Shown here: positions 1 to 64,000 of the stretch, in pieces
How the letters are laid out: every line of letters starts with the position of its first letter
Position numbering within the stretch: the stretch's first letter is position 1
NCBI GenBank assembly: GCA_028684065.1
Contig: JAQUGO010000005.1
Span: 1-64,000 of the forward strand
Direction: 5' to 3'
From: Sulfurospirillaceae bacterium
Lineage (GTDB): Bacteria > Campylobacterota > Campylobacteria > Campylobacterales > Sulfurospirillaceae
DNA: 64,000 nt
Made by a program: the position numbers and the translations under genes
The notes under the pieces: model-generated
Databases searched by the model: none
What the model was told of the DNA's origin: nothing
What the model saw: only the letters and a program-made list of their open reading frames with translations

Positions 1-74
1 CCTGGAAGCTAAGCTCTTCATCGCCGATAATACTTTCCCTTACTGGGATGGAAATGTAGGTCGCTGCCAGTTCT
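1..74 (+). rRNA. rrf: 5S ribosomal RNA, 3' part (truncated by window start)
   Basis: The first ~74 bases align by eye with the 3' half of bacterial 5S rRNA: the GCCGAT stretch of helix II/loop A, the helix IV hairpin, the GTAGGTCGC stretch and the terminal CTGCCAG that closes helix I. The 5' half lies outside the window. The exact 3' end is estimated from the usual few bases after CTGCCAG. An rRNA operon therefore runs on the + strand into this window. Confidence 0.9.
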
Positions 75-75
75 C

Positions 76-95
76 GTGATTCTCATCACTCTTTT
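76..95 (+). terminator. Possible terminator of the rRNA operon
   Basis: A 5-bp stem (GTGAT at 76-80, ATCAC at 85-89) with a TCTC loop is followed by TCTTTT. It sits directly after the 5S rRNA, where an rRNA operon terminator is expected. The stem is short, so it may only be part of the signal. Confidence 0.4.
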
Positions 96-227
96 ATCCC
101 CACCATCACCCTTTATTCTTATTTTACCCACTTATTTTTCTTATTCCTTTACTTTTATTGTTCCTTTTATAATACTTTACTTTATACTCTGAATCCAATT
201 TTTTTTCTTCAAGCCCTCTTTATGCTT

Positions 228-241
228 CTTTTGTTAGCATG
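228..241 (+). promoter_or_regulatory. Putative promoter of the first small secreted-protein gene
   Basis: CTTTTGTTAnnATG at 228-241 recurs at 807-820 in front of the second gene copy, although the rest of the two upstream regions is unlike. Read as an extended -10 element (TG at 232-233, TAGCAT at 235-240) behind a T-rich stretch, it fits the epsilonproteobacterial sigma-70 pattern. Transcription would start near 247. The assignment is an inference from this shared element and its spacing. Confidence 0.45.
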
Positions 242-268
242 TTATATAAATTAAAAAAAGGATTGAAG

Positions 269-607
269 ATGAAAAAAATCATCGGTTTACTAGTTACAGC
301 ATTCTTTGTATTAGGTCTTATGAGCACTAATGCAATGGCAGATGCAGCAAAAGGTCAAAAGTACTACCTTAAGTACATGAAAAATGATTCTGGAATGAAC
401 GGTGCAAAGTTTGCAACACAACATACTCAAGCAGAGTGGAAAGCATTATTTGCTGGAAAAGGCGAAAAATTCATCGCTGAATATTCAGCAAAAATTCCAG
501 GGTTAAAAGCGTTTTTAGAAGGCGATAAATTTGCAAAATTTATGCCTGATATTAGAGATTTTTGTGTTGAATATGCAAGCGATAGCGGTAACGTTCCTTC
601 TTGCTAA
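269..607 (+). CDS. Small secreted protein, haem-less cytochrome c-like (copy 1)
   Basis: A 112-aa protein with a clear signal peptide (basic start, hydrophobic core, cleavage probably after the AMA at residues 22-24), leaving ~88 exported residues. The mature start, KGQKYYLKY then GMNGAKFA, follows the spacing of a c-type cytochrome N-terminus, but the CxxCH haem motif is absent; the only cysteines are in DFCVEY and the last residue. I infer a haem-less relative of small Campylobacterota cytochromes with unknown function. Start 269 has AAAGGA just upstream; the in-frame ATG at 239 overlaps the promoter and is rejected. The protein differs from the copy at 852 by one residue (A27S). It lies upstream of a porin and a molybdoenzyme cluster. 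Confidence 0.8.
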   Translation: MKKIIGLLVTAFFVLGLMSTNAMADAAKGQKYYLKYMKNDSGMNGAKFATQHTQAEWKALFAGKGEKFIAEYSAKIPGLKAFLEGDKFAKFMPDIRDFCVEYASDSGNVPSC

Positions 608-617
608 CCTGCATTAG

Positions 618-654
618 ATTGATTCAGATGAGAATTTTATTCATCTGAATCAAT
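618..654 (+). terminator. Hairpin terminator after copy 1
   Basis: A perfect 14-bp stem (618-631 with 641-654) encloses a 9-nt loop 11 bases after the stop codon, followed by TCTTTATTT. It separates transcription of copy 1 from copy 2, which has its own promoter. Confidence 0.7.
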
Positions 655-806
655 TCTTTATTTATTCTAAAAGTAATATAAATTTTACTTAGAAAACTCC
701 TATTTTTCAGCTTCCAAGAGATAAAGTCAAAAATAATTACAATTTTTTTGCATAATTTTTCCTTATTTTATTTTATTTTCTTACATTTAAATTAAAATTT
801 ATTTTA

Positions 807-820
807 CTTTTGTTATGATG
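807..820 (+). promoter_or_regulatory. Putative promoter of the second copy and porin
   Basis: The CTTTTGTTAtgATG element contains an extended -10 (TG at 811-812, TATGAT at 814-819) in an extremely AT-rich region. It matches 228-241 at 12 of 14 positions. The predicted start near 826 leaves a ~26-nt leader with a strong ribosome site (GGAAGGAGA, 839-847). Confidence 0.5.
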
Positions 821-851
821 CGTTTATATTTATATTTTGGAAGGAGAATTG

Positions 852-1190
852 ATGAAAAAAATCATCGGTTTACTAGTTACAGCATTCTTTGTATTAGGTC
901 TTATGAGCACTAATGCGATGGCAGATGCATCAAAAGGTCAAAAGTACTACCTTAAGTACATGAAAAATGATTCAGGTATGAATGGTGCAAAGTTTGCAAC
1001 ACAACATACTCAAGCAGAGTGGAAAGCATTATTTGCTGGAAAAGGCGAAAAATTTATCGCTGAGTATTCAGCAAAAATTCCAGGGTTAAAAGCGTTTTTA
1101 GAAGGCGATAAATTTGCAAAATTTATGCCTGATATTAGAGATTTTTGTGTTGAATATGCAAGTGATAGCGGCAACGTTCCTTCTTGCTAA
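852..1190 (+). CDS. Small secreted protein, haem-less cytochrome c-like (copy 2)
   Basis: A 112-aa near-duplicate of the gene at 269. Over 339 bases I count 9 differences, 8 of them silent and one giving Ser for Ala at residue 27. It has the same signal peptide, the same cytochrome-like start without CxxCH, and the same VPSC end. GGAAGGAGA fixes the ATG at 852. Only 30 bases separate it from the porin gene, with no terminator between, so the two are probably co-transcribed. The pattern of silent changes indicates selection on the protein, recent duplication or gene conversion. Function is unknown; a periplasmic partner of the porin or of the downstream oxidoreductase is a guess from position. 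Confidence 0.8.
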   Translation: MKKIIGLLVTAFFVLGLMSTNAMADASKGQKYYLKYMKNDSGMNGAKFATQHTQAEWKALFAGKGEKFIAEYSAKIPGLKAFLEGDKFAKFMPDIRDFCVEYASDSGNVPSC

Positions 1191-1220
1191 TTTCTAAACA
1201 ATAAAATTAAAAGGTAAAAT

Positions 1221-2729
1221 ATGAAAAGAATAATCGCACCGTTGCTTGTCGGAGCAGCGTTAACATCAGGCTTTGCTGCTGATGACCTAGCAAAAGAAGT
1301 TGCTACCCTTAAAGCACAAATGGCGGAGCTACAAAAAGCTCAATCATCACTTAATATTGATGCATTAAAGAAACAAGTTTCTGAAATCAAAGCACATGAT
1401 GCTGGTGATAATATTAAATGGGATGTTGATTTTAGAACAGCTTATGATTATGTTGACTATAAAATTAACGGTGGAGACGATGTTAAAAATGGCATTTGGA
1501 CTAATAAGCTACTTCTTGGAATGGCGGCGCAACCTGCTGACAATCTTGTTTTTCAAGGTAAATTAGGTGTTTATAAAGCTTTTGGTCAGACAAATATATC
1601 TCAAACAAGTATGTTCCAAGATTTTGATTGGTATGGTACTCAAAAGCCAGGAGATAGCTCTATAAAATTAAGAGAAGCTTATTTCTTGTATTTTGGTGAT
1701 ATCGGTGATGTTCATTATAGTGCATCATTTGGTAGACGCCCATCTGTTGATGGTTTTATGACTAACTTAAGAGCAGACAATGAAAATCCAGCTTCTCCAG
1801 TAGGCCACAATATCAGTATGGAATTCGATGGCGCAAGCTTCAAATTTGATGTTGAAAAAATTACAGGCATCTCTGGTATGTACTTTAAAATCTGTTTAGG
1901 TAGAGGTTTCTCAAATACGACAGGCTCATATTCTAGCAATGGTGCTGGTGGATTTAATCCAGCTTATGTAAATGATGCTTATAACCCAAATATGGATTTA
2001 GCAGGACTATTAGTACAACTTTATGATAACGGCCAATATAAAGTAATGGCGAATTACTTTAAAGGCTGGAATATGATGGGTGCCAATATGGGCTATGCAC
2101 AGTCTGGCTATACTTTTGACATGTCAGGAAATATGACTGGTGTTGCTATGACCCCAGGTATGTTAGGATTTATAGATGTTGGTGATATGACTGGTGGTTC
2201 ATTATCGTTACAAGTAAATGGTATTGGTGATGGCATCAATGACTTCTTGGATGATAGTGTTTTCTTTATCTCTTATGCATTTAATAAAACAGATCCGAAT
2301 GCTAATGTTGCTCATTATATAGATAGTTTTGGACAAGTACAAAATACTACAGGAATGTTAGGTTCCGCTGATTCTGAAACTGGACATTCATACTATGCAG
2401 GTCTTCAATTACCAGGTTTTATGAAAGGCCAAAGAGTTGGTTTAGAGTATAATCATGGTAGCAAATACTGGAGAAGCTTTACCTATGGTGAAGATACTTT
2501 AGCAGGTTCTAAGCTAGCGACACGTGGTGACGCGTATGAAATCTACTATATACTTCCACTTGTTGGCAAAAACTTGACTGCACAACTTAGTTATGTTTAC
2601 ATGGACTATGATTATACTGGCAGTGATATGTTCTTTGGGCAAACAGGAATGCCAATGGATACAGCTACGACTCCAGGAGCAGTTAAATCAGCTTCAGATA
2701 TTCGTGCTTCAATCAGATACAGATACTAA
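1221..2729 (+). CDS. Outer-membrane porin-like protein (DUF3373-type)
   Basis: A 502-aa protein. Residues 1-19 form a signal peptide ending GFA. Residues ~22-60 are a heptad-like coiled coil (LAKEVATLKAQMAEL) as seen in trimeric porins. The rest is Gly/Asn/Tyr-rich with alternating hydrophobic strands, including a FGRRPS stretch, and ends in the aromatic IRYRY typical of beta-barrel proteins. By length and layout it resembles the DUF3373 porin-like proteins of Campylobacterota. Substrate is unknown. Placed upstream of a periplasmic molybdoenzyme operon, it may admit the enzyme's substrate, which is an inference. Only one cysteine is present. The start has AAAAGG at a normal distance. Transcription ends at the 2744-2767 hairpin. 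Confidence 0.8.
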   Translation: MKRIIAPLLVGAALTSGFAADDLAKEVATLKAQMAELQKAQSSLNIDALKKQVSEIKAHDAGDNIKWDVDFRTAYDYVDYKINGGDDVKNGIWTNKLLLGMAAQPADNLVFQGKLGVYKAFGQTNISQTSMFQDFDWYGTQKPGDSSIKLREAYFLYFGDIGDVHYSASFGRRPSVDGFMTNLRADNENPASPVGHNISMEFDGASFKFDVEKITGISGMYFKICLGRGFSNTTGSYSSNGAGGFNPAYVNDAYNPNMDLAGLLVQLYDNGQYKVMANYFKGWNMMGANMGYAQSGYTFDMSGNMTGVAMTPGMLGFIDVGDMTGGSLSLQVNGIGDGINDFLDDSVFFISYAFNKTDPNANVAHYIDSFGQVQNTTGMLGSADSETGHSYYAGLQLPGFMKGQRVGLEYNHGSKYWRSFTYGEDTLAGSKLATRGDAYEIYYILPLVGKNLTAQLSYVYMDYDYTGSDMFFGQTGMPMDTATTPGAVKSASDIRASIRYRY

Positions 2730-2743
2730 TATCTTTATCTCTT

Positions 2744-2767
2744 TAGAGAGGTCATTTGACCTCTCTA
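2744..2767 (+). terminator. Terminator between porin and mrp (convergent)
   Basis: A perfect 11-bp stem (2744-2754 with 2757-2767) lies 15 bases after the porin stop, followed by CCTTTCTG and a later T6 tract. The right arm contains the stop codon of the convergent mrp-like gene (2765-2767). The U-rich side favours termination of the + strand transcript. Confidence 0.7.
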
Positions 2768-3574
2768 CCTTTCTGCTATCTTTTTTACAACTTCTTGATA
2801 ACTTTTTTTTATTTCATTTTCACCAAAAATAATCGCCATTTTACCTTCATCACTGAGTTCTCGCATTTTACATGTAAGTGGAATTTGTGCCAATAAAGGC
2901 AGTTCATAATTCTCACATAAACGTTTGGCTCCACCACTTCCAAAGATATCGTAGTGTACTTTTGTATCTGGAGCGATAAAATAGCTCATATTTTCAATGA
3001 TACCAAGAATGGGAACATGTGTCTCTTTAAACATCATAATCGCACGACTGACATCATCCGTGGCGAGCATTTGGGGTGTGGTAACGAGGATGGCTCCAAA
3101 AAGAGGAATTTCTTGCGCCATTGTAAGCTGTACATCACCTGTTCCTGGAGGCATATCAATAATCATATAGTCTAATTCTCCCCATGCCACATCATCCAAA
3201 AATTGAATTAAGGCGCTGATGGCCACAGAGCTTCGCCACACTAAAGGGGTATCATTTTGTGGTGTTGTTAGTCCTACACTCATCAGTTTTACCCCAAAAT
3301 TTTCACTGGGTATCATTTTATTGTTATCATTCCAAGCTAAATGTTCATTCTCCACACCAAAAAGTCGTGGAATACTAGGACCATAAATATCTGCATCCAA
3401 CAAGCCTACACGCAAACCTTTTTGTGCTAATCCTACAGCGATATTGGCCGCAACGGTGCTTTTACCCACACCACCTTTTCCACTACTGATAGCAATGACT
3501 CTTTTGGCATAGGGTGCTCTATTATTAGGTTTTTGACTTGAACCATAAGTTATTTTTTTCTTAATTGTTTCCAC
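2765..3574 (-). CDS. mrp: Mrp/ApbC-type P-loop ATPase, short form without CxxC
   Basis: A 269-aa Mrp/NBP35-family ATPase, a family that binds and delivers Fe-S clusters. It has the deviant P-loop GKGGVGKST (32-40), a DADIYGPSIPR segment (60-70) and the IIDMPPGTGD switch region (138-147). It lacks the N-terminal MIP18/DUF59 domain found in the ~370-aa forms. The family's CPxC cluster ligands, which follow NMSYF, are replaced: residues 201-204 read APDT. It may therefore not carry a cluster in the usual way. Its start overlaps the end of the upstream gene by 14 bases, so the two are translated together. Its role here (Fe-S or cofactor supply to the neighbouring oxidoreductase) is inferred. Confidence 0.85.
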   Translation of the reverse strand: METIKKKITYGSSQKPNNRAPYAKRVIAISSGKGGVGKSTVAANIAVGLAQKGLRVGLLDADIYGPSIPRLFGVENEHLAWNDNNKMIPSENFGVKLMSVGLTTPQNDTPLVWRSSVAISALIQFLDDVAWGELDYMIIDMPPGTGDVQLTMAQEIPLFGAILVTTPQMLATDDVSRAIMMFKETHVPILGIIENMSYFIAPDTKVHYDIFGSGGAKRLCENYELPLLAQIPLTCKMRELSDEGKMAIIFGENEIKKSYQEVVKKIAER

Positions 3575-3929
3575 TAAATTCCTTTACATGTAAGGCTAGT
3601 TCTCTTTGTAGTAAGAGCTTACTCGTGTTGATTTTAAATAAAAAATGTTGCATTAAGACTGCTGTTTTAGTGTAATGTTGTGAAAGATTTAAAAGCTGTT
3701 TGGCTTTCGTGTCCAGTAAAGTACAGAGCAATGTTAGTAATTCAAGTTTTTTGTTTTCTCGCTGAGCATGCAAAAAGAGCGTTTGCATTATCAGAGAGCG
3801 TTTTTTATACGCCAGGTCTATGCCTAGTTTATGCCCTAGTGTAGTAATATCTTGGGTGTTAATATAACATCCACATGTATATAATGAAAGAAGGTGCTTT
3901 TCCACATGCGTGGTGCTAGACGTATTCAT
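3561..3929 (-). CDS. Hypothetical helical protein between LRV and Mrp genes
   Basis: A 122-aa protein I do not recognise. It is leucine-rich and predicted mostly helical, with two cysteines near the start (YTCGCYI, around residues 18-20) and two in LLTLLCTLLD, but no signal peptide or membrane segment. It is the middle gene of a tight minus-strand trio: 3 bases after the LRV-repeat gene and overlapping the mrp-like gene by 14 bases. The close packing suggests a shared task, perhaps maturation of a metalloenzyme, but nothing in the sequence proves it. Confidence 0.6.
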   Translation of the reverse strand: MNTSSTTHVEKHLLSLYTCGCYINTQDITTLGHKLGIDLAYKKRSLIMQTLFLHAQRENKKLELLTLLCTLLDTKAKQLLNLSQHYTKTAVLMQHFLFKINTSKLLLQRELALHVKEFSGNN

Positions 3930-3932
3930 ATA

Positions 3933-4508
3933 TTATTTCCTTTGAAGTTTACTATGGGCTGCTAATCGAACATTTTCGGCTGAATCAGTGATACATTTTT
4001 TCAAAATTGCTTCGGTGCATGAAGGGTTATCAACGACACGTAAACGAACCATCGCATCATTATCGTCTGCTAAAATTGCTAGGTATTTAGAAGGGGTTGA
4101 AGGATTACCGGAGAGTCCATCTCTAACAATTTTTTCATCATTAAACATTTTTTTTAAAATAGAAACGGGTGTATTAGGGTTTGTTGCCACAAGGGCACGT
4201 ACTAAATTGACGTTATCTAAAGAGAGCTTTTCCAAAGCCGATAGAGGTGTATGGGGGTTTTTAGCAACTGCCCAACGAACACTCATCTCGGCTGAATTTG
4301 CAAGTATTTCTAGAAGTTTGAGCATAGTTTCACTTTTTTCTTGCGTTCTGTCATAGACAGATGTTCGTAGGCTTAAGTTCATTGCAATGGAACTTTGTAT
4401 TTCAGTGCTTTCACCCCAAAGGCTATATATTGATTCTACTTCTGCAATGTCGATTGTTTTATTAGAAAGTTTTTCCATCGCTTCAATGTATGTCATTTTA
4501 TTCTCCAT
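3933..4508 (-). CDS. LRV (leucine-rich repeat variant) protein
   Basis: A 191-aa cytoplasmic protein made of tandem helical repeats of ~24 residues. The signature VAKNPHTPLSALEKL, then VATNPNTPVSILKKM, then LSGNPSTPSKYLAIL and VDNPSCTEAILKKC, recurs from about residue 80 to the end. This is the LRV/HEAT-like repeat first known from Azotobacter, where an N-terminal Fe-S module precedes the repeats. Here the N-terminus has no cysteines, so that cluster is missing. Such repeats usually bind proteins. It is the first gene of the LRV-unknown-mrp trio, divergent from the rhodanese gene across 158 bases. Confidence 0.8.
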   Translation of the reverse strand: MENKMTYIEAMEKLSNKTIDIAEVESIYSLWGESTEIQSSIAMNLSLRTSVYDRTQEKSETMLKLLEILANSAEMSVRWAVAKNPHTPLSALEKLSLDNVNLVRALVATNPNTPVSILKKMFNDEKIVRDGLSGNPSTPSKYLAILADDNDAMVRLRVVDNPSCTEAILKKCITDSAENVRLAAHSKLQRK

Positions 4509-4666
4509 GTGTTACAAATAGATAACAATTTAATTTAATTCGTCATATTTTACATTTTGTTAAGTAAATGGGTACTAAAATCAAGTTAATTACTAAGGTA
4601 TAAAAACATTTTCCATCATTTCGTGGATAAGATGTGTAAAAAAGTTATACCACAAAAGGAGTTTTT

Positions 4667-5695
4667 ATGGGATGGATAAAATTCTCTATCTGGGGAGTTT
4701 TGCTTTCTACGTTGGTTTATGCCACACCAAGTGACATTTTAATTTCTGCAAGCGATGCAATTAAACTAGTAGGCAAAGATAAGGTAATGTTCGTCTCTGG
4801 CGATAGTGAAGATATTTTTCCTACGGGACATATTAAAGGCTCAGTAGAAATGTATGCGCATCATCTACATCACTCAAGCATTACAGGAGAGATGGCATGT
4901 TCACCATTATTTATGTGCCCTGAAGATGCTGAAAAGTACATTGGTAGTAAAGGGATAACCAATGACACACTGGTTATCGCATATGATGATTTTAAGGGGC
5001 CTAATGCCACAGGCGTTTATGCTTTTTTCAAAAGTTTTGGACACGATAAGGTCGTTGTTCTCAATGGTGGACGTGCTGCCATGCTCGCAGCAGATCCAGA
5101 GCAAGCAATCTACGATAACCTTAAACAACAGATCAAAGAGGCTAAAGATAATAAGGCAGTTATAGAACCGCTTCAAGCTAAACTAAAAGAACAAGAGAAA
5201 AAGCTGATTGTTCAAAAGGGTGAAGAAGAGCCTGTGAAAGCGGTGAAATATACGATTGATCCTAAGAAGATTAATTATAACTACGTTGCTGGTAAAGAGG
5301 AAGTTCTTCAAGCAGTTCGTGATATTTTGAAAAACGGTACTCAGTCAAAGTATGCCATCATTGACGCACGAGGTTTTACCGAAATAATGGGTGAGCGAAA
5401 AATGGATAATGCTGCTCGTGGAGGGCATATTCCTGGAGCAAAATTTATTGAATGGAGCAAGATTTCAGATGCCGATAAAAAACTTTCATTCAAATCTTTA
5501 GAGGAGATGCAAAAAGTTTTTGATGCCTATGGGGTTACAAAAGACAAAACTATTTATACCTATTGTCATGTGGGAACAGGTAGAAGCTCTGAAATTGCTA
5601 CGGCATTAGATCTTTTAGGGTATAAAAATGTGAAAGTTTATTCGGGTAGTTGGGACGAATGGGCCAATGATATGAATTTACCAATCAGTAGATAG
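4667..5695 (+). CDS. Periplasmic tandem rhodanese (sulfurtransferase)
   Basis: A 342-aa secreted protein with two rhodanese domains. Residues 1-19 are a signal peptide ending in VYA. Domain 1 (~20-145) lacks the catalytic cysteine: YDDFKGPNAT stands where the active loop should be. A charged coiled insert (~150-190) follows. Domain 2 (~195-342) has the active loop CHVGTGR with Cys300, giving a sulfur-transferring domain. Wolinella Sud, a periplasmic rhodanese that carries polysulfide sulfur to its reductase, is a functional precedent. It is the first gene of the molybdoenzyme operon, only 9 bases before the alpha subunit, with AAAGGAG as ribosome site. This suggests a sulfur or selenium species as substrate or product, which is inference. 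Confidence 0.85.
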   Translation: MGWIKFSIWGVLLSTLVYATPSDILISASDAIKLVGKDKVMFVSGDSEDIFPTGHIKGSVEMYAHHLHHSSITGEMACSPLFMCPEDAEKYIGSKGITNDTLVIAYDDFKGPNATGVYAFFKSFGHDKVVVLNGGRAAMLAADPEQAIYDNLKQQIKEAKDNKAVIEPLQAKLKEQEKKLIVQKGEEEPVKAVKYTIDPKKINYNYVAGKEEVLQAVRDILKNGTQSKYAIIDARGFTEIMGERKMDNAARGGHIPGAKFIEWSKISDADKKLSFKSLEEMQKVFDAYGVTKDKTIYTYCHVGTGRSSEIATALDLLGYKNVKVYSGSWDEWANDMNLPISR

Positions 5696-5704
5696 GGGCA
5701 AACT

Positions 5705-8578
5705 ATGATAAATGACAAAAGAAGAGACTTTTTAAAAATCTCCAGTGCAACGGCCGCAATGATAGCTGGCGAAGGGTATGCCTTTGCAAAGACGGGTGTA
5801 ATGAAAGTTGAAAATGCTAAAGAAAACTACCCAAATACAAGCTATACGGAGATGATGTATCGCAATGAATTTGGATTTACGTATGGTAAAAAAGAGGAAC
5901 ACGGCTATGCATATCACTGTGTCAATTGTCAAGGAAACTGTTCTTGGGAAATTTGGTCCAATAATGGTGTTGTGACACGTGAAAACCAATCTTCTCGCTA
6001 TCCTGCCATCAATGCGAAAATACCAGATTTTAATCCCCGTGGGTGCAATAAAGGGGTGCAGCACTCTCAAATTATGTATGAAAAAGATCGTATTTTATAC
6101 CCAATGAAGCGTATCGGAAAACGGGGCGAGGGTAAGTGGAAGCGCATCTCTTGGGATGAAGCTGCGGGTGAGGTGGCTACCAAATTATGGGATGTGATGG
6201 TTGATCCACAAAAAGGGCCCAGTAAATTAATGGTGCATGCAGGAACGGGACTTTTAACAGAAGGACGACGGGGCGGACCATTGAGGCTTTCCACACAATT
6301 AGGAGCAGTTAGAATTTACCCAGCTTCTTATTTAGGTGATATGTTCAGCGGGGCAGCTGTAGCGTATGGTGAAGGTAATCTTGGCTGTACGTATGACTTT
6401 ATGTACACCGTTAATACGGCTGTTTTTTGGGGTGGTAATCCTTCTGTTTCACGGATTCCTGATGCGCACTTCGTCTGGGAAGGTAAATATAATGGAGCGA
6501 AAGTCATCGTTATTACACCCGAGTTTAATGCCAGTGCACGAGCGGCTGATCTATGGATTCCTATCAAAGCGGGTAGTGATAATATTTTAGCCATGAGCGT
6601 AATGTACGAAATCTTAGATAAAAAGATGTACCGCCCAGGGTTTATGAAAACCTATACCGATTTACCTTTCTTAGTACGAATGGATGATAAAAAGCTTCTA
6701 CGTCGTTCCGACATGGAACATGCCAAAGATGACAAAGAGCATGAAAAATTTGAAGAGCAATTTTACGCGTGGAATACTAAAACCAGTACATTAACTCTGA
6801 TGCCTGGAACGGAAGGCAGTGACGTTAAAACACTCAGACTGGCAGAATTTGGCATTGAGCCAGCACTAGAGGGGATATTTGAAGTCACTCTTTTAAATGG
6901 CGAGAAAATCAAAGTGACCACAGTTTTTGACATGCTCAAGCGTAGTACAGCTATTTTTAGCCCTGAAGCTACGCAAAAAGATACAGGTGTCCATCCTGAT
7001 ACCGTACGTCAACTTGCACGAGACATCGCACTTCCAAAAGTCGTTGAAATCACCACTGGTTTTAGTTTAAATAAATATTTCAATGGCATGATGTCTATTT
7101 GGAATATCGCTTCTATTTGTGGTTTAACAGGTCGCATGGGTCCTTATGGTGGACTCAATACCGAAAATGAATTTCAACTCAGTGGGCTTGAAGCACTGAG
7201 TGGTTTTGCAGGAAAATATACTGCGCGCTTTGGTTCAGGTTTTGTAGGTGAGTTTATTTTGGGTGATGGCATGAAGACATTTGAAAAATATTTTAATGAT
7301 GGTGATGTTCGCCGTGCTCAAAATGGAATGGGCAAAGAGGAGTATATGAAGGTTGTTTCAATGCTTCTTGAAAAAGGTAAAGAGGGCAAAGTCAAAGGGG
7401 TTAAACCGCATTGGACACCCGAAATTGCACTTATCGTAGCGGATTCTAAATTTAGACGTAACAAAGGCAGTGATTATCGAGAGGCTTTTTTGAAAAAAAC
7501 AAAGTATTTTGCTTATGTCGATACACGCATGAGTGAAGCCGCTGTTTATGCGGATATTTTGCTTCCGGCAAAAAGCCACTATGAAGTGTGGGATATTCGC
7601 TCTAGCCCAGGATATCACCGCTTTACAAACTTAGCACAACCCTCGGCCAATCTCAAGCCCGTAGGTGAAGCGATGGATGAATGGAGCATGTTTGCACTTA
7701 TTACCAAAAAGCTTGAAGAAATTGCCAATAAGCCTGAAAATAAAGAAAAAGCCAAAGTTAAAGATGATAAACGCTATGCCAAAGAGGGCTTTCATGACTT
7801 AACCATTGTTCACCAAGAGTTTACCAATACCGATGAAGAGAGTCGTTCAGAAATGGAACCGCTTTTGGGTACAGACAAACAAGCGGTAGAAGCGGCTTTA
7901 GCCAACTGCGTACAGTATGAGCCTTGGACGATTGAAAAGATGTACAAAAGTGGTGGTTTTTTGCAACTCAATGAAAAAGCGGCAAAAAGTTCACCCCTAT
8001 ATGCTGATAGACCTTTTAATTCTAATGAAGACCATCTTTACAAATTTATGCGCCTTGAAACACTCAGCGGTCGTCAGACCTTTTATGTGGATCATGACCT
8101 TTACATCAAAATGGGTGCACAGACCAATACCGGTATGAAAGGCATTCGCCCCGATACCAAATCGCACCCGTTTGTCATGATGACACCACATGCACGTTGG
8201 AGCATCCACTCTAATTATAAAGCGAGTCGAACCTTGTTGCGTTTACAACGAGGTGTCCCTGCGGTGCAAGTAAACCGTGAGATAGCGCTAGTTAAAGGCA
8301 TTAAAGATGGCGATGAGATTCGCATCTTTAATCAGATAGGCGAATTTTATGCAATGGCCAAACTTAGCTCCTCATGTCCCCCTGATGGATTGGTGATGGA
8401 GCATGGTTGGGAGCCTTATATGTACAGAAATAAAAAAGGACACAATGAGGTCGTCCCAACAGCACTCAATCTTTTGGAAATGGCCGATGGATGGGGGCAT
8501 TTGAAGTTTGGAGGATTATGGGATGGTAATCAATACGCTTATGATGGCGCGGTTAATTTTGAAAAGGCAAGGGGGTAA
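5705..8578 (+). CDS. Type II DMSO-reductase-family molybdoenzyme, catalytic alpha subunit
   Basis: A 957-aa periplasmic Mo-bisMGD oxidoreductase. The N-terminus has a Tat signal (KRRDFLK, Arg6-Arg7). The FS0 cluster ligands have the type II pattern His71-x3-Cys75-x3-Cys79 and Cys114 (HCVNCQGNC, RGCNKG) shared with NarG, SerA, ClrA and EbdA. The family stretch GEGKWKRISWDEA follows at 141-153. Asp212 in YLGDMF is positioned as the molybdenum ligand. The MGD-binding C-terminal domain begins around residue 800. Tat export with beta, gamma and TorD-like partners makes it a SerABC/ClrABC/EbdABC-type complex rather than a cytoplasmic NarGHI. Substrate (selenate, chlorate, nitrate, a sulfur oxyanion, or an oxidised organic) cannot be decided here. 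Confidence 0.9.
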   Translation: MINDKRRDFLKISSATAAMIAGEGYAFAKTGVMKVENAKENYPNTSYTEMMYRNEFGFTYGKKEEHGYAYHCVNCQGNCSWEIWSNNGVVTRENQSSRYPAINAKIPDFNPRGCNKGVQHSQIMYEKDRILYPMKRIGKRGEGKWKRISWDEAAGEVATKLWDVMVDPQKGPSKLMVHAGTGLLTEGRRGGPLRLSTQLGAVRIYPASYLGDMFSGAAVAYGEGNLGCTYDFMYTVNTAVFWGGNPSVSRIPDAHFVWEGKYNGAKVIVITPEFNASARAADLWIPIKAGSDNILAMSVMYEILDKKMYRPGFMKTYTDLPFLVRMDDKKLLRRSDMEHAKDDKEHEKFEEQFYAWNTKTSTLTLMPGTEGSDVKTLRLAEFGIEPALEGIFEVTLLNGEKIKVTTVFDMLKRSTAIFSPEATQKDTGVHPDTVRQLARDIALPKVVEITTGFSLNKYFNGMMSIWNIASICGLTGRMGPYGGLNTENEFQLSGLEALSGFAGKYTARFGSGFVGEFILGDGMKTFEKYFNDGDVRRAQNGMGKEEYMKVVSMLLEKGKEGKVKGVKPHWTPEIALIVADSKFRRNKGSDYREAFLKKTKYFAYVDTRMSEAAVYADILLPAKSHYEVWDIRSSPGYHRFTNLAQPSANLKPVGEAMDEWSMFALITKKLEEIANKPENKEKAKVKDDKRYAKEGFHDLTIVHQEFTNTDEESRSEMEPLLGTDKQAVEAALANCVQYEPWTIEKMYKSGGFLQLNEKAAKSSPLYADRPFNSNEDHLYKFMRLETLSGRQTFYVDHDLYIKMGAQTNTGMKGIRPDTKSHPFVMMTPHARWSIHSNYKASRTLLRLQRGVPAVQVNREIALVKGIKDGDEIRIFNQIGEFYAMAKLSSSCPPDGLVMEHGWEPYMYRNKKGHNEVVPTALNLLEMADGWGHLKFGGLWDGNQYAYDGAVNFEKARG

Positions 8579-8581
8579 CAG

Positions 8582-9688
8582 ATGTCACAACGTCAATTAG
8601 CCATGGTAATGGACTTAAATAAATGTATTGGATGTCAGACCTGTACCGTTGCTTGCAAAACTCAATGGACAAACCGCAATGGGCGAGAGTATATGTATTG
8701 GAACAATGTTGAAACCTATCCTGGAAGTGGCTATCCTAAAAAATGGATGGAACTGGGGGGTGGTTTTGACACAGCAGGGGATTTGCAACTGGGAGTTGTG
8801 CCAAATATTGCCAGTGACTATGGTGTGCCTTGGGATTATAATTTTGAAGGCTTAGCCAAAGGGGAACAACTTAAACCTGATGTCACGCCGACATGGGGGC
8901 CAAACTGGGATGAGGACGAAGGGGCTGGGAATTTTCCGAATGATAACTACTTCTTTTACATTCCTCGTATCTGTAACCATTGCAGTAACCCAGGATGCCT
9001 TAGTGCATGCCCGCGGGATGCTATTTTCAAGCGTGACCAAGATGGCGTGGTTTTAGTGGATTTGGATAGATGCCAAGGCTATCGTTACTGTATTGCTGGG
9101 TGTCCGTACAAAAAAATCTATTTTAACCCTAAAATTTCTAAAAGTGAAAAGTGTATCCTCTGTTTCCCTCGCATTGAAAAAGGTTTACCGCCAGCGTGTG
9201 CGCAACAATGTGTTGGACGTATTCGTTTTGTAGGCTTTTTAGATGATGAAGATGGGCAAGTATATAAACTCGTCACCAAATACAAAGTGGCATTACCTCT
9301 TCGCAGTGATTATGGTACGGTACCGAATGTTTATTATGTGCCACCAACCGAAGCACCACCGAAGTTTGATGCCCATGGAAAAATCATCGAAGGTAGTACA
9401 CGTGTACCGATGGAAGAGCTTGAAAAACTTTTTGGAAAAGAGGTTCATGCTGCTGCAAAGACGCTTAAAGATGAGATGAAAAAGCGCAAAGAGACAGGGG
9501 AAAGCGAGTTAATGGATTTATTGATTGCGTACAAGCATGACGATATGTTTAGACTCGATAGTGGTTATTATGCGGATTATGCCAAGTCACATTCACTTGA
9601 ACCTATTAAAATTGTAGATGAGCGCTATATCAATGGAAAGTTTACTAAAGAAATGAAGTTTTTTGCTCCAAAAGGAGGTCACGCATGA
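8582..9688 (+). CDS. Iron-sulfur beta subunit of the periplasmic molybdoenzyme
   Basis: A 368-aa NarH/SerB/EbdB-type electron-transfer subunit with four cysteine groups: Cys15-18-21-25 (CIGCQTCTVAC), CNHCSNPGCLSAC, CQGYRYCIAGC and CILCF...CAQQCVGRIRF. In the third group a tyrosine (CQGYRYC) takes the place where NarH has tryptophan and others cysteine, the sign of one [3Fe-4S] and three [4Fe-4S] clusters. It has no signal peptide and should travel to the periplasm with the Tat-tagged alpha subunit. It starts 3 bases after alpha and overlaps the gamma gene by 4 bases. It would pass electrons between the molybdenum subunit and the haem-b subunit. Confidence 0.9.
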   Translation: MSQRQLAMVMDLNKCIGCQTCTVACKTQWTNRNGREYMYWNNVETYPGSGYPKKWMELGGGFDTAGDLQLGVVPNIASDYGVPWDYNFEGLAKGEQLKPDVTPTWGPNWDEDEGAGNFPNDNYFFYIPRICNHCSNPGCLSACPRDAIFKRDQDGVVLVDLDRCQGYRYCIAGCPYKKIYFNPKISKSEKCILCFPRIEKGLPPACAQQCVGRIRFVGFLDDEDGQVYKLVTKYKVALPLRSDYGTVPNVYYVPPTEAPPKFDAHGKIIEGSTRVPMEELEKLFGKEVHAAAKTLKDEMKKRKETGESELMDLLIAYKHDDMFRLDSGYYADYAKSHSLEPIKIVDERYINGKFTKEMKFFAPKGGHA

Positions 9689-10872
9689 AAAAGATAGTAA
9701 TCCTAGCGCTTACATGTAGTCTATTTGGGCTGAGCAGTGCAATGGCAGAATCTATTGTGGCCTCAAAAGTGAGTGATGACCTTTCCAAAATAAATATAAA
9801 CTCAAAGGTATGGCAAGGAGCAAAGGAGCAGAGTTTTATCGCGTATCCTCAAACAACGATTGAGATGATTGATGCAGATGTCATAAAACTTAATGCTCAC
9901 AATAAAGCCAAAAAGATTTTGGTAAAAGCACTGAGTGATGGGCAAAATATTGCTTTTTTACTCAAGTGGAAAGATAGTAGTAATAATGTGCAAGAAGGGT
10001 ATAGTGCAACAGCTTATGGGGATGGTTTTGCTGTGCAATTGCCTATAAAACTTGATAGCTTACCGTATATTGGTATGGGTAGCGAAGGAAGACCGGTGAT
10101 TGTACACTTGCAAAAAGCAACGGGTAAAACGTATGAGCCCAATGGCAATAAGGACGTCTATCATCAAGTCAATGCAAGTAATCAAAATGCTTTTGAGAAG
10201 GATTTACAAACCTATAAAGGGGATGTGACCGCTCTTGGCAATGGTGACTATCAACGCGCCTTCATCAGTGAGGGATTTCGCTCAATGACACAAATCAAAG
10301 ATAACAGTGAAGATGCGATGATGCAGATGAGTTATAGTAAAGGTATGTGGAGTGGTGTTATTGTTCGAAAATTAAAAAGTGCCAACTTGGATTTAAGTAA
10401 GGGTACATTTCCTGTGGCTTTTGCTTTTTGGGATGGTGATAAAAAAAATAGAGATGGCGCTAAAGTGTTGAGCTCATGGTTGGGTGTTAGTGTGCAAGGC
10501 AGTAACGTAAAACTTTCTTATTTGGATGAGATGAATGGGGGAGATGCCAAAAATGGAGAGCAAGTAATGCTGGACAATTGTTCTTCATGCCATCAGTATA
10601 AAGAGATTAAAAATGCACCCAACTTTATGGCTCCAAACCTATCAAATATTGGAGGGTACTCCAATGCAAGTTACTTGGTAGAATCTATCACTCATCCAAA
10701 TGCGGTAGTCGTTCCTGGCTACAATGTGAATGCTCATCCAAGTTATCCGTGGTACAGTGTTGATGATAAGGGTGTGCGTACATCGATGATGCCTCCTTTT
10801 GATAGCTTGGATAAAAAGAGCTTAACTGATTTAGTGGCGTATCTTAAAACCCTCAAAGCGGAGGTTGAATAA
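9685..10872 (+). CDS. Haem-b gamma subunit fused to monohaem cytochrome c
   Basis: A 395-aa secreted protein (signal peptide ending SSAMA, ~21). Residues ~25-275 resemble the ethylbenzene dehydrogenase/SerC/DdhC gamma domain that binds haem b through Met and Lys. The signature IGMGSEGRPVIVHLQKA is visible, with Met131 the likely ligand. Residues ~285-395 are a class I cytochrome c: CSSCH at 299-303 and a Met-rich MMPPF near 368 for the sixth ligand. Classical gamma subunits stop after the haem-b domain, so this fusion builds in the link to the periplasmic cytochrome pool. No NapC, NrfD or NarI quinol-linking subunit is encoded nearby. Its stop overlaps the next start (TAATG). Confidence 0.88.
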   Translation: MKKIVILALTCSLFGLSSAMAESIVASKVSDDLSKININSKVWQGAKEQSFIAYPQTTIEMIDADVIKLNAHNKAKKILVKALSDGQNIAFLLKWKDSSNNVQEGYSATAYGDGFAVQLPIKLDSLPYIGMGSEGRPVIVHLQKATGKTYEPNGNKDVYHQVNASNQNAFEKDLQTYKGDVTALGNGDYQRAFISEGFRSMTQIKDNSEDAMMQMSYSKGMWSGVIVRKLKSANLDLSKGTFPVAFAFWDGDKKNRDGAKVLSSWLGVSVQGSNVKLSYLDEMNGGDAKNGEQVMLDNCSSCHQYKEIKNAPNFMAPNLSNIGGYSNASYLVESITHPNAVVVPGYNVNAHPSYPWYSVDDKGVRTSMMPPFDSLDKKSLTDLVAYLKTLKAEVE

Positions 10873-11267
10873 TGAAAACAACGCGAATTTTACTTAGCCT
10901 TTTACTGGCTACGGGTGTTTTTGCGGCGGGGAATGTAGAAAAAAAAGGTTTTTTAACGACGAAGTGGTGTGCGCAGAATGGTTATTTTTCAGATTGCCGT
11001 TTGGAAAGTGTTGCATGTGGTAGTGGTGATTGTTTTAAAACTTGGGAGTTTGGTGATAAAGTCAAAGAAGAGTTAGTTCTTTTTGTACATGAAGAGGGCA
11101 AAATGTATTCAATTGATTATTCTGGGATTGAGCGTTATAAATTGGATGAACCTATGAATGTGAATGGTGTGACGATTATCGGACAACTCAAAGGAGATAC
11201 AATTGTTGCAACAGGCTATAAAGCACCGCCACCGGCTACAAAAAGCTTTTTCAAGGGTTGTCTATAA
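10872..11267 (+). CDS. Small secreted cysteine-containing protein of the molybdoenzyme operon
   Basis: A 131-aa protein of unknown function. Residues 1-18 form a signal peptide (LLATGVFA). The mature part has five cysteines (KWCAQ, DCRLESVACGSGDCF and FKGCL), a pattern suited to disulfides or metal binding. The middle (VKEELVLFVHEEGKMYSIDY) looks beta-rich. It overlaps the gamma-subunit stop by one base and sits between the structural genes and the TorD-like chaperone. This makes an assembly factor or accessory subunit likely. I know no family to assign it to. Confidence 0.7.
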   Translation: MKTTRILLSLLLATGVFAAGNVEKKGFLTTKWCAQNGYFSDCRLESVACGSGDCFKTWEFGDKVKEELVLFVHEEGKMYSIDYSGIERYKLDEPMNVNGVTIIGQLKGDTIVATGYKAPPPATKSFFKGCL

Positions 11268-11285
11268 TGATGTGGGGCTTGAGGC

Positions 11286-11849
11286 ATGGATGAAAGACAA
11301 CGTGCTTTAGTTTACGCTTTTTTATCAAGGATGTTTTCCAATATCCTTGATAAAAAACTCATCGTAGAGTTGCAAAAAGATGATGTTATTTTAGAGTTGC
11401 TTTTGGGCGAAAGGAAAGAGTGGTTTTTGAAGAAACCTCTCGAAGAGCTAGAAGAGCTTTTAAATGTAGATTTTACTTCACTTTTTTTAATGAACTCTAT
11501 GCCTATTGAATCTTCTATCATAGATGATAAAAATGAGGTTTTAGTAGGACTTCAAAATCCCGTGATGCAATTTTACTTTGAACACGGCTATGAGCTTAAT
11601 CTACAACGCTCTCATATTCAAGCACCAGACCATTTGAGTCTTGAATGCGGGTTTATGCAAAATCTTATTTTAAAAAATGAAATCCAAGCCCAAGAGACCT
11701 TTTTAGAACAGCATCTTTTAAATTGGGTTCCAATGTATCTTTTGGGGATTCAAAGTATGGCGCAAACACCTTTTTACCAAGCGTTATGTGAATTTGGAAC
11801 TGAATTTTTAATGGCAGATTATGAAACGATGATGGCTAAAAATGGATAA
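11286..11849 (+). CDS. TorD/DmsD-type molybdoenzyme chaperone
   Basis: A 187-aa all-helical cytoplasmic protein with the TorD-family motif PDHLSLECGFM (residues 114-124). These chaperones bind the Tat signal of a molybdoenzyme, hold it until Mo-bisMGD is inserted, and release it for export. Its place in the operon makes the 957-aa alpha subunit the obvious client. The gene follows a short 18-base gap and overlaps the ferredoxin gene by 8 bases. Confidence 0.87.
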   Translation: MDERQRALVYAFLSRMFSNILDKKLIVELQKDDVILELLLGERKEWFLKKPLEELEELLNVDFTSLFLMNSMPIESSIIDDKNEVLVGLQNPVMQFYFEHGYELNLQRSHIQAPDHLSLECGFMQNLILKNEIQAQETFLEQHLLNWVPMYLLGIQSMAQTPFYQALCEFGTEFLMADYETMMAKNG

Positions 11850-12897
11850 AGTTTACTATACCGATAGAGTGGGATTACTGCACTTTGATAGACTCTCATG
11901 CCTTCGCAACGAATATGCCAATAATGACTGCACGCTATGCAAAGACATTTGTCCAACAGAAGGATTTGAATTTAAACAAGGTAAACTTCGTCTCAATCCT
12001 GCGACATGCACACAGTGTGGTGCATGTCTTGGAAGTTGTCCTACGGGGGCACTCTCTCATTTTGCTTTTGAGATAGATAAGATAGAACAACGTATTGCTA
12101 AAGAAGAGCATATAAGCCTTACATGCAAAGAAAACTTGCCGTGTCTTGGTGCTTTCTCAGTACACGATTGGATTAGTATCGTATTAAAATCTCATAAAAG
12201 TTTTACATGTAATCTTTCTTACTGCCATAACTGTCCTTTAAATGAACACCGAAAATTATCGCAATTCATCGAACAGAGTATTGATGAGGCCAATCGTTTT
12301 GTGACCAGATTAGGAGAAAAACAGCAGATAAATAAAGTTTTTGAAACAGAAGTACCCAATGATTCGCGAAGAGCTTTTTTAACCCGTTGGGTTTCAAGTT
12401 CTAAAAAAGAGGATATCACTATTCCTCTCATTGCCCCTCTTTCTACACCATCTTTAGAGCGAATGAAAAAGATACTCAAACCTTATGTGCTTGAGATGGA
12501 AAACAGTATAATAGAAGAAAACTTTTCTTTTATTCACACTAAAATAATCGTACAACAAACATGTACAAATTGTAAAGAGTGCGTTCAATTTTGCCCAACA
12601 CATGCCCTGAGCTATAACGACGATAGCACAAAAATCCTTTTTCAAATAGGTAAATGTATAGGGTGTACTATTTGTGAAGATATTTGCAAACCAAAAGCCA
12701 TTACTACGGTTCAAAAACCTTTTGATTTAGCTGTCTTTGCTTTTGATAGGGCAAAAATCTTGGTTGAGCATGAATTACAAGTCTGTCTTATCTGTAAATG
12801 TGCTTTTTCATATAAAGGTGGTGAACAAATATGCGAACGATGTGCTTCCTTTGAAAAAGAACACTCTGATATGTTTACTTTGGCCAGTGAATTATAA
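11842..12897 (+). CDS. Polyferredoxin with 4Fe-4S motifs and a CxxC-CxxC tail
   Basis: A 351-aa cytoplasmic iron-sulfur protein. Cysteine groups in order: CTLCKDIC, CTQCGACLGSCP, an intervening region with LSYCHNCP, CTNCKECVQFCP and CIGCTICEDIC. The C-terminal CLICKC...CERC looks like a zinc- or cluster-binding knuckle. This gives up to four cubane clusters. There is no signal peptide. It follows the TorD-like gene with 8 bases overlap and ends the operon. Similar ferredoxins accompany TorD-like genes in other Campylobacterota clusters, so a role in maturation or in supplying electrons during assembly is plausible but unproven. Confidence 0.8.
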   Translation: MDKVYYTDRVGLLHFDRLSCLRNEYANNDCTLCKDICPTEGFEFKQGKLRLNPATCTQCGACLGSCPTGALSHFAFEIDKIEQRIAKEEHISLTCKENLPCLGAFSVHDWISIVLKSHKSFTCNLSYCHNCPLNEHRKLSQFIEQSIDEANRFVTRLGEKQQINKVFETEVPNDSRRAFLTRWVSSSKKEDITIPLIAPLSTPSLERMKKILKPYVLEMENSIIEENFSFIHTKIIVQQTCTNCKECVQFCPTHALSYNDDSTKILFQIGKCIGCTICEDICKPKAITTVQKPFDLAVFAFDRAKILVEHELQVCLICKCAFSYKGGEQICERCASFEKEHSDMFTLASEL

Positions 12898-13107
12898 TTT
12901 TAAAATATATCTCATGAAAGTTTGTTATTAAGTAAACTTGAAAATAAAATTAATTATAATTTGAAACTTTTTATTTTAAGTTACTTATTAATACATTTTG
13001 TAACACTCGTACCATACAGTTGATGGAATAACCACCTTATGTAAGTGCTTTATAGCGTATAACTATGTAACTTATGTTCATAAAATAGTCGCAATTGAGG
13101 GGTATGA
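12898..13107. other. Intergenic region before the ETF operon
   Basis: 210 AT-rich bases hold no gene. A weak 6-bp inverted repeat (AAGTTT/AAACTT) around 12918-12939 may help end the upstream operon. GTATAACT near 13058-13065 could be a -10 box for the downstream genes. GAGGGG at 13097-13102 is the ribosome site that favours ATG 13108 over the ATG at 13104, which stops after two codons. Confidence 0.4.
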
Positions 13108-14760
13108 ATGGATAATACCAACACATTAACCACAGATATTATCATTGTAGGTGCTGGACCAGCAGGCTTAAGTGCTGCTATACATTTAGCTGATGAGTTT
13201 AAAAAAATAGGTATAAAAAAACGCATTATGGTGATTGAAAAGGGTAATGCCGTGGGTGCTCACATCCTTTCAGGTGCCATTATTAAAGCGGATGCGTTTA
13301 AGGAGCTTTTGAGTGCTGAAGAGTTTAATGCACTTCCCTTTGACAGCGAAGTTACGCATGATACGACATTTAAATTAAGTGAAAATGGTGCGCTAGCACT
13401 ACCGTTTCATCCTCCAGTGATGGACAATATAGGCTATCAAATCGCCTCTTTGGGGCAAATTTGCAAGTACTTAGCCACGCTTGCTGAAGCTCGGGGTGTC
13501 GAAATCTATACGAGTTTTTCTGTGAATGAACTCTTGTATGAAAATGACAAAGTTGTGGGTATCAAAACCATTGATACAGGTGTAAACCACCATGGTGAAA
13601 AACAAAAAAACTATCAAGAAGGCACGCGTGTCTATGCCTCTTTAATCATTCTCGCTGAAGGCACCAGAGGTTCATTAGCGAAAGAGCTTAAAACAAAATT
13701 TGATTTACGTAAAGGCGTTGAGCCACAAGTTTATTCATTGGGTATTAAAGAGTTATGGAGCGTGCCGGAGGGAAACATCCAAGCAGGCGAGGTTTACCAT
13801 ACCTTTGGGTATCCACTTGAGAGTGAATTTGGTGGAGGCTTTGTGTACGGACTTAAGGACAATAAAGTTGCGGTTGGTTTTGCGGTAGGACTTGACTATG
13901 AAGACCCAAGCTTTGACATCTACAAAGCAATGCAAGTGTGGAAACAACATCCTCGTATCGCCGCACTTTTAAAAGAGGGCACACTTCTTGAATTTGGTGC
14001 TAAAACGATACCCGAGGGTGGCTGGGATGCCATCAGTAAATTGTATGTGGACAATGTTCTTCTCGTTGGCGATAGCGCTGGCTTTGTGGCAATGCCTGCA
14101 CTCAAAGGTATCCATCTAGCGGTTACTTCAGGAATGTGTGCGGCCAAAACAGCAGCGTTGGCACTTGTGAAAAAAGATACCAGCGAAGTGACATTGGCAC
14201 AGTATAAAACATTGATTGACCAAAGTCGTATACGCACAGAGATGTATCCGTATCGCAATTTTAGAGCGGTGATGTCTGAGGGCATTTTTGTGGGTGGTCT
14301 TAAATTTGGCATACAACTTTTAACCAATGGTGCTTGCCTCTTTACCCCAAAACTCAAACGTGATAACCTTACGTTAAAACGTCTCCTTAGCTTCCGTGGA
14401 ACTCCTTTTGCGAAACGCTTTAAAGGGAAATTGGACGTGGATAAAAAATTGACGTTTAACAAAGTGACGAGTGTTTTTTACTCAGGAACACAACATGATG
14501 AAGTGCAATTAGTGCATTTACATGTCAAGAATAATTATGAGTTTATCGAGCTAAATATGAAGCAATATGGCACCCCCTGTCAGCATTTTTGTCCTGCAGA
14601 GGTGTATGAAGAGCATCGCGATAAAGAGGGAAAACTCAGTTTAAAAATTCACGCTGAAAACTGTGTGCATTGTAAAACATGCGATATTAAAGCACCTAAT
14701 GATGCAATTACGTGGATGACGCCTTACGGAGGCGATGGCCCACAATACCAAAATATGTAA
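13108..14760 (+). CDS. Electron-transfer flavoprotein-quinone oxidoreductase (ETF-QO)
   Basis: A 550-aa membrane-associated flavo-iron-sulfur protein that passes electrons between ETF and the quinone pool. The N-terminal FAD fingerprint is VGAGPAGLSAA; GDSAGFVAMPALKGIHLAV supplies the second FAD segment. The C-terminal ferredoxin module has PCQHFC and CVHCKTCDIK, the four ligands of the single [4Fe-4S] cluster, followed by the family end GGDGPQYQNM. Length is that of the usual ETF-QO. Fifteen bases separate it from the fused ETF, its direct partner. In a menaquinone-using bacterium it would work with menaquinone. Confidence 0.92.
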   Translation: MDNTNTLTTDIIIVGAGPAGLSAAIHLADEFKKIGIKKRIMVIEKGNAVGAHILSGAIIKADAFKELLSAEEFNALPFDSEVTHDTTFKLSENGALALPFHPPVMDNIGYQIASLGQICKYLATLAEARGVEIYTSFSVNELLYENDKVVGIKTIDTGVNHHGEKQKNYQEGTRVYASLIILAEGTRGSLAKELKTKFDLRKGVEPQVYSLGIKELWSVPEGNIQAGEVYHTFGYPLESEFGGGFVYGLKDNKVAVGFAVGLDYEDPSFDIYKAMQVWKQHPRIAALLKEGTLLEFGAKTIPEGGWDAISKLYVDNVLLVGDSAGFVAMPALKGIHLAVTSGMCAAKTAALALVKKDTSEVTLAQYKTLIDQSRIRTEMYPYRNFRAVMSEGIFVGGLKFGIQLLTNGACLFTPKLKRDNLTLKRLLSFRGTPFAKRFKGKLDVDKKLTFNKVTSVFYSGTQHDEVQLVHLHVKNNYEFIELNMKQYGTPCQHFCPAEVYEEHRDKEGKLSLKIHAENCVHCKTCDIKAPNDAITWMTPYGGDGPQYQNM

Positions 14761-14775
14761 GCAAAGGTAAGATGT

Positions 14776-16710
14776 ATGACAACAATTATTAGTTTAATGA
14801 AACAAGTACCCCTTCCTTCGCAAATGCGTATGGGCGAAGATGGGTTGATGGATAGAACCAAAGCCAAATCAATTATTAACGTAGACTGTTCGTTTGCGCT
14901 AGAAGCAGGACTGCAACTGCGTTCCATGATGCATGAAGCGCGTCTAATCGTCTGTTCCATGGGACCACCATCGTTTGAACAATCCCTTAAAACAGCGTTG
15001 GCTATGGGATACGATGAAGCGTATCTGCTCTCCGATAGAAAATTAGGCGGTTCAGATACGTTTACCACAGGACTGGCTATCTCTAAAATGTTAAGGCATT
15101 TAGGGTTTGGAAGAGGGTTAAATGAAGATTTTATCGTTGTAGCAGGTCGCCAAACTTCTGATGGCGATACCGCACATGTACCGTCTCAAGTGGCAGAGAA
15201 TTTAGACATTCCTCAAGCGACATTTATCGAAGATGTGCAATTTGTTGAAGGAAAGATTATCGCTCGAAGGATTATCGAGGGAGGTTATCAGATTCTTAAA
15301 CTTCCTGTTCCTTGTACCCTTTCCCTCACACCAACTGGCATTCCTCCACGTCGTCCGACTTTAGCAGGTGCTGTGCGTTCACGTGCGAGTAGCATTAAGA
15401 TATTTTCGATTGATGACATTAACATGCGCGAAGAAGATGCTGGGCTTATCGGCTCTCCTACGATTGTCGCAAAGGTGGCAAACATTAAAAGTGAACGTGC
15501 TCCTATTGTGATGAGTACCGGTGAGGATAGTAAAACTTTAGTGAAAGATTTGATGCACAATGTAAAGCAAGGGAAAAATCATCTCGACGCAGTAGTCAAA
15601 AAAGAAGCCAAAGCGGTGGTGATCCCTGAAGCGTATGAAACAGTTGATTTTCGAAAGGGTGCTAGTGGTATTTTAACATGGGCTGAAGTAGCCGGTGGTA
15701 AAATCGCACGCTCTTCCCTTGAATTATTAACACCAGCAAGGCACCTAGCAGAGTCATTAGATGCAGGAACGAAGGTTCGTACAGTATTGATTGGCTCACA
15801 GCTTGAAAGCCTTGCACAAGAGCTGATAGCGCATGGCAGTGATGAGGTTATTGTCATTGATGATGCACGTTTGAGTGAGTATCGAATTCTTCCTTTTTCG
15901 GCTATCTTTGCGCAAGTCATTAAAGCTTATACCCCAGAAATCGCACTTTTCGCGGCTACTACAGCAGGACGTGAGCTTGCCCCTCGTATTGGAGTAAAAA
16001 CGCAAAGTGGTGTTACCGCGGATTGTACCGCTTTAGAGATTGGTGTGCATATAGACAATAAGAAAAAAGTGGTTTATGCACCTATCTTAGAATCCAGACG
16101 ACCAACCTATGGCGAATCAAAACTCGCAACAATTTTGGGCTTTGTATGCCCTCAAATTTCAACCGCGCGCGCTGGTACTTTTGAAGTACCAACCCGCGAT
16201 GAGAGCCGAATAGGGCTCATCACTCCTTTTACGCCACAGCTGGGTGAAAAAGAGTTTGTCACTGAGATATTAGAAACTGTGCGAGGCGAAGGCGGACTCT
16301 CTTCTTTGTTTGAAGCCGATGTCATCGTAACGGGGGGAAGAGGCGCTATTGGTGATGAAATGGCACTGGTAAAAGAACTTTCTTCTGCGCTAAAAGAACA
16401 AGGCATTAAATGCGAATGGGCTGTCAGTCGTCCTGTGGTAGACTTAGGTTTATGTGAATATGCACGACAAATTGGTCAGACGGGTAAAACGGTTAGGCCA
16501 AAAGTTTATATTGCCGTAGGTGTTTCAGGAGCGATTCAACATATCGCAGGTATGAAAGAAGCCGAAACCATAGTTGCCATCAATCACAATGCCAAAGAGT
16601 CCATTTTCTCACATGCAGATTTTGGAATTGTAGGTGAGTATGAAGAGATTCTTCCTGAACTTATCGAAGCGGTAAAAAATGGATTTGTCTTCGGATTAGA
16701 AGCACAGTAA
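14776..16710 (+). CDS. Fused electron-transfer flavoprotein (beta-alpha in one chain)
   Basis: A 644-aa protein joining both ETF subunits, normally encoded by two genes. Residues ~1-255 match ETF beta, including AGRQTSDGDTAHVPSQVAE and the LTPTGIPPRRPT segment. A linker with DAVVKKEAK follows, and residues ~290-644 match ETF alpha, with the FAD-binding end SRPVVDLGL, QIGQTGKTV, GVSGAIQHIAGM and VAINHNAKESIF. ETF shuttles electrons from dehydrogenases to ETF-QO. No acyl-CoA dehydrogenase lies in this window, so its donor is unknown. The gene lies between ETF-QO and an Nfn-like fusion, 15 bases from each. Confidence 0.9.
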   Translation: MTTIISLMKQVPLPSQMRMGEDGLMDRTKAKSIINVDCSFALEAGLQLRSMMHEARLIVCSMGPPSFEQSLKTALAMGYDEAYLLSDRKLGGSDTFTTGLAISKMLRHLGFGRGLNEDFIVVAGRQTSDGDTAHVPSQVAENLDIPQATFIEDVQFVEGKIIARRIIEGGYQILKLPVPCTLSLTPTGIPPRRPTLAGAVRSRASSIKIFSIDDINMREEDAGLIGSPTIVAKVANIKSERAPIVMSTGEDSKTLVKDLMHNVKQGKNHLDAVVKKEAKAVVIPEAYETVDFRKGASGILTWAEVAGGKIARSSLELLTPARHLAESLDAGTKVRTVLIGSQLESLAQELIAHGSDEVIVIDDARLSEYRILPFSAIFAQVIKAYTPEIALFAATTAGRELAPRIGVKTQSGVTADCTALEIGVHIDNKKKVVYAPILESRRPTYGESKLATILGFVCPQISTARAGTFEVPTRDESRIGLITPFTPQLGEKEFVTEILETVRGEGGLSSLFEADVIVTGGRGAIGDEMALVKELSSALKEQGIKCEWAVSRPVVDLGLCEYARQIGQTGKTVRPKVYIAVGVSGAIQHIAGMKEAETIVAINHNAKESIFSHADFGIVGEYEEILPELIEAVKNGFVFGLEAQ

Positions 16711-16725
16711 TTTTAGGAAAAAGCA

Positions 16726-18963
16726 ATGTTTGAAATTATGAAAAAAGAGTATTTGGCGGAAAATATTTTGTCAATGGATGTCAAAGCACCCATTCTAACC
16801 CAAAAAGCAATGCCTGGACAATTTTTGATTGTTAAAACCGATGAATTTGGTGAACGCATTCCTTTAACCATTTGTGATTATGACAAAAGCAGTGGCACTG
16901 TCAATATCGTTTTTCAGGTGGTAGGCGAGAGCACTAAAGATATGGAAAAACTTGAAGTTGGCGACAGCTTTGAGGATGTCGTTGGCCCTTTGGGACAAAT
17001 GAGTGAATTTATTCATGAAGATATAGAAGCGCTTAAAAAAGAGCATTTTGTCTTTATCGCTGGAGGGGTTGGAACGGCTCCTGTGTATCCGCAAGTGAAA
17101 TGGTTTGTTGAAAATAATTTGGCGGTTGACGTTATCATTGGTGCACGCACTAAAGAGCTGTTAATCATGGAAAAAGAGTTTAGAGCAATTACGCCTAATG
17201 TGCATATCTGTACCGATGATGGCTCTTATGGTTTGCATGGCAATGTTACCAATATGCTCGAAAAACTGTACACCGATGGTAAGAAATTTACCCATGCAGT
17301 CGCCATTGGGCCGATGATCATGATGAAATTTGCTACCTTGATGGCTAAAAAACTAGGCATTCCAACAACCGTAAGTCTAAATCCTTTGATGGTTGATGGT
17401 ACGGGAATGTGTGGTGCATGTCGTGTGGTCATTGATGGGCAAGTTAAATTTGCGTGTGTGGATGGCCCTGAATTTGATGGCTACAAGGTCAATTTTGACG
17501 AAGCACAAAACAGATTAAGACTTAGAGAAGAGAATGTACTTGTGGAGTGCGATGAAAATGCGTATTGTCCTATTCATCATGAAAAAAATGAAGATGCTAA
17601 AAGACGTGCAACGCCTCATATGCGCGACGCTGAGTATCGTATCAAAAACTTTAACGAAGTCAATCTAGGTTACACCATCGAAGAGGTTGTTGCTGAGGCA
17701 AATCGTTGTTTAGAGTGTAAAAAACCAAAATGTGTACTTGCCTGTCCTGTGGGCATTGATATCCCAAGATTTATCAAAAAACTCAAAGATGCAGACATCA
17801 TGAGTGCGGCAGAAATCTTAGCCGAATACACCAAACTCGCTTCCGTTTGTGGACGTGTGTGTCCACAAGAAAAACAGTGCGAAGGTTCGTGTGTTATCGG
17901 TGTGAAAAAAGAGCCTGTGGCCATTGGTTTGTTGGAGCGTTTTGTGGGGGATTGGTCATTGTTGCATTTGGAAGTGAAAGCACCTGCAAAAAATGGACAT
18001 AAAATCGCCGTTGTAGGAAGCGGTCCAGCAGGACTTGCGGCTTCCGCTGAGCTTGCCAAAATGGGCTATGATGTAGAAGTATTTGAATCTTTGCATAAAT
18101 TAGGTGGCGTATTGACGTACGGTATTCCTGCCTTTAGGTTACCTAAAGAGATTGTCGATAATGAGATTAGCCGCATCAAACAACTTGGCGTTACCTTTCA
18201 TACCAATATGGTTGTGGGTAAAACTATTACGGTGGATGAGATGTTGGATTCTGGATTTGAAGCGGTTTTCATCGGCAGTGGAGCTGGATTTCCACGGTTT
18301 ATGGGCATCAAAGGCGAAAACGCTTTAGGCGTACTTTCCGCTAACGAATTTTTAACCAGAGTAAATCTGATGAAAGGCAATCAAAGTGCGTACCATACGC
18401 CAATTACCATTGGCAAAAAAGTGGCCGTCATCGGTGCTGGTAATGTTTCTATGGACGCGGCGCGTGTTGCCAAACGACTTGGCGTTGAGACATGCATTGT
18501 GTATCGCCGAAGTGCTGATGAGATTCCTGCTCGTGCCGAGGAAGTTGAACACGCTGAGGAAGAGGGCATTGAGTTTCATCTCTTAACCAATCCGATAGAA
18601 ATTTTAGCCAATGAAAAAGGGCAAGTTAGTGGGCTTAAATGTGTTAAGATGCAACTCACAGAGCCTGATGCCAGTGGACGAAAAGGTGTTGTAGTCATCG
18701 AAGGTTCTGAGTTTGTGATGGATGTTGATACGGTCATCATGTCTATTGGTACGATGCCAAATGACTTGGTTACGATGAGCACAACGGGACTAGATATCTC
18801 CAAAAAAGGAACAATTAACATCCTTAAAGGCGATACCCAAACATCCCGCAAAGGTGTCTTTGCTGGTGGCGACATCGTCACAGGTGCGGCGACGGTTATC
18901 GAAGCCATGGGTGCAGGCAAAAATGCCGCGATAGAGATAGACGCTTATATCAAAGCATTATAA
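16726..18963 (+). CDS. Fused NfnA-NfnB-type ferredoxin/NADP oxidoreductase (or GltD-like)
   Basis: A 745-aa fusion. Residues ~1-275 are a PyrK/NfnA-type reductase domain: FAD and NAD regions (IAGGVGTAPVYPQVKWF) and a [2Fe-2S] site in GTGMCGACRV...FACVDG. Residues ~290-745 are GltD/NfnB-like: CLECKKPKCVLACP and CGRVCPQEKQCEGSC for two [4Fe-4S] clusters, the FAD fingerprint VGSGPAGLAA and the NADP fingerprint VIGAGNVSMDAARVA. Separate NfnA and NfnB form an electron-bifurcating NADH-dependent ferredoxin:NADP oxidoreductase in anaerobes. The glutamate-synthase small subunit is the other reading, but no large subunit is adjacent. It ends the ETF operon. Confidence 0.85.
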   Translation: MFEIMKKEYLAENILSMDVKAPILTQKAMPGQFLIVKTDEFGERIPLTICDYDKSSGTVNIVFQVVGESTKDMEKLEVGDSFEDVVGPLGQMSEFIHEDIEALKKEHFVFIAGGVGTAPVYPQVKWFVENNLAVDVIIGARTKELLIMEKEFRAITPNVHICTDDGSYGLHGNVTNMLEKLYTDGKKFTHAVAIGPMIMMKFATLMAKKLGIPTTVSLNPLMVDGTGMCGACRVVIDGQVKFACVDGPEFDGYKVNFDEAQNRLRLREENVLVECDENAYCPIHHEKNEDAKRRATPHMRDAEYRIKNFNEVNLGYTIEEVVAEANRCLECKKPKCVLACPVGIDIPRFIKKLKDADIMSAAEILAEYTKLASVCGRVCPQEKQCEGSCVIGVKKEPVAIGLLERFVGDWSLLHLEVKAPAKNGHKIAVVGSGPAGLAASAELAKMGYDVEVFESLHKLGGVLTYGIPAFRLPKEIVDNEISRIKQLGVTFHTNMVVGKTITVDEMLDSGFEAVFIGSGAGFPRFMGIKGENALGVLSANEFLTRVNLMKGNQSAYHTPITIGKKVAVIGAGNVSMDAARVAKRLGVETCIVYRRSADEIPARAEEVEHAEEEGIEFHLLTNPIEILANEKGQVSGLKCVKMQLTEPDASGRKGVVVIEGSEFVMDVDTVIMSIGTMPNDLVTMSTTGLDISKKGTINILKGDTQTSRKGVFAGGDIVTGAATVIEAMGAGKNAAIEIDAYIKAL

Positions 18964-18974
18964 ACTTCAACAGG

Positions 18975-19005
18975 CTTGCATGTAAGGATTTTTCGTACAT
19001 GCAAG
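18975..19005 (+). terminator. Hairpin after the ETF operon
   Basis: A perfect 10-bp stem (CTTGCATGTA at 18975-18984, TACATGCAAG at 18996-19005) with an 11-nt loop lies 12 bases after the Nfn-like stop. There is no strong U-tract. Both arms are variants of the palindrome TTACATGTAA that recurs in this window. Confidence 0.55.
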
Positions 19006-19070
19006 TCTATTCACAAAGAGTTAAGATACATACCTTATAATTACTTTATTAGAAACAAAGGAAATTATAA

Positions 19071-19580
19071 ATGATTCTTTCAAAAAATATACTCAGCGCC
19101 GCACTTGCCTCCCTCTTTGTGTGTATCGCAATTACAGGTATTTTAATGTTTGTGGGTATGCGTTTAGCATTCGTTGAGCCTTTGCATATTTGGTTTGGGC
19201 TTGCATTTATCGCCGTAAGTGGATTGCACTTGATGAAAAACTGGAAAACTTTTTCATTCTATTTTGCTAAAAAAACAACGATTTTATCGATCGTGAGTGT
19301 AGGTATCATTGCTTCGCTTTTTATCATTGTACCTATGTTACAACCTCACTCTTCAGACATTAATCCTAAGCAAAAGATTTTTACAACAGTTATGAATGCC
19401 CCTTTATCAGAGGTAGCTCGCTTTTTTAGCCTTGATGAGGAGATGATGATGAAGCAGTTGCAAGATAGTAGTGGGATTGAAGCAACACAGAAACAATCTA
19501 TTACAGAGATTGCCAAAGCCAATAATAAAAAAAGTGATGAGATTTTACATCTTGTATTAAACGCACCGTCTGTTCAATAA
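19071..19580 (+). CDS. Small membrane protein, DUF4405-like
   Basis: A 169-aa protein with three hydrophobic segments: residues ~5-28, ~33-55 and ~70-90. The second holds EPLHIWFGLAFIAVSGLHLMKNWK, with spaced histidines as in the cytochrome-b-like DUF4405 family. The C-terminal ~75 residues are soluble and helical, containing SEVARFFSLDEEMM and NNKKSDEILHLVL. Haem binding is possible but unproven. The gene stands alone between two hairpins. A function in redox transport is only suggested by family resemblance. Confidence 0.65.
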   Translation: MILSKNILSAALASLFVCIAITGILMFVGMRLAFVEPLHIWFGLAFIAVSGLHLMKNWKTFSFYFAKKTTILSIVSVGIIASLFIIVPMLQPHSSDINPKQKIFTTVMNAPLSEVARFFSLDEEMMMKQLQDSSGIEATQKQSITEIAKANNKKSDEILHLVLNAPSVQ

Positions 19581-19582
19581 TA

Positions 19583-19619
19583 CTTTGCATGTAAGCGTAC
19601 TTTCCCCTTACATGCAAAG
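19583..19619. terminator. Bidirectional terminator between convergent genes
   Basis: A perfect 13-bp stem (19583-19595 with 19607-19619, 11-nt loop) fills the 50-base gap between the DUF4405-like gene and the convergent gene ending at 19631. Each arm contains a GCATGTAA or TTACATGC core related to the recurrent TTACATGTAA palindrome. Confidence 0.75.
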
Positions 19620-19630
19620 CAATAAAGTGT

Positions 19631-20887
19631 TTATTTATCGTCTTTTTTCATGGCTTCTTTAGCGCTTTTCACGGCTCCATCGGCCATGCTTTTAGCTACT
19701 TCCCAAGCACGGAAGCCCAATTTTTTTGCATCAATTGCCATTTGTTTAGCGCGTTCACTCTCAAACTCAAAATTTTTGAGAGATTCGACTTTCGCAGTGG
19801 CCTTTTTTTCAAGTTCATTGACATCTTTTCTAAAGGTTTCTAACCTTTTTTCGGCTCTTTCTTTAAACGTTTTTTCGATAACAGAAGCTTCTTCTTTTAG
19901 AACATCAATGCGCTCAGAGATAACTTCCTTAGCTTCAGTAGCCGCACGCTTAATTTTTGCAACGGAACTATTCATATCCACAATAATATCTTTAATTAAT
20001 GAAGCTGAAATGCCTTCTGTTTGTGATGCGACTACTTCAAGAAGGGTGATAAATTGCTCATCAATTTTAAGAAGTTCTTTTCGAATAGCAGAGAGATCAT
20101 TTTCAGCTAATCCTTCCATCTCATCTGTTGGCGCATATTTTAGATCATTTTTAAATTTATCGATAGCTTTTGTAATACCTTCTTTCACACCATTGACGGC
20201 ACCTTCCATAATCTCTTTGGCATAGCCTAGAAGATCTTCATCAGCTATATCGGAACTGGCTGTTATAATGGTATTAGAAATATCAAGAATACGTTGTTGG
20301 GTGAAAGCGCCTTCATTAATAGTATGAAACGTAAGATTTTTTGTAATTTCATAGGTTGTGTCTTTAATGTCACTACCTTTTTCAAGAGTCGTTAATAAGG
20401 CTTCTTGGGTCGTTTCTTTGAGAATACCAAGTAGTTCAATACCTCGTAACTTGGCATCATTTAAAGCAATTTGTGCGGAAGCTTGAGAATCATCTTGAAT
20501 ATTCGAAATGTGTGATTCAAGAACAGAGAAAGTTTCTGCAACCGTTGTACGGATATGTTGTTTTTGGTTGAAAATACTTTTTTCGAGATGTTCTTTTTCG
20601 TAAATGGTTTTATATAGGAATTCTTCTTTATCATGGGTTGTTGCTTTCAACAGACCATCAATGACGGCTCCTACCGCTTTAGAAGATTTGAGTCCCTCAT
20701 CGTGTAGTGCTTTACAGTAAAGCTCAAATAATTCACCAATGCGGTTGTGAATGTTTTTTTCATCTTTAAGACGTTGAATTTTTTTACGAGAAAGCTCAAA
20801 ACAAAGTTCACTGAGAAGTTTTAAGAACTGTGGATTTTCTTTATTCTCTTTGATTGTTGCTATAAAAATAGTTTGAGTTGATTCCAT
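19631..20887 (-). CDS. Helical coiled-coil protein (DUF6781-like)
   Basis: A 418-aa, highly charged, almost wholly helical cytoplasmic protein without signal peptide or membrane segment. Long coiled stretches include residues ~320-380 (KEEASVIEKTFKERAEKRLETF) and the Lys/Ala-rich tail AKSMADGAVKSAKEAMKKDDK, which resembles phasin-like or LEA-like proteins. It matches the layout of DUF6781 proteins of Campylobacterota as far as I can tell by memory. Function unknown. It is followed by the 19583-19619 terminator and lies 11 bases after the DUF493 gene. Confidence 0.6.
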   Translation of the reverse strand: MESTQTIFIATIKENKENPQFLKLLSELCFELSRKKIQRLKDEKNIHNRIGELFELYCKALHDEGLKSSKAVGAVIDGLLKATTHDKEEFLYKTIYEKEHLEKSIFNQKQHIRTTVAETFSVLESHISNIQDDSQASAQIALNDAKLRGIELLGILKETTQEALLTTLEKGSDIKDTTYEITKNLTFHTINEGAFTQQRILDISNTIITASSDIADEDLLGYAKEIMEGAVNGVKEGITKAIDKFKNDLKYAPTDEMEGLAENDLSAIRKELLKIDEQFITLLEVVASQTEGISASLIKDIIVDMNSSVAKIKRAATEAKEVISERIDVLKEEASVIEKTFKERAEKRLETFRKDVNELEKKATAKVESLKNFEFESERAKQMAIDAKKLGFRAWEVAKSMADGAVKSAKEAMKKDDK

Positions 20888-20898
20888 ATTATTTCCTT

Positions 20899-21156
20899 TT
20901 AAAGTACAAACTTAATATGTTTGTGAGATTTGAGTGCGTGAAAAAGCATTTTTCGGTCATCATCATTATGAACTAGAATACGCAAAGTATGACTCGTGTA
21001 GTTGCCTTTGGTACTATTTTGTGAAGGTTGTAAGTCATGCTCGCGCTCGTCTAGAACCTCTTTAACCAAATGATGCACATTATGCTCAGTACTTAAAATA
21101 AGTTTGTATTCCCAGTGGCATGGATAGTCTAATTTAAGCTCTTTTGAATTCTCCAC
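20899..21156 (-). CDS. DUF493/YbeD-family protein
   Basis: An 85-aa protein of the YbeD fold (DUF493). The C-terminal half, [25 protein letters not shown], is the family's typical region. I place the start at GTG 21156, because GGAGGT at 21160-21165 is correctly spaced for it. An ATG at 21189 would add 11 residues deep inside moaC without a ribosome site. With the GTG start the gene overlaps the moaC end by 23 bases, indicating translational coupling. YbeD is regarded as a small regulatory or lipoate-associated protein; the role here is unknown. Confidence 0.7.
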
Positions 21157-21610
21157 TTTTACCTCCGCTTTTTGATTCAAGTTGCACATGGTTAATCACC
21201 ATTGATTTATCAATGGCCTTTGCCATATCATAGATGGTTAAAAGTCCAATACTAACACCTGTTAAAGCTTCCATCTCAACACCCGTTTGACCTTTTAGTT
21301 TGGCGGTTACAAAAAGTTTAAAGCCTGGTAAGCTAGGAAGTTCTTCTACTTCACAGTTAACGGATGTCAACATTAAAGGATGGCACATAGGAATTAAATC
21401 GCTAGTCTTTTTAGTTCCCATAATGGCAGCAATGACAGCTGTTTGTAAGACAGGACCTTTCTTTGTTTGTTGAGAAACAATCATTTCATATGCTTTAGGG
21501 CTCATCGTGATAGTTCCACTGGCGATTGCCACACGAAAACTCTCTTCTTTGTCGCTGACATCGACCATTTTAGGTCTATCTTTTTCATCTAAATGTGTCA
21601 GTTGCATCAT
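21134..21610 (-). CDS. moaC: Cyclic pyranopterin monophosphate synthase MoaC
   Basis: A 158-aa enzyme of molybdenum-cofactor synthesis, acting with MoaA to make cyclic pyranopterin monophosphate from GTP. Visible landmarks: PKMVDVSDK at the start, LIPMCHPL (substrate-binding region), [14 protein letters not shown] and [13 protein letters not shown] start at 21610 (or the adjacent ATG at 21607), which gives the family's usual length. An upstream ATG at 21691 would add 27 unrelated residues. The DUF493 gene follows with 23 bases overlap. The window's molybdoenzyme depends on this pathway. Confidence 0.93.
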
Positions 21611-21775
21611 TCTCTCTTTTTTTCTTTTATTATAGCACCAAAGTCGTTGCGTTAAGATTATACCATTTGTCATAAGCGTAAAGATATGCAATGTAATAGA
21701 TGAATCCAGGAAGTGTATCGTTTTTCCCCATTCCTTTAAAATCTATCATAAGAATCACTCTAAAAGAGTATTATT

Positions 21776-21877
21776 ATGATACAATGTAACACCAAAAAAG
21801 GTTCTATTTACTGTTTTAACTGCGAAGTTACGGGCAAAGTAGTAGATAGTGACTTAAAAAACAGGAGTGTATTAGAG
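21776..21877 (+). promoter_or_regulatory. Leader of the RNA-binding protein gene
   Basis: About 100 bases ahead of the RNA-binding protein stay open in frame from ATG 21776 and could encode 34 extra residues, including CFNC. The RRM domain itself begins at ATG 21878, which has AGGAG at 21863-21867, so I treat this stretch as untranslated leader. A long leader is common for cold-responsive RRM proteins, but no defined element is recognisable. Confidence 0.3.
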
Positions 21878-22150
21878 ATGAATATTTACGTAGGTAACGT
21901 GAAGTATGAGATGACAGAAGGTCAACTCACAGAGATGTTTTCAGTTTATGGCGAAGTGACAAGTGCTAGAATCATCAGTGATAAAGAAACTGGTAGATCT
22001 AAAGGTTTTGGTTTTGTAGAGATGCCAAATGATGAAGAAGCGAAAGCAGCTATTGAAGCTACCAATGAGAAAGAAATTGGCGGTAGAACACTCAAAGTAA
22101 ACGAAGCAAGACCTCGTGAAGAGCGTCCACGAAGAGCTCCTAGATATTAA
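21878..22150 (+). CDS. RRM-type RNA-binding protein
   Basis: A 90-aa single-RRM protein. RNP2 is IYVGNV (residues 2-7) and RNP1 is KGFGFVEM (~42-49). The RRM core ends near residue 78, and a basic tail (RPREERPRRAPRY) follows. It is of the bacterial/cyanobacterial Rbp type and probably binds single-stranded RNA in the cytoplasm. The start at 21878 gives the canonical domain beginning. A strong hairpin terminator follows, so the gene is probably monocistronic. Confidence 0.9.
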   Translation: MNIYVGNVKYEMTEGQLTEMFSVYGEVTSARIISDKETGRSKGFGFVEMPNDEEAKAAIEATNEKEIGGRTLKVNEARPREERPRRAPRY

Positions 22151-22164
22151 AATCTATCTTATAA

Positions 22165-22193
22165 GGAAGTGAAGCCAAAGCTTCCTTCCTCCT
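22165..22193 (+). terminator. Terminator of the RNA-binding protein gene
   Basis: A two-part stem (GGAAG 22165-22169 with CTTCC 22185-22189; GAAGC 22171-22175 with GCTTC 22180-22184) has one bulged T and a CAAA loop. TCCTTTATTGTTTT follows. It lies 14 bases after the stop and ends before the convergent pldA stop at 22202. Confidence 0.75.
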
Positions 22194-22201
22194 TTATTGT
22201 T

Positions 22202-23245
22202 TTATCTCGATAATGCAAATCCAATGCTAATTCTATTACTTCGTTTATCATAATCAATTAAACTTTCACTGTATCCACTGTAGAGTTGCAAATATCCAAA
22301 AAGATTATTCTCCCATAATGGAAATGTCCAATCAAATTGTACAGCGCCCTTATTTTCATCATTAAATTTAAGATTATTACGTACTAAAAGTGTAAAAGAA
22401 TGTTCTCCCCAAGGGTACATCAAACTAAGATCACCATAGCCTAGATAATCTTGAATATTAGGATTGTCATCTGTGGCTTCATTTTCACGAAGCCTATACC
22501 ATACACGAGGAGCTATAAGCAGTCCGTCATATTGCAAAAATGCTTTTGCGTAAATACGGTTCCACGAACGTGATAGATTTCCTCCTTGACCATTTGATTC
22601 GTGTAAAAGTCCCACTTGATAGGCTTTTATAATACTGTCTTTATCAAAGTGGGGCATAATCATAAAAATTTCTGGTTGGTAGTTCGTTTCTCTAAAGGGA
22701 GCAGATTCTGCGGATGTTTGCCACCATGATGTTTGTGTATATCCAGCCATAAATATTTCATTAAATCCAAAAAAGTTTTCGGCAAGTGGTTTTTGAAAAC
22801 TAACTTGAAACTTTGTTTCACTTTTACGTCGGTCATTGCCTGCGCTAGCATCGTATGTAAAAGGTAAGAGATAGTTCATATGATAGGGTGAAATGTCAAA
22901 GCTTTTAGTTAGCATTTGTTCTACGGAATGTTTTGTTTTTTGATCTGTATAAGGGGCTAGTATGTCAGCATAAACTTCTTTAGTGCGGATTGCTTGACTG
23001 GATGTATTTTGGTTCAAATTATTTTGTAAAGCATCTTTCATAGGTGCTTTGACAGAGAGCATAGCTGCTTGTTTATACCAAATAAAAGCATTTTCTTGAT
23101 CATGGCTTGATTCATAAAATTGTGCCAAAGTTATGGCTGATGAAATATTGCCATTTTTTGCTTCATCTGTTAATTGTTCAACATCAATGGCGTAAAGATG
23201 TAAAGAAAAGTGTGCTAAAAAAAGGCACAACAATAGTTTTTTCAC
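22202..23245 (-). CDS. pldA: Outer-membrane phospholipase A (PldA) with N-terminal repeat domain
   Basis: A 347-aa outer-membrane phospholipase. Residues 1-19 are a signal peptide. Residues ~20-65 look like a Sel1/TPR-type helical repeat (ITLAQFYESSHDQENAFIWYKQAA). The beta-barrel from ~120 on carries the OMPLA active-site motif HESNGQ (His215, Ser217, Gly219) followed by SRSWNR, and ends ISIGFALSR. The enzyme hydrolyses outer-membrane phospholipids when the bilayer is disturbed. The extra N-terminal helical part is longer than in E. coli OMPLA. Confidence 0.88.
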   Translation of the reverse strand: MKKLLLCLFLAHFSLHLYAIDVEQLTDEAKNGNISSAITLAQFYESSHDQENAFIWYKQAAMLSVKAPMKDALQNNLNQNTSSQAIRTKEVYADILAPYTDQKTKHSVEQMLTKSFDISPYHMNYLLPFTYDASAGNDRRKSETKFQVSFQKPLAENFFGFNEIFMAGYTQTSWWQTSAESAPFRETNYQPEIFMIMPHFDKDSIIKAYQVGLLHESNGQGGNLSRSWNRIYAKAFLQYDGLLIAPRVWYRLRENEATDDNPNIQDYLGYGDLSLMYPWGEHSFTLLVRNNLKFNDENKGAVQFDWTFPLWENNLFGYLQLYSGYSESLIDYDKRSNRISIGFALSR

Positions 23246-23368
23246 GTGTTTCCTTTTGTAAAAATAATGAGAAATTATACCCAGTTTATGAAGGATAAGA
23301 GCAGTATAGGGCTACCAAAAAGACTCTTTCACAGGTTGATAGCCCTTTTATTTTAAAGACAGAACACA

Positions 23369-23656
23369 TTAATATTCGTAATCGACTACTTTAGTGACCG
23401 TATTGATAGATTTTAAGTAGGTGACAATCGCAACATGGACAGGGTGTGTTGCATAAAATTTAAGTCCCTCTTTATCCGTAAAATCACAACTGAGTGCTAG
23501 ATCAAAGGCACGCTCTTCTGTGGAGAAATTGATACCTACTTCCAGGTTTTGCATTCCTTCAATTTTCCCTATCATACTCATAAAGCGTGCTTTAATATCG
23601 TTTTTATTTGATTCTGAATTGTCTGCTAGTTTAAAAAATACAATATGCTTAATCAT
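23369..23656 (-). CDS. Dabb-family (stress-responsive dimeric alpha/beta barrel) protein
   Basis: A 95-aa protein with the Dabb pattern: MIKHIVFFKL at the start, the central helix around MSMIGKIEGMQNLEVG, DLALSCDFTDKEGLKFYATHPVHV, and a C-terminal strand. Proteins of this fold form dimeric barrels; the biological role is usually unknown. It is a single gene with GAGGAGT upstream of the ATG. Confidence 0.8.
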   Translation of the reverse strand: MIKHIVFFKLADNSESNKNDIKARFMSMIGKIEGMQNLEVGINFSTEERAFDLALSCDFTDKEGLKFYATHPVHVAIVTYLKSINTVTKVVDYEY

Positions 23657-23790
23657 TGCAACTCCTCTTTTTTATGCATATTATAGCGTGAGAATATGTC
23701 AAATAAATGGTATTGTTAAAATAATATTTAAAAAATATTTATTTTATTTCTATAGACTACGGTTAAGAAAAAATCAAAGAAGGTGAACAC

Positions 23791-24738
23791 GTGGAAAACA
23801 CACTTCAAGCAATCAAACACGAAGTTAAAAAAGTAATCGTGGGACAAGAAGAGCTTGTGGATGCTATGCTCATAGGGCTGCTCAGTGGTGGGCATATTTT
23901 GGTCGAGGGTGTACCAGGCCTTGCCAAAACAACGGCGATTAATGCGCTCTCAAAAGCACTAGGACTGAATTTTAAACGGGTGCAATTCACCCCTGATTTA
24001 TTACCTGCCGATGTCATCGGAACGGAAATTTACGATCAAAAAAACGGTGATTTTAAAATCAAGCACGGCCCTATTTTTACCAATCTTCTCTTAGCCGATG
24101 AGATTAACAGAGCGCCTGCAAAAGTGCAATCCGCCCTTTTGGAAGCGATGCAAGAGAAACAAGTGACCATCGGCGATGAGAGTTTTGCGCTTTCGCTTCC
24201 CTTTTTAGTCATGGCAACGCAAAACCCGCTTGAACACGAAGGCACATACCGTTTGCCCGAAGCACAACTGGATCGTTTTTTGATGAAAATCATCGTAGGC
24301 TATAACAGTTTTGAAGAAGAGATGGAAGTGGTCAATCGTGTCGTACAGCGAGGATTTGAGAGTATTGTCAAAGTGGCTGATGCCCAAGATATATTGCGCC
24401 TGCAACAGCAACTCTCTTCCATACACATTGATGAAGCGTTGCAAAAGTACATGCTTCAGATCATCTTTGCCACACGTTCACCTAAAGCGTATGGTCTGGA
24501 ATCACTAGAAGCCTACATCCATTTTGGGGCGAGTCCTAGAGCCTCCATTGATCTGCTTAAAGCCTCTAAAGCACTAGCACTGATTCGTGGCAAAGACTAT
24601 GTCTCTCCGTATGATGTGGCAGAGGTAGTATCGGGGGTATTGCGTCACCGCATTATCTTAAATTATCAAGCTGAAGCAGAAGATATCAGCGTGGATTTTA
24701 TCATCAAAAAAATTATGCAGACGATCAAAGTACCGTAA
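23791..24738 (+). CDS. moxR: MoxR-type AAA+ ATPase
   Basis: A 315-aa AAA+ ATPase of the MoxR family. Walker A is GVPGLAKT (residues 40-47), Walker [12 protein letters not shown], sensor 1 [23 protein letters not shown]. The start is GTG, with AAGAAGGTG upstream. MoxR proteins act as chaperones with von Willebrand A proteins in metal loading or envelope stress. It heads a seven-gene operon (MoxR, DUF58, small membrane protein, BatA, BatB, BatC, BatD), 7 bases before the next gene. Confidence 0.92.
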
Positions 24739-24745
24739 AGGTATC

Positions 24746-25576
24746 ATGATGCAGACTCAAAAAGCCATCTTGGTTAAAACCAAGCGGAAGATTTTCGCAC
24801 TTCACTCAGGCAATCACCCCTCCATTTTTGAATCACGAGGGATTGATTTTCGGGAGATCAAAGAGTACACCTTTGGCGATGAAATACGCAAAATCAACTG
24901 GAAAGTGACCGCACGCGAGCAAAGTCCTTATGTCAACCGCTTCAACGAAGAGCGCGCTTTAAATGTGTTGGTCGTTTTTTTAGTGAGCGGAAGCATCTAC
25001 TTTGGGACACAAAAGCTCAAACAAGAGAGTATGGCAGAAGTGCTATCCGCCCTCTGCTTTGCTACGCTCAACCAAGGCGATTACTTAAGCACGCTCTTTT
25101 TTAGTGATAAAGAGGAGTTTTTTCACGCCCCCACGAAACAAACGGGTGCATTGGAGCGTTTGGTAGATGCGGCACTCACGCTCAATCCGCTCTCCAAAAC
25201 CGTGGATTACACAGCGCTTAATCATTACATCATGAACCGTATCAAACGCAAATCGCTCATGTTTGTCATTGGTGATTTTTACGGTGATGTGGATTTGAGC
25301 GCATTAACAGCACGCAATGAAGTCTATGCCATTATGGTGCGCGACCATTTTGAGGAGTTCCCCAAATTGCAAGGCGAGCACACGCTCATTGATCCCAATA
25401 CGATGCGCCAGAGCTCTTTTTCACTGAGTGGTTCACAACTCAAAGCTTACGCCAAAAAGATGGAAGAGCAAGATGCTCGAACCATCGCGCATTTTAAAAA
25501 ACATAAAATCAAACACACCAAACTCTATACGGATGAAGAGCCGTATGAGAAGTTGTTTGAACTTTTTAGGGGTTGA
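24746..25576 (+). CDS. DUF58 protein of the Bat operon
   Basis: A 276-aa DUF58 protein. The family signature FESRGIDFREIKEYTFGDEIRKINWKVTAR is at residues ~28-57, followed by a vWA-like fold (MFVIGDFYGDVDL). It has no membrane segment. DUF58 proteins are regular partners of MoxR ATPases. The next start codon lies one base after its stop. Confidence 0.88.
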   Translation: MMQTQKAILVKTKRKIFALHSGNHPSIFESRGIDFREIKEYTFGDEIRKINWKVTAREQSPYVNRFNEERALNVLVVFLVSGSIYFGTQKLKQESMAEVLSALCFATLNQGDYLSTLFFSDKEEFFHAPTKQTGALERLVDAALTLNPLSKTVDYTALNHYIMNRIKRKSLMFVIGDFYGDVDLSALTARNEVYAIMVRDHFEEFPKLQGEHTLIDPNTMRQSSFSLSGSQLKAYAKKMEEQDARTIAHFKKHKIKHTKLYTDEEPYEKLFELFRG

Positions 25577-25577
25577 G

Positions 25578-25964
25578 ATGGAGCAATTACGTGATATTAA
25601 AGGCTTGGTTGAAATTCCTTTTCCCACGCTTTGGCTCATCATCGCCGCTCTTGTCGTGGTGTGCCTTCTGCTTCTTGGAGCATCTCTTTGGTACCGTTCC
25701 CATCAGCGCAAAAAAGCGCACAGTGTGAGAGCAAAAGCACTTCTTGCGTTGAAGCAGATGGACTTTAGCGATGCCAAAGCAGCGGCGTACTGTTTTACCT
25801 ACAATGGTTACCTAGTACTGGGCGAAAACTCTTTACATGTAAAGAATTTTGAGACGATTGTGCAAGACCTAGAAGCGTACAAATTTAAAAAAGAAGTTCC
25901 TTCGTTGGATGAAGTGATGACGCGTCGCATGCAAGCGTTTATCAAAGAGGTTTCTCATGTTTAG
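25578..25964 (+). CDS. Small membrane-anchored protein of the Bat operon (DUF4381-like)
   Basis: A 128-aa protein with one membrane segment (residues ~15-38, TLWLIIAALVVVCLLLLGASLWY) and a cytoplasmic helical part (KAHSVRAKALLALKQMDF). Position and layout match the DUF4381 proteins between DUF58 and BatA genes. The ATG at 25578, one base past the upstream stop and with AGGGG ahead, is the start; longer in-frame versions lie inside the DUF58 gene. It overlaps batA by 8 bases. It contains one exact TTACATGTAA site (25843). Confidence 0.75.
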   Translation: MEQLRDIKGLVEIPFPTLWLIIAALVVVCLLLLGASLWYRSHQRKKAHSVRAKALLALKQMDFSDAKAAAYCFTYNGYLVLGENSLHVKNFETIVQDLEAYKFKKEVPSLDEVMTRRMQAFIKEVSHV

Positions 25965-26838
25965 TTTTGAATACCCTTACGCGTTTGCGCTTGTACTCCT
26001 CTTTTTCGCTGGCTTCAAGTGGTTTAAGATGCGAAGCTCTATTTTGATTTTTCCTAATCTACCACTCATGCAACAGGTCGAACACAAAGGCGGTTATGCA
26101 AGACTGATCAGCAAATACCTAGCCATTTTTGCGCTTGTTACCGCTCTTGCTTCGCCTATCATCAAAGATGAGACGATTATTCAGCATGGCAAAGGGTATG
26201 AGCTCTCGTTGATTTTAGATGTGAGCGGTTCGATGCATGAGAGCAATAAAATAGGCATCGTCAAATCCATCGTTCAAGAGTTCATCGAAGCGCGCAAGGG
26301 CGATAAACTAGCCCTCAGTGTCTTTGGCGATTTTGCCTACGTGGCAGTCCCTCTGACTTTTGATAAATCCAGTTTGCTCGACCTGCTCAGTCGCCTTGAT
26401 GCAGGCGTTGCGGGTGCGCATCAAACGGCACTCTATGAAGCGCTTTATCTCAGCAGTAACATCTTTAAAACCTCGACCTCTAAAAATAAAATTGCGATTT
26501 TACTCACTGACGGTATGGATAACACTGGCACGATACCCATTGATGTCGCCATTCACACGGCGCAAAAATACCACATCAAAGTCTACACCATAGGTGTTGG
26601 TGGCTCAGGTGATTACAATCCAACGGTTTTGCAAACTATCGCCAAAGAGACGGGCGGTATCTTTTTTGAAGCCAATTCCAAACAACGCTTGGAGGAGATT
26701 TACCATCAAATTGACAGCTTAGAAAAAAGTGAAATTACCGCCGACAAGTACATCAAAAAAGAGTACTTTTTTCAGTATTTTCTCATAGGAGCCCTTGTGT
26801 TTATGGGACTTTATATGATACTTTCCAACAAGGAGTAA
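25957..26838 (+). CDS. batA: BatA, von Willebrand A membrane protein
   Basis: A 293-aa membrane protein with hydrophobic segments at residues ~8-22, ~52-68 and ~270-288, the vWA domain lying between. The MIDAS metal site is intact: DVSGS (Asp88, Ser90, Ser92), with LTDGMDNTG further on. Bat proteins were named for aerotolerance in Bacteroides and are linked to envelope stress. The gene is coupled to its neighbours by overlap (8 bases upstream) and a 3-base gap downstream. Confidence 0.88.
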   Translation: MFSFEYPYAFALVLLFFAGFKWFKMRSSILIFPNLPLMQQVEHKGGYARLISKYLAIFALVTALASPIIKDETIIQHGKGYELSLILDVSGSMHESNKIGIVKSIVQEFIEARKGDKLALSVFGDFAYVAVPLTFDKSSLLDLLSRLDAGVAGAHQTALYEALYLSSNIFKTSTSKNKIAILLTDGMDNTGTIPIDVAIHTAQKYHIKVYTIGVGGSGDYNPTVLQTIAKETGGIFFEANSKQRLEEIYHQIDSLEKSEITADKYIKKEYFFQYFLIGALVFMGLYMILSNKE

Positions 26839-26841
26839 GGT

Positions 26842-27810
26842 GTGGAATTTTTAAATCCAGAAGCTTTTTGGACACTCTTAGCACTGCTACCCTTCAGTTA
26901 TTTTCTCACACGCCGCAGCAGCAGTCTAGAGTCACTCTTTGCCCCTGAAATCTTTGCCAAAATCAGCTTTTCACGCCAAAGTATTTCGAGGCGTTCGCGC
27001 AATGTACTGATGCTTTTGGCAATGAGTTTTGTCATTATCGCCCTTGCTCGCCCCGTCCTCAAAGAAGGCGAAATCACCGTCGATACCACATCAATAGATG
27101 TCGTTGTGGGCTTTGACCTCTCCGCTTCGATGTTCAGCGATGATGTCTACCCCAGCCGCTTTGCGCTCGCTCAACAAAAATTTGATGATCTTTTAAATGT
27201 CTTTCCTGAAGCCAATGTCGCGGTGATCGGTTTTAGTTCACAAGGCTTTTTGGTCGCTCCACTCAGTAGAGACTTTCACACCTTGCGCTTTTTGGTCGAA
27301 CACATGAATGCCCGCTCCGTGTCGCAAAAAGGAACCAACATTCTCTCCGCTCTTCAAAGTGCGGAAAATTTGATGAAAGAGAGCACGCACAAAGCGTTGA
27401 TCTTGCTCACCGATGGTGGCGATACGGAAACGTTTGACAAAGAGATCGCTTATGCAAAAACGCATGGTATTAAAGTCTATGTGTACGCCATCGGTACGGA
27501 AAAAGGCGGCGCGATTAAGGGTGAAAATGGAATGCTCACCGATGCCAAAGGCAATGTCGTCATCACGCACCTTAACGAGTCAATCAAACAGTTAGCGCTT
27601 CAAAGCGATGGAGCCTACTTGCGCTATTCATTGCGTCATGATGACATCAAAGCAATGGTGGAAGATATTCGCTCTAAATTTAAAAGCCATACCCACAAAA
27701 GCGATACGATTCACGCCTATCAAGAGCTTTTTTACTACCCATTGATAATAGGCATTCTCTTTTTGTTGTTGAGCTTGATTTCTTTACCACAAAGGAGAGC
27801 GCATGTTTAA
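26842..27810 (+). CDS. batB: BatB, von Willebrand A membrane protein
   Basis: A 322-aa paralogue of BatA beginning with GTG (AAGGAGTAAG upstream). It has membrane segments at ~8-22, ~54-70 and ~300-316. The MIDAS motif is DLSAS (Asp92, Ser94, Ser96), and LTDGGDTET supplies the second metal-site loop. The stop overlaps batC by 8 bases. The domain arrangement, vWA between transmembrane helices, places the fold in the periplasm or cytoplasm side depending on topology, which I cannot fix from sequence alone. Confidence 0.87.
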   Translation: MEFLNPEAFWTLLALLPFSYFLTRRSSSLESLFAPEIFAKISFSRQSISRRSRNVLMLLAMSFVIIALARPVLKEGEITVDTTSIDVVVGFDLSASMFSDDVYPSRFALAQQKFDDLLNVFPEANVAVIGFSSQGFLVAPLSRDFHTLRFLVEHMNARSVSQKGTNILSALQSAENLMKESTHKALILLTDGGDTETFDKEIAYAKTHGIKVYVYAIGTEKGGAIKGENGMLTDAKGNVVITHLNESIKQLALQSDGAYLRYSLRHDDIKAMVEDIRSKFKSHTHKSDTIHAYQELFYYPLIIGILFLLLSLISLPQRRAHV

Positions 27811-28669
27811 ATCACTCCTTTTACTCATCGGATTGATGAGCGTTACACACGCGGGTTTGCTTGATTTTTGGAATGCGAACCAAGCTAAAGAGGCGTACGA
27901 AAAGGGCGATTATTCTAAAGCCTCATCCTTGTATCAAAGCCTAGATCAAACCAATGAGAACGCTGCGTACAATTTGGGCAATGCCTATTACAAAGAAAAA
28001 GCGTATAAGAAAGCCTTGGAGGCGTATCAGCACGTCAAAGATCCAAAACTTTTGCCTCAAACCTTGCACAATATGGGCAATAGCTACGCACAATTACACC
28101 AAAATGATCAAGCCATCAAAGCGTACGAATCAGCGCTTAAGCTCAAAGAGGACAAAGACACACGGTTCAATTTGGAGCTCTTAAAAAAAGAGCAACAAAA
28201 ACAAGACCAAAAACAGAATAATTCATCTGACAATAATCAAAAAAAAGATGACCACCAAAAATCTTCGTCCAAAGGGCAACCAAAAGACAGCAATACCTCT
28301 CAAAATTCAAGCTATTCTGAGCCGCAACACAGCGACAAACCTTCTCAAAATGAGCCAAAGAATGCTCAAGATGCCAACGCCTCTGCGCAGCAGCAACAAC
28401 AACAGCAACAGCAACAGAGCACACCTTCCAAACCTGAAGAGAAGCCTTCGTCTGACACACACGATGCGCAAAAGCACGATGCACCCAAAAAAGACGACAC
28501 AAAAGACGAACAACAGGCGCAAGCGGCTCAAGCAGATGATGCAAATGCCCCTATTAGCAACCATGAAGAGCGTCAATGGGACAAAATACTCAATCAAAGA
28601 GGGGTCAATACGTTGATGTTGCCGCTAAGCAGTAAAGGAGAAAAAGATGATACTTCAAAACCTTGGTAA
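27803..28669 (+). CDS. batC: BatC, TPR protein with low-complexity tail
   Basis: A 288-aa protein. A signal peptide (~17 residues) is followed by TPR repeats at ~26-125 (YEKGDYSKASSLYQ, NLGNAYYKEKAYKKALEAY, NMGNSYAQLHQNDQAIKAYESAL). Then comes a ~140-residue hydrophilic tail rich in Gln, Lys, Asp and Ser with a run of ten Gln (28388-28417). The last residues (WDKILNQRGVNTLMLPLSS) are conserved-looking. TPRs of BatC are thought to bind the vWA proteins. It overlaps batB and batD (23 bases). Confidence 0.83.
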   Translation: MFKSLLLLIGLMSVTHAGLLDFWNANQAKEAYEKGDYSKASSLYQSLDQTNENAAYNLGNAYYKEKAYKKALEAYQHVKDPKLLPQTLHNMGNSYAQLHQNDQAIKAYESALKLKEDKDTRFNLELLKKEQQKQDQKQNNSSDNNQKKDDHQKSSSKGQPKDSNTSQNSSYSEPQHSDKPSQNEPKNAQDANASAQQQQQQQQQQSTPSKPEEKPSSDTHDAQKHDAPKKDDTKDEQQAQAAQADDANAPISNHEERQWDKILNQRGVNTLMLPLSSKGEKDDTSKPW

Positions 28670-30176
28670 GATAGCACTTCTTTGCGTCTGCTTCTATGCT
28701 TCACTTTTTGCGGACGCGTCGATTCAAGTTGATAAAATGGCGTTGTACCCAGGCGATACCGTGACCTTTACACTCAGAGCTGAGGGAAGTGATGTCACCT
28801 TTCCAAGCATCAGTTCGGTTGATGAATTTCCCATTTTAGGCACATCCAGTGCCAACAGCATTCAGATGATCAATGGCAACACGACTCGAAATATTTCACG
28901 CAGTTACACCTTTTCGCCAACGCACAATGTGACCATTCCCGCCTTTACCGTTACGATAGCAGGCAAAGCGTACAGCACAGAGCCTCAAAAAATCTCCGTT
29001 TTAACCCCCAAAGCCAGCAAGTCGGGTGAGCCTTTTGTGCTTGAGCTCAAAGCCGATAAAAAGAGCGCGTATGTGGGTGAGCCGATAAAGCTTAGCATGG
29101 TTTTCAAACAACAAGTAGGTGCAAAAGCCGATAAGGTCGAAGTGAGCGAGCTTTCACTCAAAGATTTTTGGGTTAAAAAAGAAGAGACACTGCATCAAAA
29201 CGTCGAAGGGGAGTATGTCACCAAAGAGTATGATTATGTGCTGTTCCCTAAAAAAGCAGGCGACATTGAGATTCCCGCCATCTTTTCACGCGTTGGAACC
29301 GCGGTTAAAACAGACATGGGAGGTGGTGGACTGGATAGCTTTTTCAATGATTCGCTGTTCGCTCCTATGCAAATGAAATGGAAACAGGTTTTCTCCAACG
29401 CGTTACATGTAAACGTAAAACCTTTACCTTCTAACACCTATCTTTATGGCGATTTTTCCATTGAAGCGAGCGTGGATAAAACGTCCACCGAACCCAATAA
29501 GCCCATCAATCTGATTCTTCACATTAAAGGGAAAGGAAACATCGACGACATCGTCCAGTTCAATCCTTCCATCAACGATGTCGCCATTTATGCCGATGCC
29601 CCCAAAGTGGATGCCTCGTTAAACAAAGAGGATTATGAAGGTGAATTTAGCGAGCATATCGCACTGGTGTCCGATAAAGATTTTACGATTCCCTCGTTTG
29701 AACTTTCCTATTTTGATGCCAAAACGCATACCGTAGTCACCCAAAAAACCAAAGAAATCCCTATTCACATCATCGGTGCGGTGGCAACAAGTGCGCCTAC
29801 GTTAGAGAAAAACAAGAGCAGCGAACCAACGGTGGAGCCTGCAACGTCTAAGGAGCCTCAAAAAACCTTTTCATTTAAACCGTACATGAACGCTCTTTAC
29901 GCAGCAGTGGGCATTTTTTTCATTCTAGCCTTGGGTGTATGGTTCGCTCAAACCAAAAAAGCGCGCCCTATTTCACACACACACGCTTTAGCATCCGCGA
30001 TTGATAAAGCCAAAAGCGATAAAGCTTTGTTCGATCTTTTGCTTCCTTATGCTAAAAAAGATGCGTTGATCGCGGAGATTTTAGCCAAACTTGAAGCCAA
30101 TCTTTACGGTGGCGCGCATCACATCATCGACAAGAAAGAGCTCAAACGGTTGGTGGAAGAAAGAGCGATTGGGTAA
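28647..30176 (+). CDS. batD: BatD, oxygen-tolerance-type envelope protein
   Basis: A 509-aa BatD protein. It has a signal peptide (~22 residues, FYASLFADA), beta-rich repeated domains (~25-400) typical of the family, and one membrane helix at ~417-435 (ALYAAVGIFFILALGVW). A cytoplasmic helical tail follows. The start has AAAGGAGA at a good distance and lies inside batC. The family's C-terminal SH3-containing BatE is absent downstream. It contains one exact TTACATGTAA (29403). The operon ends here with no clear terminator before 30216. Confidence 0.85.
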   Translation: MILQNLGKIALLCVCFYASLFADASIQVDKMALYPGDTVTFTLRAEGSDVTFPSISSVDEFPILGTSSANSIQMINGNTTRNISRSYTFSPTHNVTIPAFTVTIAGKAYSTEPQKISVLTPKASKSGEPFVLELKADKKSAYVGEPIKLSMVFKQQVGAKADKVEVSELSLKDFWVKKEETLHQNVEGEYVTKEYDYVLFPKKAGDIEIPAIFSRVGTAVKTDMGGGGLDSFFNDSLFAPMQMKWKQVFSNALHVNVKPLPSNTYLYGDFSIEASVDKTSTEPNKPINLILHIKGKGNIDDIVQFNPSINDVAIYADAPKVDASLNKEDYEGEFSEHIALVSDKDFTIPSFELSYFDAKTHTVVTQKTKEIPIHIIGAVATSAPTLEKNKSSEPTVEPATSKEPQKTFSFKPYMNALYAAVGIFFILALGVWFAQTKKARPISHTHALASAIDKAKSDKALFDLLLPYAKKDALIAEILAKLEANLYGGAHHIIDKKELKRLVEERAIG

Positions 30177-30215
30177 ATATATAGGAAGAAAGGAGTTAAA
30201 ATAGCTAGTAGATAT

Positions 30216-30229
30216 CTTGACATGTCAAG
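30216..30229. promoter_or_regulatory. Perfect 14-bp palindrome upstream of the TauE/SafE gene
   Basis: CTTGACATGTCAAG is its own reverse complement. It is centred ~51 bases before the predicted transcription start of the permease gene, a position typical for an activator site. Its ACATGT core is shared with the recurrent TTACATGTAA palindrome, but the arms differ, so a dedicated operator is the better reading. Confidence 0.4.
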
Positions 30230-30254
30230 GTCTTATAGAGTGTTTTATAAAGAA

Positions 30255-30267
30255 GTTTTTGTATAAT
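30255..30267 (+). promoter_or_regulatory. Promoter -10 element of the TauE/SafE gene
   Basis: TTTTTGTATAAT gives a consensus TATAAT at 30262-30267 preceded by T-run and TG, the classic epsilonproteobacterial extended -10. Transcription should start near 30274, 22 bases before the start codon, with AAGGA at 30281-30285. Confidence 0.65.
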
Positions 30268-30295
30268 TCCTAACTAAAGTAAGGAATGGTAACAC

Positions 30296-31006
30296 ATGGA
30301 GGAATTAATTTTAGGATTAATCGCTTTTTCTACATCCGTCATTACGGGTACTGTGGGATTAGGTGGTGGGTTATTATTAATTGCAATTCTTCCCTCTTTT
30401 TTGCCACTTAATGCTCTTATCCCCGTTCATGGCTTAACGCAAATATCTAGCAATGTTTCAAGAGCTTATTTTGGATATAAAGATATTCAGTACAGTGTTG
30501 TCCCTAAATTTTTTATTGGCTCACTCGTTGGCGTTGGACTTTTTGCTTTTTTACTCAATCTTATGAGTATCAAATACATACCTTTTTTTATTGGAACATA
30601 CATCTTATTATCCCTATGGTCACGCACCTTTAATGAAAAAATTAAAAAATATGAAAACTATTATATTATTGGTTTTTTTCAATCAGGTCTCTCTGTTATT
30701 GTAGGGGCTACAGGACCGTTAGCCATAACGAAATTGCTTAAAGAATTTGAAAACAATGATAAAGTGGTCGCTACATCTGCTGTGCTTATGAGTATCACCC
30801 ATATTTTAAAAGCACTTGTATACCTCCATTTTGGGTTTGTTTTTGCTGATTATCTTCCTATAATCATGGTCATGATTACGGGTTCTATTTTTGGCTCCTA
30901 TGTGGGTACGAAATTGAGAAATAAGATAGATGGGAAAAAACTCTTCCTTGTCTTGAGAATATTGCTTTCTATAATGGCACTCAAATCAATTTTAACGATT
31001 CTTTAA
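30296..31006 (+). CDS. TauE/SafE-family permease (anion exporter-like)
   Basis: A 236-aa integral membrane protein with about eight hydrophobic segments. The family motif GTVGLGGGLLL is at residues ~19-29 and its second-half counterpart VGATGPLAITKLL at ~139-151. TauE/SafE proteins move sulfite, sulfonates or other small anions. The substrate is unknown. The gene has its own promoter and operator-like palindrome and is followed after 16 bases by a convergent lipoprotein gene. Confidence 0.88.
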   Translation: MEELILGLIAFSTSVITGTVGLGGGLLLIAILPSFLPLNALIPVHGLTQISSNVSRAYFGYKDIQYSVVPKFFIGSLVGVGLFAFLLNLMSIKYIPFFIGTYILLSLWSRTFNEKIKKYENYYIIGFFQSGLSVIVGATGPLAITKLLKEFENNDKVVATSAVLMSITHILKALVYLHFGFVFADYLPIIMVMITGSIFGSYVGTKLRNKIDGKKLFLVLRILLSIMALKSILTIL

Positions 31007-31022
31007 AAAATGGAGACTAAAA

Positions 31023-31184
31023 TCACTCCGTTTTTTTCTCTATATATTTAGCCCCATCATTGATTTTGTCTTTACTCCACTCAGCACCATTAGCGGTATC
31101 TTTTTGGATACCATGCCATGTTTCACAACCACTTGCCATAAATACCATAAATAGAAATATGATAAACGTTAAACTTTTTTTCAT
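31023..31184 (-). CDS. Entericidin-like small lipoprotein (53 aa)
   Basis: A short gene on the minus strand from ATG 31184 to TGA 31023, with AAAAGGAT upstream. The 53-aa product starts MKKSLTFIIFLFMVF and has the lipobox MASGC with Cys20 as the lipidated residue. A short charged tail (ETWHGIQKDTANGAEWSKDK) resembles entericidin A/B-type lipoproteins. Entericidins are small envelope lipoproteins of a toxin-antidote pair in enterobacteria; a single gene in this position more likely serves the envelope in another way. It faces the TauE/SafE gene with 16 bases between the stops. Confidence 0.8.
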   Translation of the reverse strand: MKKSLTFIIFLFMVFMASGCETWHGIQKDTANGAEWSKDKINDGAKYIEKKTE

Positions 31185-31528
31185 TGGATATCCTTTTCAT
31201 ATTGACTCAAAGAGTTACCAGCAATAACGCTGACACAATATAGTTTACACTACACTATACATCAAAATTGCTTGTTTAGAATCTTTAGTTATTTTGATTT
31301 GAAAATACAATAAATTTTAAGTCGTTGATAAAGGTTAGTTGCTAAGGAAAGAGGAGATATTAGAGCTAAGTTTTAAAGTTTTTAAGGCTGAACTTAGCGG
31401 ATCATTGATTCTTTTGATGTATGGTGAATCTGTACATGTAAATCTTTTTCTTTGGATGAGTATTTAACACAAATTTAACATCACATGGGTAAACTGAGTA
31501 TTCAAAATCGTTTAAGGAGGAAAGGCTA
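31185..31528. other. 344-base gene-free region before the double-NosL gene
   Basis: No convincing coding frame or RNA gene is seen. The region should hold two divergent promoters: one for the minus-strand lipoprotein near 31235-31260 (AT-rich, TATAGT and CTATAC stretches) and one for the NosL-like gene. A near-match to the recurrent palindrome (GTACATGTAA, 31432-31441) lies 88 bases before the NosL-like start. AAGGAGGAAAGG at 31515-31526 is that gene's ribosome site. Confidence 0.35.
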
Positions 31529-32662
31529 ATGGGCAAAACGATAGCAATAATTTTTTGTGCTATGTTACTTAGTATAGGGTTAAATGGTGCGGATTTTTCA
31601 AAAATGGCAAGTGGTGAGCCTGAGCTTATTCAAAAAGGTGAAACGAAGATGTGGTGTCCTGTTTGTGGGATGAATTTAAAGATGTTTTACAAAACATCTC
31701 ATGCTGTTGTCTTAAATGATAACAGACAAATCCAATACTGTTCAATTCGTTGTTTAGCCGCAGAGTGGCCAGCTATTGAAGGTAAAGTATCTAAGATTTT
31801 AGTGACCGATATCAAAAGTGAAAAACTTGTTGATGCCAAAAAAGCTTATTATGTGGTAGGCTCTAAGATACCAGGAACTATGAGTATGGTCAGCAAACTT
31901 GCCTTTGAGCATGAAGCTGATGCTCAAACCTTTGCTAAAGAAAATGGCGGCAAAGTGGTCAGTTTTGATGTAGCCTTTGCACAAGCTAAAGAGTCTTTAA
32001 AAGAGGATGTTGATGCGTTTGTTAAGAAAAAACAAAAGGGCATGTACCCAATGGGTGAGAAGATTTACACTAAAGCATGTCAAAAAGATGCCATACATGT
32101 GCATGAATTTAATACCATTAGTGAACTCAAAGCGAATCTTAAAAAGACAAAAGTATGCGGTGAATTAAACGAACAAGAGCTTCAAGCGGTAGGATTGTAT
32201 CTTTGGGAAATTCTACGCTTTGAAGAGCATCATAGTCATGCTACAGCCATTCATGTAGGTGATGATGAAAAATGCCCAGTATGCGGTATGTTTGTAGCCA
32301 AATACCCACGTTGGGCGGCACGATTGAGTTACCAAGAGGGCGATAAAAAAATAGATTTAGCCTTTGATGGTGTCAAAGATTTGTTGAAGTTTTACCACAA
32401 CCCTACAAAATGGGGTAAATATACTAAACATACTGACGCTGAGATAAATGTTTTGGTAACAGATTATTACACACAAGAAGCGATGGATGGCAAAAAAGCG
32501 TTTTATGTCATTGGTAGCGATACCTATGGCCCGATGGGAAAAGAGTTTATCCCCTTTAGTTCTTTAAAAAGTGCCGAAACATTCTTAAAAGACCACAAAG
32601 GCACTAAAATTCTAGAGTTTTCTAAGATTGAAGAAACTCTAGTCTACGCACAAGATAAATAA
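31529..32662 (+). CDS. Double NosL-domain protein with degenerate cytochrome c-like centre
   Basis: A 377-aa secreted protein (signal ~20 residues, MLLSIGLNGADF). Two NosL-like copper-binding halves are visible: WCPVCGMNLKMFYKTSHAVV (~45-65) with a CSIRC segment, and KCPVCGMFVAKYPRWAARLSY (~250-270), both using CxxCGM. Between them (~170-235) GEKIYTKACQKD...ELNEQELQAVGLYLWE follows cytochrome c helix layout without a CxxCH motif. NosL carries copper for nitrous-oxide reductase, but no nos genes are in view. Copper delivery to another periplasmic enzyme is possible. A pair of structured repeats follows immediately. Confidence 0.82.
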   Translation: MGKTIAIIFCAMLLSIGLNGADFSKMASGEPELIQKGETKMWCPVCGMNLKMFYKTSHAVVLNDNRQIQYCSIRCLAAEWPAIEGKVSKILVTDIKSEKLVDAKKAYYVVGSKIPGTMSMVSKLAFEHEADAQTFAKENGGKVVSFDVAFAQAKESLKEDVDAFVKKKQKGMYPMGEKIYTKACQKDAIHVHEFNTISELKANLKKTKVCGELNEQELQAVGLYLWEILRFEEHHSHATAIHVGDDEKCPVCGMFVAKYPRWAARLSYQEGDKKIDLAFDGVKDLLKFYHNPTKWGKYTKHTDAEINVLVTDYYTQEAMDGKKAFYVIGSDTYGPMGKEFIPFSSLKSAETFLKDHKGTKILEFSKIEETLVYAQDK

Positions 32663-32672
32663 TAGCAACAAG

Positions 32673-32748
32673 CCTCTGCCTCGCAAGAGGCAAGCTTTAG
32701 TGCCACAGCGGGCATAGCGTAGGTTTTAGGCTTTGCCTAAAAACCGTG
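32673..32748 (+). repeat. Structured intergenic repeat, copy A
   Basis: A ~76-nt unit. Hairpin 1 is GCCTC-GCAA-GAGGC (GNRA loop); a short GCC/GGC pair lies in the middle; hairpin 3 pairs GGTTTTAGGC with GCCTAAAAACC with one extra A. Copy B (32761-32834) repeats it with changes that keep the pairing, e.g. GCCTT-GAA-AAGGC in hairpin 1. It could encode an RNA element or a mobile repeat (REP/MITE-like). The tandem pair sits between the NosL-like gene and a convergent gene. Confidence 0.7.
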
Positions 32749-32760
32749 GTATAAAGTAAA

Positions 32761-32834
32761 CCTCTGCCTTGAAAAGGCAAGCTTTAGCGCCCTAGTGGCT
32801 AACGTAGGTTTTCAGGCTTTGCCTAAAAACCGTG
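32761..32834 (+). repeat. Structured intergenic repeat, copy B
   Basis: A second ~74-nt copy whose start lies 88 bases after that of copy A. Hairpin 1 is GCCTT-GAA-AAGGC; the middle GCC-GGC pair is present; hairpin 3 pairs GGTTTT and AGGC with GCCT and AAAACC around one C/A mismatch. Both copies end in CCGTG. Confidence 0.7.
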
Positions 32835-32847
32835 TAAAAATAATAAA

Positions 32848-34014
32848 TCAAAAGGGATGAGGTAGCTCAAAGCTATAGCCTTGAAAGAGCTTAAATCCGA
32901 AGGCTTGAGCCGCTTCAGTTGATTTTGAGGAGTTAATGTGGGTCGCAATGCATTGAGCTCCCAATTTTTTAGCAGCATCTAAAAGAGCCAATGCTTTTGT
33001 TTTTGCATGTTCATCAATCTCAAGATTCCGGATGATATCGCCGTGTACTTTTATATATGAGAGACTTTGTGCAGGAAAACATGCAAGGATGGATGCATCT
33101 TCGACGTTATCTAAAGCCGTCGCAATACCTACATGTTTAAACTGTTGAATCGCATCTAAAATGACAGATAAATGTTCTGTCTCTTCGCATTGAATCTCAA
33201 TAATGATATTTTGCTGAGCAAAGGTATGAATTAAAAAAGCCATTCTATCTGAATCCCCTAAATCACAAGAAGAGAGGTTGAGTGCAAGAGGCTCTTTTTT
33301 CAGAGTAAGAAAGTGCTTAATCGTATTAGCACTAACGCTTAAAAGGGTATCGAAGAATTTTTTTTCTCGCGCGATTTTAAGAAAAAGCTTTGGGGATTGA
33401 AGTCCACTATAACACTCCAAACGTAAAAGGGATTCATAATAGATCACATGAAGATTTTTGTCGACAATGGGCTGAAAATCGAATTGAATTTGCTTTTCGG
33501 CAATAGCTTGATCGACTAGCTGTGCGATTTTTTCTTCACTTTCTTCCATTAAAGTATTTGCAAATTCTGAATATGTTACGAAAAGTTGTTCTTCGGCTTT
33601 TGCAACTAAAAGAGCCTTTTGTGCTTTTTGAATGGGTTTAATATGGTCAAAGCTAATACCAATGCGAAAAGAGGGAGAAATTAACACATCGTGATACGTA
33701 TAGCTTTGCTCTTTGAGGACATCCAAGAGAACAAAGATGATTTTTTCCATTGTTGAGAGTTCAAATGTTTGATCCAATAAAAGAATAAATTGATCATTTT
33801 TAAAGCGAAAAAGCTCCATTTCATGAAGCTGTGCGAAGCTAAGCAATGCTTTGGCAAAGGAGCATAATATAAAATTACCGCCCTCATCACTATGAGTTAG
33901 ATTAATTTGCTTAAAATTTCTAATATCAATTAAAAAAAGTTTTGGATGTTTACATGTTAGTAAATATTCATCGAGTGCCGTGGAAGATTTGAGTGTGGTT
34001 AAGGCATCCTTCAT
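32848..34014 (-). CDS. Degenerate GGDEF-EAL protein (probably catalytically dead)
   Basis: A 388-aa cytoplasmic protein with a GGDEF-like domain (~25-145) and an EAL-like domain (~165-388). The GGDEF motif position reads FKNDQF, so cyclase activity is not expected. The EAL signature is ESLLRL. The metal-site DDFGTG has become DNVEDA, and the AEGVET segment reads ATHINS, so key phosphodiesterase residues are lost. It is more likely a c-di-GMP sensor or protein-binding relic. Its start overlaps the mobA stop (ATGA), placing it in the leuC-mobA operon. Confidence 0.85.
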   Translation of the reverse strand: MKDALTTLKSSTALDEYLLTCKHPKLFLIDIRNFKQINLTHSDEGGNFILCSFAKALLSFAQLHEMELFRFKNDQFILLLDQTFELSTMEKIIFVLLDVLKEQSYTYHDVLISPSFRIGISFDHIKPIQKAQKALLVAKAEEQLFVTYSEFANTLMEESEEKIAQLVDQAIAEKQIQFDFQPIVDKNLHVIYYESLLRLECYSGLQSPKLFLKIAREKKFFDTLLSVSANTIKHFLTLKKEPLALNLSSCDLGDSDRMAFLIHTFAQQNIIIEIQCEETEHLSVILDAIQQFKHVGIATALDNVEDASILACFPAQSLSYIKVHGDIIRNLEIDEHAKTKALALLDAAKKLGAQCIATHINSSKSTEAAQAFGFKLFQGYSFELPHPF

Positions 34015-34589
34015 ACACGTCCTTTGGCTTCTTCATATTCATGGGGATAATTGATATTTAAAAAAGGCTCATCACTTTCAAAAGGGATGAACTTGGTGTG
34101 TGATTCTTTGAGAATGGTTCGAATCTTATGCTCATTACGGGAAAGGGCACTTGCTATTTTTTCTTTCAAAGAAGGTGCATAAATTGCACATAATTGATGT
34201 GAACAGGAAGGTGAAGTTGCGATAATGGCATCGGTTTTGGCATCCATATTCTCAAAGAGTTTTTGAAAAATAGAGATTGTTACAAAGGGAGTATCGACAC
34301 TAAGTACACACACAGGAGTATCAAAGTGCTCTAAAATACTTAAAAGCGCAATAAGTGGTGAACTCTCTTCGTATGTATTACTATCTTCGATAAATGAGGC
34401 ATCAAAATTGAATTTCTGTTTGGATTTGGCACTGACATGAATAGTTTCAAAATAAGGTGTAAGGCGGGAGAGTTGAAATTGTGTTAGGGTAGGGAAGCCT
34501 CCAAAAGGTAGAAGTGCTTTGTCCTTTCCCATGCGTGAACTTTTCCCGCCAGCAATGATGATACAGGGTAGCGGGATAAGCGGTTGCAT
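34011..34589 (-). CDS. mobA: Molybdenum cofactor guanylyltransferase MobA
   Basis: A 192-aa nucleotidyltransferase with the N-terminal loop IIAGGKSSRMGKDKALLPFGG (~12-32) that binds GTP. VLSVDTPFV supplies the metal-binding Asp. MobA turns Mo-molybdopterin into the MGD form needed by DMSO-reductase-family enzymes such as the one at 5705. Its start shares a base with the leuC stop (TAATG), and its stop overlaps the EAL-like gene. The family resemblance is clear, though relatives such as MocA have the same fold. Confidence 0.87.
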   Translation of the reverse strand: MQPLIPLPCIIIAGGKSSRMGKDKALLPFGGFPTLTQFQLSRLTPYFETIHVSAKSKQKFNFDASFIEDSNTYEESSPLIALLSILEHFDTPVCVLSVDTPFVTISIFQKLFENMDAKTDAIIATSPSCSHQLCAIYAPSLKEKIASALSRNEHKIRTILKESHTKFIPFESDEPFLNINYPHEYEEAKGRV

Positions 34590-35854
34590 TATAAATCTCT
34601 TGGGTCGGCAATTTTTCCCATCACAGCGCTGGCTGCGGCGACAGCTGAATTGGCAAGATAAATTTCGCTGGTACGATCTCCCATTCGACCGACAAAGTTA
34701 CGGTTTGTCGTAGCAACACAACGCTCGCCTTTTCCTAAAATTCCCATGTAACCGCCTAAGCAAGCGCCACATGTTGGATTACTAAAAACGGCTCCTGCTT
34801 CAATAAAGATGTCAACCAAACCCTCTTTTTGCGCTTGTAAAGAGATTTTTTGTGTTGCAGGGGTTATAATCAATCGTGTCCTACGTGCCACTTTGCGACC
34901 TTTAAGAATTTGAGCCGCAATGCGTAAATCACCGAGTCTACCATTAGTGCAACTGCCAATAAAGACTTGGTCGATACTCAAATCATCTTTAAGTGCTTCG
35001 ATAATAGACTTTCCATTGGACGGTAAAAATGGATAAGCAATCACGGGTTCTAAATTTGCTACATCAATATGAAGGGTTTGAATATAGGTTGCATCATCAT
35101 CAGAATAAAAAAACTTTGGTTCACGCGCAAGAGTTTTATCGCTTAAGAATTCTTTGGTAATGTCATCAACAGCAATGATGCCATTTTTAGCACCCGCTTC
35201 AATCGCCATATTGCACAATGAAAAACGATCATCCATACTTAAATAACTAATCGTATCACCGGTAAATTCAAGGGTACGATACAATGCGCCATCGACCCCT
35301 AAAAGACGGATAACTTCTAAAATCAAATCTTTACCATACACATAGGGTTTTGGCTTGCCACTAAAGACAACTTTAATCGCGTCAGGCACTTTAAACCAGT
35401 TCTCACCCGTAATCATCGCAAAGGCTAAATCCGTTGAGCCCATACCTGTAGCAAAGGTGCCTAAAGCACCGTGTGTACATGTATGAGAATCGGCACCAAT
35501 GATAACATCGCCTGGTACAACGAGCCCTTTTTCAGGTAAAAGTGCGTGTTCAATGCCCATGTCTTTTTCGTCAAAGTAATGTTTAAGATCGTGTTTATAG
35601 GCAAATTCACGGCTGATTTTGGCTTGATTGGCACTGGCAATATCTTTGGCAGGAATGTAGTGATCCATCACGATGCTAAAGCCATCGGGATTAGCCAGTT
35701 TTGTCGCACCGCTCTCTTCAAAGGCATGAATGGAAATAGGGGTGGTAATATCGTTTCCGATAACCATATCAATCTTACTTTTGATAATTTCGCCAGCAAA
35801 AACAGGGCGACCTAGATGGTCGCTAAAAATTTTTTCAGTAATTGTTTGTTTCAT
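34589..35854 (-). CDS. leuC: 3-isopropylmalate dehydratase large subunit
   Basis: A 421-aa aconitase-family enzyme of leucine synthesis (isomerises isopropylmalate). It is the short bacterial/archaeal LeuC type. Cluster ligands are visible in FIGSCTNGR (Cys) and NPTCGACLGGYMG (two Cys). The DSHTCTHGALG segment is typical. The small subunit LeuD is not in the window. An unusual operon order (leuC-mobA-EAL) follows by overlaps. A TTACATGTAA site (35866-35875) lies 12 bases before the start. Confidence 0.92.
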   Translation of the reverse strand: MKQTITEKIFSDHLGRPVFAGEIIKSKIDMVIGNDITTPISIHAFEESGATKLANPDGFSIVMDHYIPAKDIASANQAKISREFAYKHDLKHYFDEKDMGIEHALLPEKGLVVPGDVIIGADSHTCTHGALGTFATGMGSTDLAFAMITGENWFKVPDAIKVVFSGKPKPYVYGKDLILEVIRLLGVDGALYRTLEFTGDTISYLSMDDRFSLCNMAIEAGAKNGIIAVDDITKEFLSDKTLAREPKFFYSDDDATYIQTLHIDVANLEPVIAYPFLPSNGKSIIEALKDDLSIDQVFIGSCTNGRLGDLRIAAQILKGRKVARRTRLIITPATQKISLQAQKEGLVDIFIEAGAVFSNPTCGACLGGYMGILGKGERCVATTNRNFVGRMGDRTSEIYLANSAVAAASAVMGKIADPRDL

Positions 35855-35913
35855 GAATTAAGCCCTTACATGTAAAAGTAAGGTATTTTAGCAAAAAAAG
35901 GTTTAAGAGAAGA

Positions 35914-35951
35914 AAAAGAGGGTGTTTGCGCGTGGATTCACACCCTCTTTT
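35914..35951 (-). terminator. Terminator of the DUF2892 gene
   Basis: A perfect 12-bp stem (35914-35925 with 35940-35951) and a 14-nt loop. On the minus strand it ends in CTCTTTTTC, a good U-tract, 13 bases after the DUF2892 stop. Confidence 0.85.
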
Positions 35952-35964
35952 GAGTATCTAAAGA

Positions 35965-36183
35965 TTATTTACCGCAGCCACAACCACCGCTTCCGCATGA
36001 GTCATTTTTGCTTGTATTTATTTTAAAAGGAATATATGCTGGGCACCAGCCAATAGCAGCAGTAAAAAGAAGGACAGCACCAATAGCTCCAAACCAACTA
36101 CCATAAACAATTCCTGCGATAATAATAGCTATTCCTGCAATTGCACGAATAGCTTTATCTGTTTTTCCTACATTACATGTCAT
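35965..36183 (-). CDS. DUF2892 membrane protein with Gly/Cys-rich tail
   Basis: A 72-aa protein of the DUF2892 family: MTCNVGKTDKAIRAIAGI, two membrane segments (~12-30 and ~34-50) and the typical GWCPAY. The tail SCGSGGCGCGK adds four cysteines and may bind metal or form persulfides. DUF2892 domains often accompany rhodaneses (YgaP). AAGGAG precedes the ATG. It is divergent from the GntR regulator gene. Confidence 0.85.
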   Translation of the reverse strand: MTCNVGKTDKAIRAIAGIAIIIAGIVYGSWFGAIGAVLLFTAAIGWCPAYIPFKINTSKNDSCGSGGCGCGK

Positions 36184-36373
36184 GTAAAACTCCTTATTTT
36201 ATTTTTAACAGTATAGGGCAATTTTGTAAATCTTTCAGTAACATAAGTTACAAAAGTGATAAAAGTGTTTCAAATTATAAATTTTTCACCTATTTAAGAG
36301 GCTTCAATGAAGTATGGTTTTGTAAAAAGATAAGCTATCAAATGGTATACTTAAGCAAAATAACAAAGAGAAC

Positions 36374-37033
36374 ATGATGATTAATCTTAAAAAAGTACAA
36401 ATGCTCCCAGCAAGGGACCAGGTAGCATCTATTTTACGCTCTTCCATTCTTAAAGGAGAGATTAGTATAGGAACTTCTATTACATTAGATAGTGTTGGTG
36501 AACAAGTAGGTATGTCGCGAACACCTGTTCGAGAAGCGTTTCATATTTTAGCGGCGGAAGGTCTCTTAGAGTTACGACAAAATCGTTGCGCCATAGTAAA
36601 AGGCATATCTGAAGAGAGTATTCAAGACCATTATGAGATACGTATTTTATTAGAAACTGAGGCGATGAGGCGCGCGTGTAATAATATGAACGACCAGATA
36701 CTAGAAGCTATTCAGAAAGTCGTTCAAGAAGGAATACGTGCGGAGCGTGCAGGAGACATTGAAGCCTATAATCTTGCAAATCAAGCTTTTCATATGACGA
36801 TTTGGGAAGCTGCAAACAGTGAAAAACTCAAATCATTTCTCTCTTCATTGTGGAATGGTTTGTCGTTAGGTAAATATGTCACAGCACAAGAATATGCCGC
36901 TACGTCATCATCCGAACATGAAAAACTACTTGATTTGATAGTTCGTAAAGATTATGACGGGGCATGTCAAACAATGCGAGAGCATATTATTCGAAGTATG
37001 AACAGTACGCTCTCAAATTTTAAAGAAAATTAA
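36374..37033 (+). CDS. GntR-family regulator (FadR/FCD subgroup)
   Basis: A 219-aa transcription factor. The N-terminal winged helix (~10-75) has [27 protein letters not shown], the GntR recognition helix. The FCD ligand domain (~80-215) has [15 protein letters not shown] and the metal-binding histidines in [11 protein letters not shown] and [11 protein letters not shown] regulators sense carboxylic acids. It ends 4 bases inside the convergent hydratase beta gene. The identical elements in front of the hydratase and carrier genes are its likely targets. A half-site (GTGATAAAA) lies near 36256-36264 in its own leader. Confidence 0.9.
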
Positions 37034-37644
37034 CTTTTAGCGATCATTTCAACAATCTCTTTTGATGTTGATTTTAAGGCTTTTTCTTTGCGCTCATGAA
37101 ATGTTACTTTGTTGGTTTCAAAGAGATTATTGCCTTCGGTATCAATCGAGATAATAAGAGGACCAAACTCTTTGACCTTCAATACCCAAAATGCTTCAGG
37201 CATACCGAATTCTGGCCACTCTTTGTCCACAATTTTTTCGACTTGTTCGGCCGCTATGACACCACAACCTCCTGGAAATACAGCATGTACTGCAACACTT
37301 TCTTTGCACCCTTCTGCTGTTTTAGCACCCATTCCACCTTTTCCTATAACAAGTTTGACACCCGTTTTGGCTAAAAACTCTTTTTCGTAACGCTCCATTC
37401 GCATACTGGTAGTTGGTCCAATGGAAACCATCTCCCAACCACCCTCTACATCTTTGACAATAGGACCTGCATGAAAAATAGCAATTCTATCCATTGGAAG
37501 TTCTGGCATAATGCCTTCTGCAATAACACGTCTATGTCCTTCATCTCTACATGTAACGAGTGTTCCATTTAAGTAAACAATATCTCCAACACGAAGGGAT
37601 TTAATATCTTCATCAGCGATAGGAGTTGTTAAAATCTTTTTCAT
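37030..37644 (-). CDS. ttdB: L(+)-tartrate dehydratase / class I fumarase beta subunit
   Basis: A 204-aa C-terminal partner of a class I Fe-S hydro-lyase. Landmarks: [46 protein letters not shown]. Length matches TtdB (~200). With the alpha subunit it dehydrates L-tartrate to oxaloacetate or interconverts fumarate and malate; sequence alone does not settle which. It overlaps the alpha stop by 4 bases. The GntR gene ends inside it from the other side. Confidence 0.85.
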
Positions 37645-38540
37645 AAGTGCGCCCCTTTATGTGAAATAATTTCATAATTCAACTCTTTGTCAAACCGAAT
37701 CATGCCATGTCGATTTGCCCAGCACCCTACGGTGACACCTACACCAAGGACGGAGGGGTGATGTGCCATTCCTTCGACATGCACAGCCATAACGGTATTT
37801 TGCCCCGATATTCCTTGTGGTCCAAGCCCTATGGCATTAAGACCTTCTTGGATACTTATTTCCATTGCGGCAGCTTTGGGGTGTGGGTGAGAGGTGCCAA
37901 TGGGACGTAGCATCGCTCTTTTAGAAAGTACGGCAGATGAATTAGAACATGTCCCAATACCAACACCTACTACCAAAGGAGGGCAAGCATTGATACCCCA
38001 ATCCACAATGGTGTCAAAGACAAATTTCATCGCCCCTTCATAGCCAGCTAGAGGAGGTAATACGATGGAGCGACCGGGCAGTGAGCATCCACCGCCTGCT
38101 TGGTAAATCTCGATTTCTACATTACTGCTGTCATCAACAATTTCCCATTCGATATAGGGGACATTGGTTCCTACATTGGTTCCGGTATTGATTTCATCAA
38201 AGACTTCTACAGCATTAAGACGAAGTGGCGCACTTTTAGTAGCTTTAATTGTTGCTTCTTTGAGAATTTCACGTAATTGTCCTAAATAAGGAAATTTTGC
38301 GCCAGATCGTACAAAGTATTGAATAACACCTGTATCTTGACATGTAGGTCGGCTTAGTTTTTTTGCTTTATCCATATTGTCAAACATACAATCGTAAATA
38401 ACCTTTGCTAAAGGTTTTGTTTCTTGCTCTCGAAGCTCGGTGAGCTTTGCCATAACATCATCAGGGAGCTCTTTGGAGACCAGGTCTACAAACTTTCCTA
38501 ATATCTCCACCATACTCGTTTTTTTGTCTATCGCAGTCAT
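37641..38540 (-). CDS. ttdA: L(+)-tartrate dehydratase / class I fumarase alpha subunit
   Basis: A 299-aa Fe-S hydro-lyase subunit. It strongly resembles E. coli Ttd[15 protein letters not shown] (cluster Cys), [22 protein letters not shown] (Cys), [15 protein letters not shown] and GCWANRH. Two-subunit class I fumarases look alike. The adjacent TtdT-like carrier supports a tartrate or C4-dicarboxylate role. GGAGGT precedes the ATG. The 38575-38602 element in its promoter is identical over 19 bases to the carrier's. Confidence 0.87.
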
Positions 38541-38574
38541 GCGATACCTCCTTCATTCAAGGTTGTGCTATATT

Positions 38575-38602
38575 TAATATGTGATATGTGATATTTTATC
38601 AC
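38575..38602. promoter_or_regulatory. Predicted operator in the ttdAB promoter
   Basis: On the minus strand the site reads TATCACATATCACATATTA (38593-38575), identical to 40137-40155. It continues into a perfect inverted repeat GTGATA-TTT-TATCAC (38588-38602). Position ~35-60 bases before the ttdA start fits a repressor or activator site. The adjacent GntR/FCD regulator is the natural candidate. Confidence 0.7.
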
Positions 38603-38628
38603 CGATTAATAAAGAGTAAGCTTAAACT

Positions 38629-38675
38629 AAAAAAGCCTCTTCGTTCTTTACATGTAAAGAGGAAGAGGCTTTTTT
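38629..38675 (-). terminator. Terminator of the carrier gene
   Basis: The outer 14-bp stem (38629-38642 with 38662-38675) carries A6/T6 ends usable on both strands. The loop contains CTTTACATGTAAAG (38646-38659), which is itself a perfect palindrome with the recurrent TTACATGTAA. It lies 26 bases downstream of the minus-strand carrier gene. Confidence 0.85.
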
Positions 38676-38700
38676 TAAATATTGTTACAAATAACCAGTA

Positions 38701-40110
38701 TTAAATAAAAATAAAAACCCCCAATAAGAGTACCGCAATAAAGATTGCTCCAAAAATAGCACCGAGTGCCCACCATCTAGCTTGCGAGATATAGCCTGCA
38801 CCGTACCATAATGGTGAAGGTCCCGTTCCATAAGGAGTGATAATTCCCATTAAACCAATAGTTCCAGAAAGTAAAATCATGAATGTCATGAGTTGTTCTG
38901 GTGCAATCAATTTAGCTGCGATGACGATGAAAATGGGCATCAACGCTGTCGTATGTGCGGTTAAACTTGCAAAAAAGTAATGCAACAAAAAGAAAACTAA
39001 TAGCATAGAGAGCATGAGCATCGTAGGGGTCAATCCTGAGAGTGAGGTTTCAGCGCTTTTGCCAATCCACGCAAGGATGCCGACATCTTTGAGTCCTGAA
39101 GCGAGTGCAACAAGAGTGGCAAACCAAACCAAGATGTTCCACGCTGGTTTATTAGAGATAACATCATCCCATGTAATGACGTGAGAGAGTACCATTAAAG
39201 CAACAACAGAAACAGCCACCATAGTAGCATCTACCCCAAGAGTTTTACCAAATACCCAGAGTAAAAGAGCAACAATGGCAAATGTTGCCATTAAAATTTC
39301 TTTGAAAGAAATAGCTCCCATTGTTTCGAGTTGTTCTTTTGCCCAAACAGGTGCTTCTGGAGAGTGCTTTTGTGTTGGAGGGAAAATTAAGTAGACCAAA
39401 AGAGGTGTTACGAGAAAAAGAGGAAACATCAAAGGAACCATAATTTTTGCCCAGTCACCCCATTCAATAACGATTTTTGCACCTTTGCTTACAAGATCAA
39501 TAGCTAAAAGGTTGGGTGCTAGTGCTGTTAGGAACATTGAACTTGTAACACACGTGACAGTCATCGCTACCCATGTAATGTAGGCTCCCATTTTTCGGGG
39601 TTCATTTTCTGGGGTAGAACCGAAGATGATAGGAATATTAATAGCGATAGGATAAATGGTACCACCACTACGTGCCGTATTTGAAGGCATAAAAGGAGAA
39701 AGGACTAAATCAGCAAAGGCTACTGCGTAACCCAAACCTAATGAGCTTTTACCCATAAATTTAATCATAATCAATGAGATACGCTTCCCTAAGCCAGTTT
39801 TTTGATAACCAAGTGCAAACATAAAAGCAGCAAAAATCAGCCAAATCGTACCGTTAGAAAAACCAGAAAGTGCCCATTTTGCATTGGCCGCAGGTGTTTT
39901 GCCTACAAGTCCAAGCATAGCAACAAGCGATATGCCAATTAAACCCACAAGGGCAGCAGGTACGGGTTCAATTACCAGACCAACAATAACCGCTAAGAAG
40001 ATGGCCATAAAGTGCCACGCATTAGCGCTAAGCCCCTCAGGTGCAGGGATAAACCAAACAATCAACAAGACAAATACTGGTGTCAACATCTGCAAAGCAT
40101 GTTTTGACAT
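38701..40110 (-). CDS. DASS-family anion carrier (TtdT/CitT-like)
   Basis: A 469-aa membrane protein with about 12 hydrophobic segments of the divalent anion:sodium symporter family, closest by eye to E. coli TtdT (tartrate/succinate antiporter). Motifs include LIFAAFMFALGYQKTGLGKRI, PFMPSNTARSGG and ITPYGTGPSP. ATG 40110 has GGAGG just upstream. A longer frame from 40149 would start inside the operator, so I reject it. Substrate is likely tartrate, fumarate, malate or succinate. Confidence 0.9.
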   Translation of the reverse strand: MSKHALQMLTPVFVLLIVWFIPAPEGLSANAWHFMAIFLAVIVGLVIEPVPAALVGLIGISLVAMLGLVGKTPAANAKWALSGFSNGTIWLIFAAFMFALGYQKTGLGKRISLIMIKFMGKSSLGLGYAVAFADLVLSPFMPSNTARSGGTIYPIAINIPIIFGSTPENEPRKMGAYITWVAMTVTCVTSSMFLTALAPNLLAIDLVSKGAKIVIEWGDWAKIMVPLMFPLFLVTPLLVYLIFPPTQKHSPEAPVWAKEQLETMGAISFKEILMATFAIVALLLWVFGKTLGVDATMVAVSVVALMVLSHVITWDDVISNKPAWNILVWFATLVALASGLKDVGILAWIGKSAETSLSGLTPTMLMLSMLLVFFLLHYFFASLTAHTTALMPIFIVIAAKLIAPEQLMTFMILLSGTIGLMGIITPYGTGPSPLWYGAGYISQARWWALGAIFGAIFIAVLLLGVFIFI

Positions 40111-40136
40111 TGTAAGACCTCCGAAGTTTAATATTT

Positions 40137-40155
40137 TATCACATATCACATATTA
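40137..40155. promoter_or_regulatory. Predicted operator in the carrier promoter
   Basis: TATCACATATCACATATTA is identical to the element before ttdA. It lies 27-45 bases upstream of the carrier start codon, probably at or just after the promoter. The two copies are in the same orientation relative to the genes they control. Confidence 0.7.
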
Positions 40156-40237
40156 TAGAAATAATAGGATGACTAAGCTTAAATAATTATTAGTTTAGTA
40201 AGTATGAAATAAAGGGATTATGGTAAAAAAAATGCGT

Positions 40238-40277
40238 GAAATAGTATTTTTTTATTAAAATTAAAAAATACTATTTC
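40238..40277. terminator. Long AT-rich inverted repeat after the Crp/Fnr gene
   Basis: A perfect 15-bp inverted repeat (40238-40252 with 40263-40277) around a 10-nt loop, with T6/A6 on the inner stem. It is 29 bases downstream of the minus-strand regulator gene and most likely its terminator. It also lies upstream of the carrier promoter. Confidence 0.55.
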
Positions 40278-40306
40278 TATAATAGTTTCATGACAGAAGT
40301 TTAAAA

Positions 40307-40921
40307 TTATAAGATTTCTATTTCTTTGCGGTGAAGTGTAATGAGATGTTGCTTTTCGAGGTCTTTAAGTATACGACTGACCACAACGCGTGATGTGCCA
40401 AGGGCTTCGCCTATCTCTTCGTGTGTTGCTTGTACTCGTGGTGTTTTATGTGATTTTAACCATGCTAAGATTCGGCTGTCCAATTTTTTAAATTTAATAT
40501 CGTGAATCAACGTTGCAAGCGCGTCAAGCTTGATAGTAAAAAGAGAAAATACAAAATTAAGATAGGGTGGAGATCGGTGCATCAGCTCTTTGACTACTTT
40601 TTCATTAATTAACCATCCCTCAATATCACTAAGACTTTGAGCTGTGCCAATGGCAGGTGTTTGAGAGATGGTACTTGAAGTATTGATGATGCACTGTTCT
40701 CCCGCATTAAGCAGATACAGAGGGATTTTTTTATCATTTTCAGCGTACATGTAAAGCTCGATTTCACCTTCACCTAGGAGTAAAATATCGCGGCAGATGT
40801 CATCTTGATAAAACAAGATACTCTCTTTTTTGATACTAATTTTTCTAGCATTATCTTGCAAATAGGCAAAATCTTTAGGGCTCAGTGTTTTTGCAAATTC
40901 AAATTCATTCAAATGAAGCAT
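40307..40921 (-). CDS. Crp/Fnr-family transcription regulator
   Basis: A 204-aa regulator. A cyclic-nucleotide-binding-type beta roll (~15-125) with GEGEIELYMYAENDKKIPLYLLNAGEQCI. The dimer helix follows, and a winged helix at ~150-200 has THEEIGEALGTSRVVVSRILKDLEKQHLI. No N-terminal cysteine cluster as in FNR; Cys51 and Cys81 stand alone. It would respond to a small molecule or redox state not visible from sequence. The carrier gene lies downstream on the same strand, so control of it is possible. Confidence 0.87.
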   Translation of the reverse strand: MLHLNEFEFAKTLSPKDFAYLQDNARKISIKKESILFYQDDICRDILLLGEGEIELYMYAENDKKIPLYLLNAGEQCIINTSSTISQTPAIGTAQSLSDIEGWLINEKVVKELMHRSPPYLNFVFSLFTIKLDALATLIHDIKFKKLDSRILAWLKSHKTPRVQATHEEIGEALGTSRVVVSRILKDLEKQHLITLHRKEIEIL

Positions 40922-40972
40922 AGAAGCCTTTACATGTAGAGATATTTACACTCTATTCTATCTTAGCTTTGA

Positions 40973-41377
40973 TTAAACAAATCCTTTATAATTGTCTAGA
41001 AAACGTTTTATACCCTCTTGGGCAAAATAAGTTTCACTCCAAGGTTTATCGTCGATAATAAGATAGTATTGCTCTTTAAGTACATAGACTTCCACTTGAA
41101 CACTTTGATGGTTGCCAAGGCTTGCTATAAGCGTTTTACGCTCATAATATTCACCTTCAAAAGCATCTAAAATTTTCATATCTTCTTCACTGATATCAAA
41201 ATAAACCACGCCAGTAACACTTTCATTGGCTGGGAATATAACGGGGTATTCATCCCCTTTTACACATCTTCGTGCATATCCATTAATAGTGCCTCTCTCT
41301 GCTTTGTAGTCACCTTTTATCAGTCTCTTCCATACACCCGAAAACATCAATGAACCATACGTTAATAAATGCGCCAT
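40973..41377 (-). CDS. Gamma-glutamylcyclotransferase-like (AIG2/GGCT) protein
   Basis: A 134-aa protein with the GGCT fold signature LLTYGSLMFSGVW at its start, YPVIFPANESVTGVVYFDIS, and the catalytic-type glutamate in LDAFEGEYYERK. These enzymes release 5-oxoproline from gamma-glutamyl amines, or have unknown substrates. It is a single gene, divergent from the GNAT gene. Confidence 0.85.
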   Translation of the reverse strand: MAHLLTYGSLMFSGVWKRLIKGDYKAERGTINGYARRCVKGDEYPVIFPANESVTGVVYFDISEEDMKILDAFEGEYYERKTLIASLGNHQSVQVEVYVLKEQYYLIIDDKPWSETYFAQEGIKRFLDNYKGFV

Positions 41378-41477
41378 TTACTCTCCTTTGGTGAAATAAT
41401 AGCACTCTTTTGTTGGGAATGGTGTTTAAAAATAGACCAAAATGGTATAATGAAACCATTGATAACCTAAAGGGTAC

Positions 41478-41936
41478 ATGGTGAAAAGTAAACGTACAAG
41501 TAATGCAAATAATGATTTTCAGGCATTAACACACCTTCTTGATAGTGAACTAAAGGCACGATATGGAAACCTTCAAGACATCTATGACCAACACAATGTG
41601 ATTACACTTATTGAAACGGCATTGGTCGGTTTTAATGACGGTGAACCCATTGCATGTGGGTGTTTTAAAGCCATTGATAATATGACCGTGGAAATCAAAC
41701 GAATGTTTGTTTTGCCTGCGTATCGCAGACGAGGGTTTTCTTCGCAGATATTACATGACCTTGAACAGTGGGCTTATACTCTAGGATACCAATATGCGCG
41801 CCTTGAAACAGGCCAATCTCAACCTGAAGCCATTGCTTTGTATCAAAAACAAGGGTATAGTATTATTGACAATTTTGAGCCTTATATTGGTATGAGCAAT
41901 AGCGTGTGTATGCAAAAAGAATTAAGGAATGTATGA
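41478..41936 (+). CDS. GNAT-family N-acetyltransferase
   Basis: A 152-aa acetyltransferase. The acetyl-CoA loop is RMFVLPAYRRRGFSSQILHDLEQWA (~75-99), and LETGQSQPEAIALYQKQGY (~112-130) is the C-terminal GNAT region. Substrate unknown. ATG 41478 has AAAGGG upstream. The stop overlaps the ogt start (ATGA). Confidence 0.85.
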   Translation: MVKSKRTSNANNDFQALTHLLDSELKARYGNLQDIYDQHNVITLIETALVGFNDGEPIACGCFKAIDNMTVEIKRMFVLPAYRRRGFSSQILHDLEQWAYTLGYQYARLETGQSQPEAIALYQKQGYSIIDNFEPYIGMSNSVCMQKELRNV

Positions 41937-42388
41937 TGGTACAATGCACTATTCAAACCCCGTTAGGAACGGTTCTCGCTACGTCGGATGCACTTGGAAT
42001 CTGTTCGCTTGATTTTGAGAATACAGTGCTAGAGAGGGAAGAAAATAATGTTCATCTTGAGCAACTTAAGCAAGAATTGCAAGAGTATTTTAATGGCAGT
42101 CGCACAACTTTTACGGTTGCTCTTCATCCCACCGGAACGCCTTTTCAACTTAGGGTTTGGCAATGTTTATGTGCTATTCCGTATGGGCATACCATTTCGT
42201 ATAGTGAAGAGGCAAAAATGCTAGAACATCCGAGTGCAACACGTGCTGTTGCCAATGCAAATGGGAAAAATCCCATTCCTATTGTCATCCCATGTCACCG
42301 AGTGATTGCAAAAGATAAAAGTTTGGGTGGCTATAGTGGTGGTCTATGGCGCAAAGAATTATTACTTAATTTGGAGAAGCGAAGATGA
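41933..42388 (+). CDS. ogt: Methylated-DNA-protein cysteine methyltransferase
   Basis: A 151-aa DNA repair protein that takes methyl groups from O6-methylguanine. The active site PCHRVI is at ~122-127, after ATRAVANANGKNPIPIVI. The DNA-binding wing GTPFQLRVWQCLCAIPYGHTISY precedes it. The start is ATG 41933 or the next codon 41936, which is better spaced from AAGGA (41924-41928). It overlaps the GNAT and glycerate-kinase genes by 4 bases each. Confidence 0.9.
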   Translation: MMVQCTIQTPLGTVLATSDALGICSLDFENTVLEREENNVHLEQLKQELQEYFNGSRTTFTVALHPTGTPFQLRVWQCLCAIPYGHTISYSEEAKMLEHPSATRAVANANGKNPIPIVIPCHRVIAKDKSLGGYSGGLWRKELLLNLEKRR

Positions 42389-43530
42389 AAGTTGTTGTTG
42401 CGATAGATTCGTTTAAAGGTTGCATTGGTTCAAGGGCTCTTTCTCTGTGTGTAGAAGAAGGAATTAGAGTGGTTTATCCTGATGTTGTTGTTGAGGCATA
42501 TGAAGTAGCTGATGGTGGCGAAGGAACCGTGCAAGCGATGGTTGAGAATACCCATGGAAAAATCATTACATGTCATGTTCACGATCCTTTGATGCAGAAG
42601 ATTGAAGCGGCCTATGGTATTTTAGGCAATGGCAAAACGGCAGTCATTGAGATGGCTACGGCGGCTGGTCTTCCCTTGGTGCCCGCAAACCTTCGTAATC
42701 CAAGAGTAACGACAACGTACGGTGTTGGAGAGTTGATCAAAGATGCACTCGCTCGTGGATGTCGTGAATTTATCGTGGGCATTGGAGGTAGTGCGACTAA
42801 TGATGCGGGACTTGGGATGCTTCAAGCTTTAGGGTTTCGCTTTTTTGACGAAGCAGGCAACGACGTAGGTTTAGGCGGTGATGCTCTAGGAAAAGTTGCG
42901 CGTATTGATAGTACCCTAGCGATGCCTCTTCTCAAAGAGAGCCATTTTACGGTTGCATGTGACGTTGATAATCCGATGTATGGTGAGCGTGGTGCTGCAC
43001 ATATCTATGGCAAGCAAAAGGGTGCAAGTAGCGAAGATATACTTATATTAGATGCCAATGTTAAACATTTTGCAGAGCTTCTCGAACAACAATTAGATAA
43101 AAAGGTAGCCCACATTGCAGGTTCAGGTGCCGCAGGTGCTTTGGGTGGAGGTTTTTTAGCCTTTTTAAATGCCTCACTTCAACCGGGTATTGATATGGTC
43201 TTAGATACCATTCATTTTGAAGAGTGCATCAAAGATGCTCAGTTTGTTATCACTGGTGAAGGCAAAATCGACGCACAATCGGCTATGGGTAAAGTCATCA
43301 GTGGTATTGCCAAACGATGTGTGAAACAAAAGGTTCCTTTATTGGCTTTTGCTGGGCATGTTGAAGAGAGTGCTAAAGCCTTGCATGAGGATGGAGTTAC
43401 GGCACTTTTCTCGATTATGCATGCGCCTATAAGTCTTGAAGAAGCGATGTGCGAAGATAAAACAAAAGTTTTAATGAAACAGGCTGTTGAAGAAGTTTTT
43501 AGAGTGATAAAAGTGGCAAAGGGAAAATAA
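42385..43530 (+). CDS. glxK: Glycerate kinase (GlxK/GarK type)
   Basis: A 381-aa class II glycerate kinase that phosphorylates D-glycerate to 2-phosphoglycerate. Typical stretches: VVVAIDSFKGCIGS at the start, VADGGEGTVQAM, GIGGSATNDAGLGMLQALGFRFFDEAG and ITGEGKIDAQSAMGKVISGIAKRC. It is the last gene of a GNAT-ogt-glxK set linked by ATGA overlaps. It links to central metabolism through enolase at 60909. Confidence 0.9.
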   Translation: MKVVVAIDSFKGCIGSRALSLCVEEGIRVVYPDVVVEAYEVADGGEGTVQAMVENTHGKIITCHVHDPLMQKIEAAYGILGNGKTAVIEMATAAGLPLVPANLRNPRVTTTYGVGELIKDALARGCREFIVGIGGSATNDAGLGMLQALGFRFFDEAGNDVGLGGDALGKVARIDSTLAMPLLKESHFTVACDVDNPMYGERGAAHIYGKQKGASSEDILILDANVKHFAELLEQQLDKKVAHIAGSGAAGALGGGFLAFLNASLQPGIDMVLDTIHFEECIKDAQFVITGEGKIDAQSAMGKVISGIAKRCVKQKVPLLAFAGHVEESAKALHEDGVTALFSIMHAPISLEEAMCEDKTKVLMKQAVEEVFRVIKVAKGK

Positions 43531-43537
43531 TAATCTT

Positions 43538-43699
43538 TTGATTATAGAAATAAAGAAATTTCCCTCGCCAACAGAGAAAGCGGATGATATCAAAAAAATT
43601 AAAGCTTTTATAGTGGAATATCCATATTATTATCAATTTGGCGCTTTTATCTCGTTTGATGAGTACCCTGTTGAGTGGTTTAATCAAGATGAATTATGA
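43538..43699 (+). pseudogene. Orphan 53-codon frame, possible gene remnant
   Basis: A TTG-initiated frame after the glycerate-kinase stop gives IIEIKKFPSPTEKADD, then an aromatic-rich YPYYYQFGAFISFDEYPVEWF end. It has no ATG or convincing ribosome site. The protein-like composition suggests a decayed or very small gene. Evidence is weak. Confidence 0.3.
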
Positions 43700-43714
43700 A
43701 AAGCATGTGTGTAT

Positions 43715-43811
43715 AAGCACCAAAGGTGCGCGGGCACTCTGCCGAAGAGAACACAGCGTAAGCGTAGTTTTTTCACAGAAACTTCGTTTTGAGCTTAGCT
43801 CTAAAAGCGTG
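43715..43811 (+). repeat. Diverged relative of the structured repeat (copy C)
   Basis: A ~97-nt stretch with the same order as copies A/B: hairpin GCACC-AAA-GGTGC, then CGGGC, then CAGCGTAAGCGTAG. A TTTTGAGC-TTA-GCTCTAAAA hairpin and a final GCGTG complete it. Primary sequence is weakly conserved, so membership rests mainly on structure and motif order. It lies immediately before the NFACT-like gene. Confidence 0.45.
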
Positions 43812-43838
43812 TCAAGAATCTAAGTAAGAAAGAATTTA

Positions 43839-45170
43839 ATGAAACATACAGAACTGGTTAAAATAACCGAATACCTCCAACAATTTAAAAAAATATCCTC
43901 CATCTCACGTGCAGATGATAATGTTCTTAAACTCTATTTTGAGCGAGGCTTACCTTTGTTTGTAGATTTGAGCCGTAATGATTCGTATGTTTTTATCAAA
44001 GAAGATTTTAAACGCTCTAAACTTTATAATGCTCCTTTTGATGTTATTCTTTCAAAACGTTTTGCCAATAGTGCTTTGGAAGTGGCAGAAGTAGAAGAGG
44101 GTAACCGCATTTTACGATTACGTGTTTTGGCAAGTTCTAGTTATAAGGCTCAGCGCACTACGTTGCAACTTGAATTTACAGGGCGCAATACCAATGCTAT
44201 CATTTTAGATGAAGAAGGCATTGTATTAGAAGCACTTCGCCATATCGACACAAGTGTTAGTTTTCGAAGTGTTAAAGTGGGTGAACCTTTAGTGGTATTA
44301 CCTCCACGTGAGCTAAAAGAGAAGCCTTTTGAGATGCATGGAAGCATTGAAGAACATCTTATGGAAGCATTCCAAAAACGTTTACATGTAAGGCTTGCCG
44401 ATAGTAAAATACAAAAAATAGCCCTTATTAGCAAAAAGATAGAAAAGCTTATGACACATATCAACATATTGGAAAATGAGGCTGAGCTTTATGTACAGAG
44501 TGATATCGCTAACCATCACGGTACGCTAGTGCTTGCTAATTTACAGCATATTAAGGGATACCAAGAGGCCGTACGTATAGTGGATTTTGAAGGTAATGAC
44601 ATTGAAATTCCACTGCCCAAAGAGGCACAAACCCCACAAATGGCTGCCAATATGCTTTTTAAGAAGTCTAAAAAACTACGTCAAAAAGCGCTTTCAGTGC
44701 ATCGACAAAAAGAAAATTTAGAGGAGAAAAAGCTCTTTCTGGAGCGCTTGCATGAGATGGTACAAAGTTGTGTGGATGAAGAAGAAATCAATATATTAGT
44801 ACCCAAACAACGCCAAGTCAAGCAAAAAAGTGATGATAGTTTGTATTATGAAACCTTTTTTCTTGAGGGGTATAAAATCATGCTTGGCAAAAATGAAAAA
44901 GGCAACATTGCCTTACTTAAAGAAGCTAGAAAAAGTGATATTTGGTTACACATCAAAGAAATGCCCTCAGCCCATGTTATTATTAGGACGGAAAAACAAA
45001 ATATTCCCGAACCAGTTTTGCTTTTTGCCGCAAAGCTGTGTGTGAATTTTAGCGTCTCTCAAAAAGGTGGCTATTTGGTCGATTATACTGCACGTAAAAA
45101 CGTTAAACCTTTTGATGGAGCGAATGTTGCTTATGAAGTGTATCAGAGCTTAAAAATATACAAAGAGTAA
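43839..45170 (+). CDS. NFACT/RqcH-like RNA-binding protein (FbpA family)
   Basis: A 443-aa protein. It has a shortened N-terminal NFACT domain (~1-180), helical coiled-coil regions (~185-330, with a FKKSKKLRQKALSVHRQKENLEEKK stretch), and a C-terminal NFACT-R/DUF814 domain. In that domain (~340-443), EARKSDIWLHIKEMPSAHVII and KGGYLVDYTARKNVKPF are visible. The family includes RqcH/Rqc2, which adds alanine tails to stalled peptides on large ribosomal subunits. The older label fibronectin-binding protein comes from Gram-positives. It is flanked by repeat-like elements on both sides. Confidence 0.85.
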   Translation: MKHTELVKITEYLQQFKKISSISRADDNVLKLYFERGLPLFVDLSRNDSYVFIKEDFKRSKLYNAPFDVILSKRFANSALEVAEVEEGNRILRLRVLASSSYKAQRTTLQLEFTGRNTNAIILDEEGIVLEALRHIDTSVSFRSVKVGEPLVVLPPRELKEKPFEMHGSIEEHLMEAFQKRLHVRLADSKIQKIALISKKIEKLMTHINILENEAELYVQSDIANHHGTLVLANLQHIKGYQEAVRIVDFEGNDIEIPLPKEAQTPQMAANMLFKKSKKLRQKALSVHRQKENLEEKKLFLERLHEMVQSCVDEEEINILVPKQRQVKQKSDDSLYYETFFLEGYKIMLGKNEKGNIALLKEARKSDIWLHIKEMPSAHVIIRTEKQNIPEPVLLFAAKLCVNFSVSQKGGYLVDYTARKNVKPFDGANVAYEVYQSLKIYKE

Positions 45171-45213
45171 GCATAGCGCAGCGTAGCTTTTAGACTATGC
45201 CAAAGACGTATGT
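45171..45213 (+). repeat. Short diverged relative of the structured repeat (copy D)
   Basis: The sequence right after the NFACT-like stop has GCATAG...CTATGC pairing around CGCAGCGTAGCTTTTAGA. It then runs CCAAAGACGTATG, echoing the second half of copies A/B (GCATAGCGTAGGTTTTAG...GCC...CGTG). Only the 3' portion is present, so homology is uncertain. Confidence 0.35.
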
Positions 45214-45228
45214 AAAAAGGAGCCTCCC

Positions 45229-45549
45229 ATGCCCGTTGGTCCTATAGGTAGTGTGATTTATGCTAATCAACTCACGACACTTCAAGCTTCTAAGCAAGGT
45301 GATTATCAAAATAGAGTTGATATACAAAATGCTGCTGCTGTAGCAATGCTCAATGAAAAAGAGGATGAAGTGCAAGAAGTGCGAGCTCCTGAAGAAACGT
45401 ATCGAATTGACCCAGAAAATGAGCATGAAAAGCAAAAAAAAGATGAAGAAAATGGTGCCAAAGAAGAGCAAATACGACTTGAAAAGCATGAGCATCAAGA
45501 AGAGGAAAATGAACCTCCCCATTTAGGTCTGCTTGACGTTAAAGCTTAA
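45229..45549 (+). CDS. Hypothetical charged protein between NFACT and cdsA genes
   Basis: A 106-aa protein without signal or membrane segment. The N-terminus (MPVGPIGSVIYANQLTTLQ) is uncharged and ordered. From ~45 on it is dominated by Glu, Lys and His, probably a coiled coil or disordered, and it ends PPHLGLLDVKA. I do not recognise a family; a small coiled-coil gene occurs between similar neighbours in Campylobacter as I recall. AAAAAGGAGC precedes the ATG. Confidence 0.65.
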   Translation: MPVGPIGSVIYANQLTTLQASKQGDYQNRVDIQNAAAVAMLNEKEDEVQEVRAPEETYRIDPENEHEKQKKDEENGAKEEQIRLEKHEHQEEENEPPHLGLLDVKA

Positions 45550-45598
45550 ACTCACATAGGCTTTGCTATTATTTTAAAAATAACAAGAAGAGTAAAGC

Positions 45599-46363
45599 AT
45601 GAACTTTAAAGCACTTATTGAGTCGAATAAACAACGTGTTCTCACTGGTCTTGCAATGATAGCCTTTGCAGCCATCATTGCCTTTTTGGACAATGGCTTA
45701 ATCACATGGGCTATTTTAGGCGTAATGTATCTCTTTGCCTTTTATGAGTCAATGAATCTTTTTGGTATTAAAGACAACAAACTCTATGTTTATGCCATTG
45801 CTTTATGGCTTGCGGCCTATGTTTATCCTAATCCTGATGATTTAATTTTTCTCGTGTTGATTATTTCTTTAGCCATTATGGCCTATACTAAACAGCTTAA
45901 TTATACTCTCCTTGCACCTTTTCTTTACCCTTCTATCTCAATGCTTTTTATGTACACCTTGTACCATGACTTTGGTATGAATATTTTATTGTGGCTTATT
46001 GTAATAGTGGCATTTACCGATACTGGAGCCTATTTTGTGGGTAAAAGCATCGGTAAAACACCTTTTTCACCTACGTCACCCAATAAAACACTTGAAGGAG
46101 TCCTTGGTGGTGTTATGATTGCTAGCACAGCTGGATTTGTTATCGGAACTCTTTTTGTTTCCGCGTGGCTTGCATTGTTAGTGTCTATCTCGGTATCTAT
46201 CACTTCCGTTTTTGGTGATTTGTTTGAAAGCTTACTTAAAAGAGAAGCGGATGTTAAAGATAGTGGAACGCTTTTTCCAGGACATGGTGGAATGTTAGAT
46301 CGACTGGATGGCTATTTGTTCAGTGCTATTGTCATGGTTATTTTACTTCGAGGGCTAGCTTAA
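45599..46363 (+). CDS. cdsA: Phosphatidate cytidylyltransferase
   Basis: A 254-aa inner-membrane enzyme that makes CDP-diacylglycerol from phosphatidate and CTP. It has about seven membrane segments and the family end SVFGDLFESLLKREADVKDSGTLFPGHGGMLDRLDGYLF, with the CDP-DAG signature Asp residues. Its stop is immediately followed by the dxr GTG start. Pairing cdsA-dxr is seen in other Campylobacterota. Confidence 0.93.
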   Translation: MNFKALIESNKQRVLTGLAMIAFAAIIAFLDNGLITWAILGVMYLFAFYESMNLFGIKDNKLYVYAIALWLAAYVYPNPDDLIFLVLIISLAIMAYTKQLNYTLLAPFLYPSISMLFMYTLYHDFGMNILLWLIVIVAFTDTGAYFVGKSIGKTPFSPTSPNKTLEGVLGGVMIASTAGFVIGTLFVSAWLALLVSISVSITSVFGDLFESLLKREADVKDSGTLFPGHGGMLDRLDGYLFSAIVMVILLRGLA

Positions 46364-47434
46364 GTGGTTATTTTAGGGAGTACAGGCTCCATTGGGGTTA
46401 ATGCATTAGTGATTGCACAGCGATTTCATTTGCATGTGGAAGCTTTGGTTGCTGGCAAAAATATCACACTTTTAAATGAACAAATTAAAATTTTTCAGCC
46501 GCAGTATGTTTGTATCAGTGATGAAGCTGATAAGGCTTTTGTGGAGCATTCAAATGTATTTGTCGGGCAAGAAGGTATTTTAGAGATTCTCAATCGTTCC
46601 ACTAGTGATATTGTAGTCAATGCCCTTGTTGGTTTTGTGGGGCTTGCTCCAAGCATTGAAACACTTAGGCTTGGAAAGCGTTTAGCCCTTGCCAATAAAG
46701 AGTCGTTGGTGGTTGCAGGACATTTACTAGATACTTCCAAAATCATTCCTATTGATAGCGAGCATTTTGGTTTGTGGTATCTTTTAAATGGTCGGGCGGT
46801 GACGGGTATGACGATAACTGCTAGCGGGGGAGCTTTTCGTGATACGCCATTGGAACAACTCGCTCACATGAGCCCAGCCGATGCCCTCAAACATCCTAAT
46901 TGGAGCATGGGTTCCAAAATTACCATTGATAGTGCAACGATGACCAATAAACTTTTTGAACTTTTAGAAGCCAAATGGTTATTTGGGTGTGAAAAACTTG
47001 GGGCCATCATTGAGCCAAAATCCATCATTCATGCTTTTGTGGAATTTCAAGATGGAAGCAGTGTGGCACATTTAGCGAACGCTGATATGAAATTACCAAT
47101 TGCTTACGCCCTTTTGGGGGAAGTGAAAGAGCGCATTTTACCACCTGTGGATTTAGCTACTATTGGGGGCTTTAACTTCTCTCCCATTAGCAAAGAGCGC
47201 TTTCCTATTTGGGAAATTAAAGATGATGTTTTATCCAATCCCAAACGTGGTGTGGTTATAAATGCGGCAAATGAAGTAGCGCAAGCGCACTTTTTTCACG
47301 GTAAAATCAACATTTTAGAATTAGCCCAGTTGAGTATAAAGGCGTACCGCCATTTTGAACAAGCAATTCCTCAAAGCTTGGATGAAGTGTTTGAAATAGA
47401 TAAAGAAGTCAGAGCCTATTGCCAATCTAGCTAA
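46364..47434 (+). CDS. dxr: 1-deoxy-D-xylulose-5-phosphate reductoisomerase
   Basis: A 356-aa enzyme of the MEP isoprenoid pathway that reduces and rearranges DXP to MEP with NADPH. The N-terminal NADPH loop is ILGSTGSIGVN. ALANKESLVVAG, PIDSEHFGLWY and TASGGAFRD are catalytic landmarks. The GTG start directly follows the cdsA stop with no intervening base. A long inverted repeat begins immediately after the stop. Confidence 0.94.
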   Translation: MVILGSTGSIGVNALVIAQRFHLHVEALVAGKNITLLNEQIKIFQPQYVCISDEADKAFVEHSNVFVGQEGILEILNRSTSDIVVNALVGFVGLAPSIETLRLGKRLALANKESLVVAGHLLDTSKIIPIDSEHFGLWYLLNGRAVTGMTITASGGAFRDTPLEQLAHMSPADALKHPNWSMGSKITIDSATMTNKLFELLEAKWLFGCEKLGAIIEPKSIIHAFVEFQDGSSVAHLANADMKLPIAYALLGEVKERILPPVDLATIGGFNFSPISKERFPIWEIKDDVLSNPKRGVVINAANEVAQAHFFHGKINILELAQLSIKAYRHFEQAIPQSLDEVFEIDKEVRAYCQSS

Positions 47435-47509
47435 AGATATGTCCTCATAGTCATTCGTTACCTTTTTCTTTTATGCACAAAGAGTTCGCATGGGTATGAG
47501 GAAATATCT
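47435..47509 (+). other. Long stem-loop between dxr and uraA
   Basis: 15-base arms (47435-47449 and 47495-47509) pair with one mismatch and enclose a 45-nt region with smaller pairings such as ATGC/GCAT. No U-tract follows directly. It may be a dxr terminator or a structured leader of the uracil permease gene starting 31 bases downstream. It does not match the purine riboswitch core as far as I can see. Confidence 0.5.
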
Positions 47510-47540
47510 AATATAAAAAATCTATTACAAAGAGGTGTAA

Positions 47541-48791
47541 ATGTTACAGAGTACAGACTACAACTTTAGGCTCAAAGACAGCATTATCGGGCTGCAGTTT
47601 TTGTTCGTTGCCTTTGGTGCGTTGGTATTGGTGCCTATCCTTACAGGCTTAAATCCTAATGTGGCGCTTTTTACCGCAGGACTTGGAACATTGATTTTTC
47701 AAATCACTACGCGAAAAGCTATTCCACCCGTTTTTTTGGCGTCTTCTTTTGCCTTTATTGCGCCGATTATTTATGGGGTAAAAACATGGGGTATTGCAGG
47801 CACGATGAGTGGTCTTGTGGCGGCTGGTCTTTTTTATGTTTTATTGAGTGTATTGATTCAGATTAAGGGAACAAACTTTTTACATTTTATGCTTCCGCCT
47901 GTGGTAACGGGTCCTGTTATTATGACAATAGGCTTGATTCTTTCCCCCGTAGCGGTGAATATGGCAATGGGTAAAACGGGTGATGGCGCCATTGTATTGG
48001 TGCCTTTTACGCAAGCAATCATCATTTCTCTTGTAGCACTGACAGCAACGATGTTAGCAACTCTTTTGGGCAAGGGTGTTCTTCGTTTGTTACCTATTAT
48101 GTGCGGCATTGTGACAGGCTATATCACTTCATTACTTTTTGGCATTGTCAGTTTTAGCTCCGTTGCAAATGCGCCATGGTTTGCCATGCCAGCATTTATT
48201 GCACCAGAATTTAATATGGAAGCTATCTTGTATATTCTTCCTATCGCTATTGCACCCGCGGTGGAACATGTGGGCGATATCTTAGCGATTAGTAATGTGA
48301 CTAAAAAAGATTATCTGCTCAAACCAGGTTTAAAAATGACGCTTTTAGGGGATGGTTTGGCTACCAGTGCGGCATCACTCTTTGGCGGACCACCGAATAC
48401 AACCTATTCAGAAGTTACAGGGGCTGTTACAATTACAAAAGCCTTTAATCCTGCCATTATGACATGGGCGGCGATTTTTGCAATTGTCTTAGCGTTTGTA
48501 GGAAAACTGGGTGGTTTATTGGCCACGATTCCAGTGCCAGTTATGGGTGGAATTTTGCTTTTATTGTTTGGAATTATTGCTTCAATTGGTATGGAAACGT
48601 TGATAAAAGGCAAAGTTGATATGGCCGATCCTCGCAATATGATTATTGTTTCCATTATCTTGGTTTTTGCCATTGGTGGTATGACATTTGATTTTGGTGG
48701 TACGAAGTTTAGCGGTATTGGTTTAGGTGCTATAGTAGGCATTTTCTTAAATCTAGTATTACCTAAAACACGTCATTTTGACGGTTATTAA
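47541..48791 (+). CDS. uraA: Uracil/xanthine permease (NCS2 family)
   Basis: A 416-aa integral membrane protein with ~14 hydrophobic segments. It has the NCS2 signature IAIAPAVEHVGDILAISNVT, in which Glu binds the nucleobase, and LGDGLATSAASLFGGPPNTTYSEVTGAV in the second half. It imports uracil or a related base with protons. It is separated from dxr by a long stem-loop and from the symporter by 23 bases. Confidence 0.88.
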   Translation: MLQSTDYNFRLKDSIIGLQFLFVAFGALVLVPILTGLNPNVALFTAGLGTLIFQITTRKAIPPVFLASSFAFIAPIIYGVKTWGIAGTMSGLVAAGLFYVLLSVLIQIKGTNFLHFMLPPVVTGPVIMTIGLILSPVAVNMAMGKTGDGAIVLVPFTQAIIISLVALTATMLATLLGKGVLRLLPIMCGIVTGYITSLLFGIVSFSSVANAPWFAMPAFIAPEFNMEAILYILPIAIAPAVEHVGDILAISNVTKKDYLLKPGLKMTLLGDGLATSAASLFGGPPNTTYSEVTGAVTITKAFNPAIMTWAAIFAIVLAFVGKLGGLLATIPVPVMGGILLLLFGIIASIGMETLIKGKVDMADPRNMIIVSIILVFAIGGMTFDFGGTKFSGIGLGAIVGIFLNLVLPKTRHFDGY

Positions 48792-48814
48792 TCTTTATCT
48801 ATAAAGGGGCAAAA

Positions 48815-50143
48815 ATGGAGTTTTTAGAAAGCATTGTTTCAACACTTTCTTCAATTGTTTGGGGACCTCCAATGTTGATTTTATTGGTAGGAACAGGTAT
48901 TTATTTGACGATTATTTTAAAAGGGATGCAATTTTGGGCATTACCGCATGCACTCAAGCTTATTTTTCATAAAGAGCACAATGGCGAAGGTGAAATCAGT
49001 CACTTTGCCGCTTTGATGACAGCACTTGCCGCAACGGTGGGTATCGGAAATATCGTAGGGGTTGCTACTGCGATTACGATGGGAGGCCCTGGAGCTGTGT
49101 TTTGGATGTGGGTGACAGGACTTGTGGGTATGGCAACAAAATATTCAGAAGCCGTTTTAGCGGTTAAGTATCGTCAAAGAGGACATCATGGATTTAAAGG
49201 TGGCCCAATGTACTACTTAACCTATGGTCTTGATATGCCACGCTTGGGTATGGCTTTTGCCGTCTTTACAGCGCTTGCCGCATTTGGTATCGGCAATATG
49301 ACACAAGCGAACGCCGTTTCTCAGATTTTAAGTACCCAAATGGATATTCCGACTTGGGTTACAGGGTTGGTACTTCTCACGTTAACAGCCGTTGTTATTT
49401 TGGGCGGTATTAAATCGATTGGTAAATTTACCTCTTTCTTAGTACCTTTTATGATTGTCGGTTATGTGGTCGCGGCTGTGACAATTTTAATTTTACATGC
49501 GGATAAAATTGGTGGTGCATTTGGGCTTATCTTTGGCCATGCCTTTAGTCCTATTGCCGCAGGTGGTGGATTTATAGGTGCGACGATGGCCGCTGCGATT
49601 CGTTATGGTGTGGCACGGGGTGTTTTTTCTAATGAATCAGGATTAGGTTCAGCACCTATTGCTGCAGCTGCGGCTAAAACAAATGACCCTGTACGTCAAG
49701 CACTTGTGAGCATGACACAAACGTTTATTGATACGTTGGTTGTGTGTACTATGACGGCTTTGATTATTTTAATTGCTCCTTTTTGGCAACAAGGTGTAAG
49801 TCCAGGTTTATTGACGATGCAAAGTTTTAATCTTTACCTTGGTTCTACGGGCTCCTACATCGTGATTATTGCAACGGTGCTTTTTGCCTTTTCTACCATC
49901 TTAGGATGGAGTTATTATGGAGAAAAAGCGTTTGAGTATATTGTTGGTGAGAAGTATATTCGGTTGTACCGTGTTTTATTTATCGCTTTTGTCATGGTGG
50001 GTGCGATGATGAAACTTGAATTTGTATGGAATTTTTCAGACCTTATGAATGGCATGATGGCTATTCCTAACTTGATAGCGCTTTTGCTTCTCTCACGTGT
50101 CATTTCTTCCGAGAGTAATCGCTATTTTAAATCCTTGAAATAA
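48815..50143 (+). CDS. Amino-acid carrier, sodium/alanine symporter (AGCS family)
   Basis: A 442-aa membrane protein with ~11 hydrophobic segments. AGCS landmarks: AALMTALAATVGIGNIVGVATAITMGGPGAVFWMW (~63-97) and ARGVFSNESGLGSAPIAAAAA (~265-285). It takes up alanine or glycine with sodium. It may be co-transcribed with uraA upstream and the phosphoesterase downstream. Confidence 0.9.
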   Translation: MEFLESIVSTLSSIVWGPPMLILLVGTGIYLTIILKGMQFWALPHALKLIFHKEHNGEGEISHFAALMTALAATVGIGNIVGVATAITMGGPGAVFWMWVTGLVGMATKYSEAVLAVKYRQRGHHGFKGGPMYYLTYGLDMPRLGMAFAVFTALAAFGIGNMTQANAVSQILSTQMDIPTWVTGLVLLTLTAVVILGGIKSIGKFTSFLVPFMIVGYVVAAVTILILHADKIGGAFGLIFGHAFSPIAAGGGFIGATMAAAIRYGVARGVFSNESGLGSAPIAAAAAKTNDPVRQALVSMTQTFIDTLVVCTMTALIILIAPFWQQGVSPGLLTMQSFNLYLGSTGSYIVIIATVLFAFSTILGWSYYGEKAFEYIVGEKYIRLYRVLFIAFVMVGAMMKLEFVWNFSDLMNGMMAIPNLIALLLLSRVISSESNRYFKSLK

Positions 50144-50158
50144 GAATGAAAAACAAAG

Positions 50159-51280
50159 ATGTTTAGACTTAGTTTTGCTCTTGTGGCGGTTATTGTATTG
50201 TCCTTGATTAATACATACAGCTATATACGATTTCTAAAACGCTTAGACATCTTTGTAAGGTATCGAAAGTTTCTCAAATGGCTGATGGTTTTTATCAGCC
50301 TTTGTGAAATAGGCTACTTTTTAGTGCTACGCCTTGATTATTTAAATACCTCTTTGTATTCGCTCTTTTCAGCACTCATTGGGGTTTCTTTTATGCTTTT
50401 TTGTATCTCTATTCTCTACGATTTGGTGCATATTCCTTACAGTCGTATTCCTTTTGAGCATTCACGTCGTATGATGATAAAAACAGTGCTTGACATTACG
50501 ATGCTTGTTTTTGCTTTTTCTTATATATTGAAAGGCTTCTACGATGGTGCAAAAGCTCCAAGGCACAAAGAAGTTGATGTGTTTATCAAAGGACTTTCAC
50601 GTGAATTACGCATCGTGCAAATCAGCGATGTGCATTTGGGTAAGACTCTTGGGAAAGATTTTTTAGATGCACTGATTGTACGCGTGAATAAAATGGATGC
50701 CGATATTGTGGTGATAACGGGAGATTTAGTGGATATGCCTGTGGCAAATATTGGTGATACTCTTGATGGTTTGAGAGATTTGCAAAGTCGTTTTGGGGTA
50801 TTTTTCGTGCCTGGAAATCATGAATATTTTTATGGGGTAACGGCCATTATGGAGCGTTTGGAGGATTTGGGGGTGAATATCTTGCTGAATCGTTCTATGG
50901 TGATTGATGATACGATTAATCTTGTTGGTCTTGCTGATATGATGGGCAAACGCTTTGATTTTTTACCACCTGATTTACCTAAAGCCTTTTTACATGTCAC
51001 GCCTGAACTACCTACTATTTTACTCTCACATCAACCCAAAATTGTCAAAGAGCTCACAACTGAAAAGATTGATTTGATCCTTTCTGGACATACGCATGGC
51101 GGGCAGATTTTTCCTTTTGGACTCTTGGTTTTACTTGACCAGCCTTACTTAAGTGGGCTTTACCATCACTCAGCGCAAACGCAAGTTTTTGTAACCAATG
51201 GCGCAGGGTATTGGGGGCCAGCGATTCGTGTTAATGCACCGAGTGAAATCGTCACAATTAATCTTAAAGCCAAAGTATGA
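50159..51280 (+). CDS. Membrane-bound metallophosphoesterase (YaeI-like)
   Basis: A 373-aa protein with three to four N-terminal membrane helices (~5-22, ~38-58, ~62-85, ~108-125). A calcineurin-type phosphoesterase domain follows: QISDVHLGKTLG (metal Asp, His), VITGDLVDMP, VPGNHEYFYG, LSHQP and LSGHTHGGQIFPF. The domain order matches the YaeI/YkuE group, some of which act on lipid-linked phosphates. It overlaps the following lipoprotein gene by 4 bases. Confidence 0.88.
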   Translation: MFRLSFALVAVIVLSLINTYSYIRFLKRLDIFVRYRKFLKWLMVFISLCEIGYFLVLRLDYLNTSLYSLFSALIGVSFMLFCISILYDLVHIPYSRIPFEHSRRMMIKTVLDITMLVFAFSYILKGFYDGAKAPRHKEVDVFIKGLSRELRIVQISDVHLGKTLGKDFLDALIVRVNKMDADIVVITGDLVDMPVANIGDTLDGLRDLQSRFGVFFVPGNHEYFYGVTAIMERLEDLGVNILLNRSMVIDDTINLVGLADMMGKRFDFLPPDLPKAFLHVTPELPTILLSHQPKIVKELTTEKIDLILSGHTHGGQIFPFGLLVLLDQPYLSGLYHHSAQTQVFVTNGAGYWGPAIRVNAPSEIVTINLKAKV

Positions 51281-51819
51281 AACAAAGCTTTTTACTGTGC
51301 TTGATGGTCTTGCTATTAAGTGGGTGTAGTGCCAAAGTAGAACGCTTACATGTAGAGCCTATTCGTGTTGAAACTTTAACGCATCAGCTTATCGCTCTTG
51401 GCGCAGATGTAGATAAAGGCGAAGCTAAAATGTTTGCCTATGAAGCCATCCTTTATCCCCAAGAATTAGCCAAAAAATATGGACTTGTTTATCCTCCAAC
51501 CTTTCATAATTTTTTGATAAATACTGGACTTAAAGAACGTGGATTGTGTTATGAGTGGAGCGAAGATATGATCACTCATCTCAAAGCGCAACACTATACA
51601 AGTTTTGATCTGCGTTGGGGCGTGGCCAATAAAGGCGCATTCGATGAGCATAATTCTGTTGTCGTTGTCGCTAAAGGTGCACCCTTTTGGAGCGGTATTT
51701 TAATTGATCCATGGCGTCATTCAGGGGAGCTTTATTGGGCGAAATTAAGGGATGACCCTGAATATAAGTGGGTAGAAAATAAAGAGAGAAGTCGTTATTT
51801 TGGTACGATTAAAGAGTAG
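51277..51819 (+). CDS. Lipoprotein of unknown function
   Basis: A 180-aa protein with a lipobox (LLLSGC, Cys17) after a short hydrophobic signal. The mature part begins SAKVERLHVEPIRVETLTHQL and has no family I recognise. It contains FAYEAILYPQELAKKYGLVYPP and a conserved-looking WGVANKGAFDEHNSVVVVAKGAPFWSGILIDPW stretch. The ATGA overlap with the phosphoesterase gene indicates co-translation. It converges with the methyltransferase gene with an 11-base overlap. Confidence 0.75.
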   Translation: MKQSFLLCLMVLLLSGCSAKVERLHVEPIRVETLTHQLIALGADVDKGEAKMFAYEAILYPQELAKKYGLVYPPTFHNFLINTGLKERGLCYEWSEDMITHLKAQHYTSFDLRWGVANKGAFDEHNSVVVVAKGAPFWSGILIDPWRHSGELYWAKLRDDPEYKWVENKERSRYFGTIKE

Positions 51820-52417
51820 TTTTTTTCAAGATAATGCGAATCACACTACCTCTTCCCTGATGTAACTCTCCTTCATTCAGTAAAATCACTTCTTGAGAAA
51901 GTTTTATGACTTCACACGGTAGCGATTTAACGATATCTAAGACATCATTAAAATCATACAATAAAGCAATATTTTTGGGCCCACCACTGGTAAAGTTGAT
52001 TTGGCTTTCGCTGAAAAGTTCAGCGATAAAAATGCCATTGACATGTAAAGCTTGTAAAGCTTTTTCAAAAAGCATTTTTTGATCTTTCTTGTACAGGTGC
52101 AAATAGGTACAGACCACAGCATCGTATGTAGGTTTTGGTTGCCAATACTCAATAAGTGTGTGTCGAATTTTAATAAAAAGGTAGTGTTCTTTTGCCCATT
52201 TTCGTAGTTTAAACAATCCTACATCTGAGGCATCAAGCGCTTCAACTTCCAATCCTTTTTCGGCTAAAAAAATAGCATTTCTTCCTTCTCCTTCACCCAA
52301 ACACATAACGTTTTTTGCATGGTGCAGAAGCTCAAAATTATCTTTGATAAAGTTATTAGGTGTATCACCGTATAGTCGAGTTTCCCCTTGAAACTTGGTG
52401 TTCCAAACTTCTTGCAT
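51809..52417 (-). CDS. Class I SAM-dependent methyltransferase (TehB-like)
   Basis: A 202-aa methyltransferase. The SAM loop is VMCLGEGEGRNAIFLAEKGLEVEALDASDVGL (~35-66), with YDAVVCTYLHLYK as motif IV. I start at ATG 52417 (AAAAGGGG upstream); an earlier ATG at 52453 lacks a ribosome site. Substrate unknown; similarity to TehB-type proteins suggests small-molecule or chalcogen methylation, but that is weak. Confidence 0.82.
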   Translation of the reverse strand: MQEVWNTKFQGETRLYGDTPNNFIKDNFELLHHAKNVMCLGEGEGRNAIFLAEKGLEVEALDASDVGLFKLRKWAKEHYLFIKIRHTLIEYWQPKPTYDAVVCTYLHLYKKDQKMLFEKALQALHVNGIFIAELFSESQINFTSGGPKNIALLYDFNDVLDIVKSLPCEVIKLSQEVILLNEGELHQGRGSVIRIILKKTTL

Positions 52418-52516
52418 AAGACCCCTTTTTTTAGTCATACAATTGTAACACAAATTAAATCAATGAAATACATTTTTATTTTGGATAAAATGATCCAATA
52501 ACTAAAGGAGCCTATT

Positions 52517-53119
52517 ATGCAGTATCCCAATTTTTTTGAAACTATAGAAGCAATCACCCTTTACGATGAACTTTCTGAGGTACTAGGAGCCTTTGATGAG
52601 GGCCTTTTATGCATCAGTTATTTGGATGTGGTTAAAAATGCTGGGCATAGTTGCCCCACAACAGCAGGAGCTTATTTGATGGCAAGAGAGGGTCTTAAAG
52701 CCCTTTACAAATATGACATAGCCAAGCGTGGTAATATTAAGGTTTATTTTAAAGAAGCTGTGGAAGAAGGCACTACCGGTGTTGTTGGGAATATTTTTTC
52801 ACTGATCACAGGGGCAACAACGACATGGGGATTTAAAGGACTAGGTGGAAACTATGCTCGTACAGGTTTGATGACATTTGGTGCCACTATTCCTTTACAA
52901 GTAAGGCTACAAAGAGTCGATACAGGTGCATTTGTTGATATGGCTTACAATCCAAACAATATTGAAGCAGATGCACAAATCAATTCTTTAATGAAAAAGA
53001 TTGTATCAAATAGTGCATTAAAGAGTGAAAAAGAGATGTTTCGCACACTATGGCAAGGAAGAGTACAAAATATTTTAGAAAATTTTGATAAAGTAATAGA
53101 CTTAAAAGTGGGTGAATAA
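52517..53119 (+). CDS. FmdE-family protein
   Basis: A 200-aa protein with the FmdE-type motif GHSCPTTAGAYLMAREGLKALY (~47-68), in which His and Cys could bind metal. A GVVGNIFSLITGATT segment follows. FmdE domains were described from formylmethanofuran dehydrogenase clusters, but most bacterial ones have no known role. It is 17 bases before the large sensor gene, so a functional link is possible. Confidence 0.75.
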   Translation: MQYPNFFETIEAITLYDELSEVLGAFDEGLLCISYLDVVKNAGHSCPTTAGAYLMAREGLKALYKYDIAKRGNIKVYFKEAVEEGTTGVVGNIFSLITGATTTWGFKGLGGNYARTGLMTFGATIPLQVRLQRVDTGAFVDMAYNPNNIEADAQINSLMKKIVSNSALKSEKEMFRTLWQGRVQNILENFDKVIDLKVGE

Positions 53120-53136
53120 TCAAAGGGGAGTGTGTT

Positions 53137-56031
53137 TTGATCGAATTAAGAAAAAAAGATATCACGAAGTGGATTATTTTTTTACCTGCATTCGCTGTAT
53201 TATTAACCTCCCTTATTATTCTTGGTATTGTCATTACCTCCGAAATTACCTCATACAACAAAGCGGTTGAAGAAGCCCACATTGAATATGTCAAAAACGC
53301 AAAGTTACAAGCAAAAGATCGTATCGATAAATTGGTTGAATATATTAATTTTAATGAACAATTTGTCTTTAATGAAGCCAAAGAAGAGGTACGCAATATT
53401 GTTAATTTAGGGTATAAAATTATTGTTGATACGTATCATGAAGATACGACATTACCTCGCGATATGATTCTAAAAAAGGTAAATAGTAAGCTTAAGGGTA
53501 TGCGCTTTTTTGAAGATTTAAGTGGGTATTTTTTTATTTTTGATCTCCAAGGGCGCAGTCTTATGCATGGAAAAGATAGCGCTTGGGAAGGGCAAAATTT
53601 AGAAAATTTATATGACGATGAAGGTAATCAACCTATTCGAGAGATGCTTAATCTGCTTCAGAAAACCCCAGATAGTTTTTTTAGATGGCGATGGCGTAAT
53701 AATGGTGAGACGTCATTTTTACCTAAAAGAGGGTACATCAAGCGCTTTGAACCTTTAAATATTTTTATTGGCAGTGGACGTTATGAAAATGAGATACGCA
53801 CAAAAATAAAAAAAGAGACGCAAAAGCTGTTACTCAATACGCGTTATGGAGAAAGTGGCAACGGGTATGTCTTTGCATATGATTATCATGGGATTAATAT
53901 TTCACATGGTAATCCTCAAGAAGTAGGAAAAAATAGAATGAGTGTTACCAGTGATGGGCAGTATATCATTCGTGATTTTATCGATGGTTCTCAAATAAAT
54001 CCTGAGGGATTTTTTATGACCTATATTGCAACGTATCGTCCTGGCAATACAAGTGATAGGCGTAAGATTTCGTTTGTTAAAGCCATACCACAATTCGAGT
54101 GGGTGATTGGTACGGGAGCCTATGTTGGCGAAGAGCAAAAAGCACTGTATTCACGAAAAGAGGTACTTAAAGATAAAATGAAAGAGACGATTTCGACGAT
54201 TGTTTTTGTCTCTCTTGCTATTATTATCATACTGCTATGGGTTATGTTTATGGTGTCACATAAACTTAAAACAATGTTTATACGCTATGAAAGCTCGCTA
54301 TTGTTGAGTAATCAAAAAATTAAAGAACAAAAACTCATTTTTGAAACGTTGTATCAAAAATCAGCCGACGGTGTGTGGTTGTTAAAGAATAATATTTTTA
54401 TTGATTGTAATGAAGCTATTCTTAAAATGTTCAAAGCCAAAAATAAACAAGACTTGATTGGTATCACCCTTGCTGATCTCTCTCCAGAGTTTCAACCAGA
54501 CGGGCAAAATTCGTATGAAAAATCACTTTGGATGAATTCATTGGCTCTTGAAAATGGAGTGCATAAGTTTGAATGGTACGCACAAGCATGTGAAGGAACC
54601 AATTTTTGGATCAGTGTGGTGACAACATCGATACGGATGCAAGATAATGTAATTCAGCATTGTTCCGTGCGTGATATTACGGCGAGAAAAGCCCTTGAGG
54701 AAGAAAATAAAAAACAAAAACAACTCCTCATCCATCAAGTAGAACATGACACCTTAACAGGACTCCCCAATCGTACTTTATTGCAAGATAGATTGATGCA
54801 GGCCATTAAAAAAGCACATCGAGATGGAAATGTGTTGGCTGTTTTATTTGTTGATATTGATAAATTTAAAACGATCAATGATACACTAGGGCATGATGCT
54901 GGGGATGTATTGCTTAAAACGATAGCTTCTCGTATGCGCACGCATGTTCGTGAGACCGACACGATTGCAAGACTTAGCGGGGATGAATTTATTATTTTAT
55001 TTGATGGATGTAAAGATGTGAGTGATATCTTTGTTGCTATTAAAAAGCTTTTAAGTGCTTTTAGTGAGCCTGTTAACTACGAAAATGAAAGTTTTAAAGT
55101 GACCATGAGTATTGGTGTGAGTGTTTACCCTAATGATGGAGAGAGTGCAGGCAAGTTACTGAAGAATGCCGATATTGCTATGTATCGAGCCAAAGAAGAA
55201 GGACGCAATCGGTATAAGTTTTTTGATGCAGAAATGAATCAGGAAACAAATGAACATATTGAAGTTGAAAGAAGTCTTTCAAGTGCATTGCAAAATCGTG
55301 AATTCGTACTTTATTACCAGCCACAAATCAATTTACAAAATGAAAAAATTATAGGTTTTGAAGCCTTAATACGATGGAATCACCCAACGAAGGGTGTTGT
55401 CATGCCTTCCTACTTTATTCATATTGCCGAAGAGAGTGATTTAATCATTGAAATTGGTAAATGGGTTGTGAAAGAGGCTATGCGGCAGATGAAGGAATGG
55501 TACGATGCAGGGTTAAATCCTGGGAAAGTTGCTATTAATTTTGCTGGAAAACAGCTCGAATCACCAGGACTTACAAATTGTATGATCGAGTGTCTTAATG
55601 AGAGTGGATGCAAGGCATCGTGGATTGAGATGGAAATTGTTGAGCGTTTTATTATGAAAGATACCCAAAAATCAATTACTTTATTACAACAGTTGAGAGA
55701 ACTTGGTATTGATATCTCAATTGATGATTTTGGTACAGGGCATTCATCGTTAGCCTATTTAAAACAGTTGCCGGTTACTAAACTAAAAATTGATCAAAGT
55801 TTTGTTCAAAACTTGGAAAACTCTAAAGAAGATCGTGCGATTGCCAAAACCATTATTGAATTAGGACGTGGATTAGGGCTTACGGTTTTAGCAGAAGGGG
55901 TCGAAACACAAGAGCAAAAAGAGTTTATCTATCAAAGTGGATGTGAGTTGATGCAGGGTTATTTCTTCAGTAAACCTATTAGTGCAGAAGCAGCAGAAAT
56001 TTTATTAAAAAATCAAAGCGAAATGCTATAA
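53137..56031 (+). CDS. Cache-PAS-GGDEF-EAL transmembrane c-di-GMP protein
   Basis: A 964-aa protein with TTG start (GGGGAG upstream). TM1 is at ~11-33; the periplasmic region ~35-345 has a double-Cache-type layout (GYFFIFDLQGRSLMH, GYVFAYDYHGINISHG); TM2 is at ~349-372. A PAS domain follows (~395-520). GGDEF (~545-700) has an SGDEF motif at residues 614-618. The EAL domain (~715-955) has FEALIRW with Glu742, IDDFGTGHSSLAYL, KIDQSFV and AEGVETQEQ. All catalytic EAL residues look intact. It can bind an extracellular ligand and probably makes or breaks c-di-GMP. Confidence 0.92.
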   Translation: MIELRKKDITKWIIFLPAFAVLLTSLIILGIVITSEITSYNKAVEEAHIEYVKNAKLQAKDRIDKLVEYINFNEQFVFNEAKEEVRNIVNLGYKIIVDTYHEDTTLPRDMILKKVNSKLKGMRFFEDLSGYFFIFDLQGRSLMHGKDSAWEGQNLENLYDDEGNQPIREMLNLLQKTPDSFFRWRWRNNGETSFLPKRGYIKRFEPLNIFIGSGRYENEIRTKIKKETQKLLLNTRYGESGNGYVFAYDYHGINISHGNPQEVGKNRMSVTSDGQYIIRDFIDGSQINPEGFFMTYIATYRPGNTSDRRKISFVKAIPQFEWVIGTGAYVGEEQKALYSRKEVLKDKMKETISTIVFVSLAIIIILLWVMFMVSHKLKTMFIRYESSLLLSNQKIKEQKLIFETLYQKSADGVWLLKNNIFIDCNEAILKMFKAKNKQDLIGITLADLSPEFQPDGQNSYEKSLWMNSLALENGVHKFEWYAQACEGTNFWISVVTTSIRMQDNVIQHCSVRDITARKALEEENKKQKQLLIHQVEHDTLTGLPNRTLLQDRLMQAIKKAHRDGNVLAVLFVDIDKFKTINDTLGHDAGDVLLKTIASRMRTHVRETDTIARLSGDEFIILFDGCKDVSDIFVAIKKLLSAFSEPVNYENESFKVTMSIGVSVYPNDGESAGKLLKNADIAMYRAKEEGRNRYKFFDAEMNQETNEHIEVERSLSSALQNREFVLYYQPQINLQNEKIIGFEALIRWNHPTKGVVMPSYFIHIAEESDLIIEIGKWVVKEAMRQMKEWYDAGLNPGKVAINFAGKQLESPGLTNCMIECLNESGCKASWIEMEIVERFIMKDTQKSITLLQQLRELGIDISIDDFGTGHSSLAYLKQLPVTKLKIDQSFVQNLENSKEDRAIAKTIIELGRGLGLTVLAEGVETQEQKEFIYQSGCELMQGYFFSKPISAEAAEILLKNQSEML

Positions 56032-56062
56032 TGCTCGCATTAAATTAAAAAGTAGGAAAAGG

Positions 56063-56806
56063 ATGCTACGAAGAGCTTTTTTAGGTGCCATGGGGGCAAG
56101 TTTTATAAGCACTGTGTCTTTTGCTGATGAACAAAACCCAGATATATGGCTTAGAGAAGATCAAAAAATACCTTTTCTTTCTGTCGTCCAAAAGTTAGAT
56201 CAAGTTGAGCATATCGTTGGGTATGCTAAATTTAATCTGATTTCTTTTGATGAAACTATTAAAATAGCCAAAAACTATGCCAAGATAGAACCTTTTACGC
56301 AAGCTGAATTAGCGTATATCGAAGAGGTTTTTTACGAAGATCCTTCTAAATATGGATTTTATGGAAAACGGACATGCTTTCAGTTAAGCGAAATAATTAA
56401 CGAAAAAGAAGTTGTGAAAGTTCCTCATTCTGGGCATTATCTTTACCGTGGGCATTCACAAGAATCCTTTGAGCATATCCTTAAAGATGTTGGAAATTCT
56501 ATTATTTTAACCTCAGGAATAAGAGGTATCGTTAAACAATTAAGTCTTCACTTAGACAAAGTTAAAAGTGAAAATGGGAATATTACACTTGCCACACGCT
56601 CTTTGGTTCCACCTGGATATTCGTACCATACGATAGGCGATTTTGATGTTGGCAAAAAAGGCTGGGGACATGAAAATTTTACTGCCAGTTTTGCACGAAC
56701 AAATGAATTTTGGAGTTTACAAAAACTTCCCTATATCTCTATGCGTTACACGCTTGGAAATCAAGATGGTGTTAGATTTGAGCCGTGGCATGTTAAAATT
56801 GTATAA
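56063..56806 (+). CDS. M15-family D-Ala-D-Ala carboxypeptidase-like protein, exported
   Basis: A 247-aa protein with a Tat-like signal (LRRAFLGAMGASF). The C-terminal half has the M15B metal site: SYHTIGDFDVG (His, Asp) and EPWHVKI (Glu, His). An LTSGIRGIVKQL segment precedes it. VanY-type carboxypeptidases trim peptidoglycan stem peptides in the periplasm. Typical of such proteins, the N-terminal half is less conserved. Confidence 0.83.
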   Translation: MLRRAFLGAMGASFISTVSFADEQNPDIWLREDQKIPFLSVVQKLDQVEHIVGYAKFNLISFDETIKIAKNYAKIEPFTQAELAYIEEVFYEDPSKYGFYGKRTCFQLSEIINEKEVVKVPHSGHYLYRGHSQESFEHILKDVGNSIILTSGIRGIVKQLSLHLDKVKSENGNITLATRSLVPPGYSYHTIGDFDVGKKGWGHENFTASFARTNEFWSLQKLPYISMRYTLGNQDGVRFEPWHVKIV

Positions 56807-56821
56807 AAGGATTCGTCAGTT

Positions 56822-57817
56822 TTGATTTTAAGTATTGAAAGTAGTTGTGATGATAGTTCCATCGCAATTACACGCCTAAGTGATAAAAAACTTCTTTTTC
56901 ATAAAAAAATTTCTCAAGATAGCGAACATGCACACTATGGTGGGGTTGTTCCTGAACTTGCTGCGCGTTTACATGCTTTAGCGTTACCTAAAATCCTTGA
57001 AGAGACACGAAGCTATTTTACCGAACTCAAAGCCATTGCTGTGACAAATGAACCAGGGCTTTCGGTGACTTTAGTTGAGGGCATTAGTATGGCTAAAGCA
57101 CTCAGTATTGCTTTAAATTTACCGTTGATGGCGATTAATCATCTTCGCGGCCATATTTATTCACTTTTTATTGAAAAAGAAACGTGTTTTCCGATTGATA
57201 TATTATTGGTTTCAGGTGGGCATACACAACTTTTACATGTAATAAATTATGATAAAATTGAAGTGCTTGCGACGACGATGGATGATAGTTTCGGTGAGAG
57301 TTTTGATAAAGTTGGAAAAATGTTAGGGCTTGCTTATCCGGCAGGGCCGATGATTGAAAGCTATGCCAAACGAGGGAATGAAAAACGTTTCGATTTTACC
57401 ATCCCTTTACTTGGCAGTAAAACATTGGCTTTTAGTTATTCAGGGCTTAAAAATCAAGTGCGTTTATGCATTGAGGCGCAAGAAAATTTAGAAGAACAAA
57501 CGATATGTGATATTTGTGCTTCGTTTCAACGTGTTGCAGTTGCTCACGTCATGCGACAAATCAAAAAAGCTTATAAAGAACGTCACGTAGAACATTTTGG
57601 TATTGTGGGTGGGGCGAGTGCAAACCTCTATTTAAGACGTGAAATTGACACTTTTTGCAAGGCTAAAAAAGCAGTATTGCATGTAGCGCTAATGGAATTT
57701 TGTTCGGACAATGCTGCGATGATAGGGCGTTGTGCCATAGATGCCTATGCCAACAAGTATTTTACGACCATAGACGAAATCAAACTCAAAAGCTCAACGA
57801 AAAAAGGCTACTTTTAA
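56822..57817 (+). CDS. tsaD: tRNA N6-adenosine threonylcarbamoyltransferase
   Basis: A 331-aa TsaD, which with TsaB and TsaE makes t6A37 on ANN-reading tRNAs. TTG start. Landmarks: [39 protein letters not shown] (metal His pair), [13 protein letters not shown] and the C-terminal [12 protein letters not shown]. It carries one TTACATGTAA (57233). The stop codon overlaps that of the convergent murB, leaving no room for a terminator. Confidence 0.92.
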
Positions 57818-58587
57818 AGAATAATAATCTCTTCTACGAGTTGCACGCCATATTGTTTTAAGACTTCATTTTTGGCAAAAGTGATGAGTGCTATAGCTTC
57901 TTCATACTTCCCGCCCCCAAGATTGATCAAAAAATTAGCATGCTGTTCACTAAAAGCCATATTACCAATGCGTTTACCTTTTAAGCCTACGTCTTCAATA
58001 AGTTTGCCAGCATAATTTCCAATAGGGTTTTTAAAGCAGCTCCCAGCACTTGGAAAGGGAGGTTGATTGTCTCTCATTTTCTTAAACATTGCCAAAAGCG
58101 TTTCATCAAATCCCTCTTTGCATGCAAAGGTGGCTTCATAAACAATACCATCAATATCGGTATGACGATAGCCGTGAGGAATATCTTGTTTGTCGATCCA
58201 GCCTTTATTGGTGTGTATCGCAAGAAGGTTATTAAAAACTTCCCACTCTTTGAGTCCAGCATTCATTTTAACCATCCCACCAAGGGTGCCGGGAAGTTTT
58301 TGCATCAACTCAAAACCTGCAAGATTATGTTTTTTGGCAAAGGTAAGGATTTTACCACTACTCGTGGCACCCCCAACATGTAAGATATTATCGTTTAGAT
58401 GGATAAAGTCAAATGTTTTTCCTAACATCGCTAGTGGAGGAGGTATTGGGCTCACTAAGAGATTATTAGCACCACCAATGATGCGAGTGTGTCGGGGGAG
58501 AGAAGTAATCTCTTCTAGGATTTCAACTTCAATGCTAGGGCCAACTTTAATACTTGAATAGGTCGAAAAATTGATAATTTTTTTCAT
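57814..58587 (-). CDS. murB: UDP-N-acetylenolpyruvoylglucosamine reductase
   Basis: A 257-aa MurB of the short (type II) form, reducing the enolpyruvyl group to make UDP-MurNAc. FAD stretches: [30 protein letters not shown], and the catalytic SAGSCFKNP. It shares one base of overlap with the fliQ stop. The fliQ-murB pairing is a Campylobacterota hallmark. Confidence 0.93.
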
Positions 58588-58853
58588 TAAAATAAAAATG
58601 TAGGGATCATATCAAAGATACGCGTGGTGAACTCCATCATCATATTCATCATCCATGGCATCGTGAAAATAGCTACCACAATAACGATAAGAATTTTGGG
58701 CACAAAGCTTAAGGTCATTTCATTGATTTGTGTCGTAGCTTGAAAAATACTAATGGCAAGACCTGCTACAAGACCAGCAAGTAACATCGGCATAGAGAGT
58801 AAAAGTGCAATTTTGAAAGTTTCGACGCCAAGTCCTATTAGTTTTGATTCCAT
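58587..58853 (-). CDS. fliQ: Flagellar biosynthesis protein FliQ
   Basis: An 88-aa protein with two membrane helices (~15-40 and ~50-72) and the FliQ motif ISIFQATTQINEMTLSFVPKI. FliQ is part of the flagellar type III export gate with FliP and FliR. Its presence makes the cell likely flagellated. It is one base overlapped with both mqnD and murB. Confidence 0.93.
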   Translation of the reverse strand: MESKLIGLGVETFKIALLLSMPMLLAGLVAGLAISIFQATTQINEMTLSFVPKILIVIVVAIFTMPWMMNMMMEFTTRIFDMIPTFLF

Positions 58854-59716
58854 TACCCTTTCCTTAGTGATTCATAGTCGCGAGGGATAAGATACGTTGT
58901 CGCATCAATGCATTGGTCATAAAAACCATGATGGTAACCTATCTCGAAAAGCTTATTGATAGCGGTATATTGAAGTGTACTCATTTCGATTGAGGTGTCA
59001 TTAGCATACAGACCAAGATAGGTTGATAGTGTACTTTGGTCAACTCTTACTAAATGACGTTCAAGCAACATTTTTGAGAGCAACCCTTGATGATGATGTG
59101 CAACGTCAACAGCTTTAATCAGCGTATTTTCACACACAATTGCCCGATGCAGTGGCATTGAACGACGAAGTGCCATTCCGCCAAGTGGCAAGGGAAGTTC
59201 ACCTTGACACAACTCTTTCCAAATATCCCAAATTTCTCGCTCAACTACAAGGGTATCACTAAAATTGAGGATACTTTCATGGATCAAAACACCAGCATCA
59301 ACTTCGCCATCAATGACCGCTTGTTCAATTTCTAAAAAGTTTTTATAGATAATCGTAGCATTGGGATAGGCAATTTTAAAAAGCATGGCATTGGTCGTAT
59401 GCGTACCGCTGAGTGCGACCTTAAATTTCTTTTTGAGTTTGGTTTCTTTACGCTTGACAAGTTTGGGTCCATACCCTTCGCCAAAACTAACAGCTGTGCG
59501 TAAGAGCGTGTATTCATCACGAATTTTTGGATAAAGGGCAAAACTAATGGCGGTAATATCATAGGTATTTTTAAGCGCTTCACTATTCAGCGTTTCAATA
59601 TCTAAAGCGATATTGTCAAAAGTGACTTCGTCACTACTAACCCAACCCATTTTGATAGCGTAATACATAAAAATATCATCAGCATCTGGAGAGTGTGCTA
59701 CGGAAATTGTTTTCAA
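58853..59716 (-). CDS. mqnD: 1,4-dihydroxy-6-naphthoate synthase (menaquinone, futalosine route)
   Basis: A 287-aa enzyme converting cyclic de-hypoxanthine futalosine to 1,4-dihydroxy-6-naphthoate. Motifs: HSPDADDIFMYYAI at the N-terminus, the LSGTHTTNAM loop and ELPLPLGGMALRR. It identifies the futalosine pathway for menaquinone, matching the window's anaerobic respiratory enzymes. It overlaps fliQ by one base. Confidence 0.92.
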   Translation of the reverse strand: MKTISVAHSPDADDIFMYYAIKMGWVSSDEVTFDNIALDIETLNSEALKNTYDITAISFALYPKIRDEYTLLRTAVSFGEGYGPKLVKRKETKLKKKFKVALSGTHTTNAMLFKIAYPNATIIYKNFLEIEQAVIDGEVDAGVLIHESILNFSDTLVVEREIWDIWKELCQGELPLPLGGMALRRSMPLHRAIVCENTLIKAVDVAHHHQGLLSKMLLERHLVRVDQSTLSTYLGLYANDTSIEMSTLQYTAINKLFEIGYHHGFYDQCIDATTYLIPRDYESLRKG

Positions 59717-59835
59717 AAGGAACCTTATTTAAGTATTTGATGATATTCTAACATATTCCATATTGAAATATTTTGAGGGCAATAAAAAAAAATAGACTAC
59801 TATGCCTTCAAAGGGCTTTTTCAAGCTCAAAATGA

Positions 59836-59868
59836 TAAAATATTAACACTATGAAATGAGGTAGACCC
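59836..59868 (+). promoter_or_regulatory. recA promoter and ribosome site region
   Basis: GATAAAAT at 59834-59841 is the best -10 candidate. ATGAGG at 59856-59861 is the ribosome site for the ATG at 59869. No inverted repeat recognisable as a LexA box is seen, in line with many Campylobacterota lacking LexA. Confidence 0.4.
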
Positions 59869-60912
59869 ATGCAAATTGATGCAAACAAACAAAAAGCAAT
59901 TGATTTAGCGATCAAACAGATAGACAAGGCTTTTGGAAAAGGTGCACTTGTTCGCCTTGGCGATAAAGTGGTTGAACCTATAGAAGCGATTAGTACAGGA
60001 TCTATTGGCCTTGACTTAGCGCTTGGCATTGGAGGCATTCCGCAAGGAAGAATTATCGAGATTTATGGGCCAGAGAGTTCTGGTAAAACGACACTTTCCT
60101 TACAAATTATTGCAGAATCACAAGCCAAAGGTGGCATATGCGCTTTTGTGGATGCCGAGCATGCCCTAGACGTAAAGTATGCAGGCAATCTTGGCGTAGA
60201 TATTGAAAACCTTTTGGTTTCACAACCTGATTTTGGTGAGCAAGCACTCGATATTGTCGAAACCTTGGCGCGTAGTGGTGCTGTTGATGTTATCGTTATT
60301 GACTCGGTTGCGGCATTAACACCTAAAAGTGAGATTGAAGGCGATATGGGTGATTCACATATGGGTGTTCAAGCACGTTTAATGAGTCAAGCACTTCGTA
60401 AATTGACAGCGGTTGTCCATAAAATGAATACAACTGTTATTTTTATTAATCAAATTCGTATGAAAATTGGTACAATGGGCTATGGCAGTCCCGAGACAAC
60501 AACGGGTGGAAATGCACTGAAATTTTATGCTTCAGTGCGTATTGATGTTCGTAAAATTGCAACATTAAAGCAAGGTGAAGAGCAGATTGGTAACAGAGTT
60601 AAAGCAAAGGTAATTAAAAATAAAGTCGCTCCTCCATTTCGTCAAGCAGAGTTTGATATTATGTTTGGTGAGGGTATCTCTAAAGAGGGTGAAATGGTGG
60701 ATTATGGTGTTAAGATGGACATCATTGATAAAAGTGGCGCATGGTTTAGTTACAATGAAATAAGACTAGGGCAAGGGCGTGAAAATGTAAAAGCCTTTTT
60801 AAAAGAAAATAAAGAGTTAGCGATAGAAATTGAAGAAAAAATCAAACAAGCAATTGGCGGTACCGTCATTATGATGGCGTGTGAAGCTGAGGATATAAAG
60901 GAAGATGAATGA
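59869..60912 (+). CDS. recA: Recombinase RecA
   Basis: A 347-aa RecA. Walker A GPESSGKT (~67-74), Walker [19 protein letters not shown], loop L1 [20 protein letters not shown] and L2 [32 protein letters not shown]. Full length with a normal acidic C-terminus ([11 protein letters not shown]). It overlaps eno by 4 bases. Confidence 0.97.
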
Positions 60913-62180
60913 TCTATATTGAAGATATTTCGGCAGACGAAGTACTCGATAGTCGTGGTAATCCCACCGTTAGAGCAAAAGTAATACTCAGTGATGGTGT
61001 TGAAGCAACAGCCATTGTTCCTAGTGGGGCAAGTACGGGCAAACGTGAGGCACTAGAGCTTAGAGATGCAGATACACGCTATATGGGCAAAGGCGTGTTA
61101 AAAGCATGTGAAAATATCAATACAGAAATTGCCGATGAGCTGATGGGTATGAGTCCATTTAATCAAGCAATTCTTGATGATGCTATGAAAAAATTGGATG
61201 GTACGGATAATTATGGAAGATTAGGTGCAAATGCTGTCTTAGGTGTTTCTATGGCCGTTGCTCGTGCCGCTGCACTTAGCCTTGGATTGCCATTGTATCG
61301 CTATCTAGGTGGTGCAAATGCCATGACGTTGCCAACGCCGATGTTTAATATTATTAATGGTGGAAGCCATGCTAATAATAGTGTTGATTTTCAAGAATAT
61401 ATGATTATGCCTTTAAATTTTGAGAGTTTTGCGGAAGCTTTGCGTGCATGTACAGAAGTTTACCATCAACTTAAAAAAATTATTGGTTCTATGGGGGAAA
61501 GCACAGCTCTTGGTGATGAAGGTGGTTTTGCTCCCAATCTTAAAGACAATGAAGAACCGATTAAAGTCATTATGGATGCTATAGAAAAAGCAGGTTATAC
61601 ACCAGGTAAGGATATTGCGATTGCGTTAGATGTTGCAAGTAGTGAGTTAGTTGTTGAAGGTGGCTATAAACTAGACTCCGAGAAGAGAACCCTTAGCAGT
61701 GCCGAACTTGTAAGTTACTATGAAAATCTTTGTGCCAAGTATCCTATTGTTTCAATCGAAGATGGTTTAAGCGAAGATGACTGGGAAGGCTGGAAACTTT
61801 TAACTGAAAAATTGGGCTCAAAAATTCAATTGGTCGGGGATGATTTATTTGTCACAAACGAGAAAATTTTAGCCGAAGGTATTTCTAAAAATATTGCCAA
61901 TTCTATTTTAATTAAACCAAACCAAATTGGAACCGTTACTGAGACTATGCGTACGGTACGTTTGGCACAGCGCAATAACTACAAGTGTGTTATGAGCCAT
62001 AGAAGTGGCGAGAGTGAAGATGCCTTTATTGCCGATTTTGCAGTAGCTCTTAACACCGGAGAAATTAAAACTGGTGCGACTGCACGTGGAGAGCGAACGG
62101 CTAAATATAATCGCTTGTTAGAAATTGAGCGAGAACTTGGCTTGAGCGAATATATAGGTCAGCAACTTTTTTGTAAATGA
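60909..62180 (+). CDS. eno: Enolase
   Basis: A 423-aa enolase converting 2-phosphoglycerate to phosphoenolpyruvate. Landmarks: [37 protein letters not shown], metal-binding [14 protein letters not shown] and [10 protein letters not shown], and SHRSGESED with the catalytic Lys region [10 protein letters not shown]. The gene overlaps recA and the following gene by 4 bases each. Confidence 0.97.
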
Positions 62181-62458
62181 GTAACGTTTTAGACAATTTT
62201 GATGAAGAAAATGAAGAGGGTGGTGAAGATAGAGCCCTCTTTTATCTCAAAGTAATATCCCTTATTATTATTGTATTAGGATTTGGTCTTTACATCGGGG
62301 ACGTGCTCTTTGGCAAAAGTTCTTTAGATGTACTTTTAAATCTACAAGAAGATAAAGATACTTTGAGTGCAAAAATACAAAGCTTAAAAGAGGAAAATGC
62401 AGTTTTACAGAAAGAGTTTTTTGAATTGCGGCAATTAGACCCCGATAGGAGAAAATAA
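62177..62458 (+). CDS. Small FtsB/DivIC-like membrane protein
   Basis: A 93-aa protein with an acidic cytoplasmic start (~1-22), one membrane helix (~24-45) and a coiled coil (~55-85, [37 protein letters not shown]). This is the layout of FtsB/DivIC septum proteins. It overlaps eno by 4 bases and precedes the AMIN gene by one base. Identification rests on architecture and position. Confidence 0.75.
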
Positions 62459-62459
62459 G

Positions 62460-63167
62460 ATGACAAAAATAGCTTCACTTCTTTTGCTGTGTGTCGCTTG
62501 TATCAGTGCCAGAGAAAATCCATTTGAAATGACAGAATCTTCTACTATTGTAGGCAAAACAACTCAAATCGAAGGGAGCCGCACCAATTTTGAGAGCGCA
62601 ACGCTTAAGCTTCCTAGTAGTGCTCGTATTCTTAAAAGCGTTTCTATCACCTTTCAAAATCTCGATGGGTCCATTAGTGAAGAAATTCAAAGTATTGACA
62701 AAGATATTGATTGGCATCATTCACTTATCATTCAACCAGATAAAAACACATTCAATACACCACACAATGAAACACCTATTCCCCTTACCATAGTAGCACC
62801 AGAATCTAAAAAAAATGAAATAACTTCTCATAAAAAAGAAAGTGTACTTACTAAAACACTTCAATCTTCTAATCAATTTGCCTTAAGTGATACGATTCTT
62901 TTAGACATTAATGAAAATGCGTTAAAAATTCTTACACGAGATATTAAAGTGAGGGATTTTCTTATATCAGACCCTTATAAAATAGTGGTAGATTTTCAAA
63001 AAATAAGCACTTTTGCCACAAAAACTATTAGCTTGCAAAAATTACCATTTGTTTCAGCAACATTGGGAAATCATGACAATTTTTACCGTATTGCGATTGC
63101 CTTAGATGGACAATACCGCTATGACATTCAAAAAGTTGAAGAGGGATATTTAATTCGTTTAAAATAA
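62460..63167 (+). CDS. AMIN-domain periplasmic protein
   Basis: A 235-aa secreted protein (signal ~19 residues). A Ser/Thr-rich, mainly unstructured region (~20-145) leads to a C-terminal AMIN domain (~150-235): LKILTRDIKVRDFLISDPYKIVVDFQ and FVSATLGNHDNFYRIAIALDG. AMIN domains anchor peptidoglycan or outer-membrane secretin proteins to the envelope. It is the last gene of the recA-eno-ftsB-like run. Confidence 0.8.
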   Translation: MTKIASLLLLCVACISARENPFEMTESSTIVGKTTQIEGSRTNFESATLKLPSSARILKSVSITFQNLDGSISEEIQSIDKDIDWHHSLIIQPDKNTFNTPHNETPIPLTIVAPESKKNEITSHKKESVLTKTLQSSNQFALSDTILLDINENALKILTRDIKVRDFLISDPYKIVVDFQKISTFATKTISLQKLPFVSATLGNHDNFYRIAIALDGQYRYDIQKVEEGYLIRLK

Positions 63168-63169
63168 GG

Positions 63170-63201
63170 GTTACATGTAAAGAAAAATCCTTACATGTAA
63201 C
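63170..63201. terminator. Terminator built from two TTACATGTAA palindromes
   Basis: Two exact copies of TTACATGTAA (63171-63180 and 63191-63200) are separated by 10 bases between the AMIN gene and the convergent gltA. Each is a palindrome, and together they form an 11-bp stem (63170-63180 with 63191-63201). Position is that of a bidirectional terminator. Other exact copies lie at 2868, 3584, 12203, 25843, 29403, 35866, 38648, 44382 and 57233. Confidence 0.7.
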
Positions 63202-63212
63202 AATAAAAGGCT

Positions 63213-64000
63213 CTATTTAGGGGTTCGCTCTAATGGTCCAAGATAGAGTTGGCGAGGACGAGCAATTTTCATATCAGGTTGTTCTTTCAATTCTATCCAC
63301 TGCGCAATCCACCCAGGTGTTCGACCAATCACAAAGATAACAGCAAACATCTCTTTTGGAATTTTAAGTGCTTGTAAAATCAAGCCTGAATAAAAGTCAA
63401 TATTTGGATAGAGTTTACGTTTGATGAAGTATTCATCATTAAGCGCAATTTCTTCAATTCTATGAGCAACAGCCATTAATTCACTGTCAATAGAAAGTTC
63501 ATTGACCAATTGTTTTTGAAGATTTTTTAGAATAGTTGCACGAGGATCAAAATTTTTATAAACCCTATGGCCAAAGCCCATCAATCTAAATGGATCATCT
63601 GGGTCTTTTGCTTTAGCAATAAATTTATCAACATTGTCAACACTACCAATAAGTTCTAGCTGACGAATAACCGATTCATTAGCACCACCGTGTGCTCTTC
63701 CCCAAAGCGCACCAATCCCCGCTGAAATAGCGGCATAAGGATGAGCATGAGTAGATGCAACGACACGAACGGCTGTCGTTGACGCATTTTGCTCGTGGTC
63801 TGCATGGAGCGTGAAAATTGTATCCAGTGCTTTTACTTCAATAGGTTTTAAATCAATATGGTGATGAGGATACCCTCTTAGCATGTACAAGAAGTTTTCT
63901 GTAAAGCCTTTATCAAGATCGGGGTAAATAATAGGAAGGCCTTGTGAATAACGGTATGAAAATGCAGCAATTGTAGGTATTTTTGCGATAATACGATGTG
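63213..64000 (-). CDS. gltA: Citrate synthase (5' end beyond window)
   Basis: The C-terminal 262 residues of type II citrate synthase, which condenses oxaloacetate and acetyl-CoA. Reading from the window edge: [45 protein letters not shown] (catalytic His), [28 protein letters not shown] (His, Arg) and [11 protein letters not shown] (Arg near the end). Gene continues past 64000; start and N-terminal domain are missing. Confidence 0.95.

Follow-up and report, generated by a model that had tools for sequence, protein, structure and literature searches.

The tandem repeats found in the window (the whole stretch of 64,000 nucleotides that was analysed) are members of a large, dispersed family of short folded elements in sulfur-cycling bacteria related to Campylobacter. 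The best reading of this family, to which we assign a probability of roughly 0.55, is a small non-autonomous mobile element carried as an RNA leader. The family is real and widespread, is specific to Campylobacterota as far as searched, and is undescribed within the open-access literature covered by our non-exhaustive search (a search of PMC2267715 for these genera gave no passage). Briefly, a putative enzyme acting in trans would copy the element, and the lasting copies would mainly be those transcribed as a 5' leader or as intercistronic RNA, where the folded module and its A-rich tail would separate the ribosome-binding site from structure or translation upstream of it.

The repeat pair in the window and the fold of the family

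Two copies of the structured repeat (class 1) lie in tandem on the forward strand of the window. Copy 1 (32674-32749) was identified with the covariance model R1 (83.5 bits) and by BLAST against relatives, and copy 2 (32762-32835; 85.7 bits with R1) follows about 87 nt further on. As the sequence-only reading had described, two copies of about 75 nt are present here, each with a first hairpin, a GCC/GGC pair and a GGTTTT...AAAACC hairpin, the last interrupted by a single bulge in copy 1 and by a single C.A mismatch in copy 2; the second-hairpin pattern is matched twice in the window against 0.01 expected. Hairpin 1, the family's helix 1, is formed by TGCCTC-GCAA-GAGGCA in copy 1 (32677-32692) and by TGCCTT-GAA-AAGGCA in copy 2 (32765-32779), so the change from GCCTC/GAGGC to GCCTT/AAGGC indeed preserves pairing. 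The middle stem of copy 1 (GCC/GGC, 32702-32713) corresponds to family helix 2. Its loop takes part in a knot of two base pairs that the earlier reading did not include, and that is likewise compensated between the copies: GC at 32708-32709 pairs with GC at 32717-32718 in copy 1 (columns 43-44 with 52-53), and GT at 32795-32796 pairs with AC at 32802-32803 in copy 2. The GTAG motif and hairpin 3 (helix 4) occupy 32719-32745 in copy 1, with arms at 32722-32731 and 32735-32745, and 32804-32831 in copy 2, with arms at 32807-32817 and 32821-32831. By reading the sequence 3' of hairpin 3 in the window copies, we saw no T-run of the kind expected for an intrinsic terminator.

The pair is flanked by a NosL-domain gene upstream (31529-32662, forward strand) and a GGDEF/EAL gene downstream (32848-34014, reverse strand), which converge on it. 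The convergent setting noted before is thus true of the window pair, but it is a minority context in the family (21 of 124 loci). Single-copy folding is modest, with z values of -2.32 and -1.26 for the two window copies, so the case cannot rest on this pair alone and takes its strength from covariation across the family.

The element of about 75 nt consists, in order, of hairpin 1, a conserved AAGCTTTAG linker, the small knotted middle stem, CGTAG, hairpin 3, CGTG and an A-rich tail. In the alignment of 27 copies the core starts with TCTGCC and ends with CGTG, and CGTAG precedes hairpin 3 in nearly all of them. Among 63 distinct copies, 95.3% of cells are paired (96.4% in helix 1 and 92.9% in helix 2, the middle stem), and 16 of 22 pairs are changed on both sides, as are 10 of the 11 pairs of helix 4 (hairpin 3). 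These copies have a covariation score of 0.483; shuffles give 0.155 (sd 0.009), and sliding the partners yields no more than 0.132. Four helices are present in the family when the knot is counted; unsupervised mutual information recovers hairpins 1 and 3 together with a pair in the middle-stem loop, which is the small knot. At its columns 44-52, the 63 rows as aligned show CG in 38, UA in 14, UG in one and other combinations in 10; several of these ten unpaired rows are short variants in which the column is displaced by the position of the gaps. The strong covariation upholds the proposal, made from the window alone, of selection on RNA or DNA structure.

The fold is conserved on one strand. 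G.T wobbles outnumber A.C combinations by 76 to 14, which identifies the folded strand as the element strand; for most anchored genes downstream, this strand is the sense strand as well. Furthermore, a leader common to four species, upstream of a gene that we take to be MetX-like (this and the other downstream gene names, NosL and GGDEF/EAL excepted, are presumptive, as assigned from sequence), carries hairpin 1 as TGCCTC/GAGGCA in two species and as TGTCTC/GAGACA in the other two. Compensation at an orthologous leader shows that the structure is kept in place, beyond what circulates in a mobile pool.

Distribution of the family and gain of copies at new sites

Copies are dispersed within and among genomes. 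Of 60 related genomes searched by BLAST with copy 1, 25 gave a match, namely every one of the 24 in the genus plus a single genome from another family, and the covariance model detected the family in 24 of 24 Sulfurospirillum-type genomes. This model, R1, was built from alignment A1 of 27 copies and has 75 model positions; the alignment omits 10 of the 37 distinct copies found, which were shortened, deviant or near-identical. The sequence-only reading was to be refuted by a lack of other copies in the genome and of covariation; this refutation fails, as covariation is strong and the source genome yields 27 matches up to E 1. Two close relatives have 59 and 58 copies. Across the order, matches at E 0.01 or better occur in 130 of 398 genomes and in 25 of 87 genera; the weak ones among them (E 1e-4 to 1e-2) may have arisen by chance. 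As 12 candidates per genome were scored, copy numbers there are floors. Outside Sulfurospirillaceae, 54 genomes match at E below 1e-6. Named records with the element belong to Sulfurospirillum, Sulfurimonas, Sulfuricurvum and unclassified Campylobacterales and Helicobacteraceae assemblies, and a pattern search of genome contigs returned 52 stretches, all titled Campylobacterota except one 'Proteobacteria bacterium' isolate. Carriage on phages, plasmids or viral contigs was rejected, as searches with one exact pattern or one consensus each gave no match among them. Membership of a known RNA family was also rejected, with no Rfam match in the window at gathering and none up to E 1 in ten loci.

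Comparison between genomes revealed that copies are gained at new sites. The two close relatives have about 50 copies in common, and 9 and 8 of their 59 and 58 copies, paired by position only, are not shared. Among 11 loci compared between genomes, a clean empty site could be read at three; at the rest, both genomes had an element, the copy had been replaced, tandem changes were seen, or the flanks did not match. In the three filled/empty pairs, the insert measures about 85-130 nt and ends just 5' of an AAAGG-type ribosome-binding site. No target-site duplication was seen in these three pairs, whose flanks are too diverged (up to about 10% near the sites) for junctions exact to the base. Copies are also replaced: at one shared site (G016:279225; L300 and L320), where the two genomes are 98.2% identical in the surrounding region, hairpin 3 is different along its full length in both arms, suggesting that a copy was replaced or converted. 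As for the window pair, it is a tandem insertion specific to its lineage, set in a convergent spacer with no anchored start site; the element is missing from the fetched stretch at 19 orthologous NosL loci elsewhere in the genus. Occupancy is also patchy at leaders of genes we take to be acs-like (acetyl-CoA synthetase-like) and rplL-like. Seven of 30 acs-like loci have the element in this position, all from Sulfurospirillum and in different versions, with one weak match (E 0.009) among the seven; the upstream DNA of one of the 30 (L350) lies outside the stretch. For the rplL-like leader the count is 2 of 29 loci, from two families.

Several related arrangements were observed around the copies. 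The source genome contains tandem element triplets (L154-L156; L146) with a period of about 85-95 nt, one set being three near-identical copies. It also holds a second, 59-nt class (L152-L161, e.g. L153 1501-1559), with a GCACC..GGTGC hairpin and a TGGG..CCCA stem in its 5' half and the same TTARCGTAG plus hairpin 3 end as the main family; the two classes may share a mobiliser. Extra palindromic hairpins flank about a third of copies, AGACTTCTTGCAAAACTGCAAGAAGTCT before and AGAGTTCTGCAAGAACTCTAATAAAA after (L192, L213, L226, L231), at 44 and 43 of 132 loci versus 21.9 and 15.3 in shuffles. They are roughly inverted copies of each other and give a modular long form. Another palindrome, TTTACATGTAAA, is over-represented in the window (25832-25843 and 38647-38658; 2 versus 0.00 expected) and at many loci is often found near elements and inside genes.

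Sense placement in front of ribosome-binding sites

The interspersed repeats known from bacteria are for the most part tolerated in 3' spacers or between convergent genes. At 124 loci of the present family, the element lies between co-directional genes in sense in 53 cases and in antisense in 16, between convergent genes in 21 and between divergent genes in 18; 8 loci are at contig edges and 8 inside script-called ORFs. Copies often stand in sense immediately 5' of Shine-Dalgarno sequences. In 45 of 140 loci, a start codon accompanied by a Shine-Dalgarno-like sequence lies 15-32 nt past the 3' end; on the opposite strand, such a start lies equally far past the 5' end in 5 of 140. Collapsing similar flanks leaves the asymmetry in place (31 versus 3 of 82), and the named collection taken by itself shows it too (12 versus 1 of 36 loci). 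Tight anchoring concerns only about a third of loci, and the window pair is not among them. The bias relative to the replication strand is weak, with 36 of 59 and 36 of 58 copies co-oriented if the origin is at base 1.

One explanation for this placement is a neutral parasitic repeat, whose proximity to start codons would reflect where short gaps tolerate insertion, or the target preference of an enzyme. Upstream gaps are indeed often short too, and tandem arrays and decayed copies are common. In a position test on the 64 loci where both ends of the gap are known, 28 have the start in the 15-32 nt range, against 11.2 predicted by uniform placement in the same gaps, and none of 100000 simulations gave such a result. 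Together with the strong sense bias and the stems kept by in-place compensation at an orthologous site, this count speaks against neutrality, which we regard as possible but rather unlikely.

The same placement could be expected of a classical cis-regulatory RNA, that is, a riboswitch-like leader sensing one signal for a regulon. The covarying knotted fold on the sense strand, its adjoining of Shine-Dalgarno sequences and its preservation at orthologous leaders of several genes all agree with such a role. The downstream genes, however, are of very diverse kinds, including what we presume from sequence to be housekeeping genes such as acs, rplL, dnaK, rnc and ftsH, so no single ligand or pathway fits. 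Nor do the loci share one gene set or a conserved orthologous position, as the acs-like (7/30) and rplL-like (2/29) leaders illustrate; moreover, many copies have no sense gene downstream and ten loci are without an Rfam match up to E 1. A sensor of one signal is therefore very unlikely.

We thus prefer the mobile element carried as an RNA leader, and infer the leader role from the sense placement and the one-strand fold. A stronger version may be considered, although we find it doubtful: a mobile translation-initiation leader, in which a self-spreading RNA module would be repeatedly installed before the ribosome-binding sites of housekeeping genes by putative start-region-targeting machinery, and would set initiation independently of upstream genes. 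A family placed in sense at a fixed distance from start codons, and having a knotted fold that covaries, would offer a natural case of a mobile element that rewires translation leaders. As each genome has dozens of copies and close species provide filled/empty pairs, the effect on expression can be measured directly.

The putative mobiliser and comparison with known systems

The GTAG at the foot of hairpin 3, present in nearly all copies, suggests a RAYT, and a RAYT link had been hinted at in the sequence-only reading. According to this explanation, the elements would be REP-type repeats mobilised by a RAYT (Y1 HUH) transposase, GTAG plus hairpin 3 would be the REP, and selection would act on single-stranded DNA folding during transposition. 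A Y1_Tnp gene occurs in 23 of 24 genomes of the genus, and two are present in the source genome, scoring 72.2 and 75.7 bits against the RAYT model, short of the cut-off of 80 set for it. Nevertheless, the elements do not lie beside Y1 genes: none was found in 32 fetched stretches, except one copy 4.7 kb away and one 20-bit match, and none in five further stretches, two of them around canonical RAYTs. The copy at 4.7 kb belongs to the source genome. The canonical RAYT genes of the order (L400 1356-2298 and L401 1387-2057) are flanked by palindromes of their own, CTCGTTCCCACGG.. and CTCGTTCCATATCTCC.., which are unrelated to the present family. In addition, PF01797 is present in 31 of the 54 element-rich genomes outside Sulfurospirillaceae and absent from 23. 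As PF01797 alone is an incomplete detector, having missed two canonical RAYTs that NF047646 found, the 23 negative genomes were also searched with the latter, giving no match in 19, fragments only in 2 and a full match in 2. RAYT as the mobiliser, the link hinted at earlier, is supported neither by gene flanks nor by presence across genomes, and we consider this explanation unlikely. Since the elements lie away from RAYT genes and occur in genomes with no detected RAYT, we do not file the family under RAYT-REP. Without a known mobiliser, the family points to an undescribed mobility route in Campylobacterota.

GTAG repeats have been reported from epsilon-division bacteria, and REPs are described as lying mainly downstream of genes (PMC3733652). 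The present family shares with GTAG-type REP/REPIN sequences the GTAG at a palindrome's foot, intergenic copies that are both dispersed and in tandem, and stems that vary by compensation. A GTAG REP is a single palindrome of 20-40 bp, whereas the present element has about 75 nt, three hairpin stems and a knot. Unlike RAYT-associated REPs, it is not found beside RAYT genes and occurs in genomes without a detected RAYT, and it lies 5' of genes in sense rather than mainly downstream.

The pneumococcal BOX, RUP and SPRITE repeats, as described in PMC3049150, are modular, structured, non-autonomous intergenic repeats that can be co-transcribed, and they are over-represented between convergent genes; BOX and RUP carry terminal inverted repeats and target duplications. 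The present family shares with them the modular, structured and non-autonomous character and the tandem modules. The 75-nt core, with its TCTGCC start and CGTG end, does not show terminal inverted repeats as in BOX and RUP, and its bias is towards start sites instead of convergent spacers. Finally, the family resembles riboswitch-type leaders in its covarying fold, its sense orientation and its position next to the ribosome-binding site, but differs from them in having neither a conserved gene set nor a fixed orthologous position, and in spreading to new sites.
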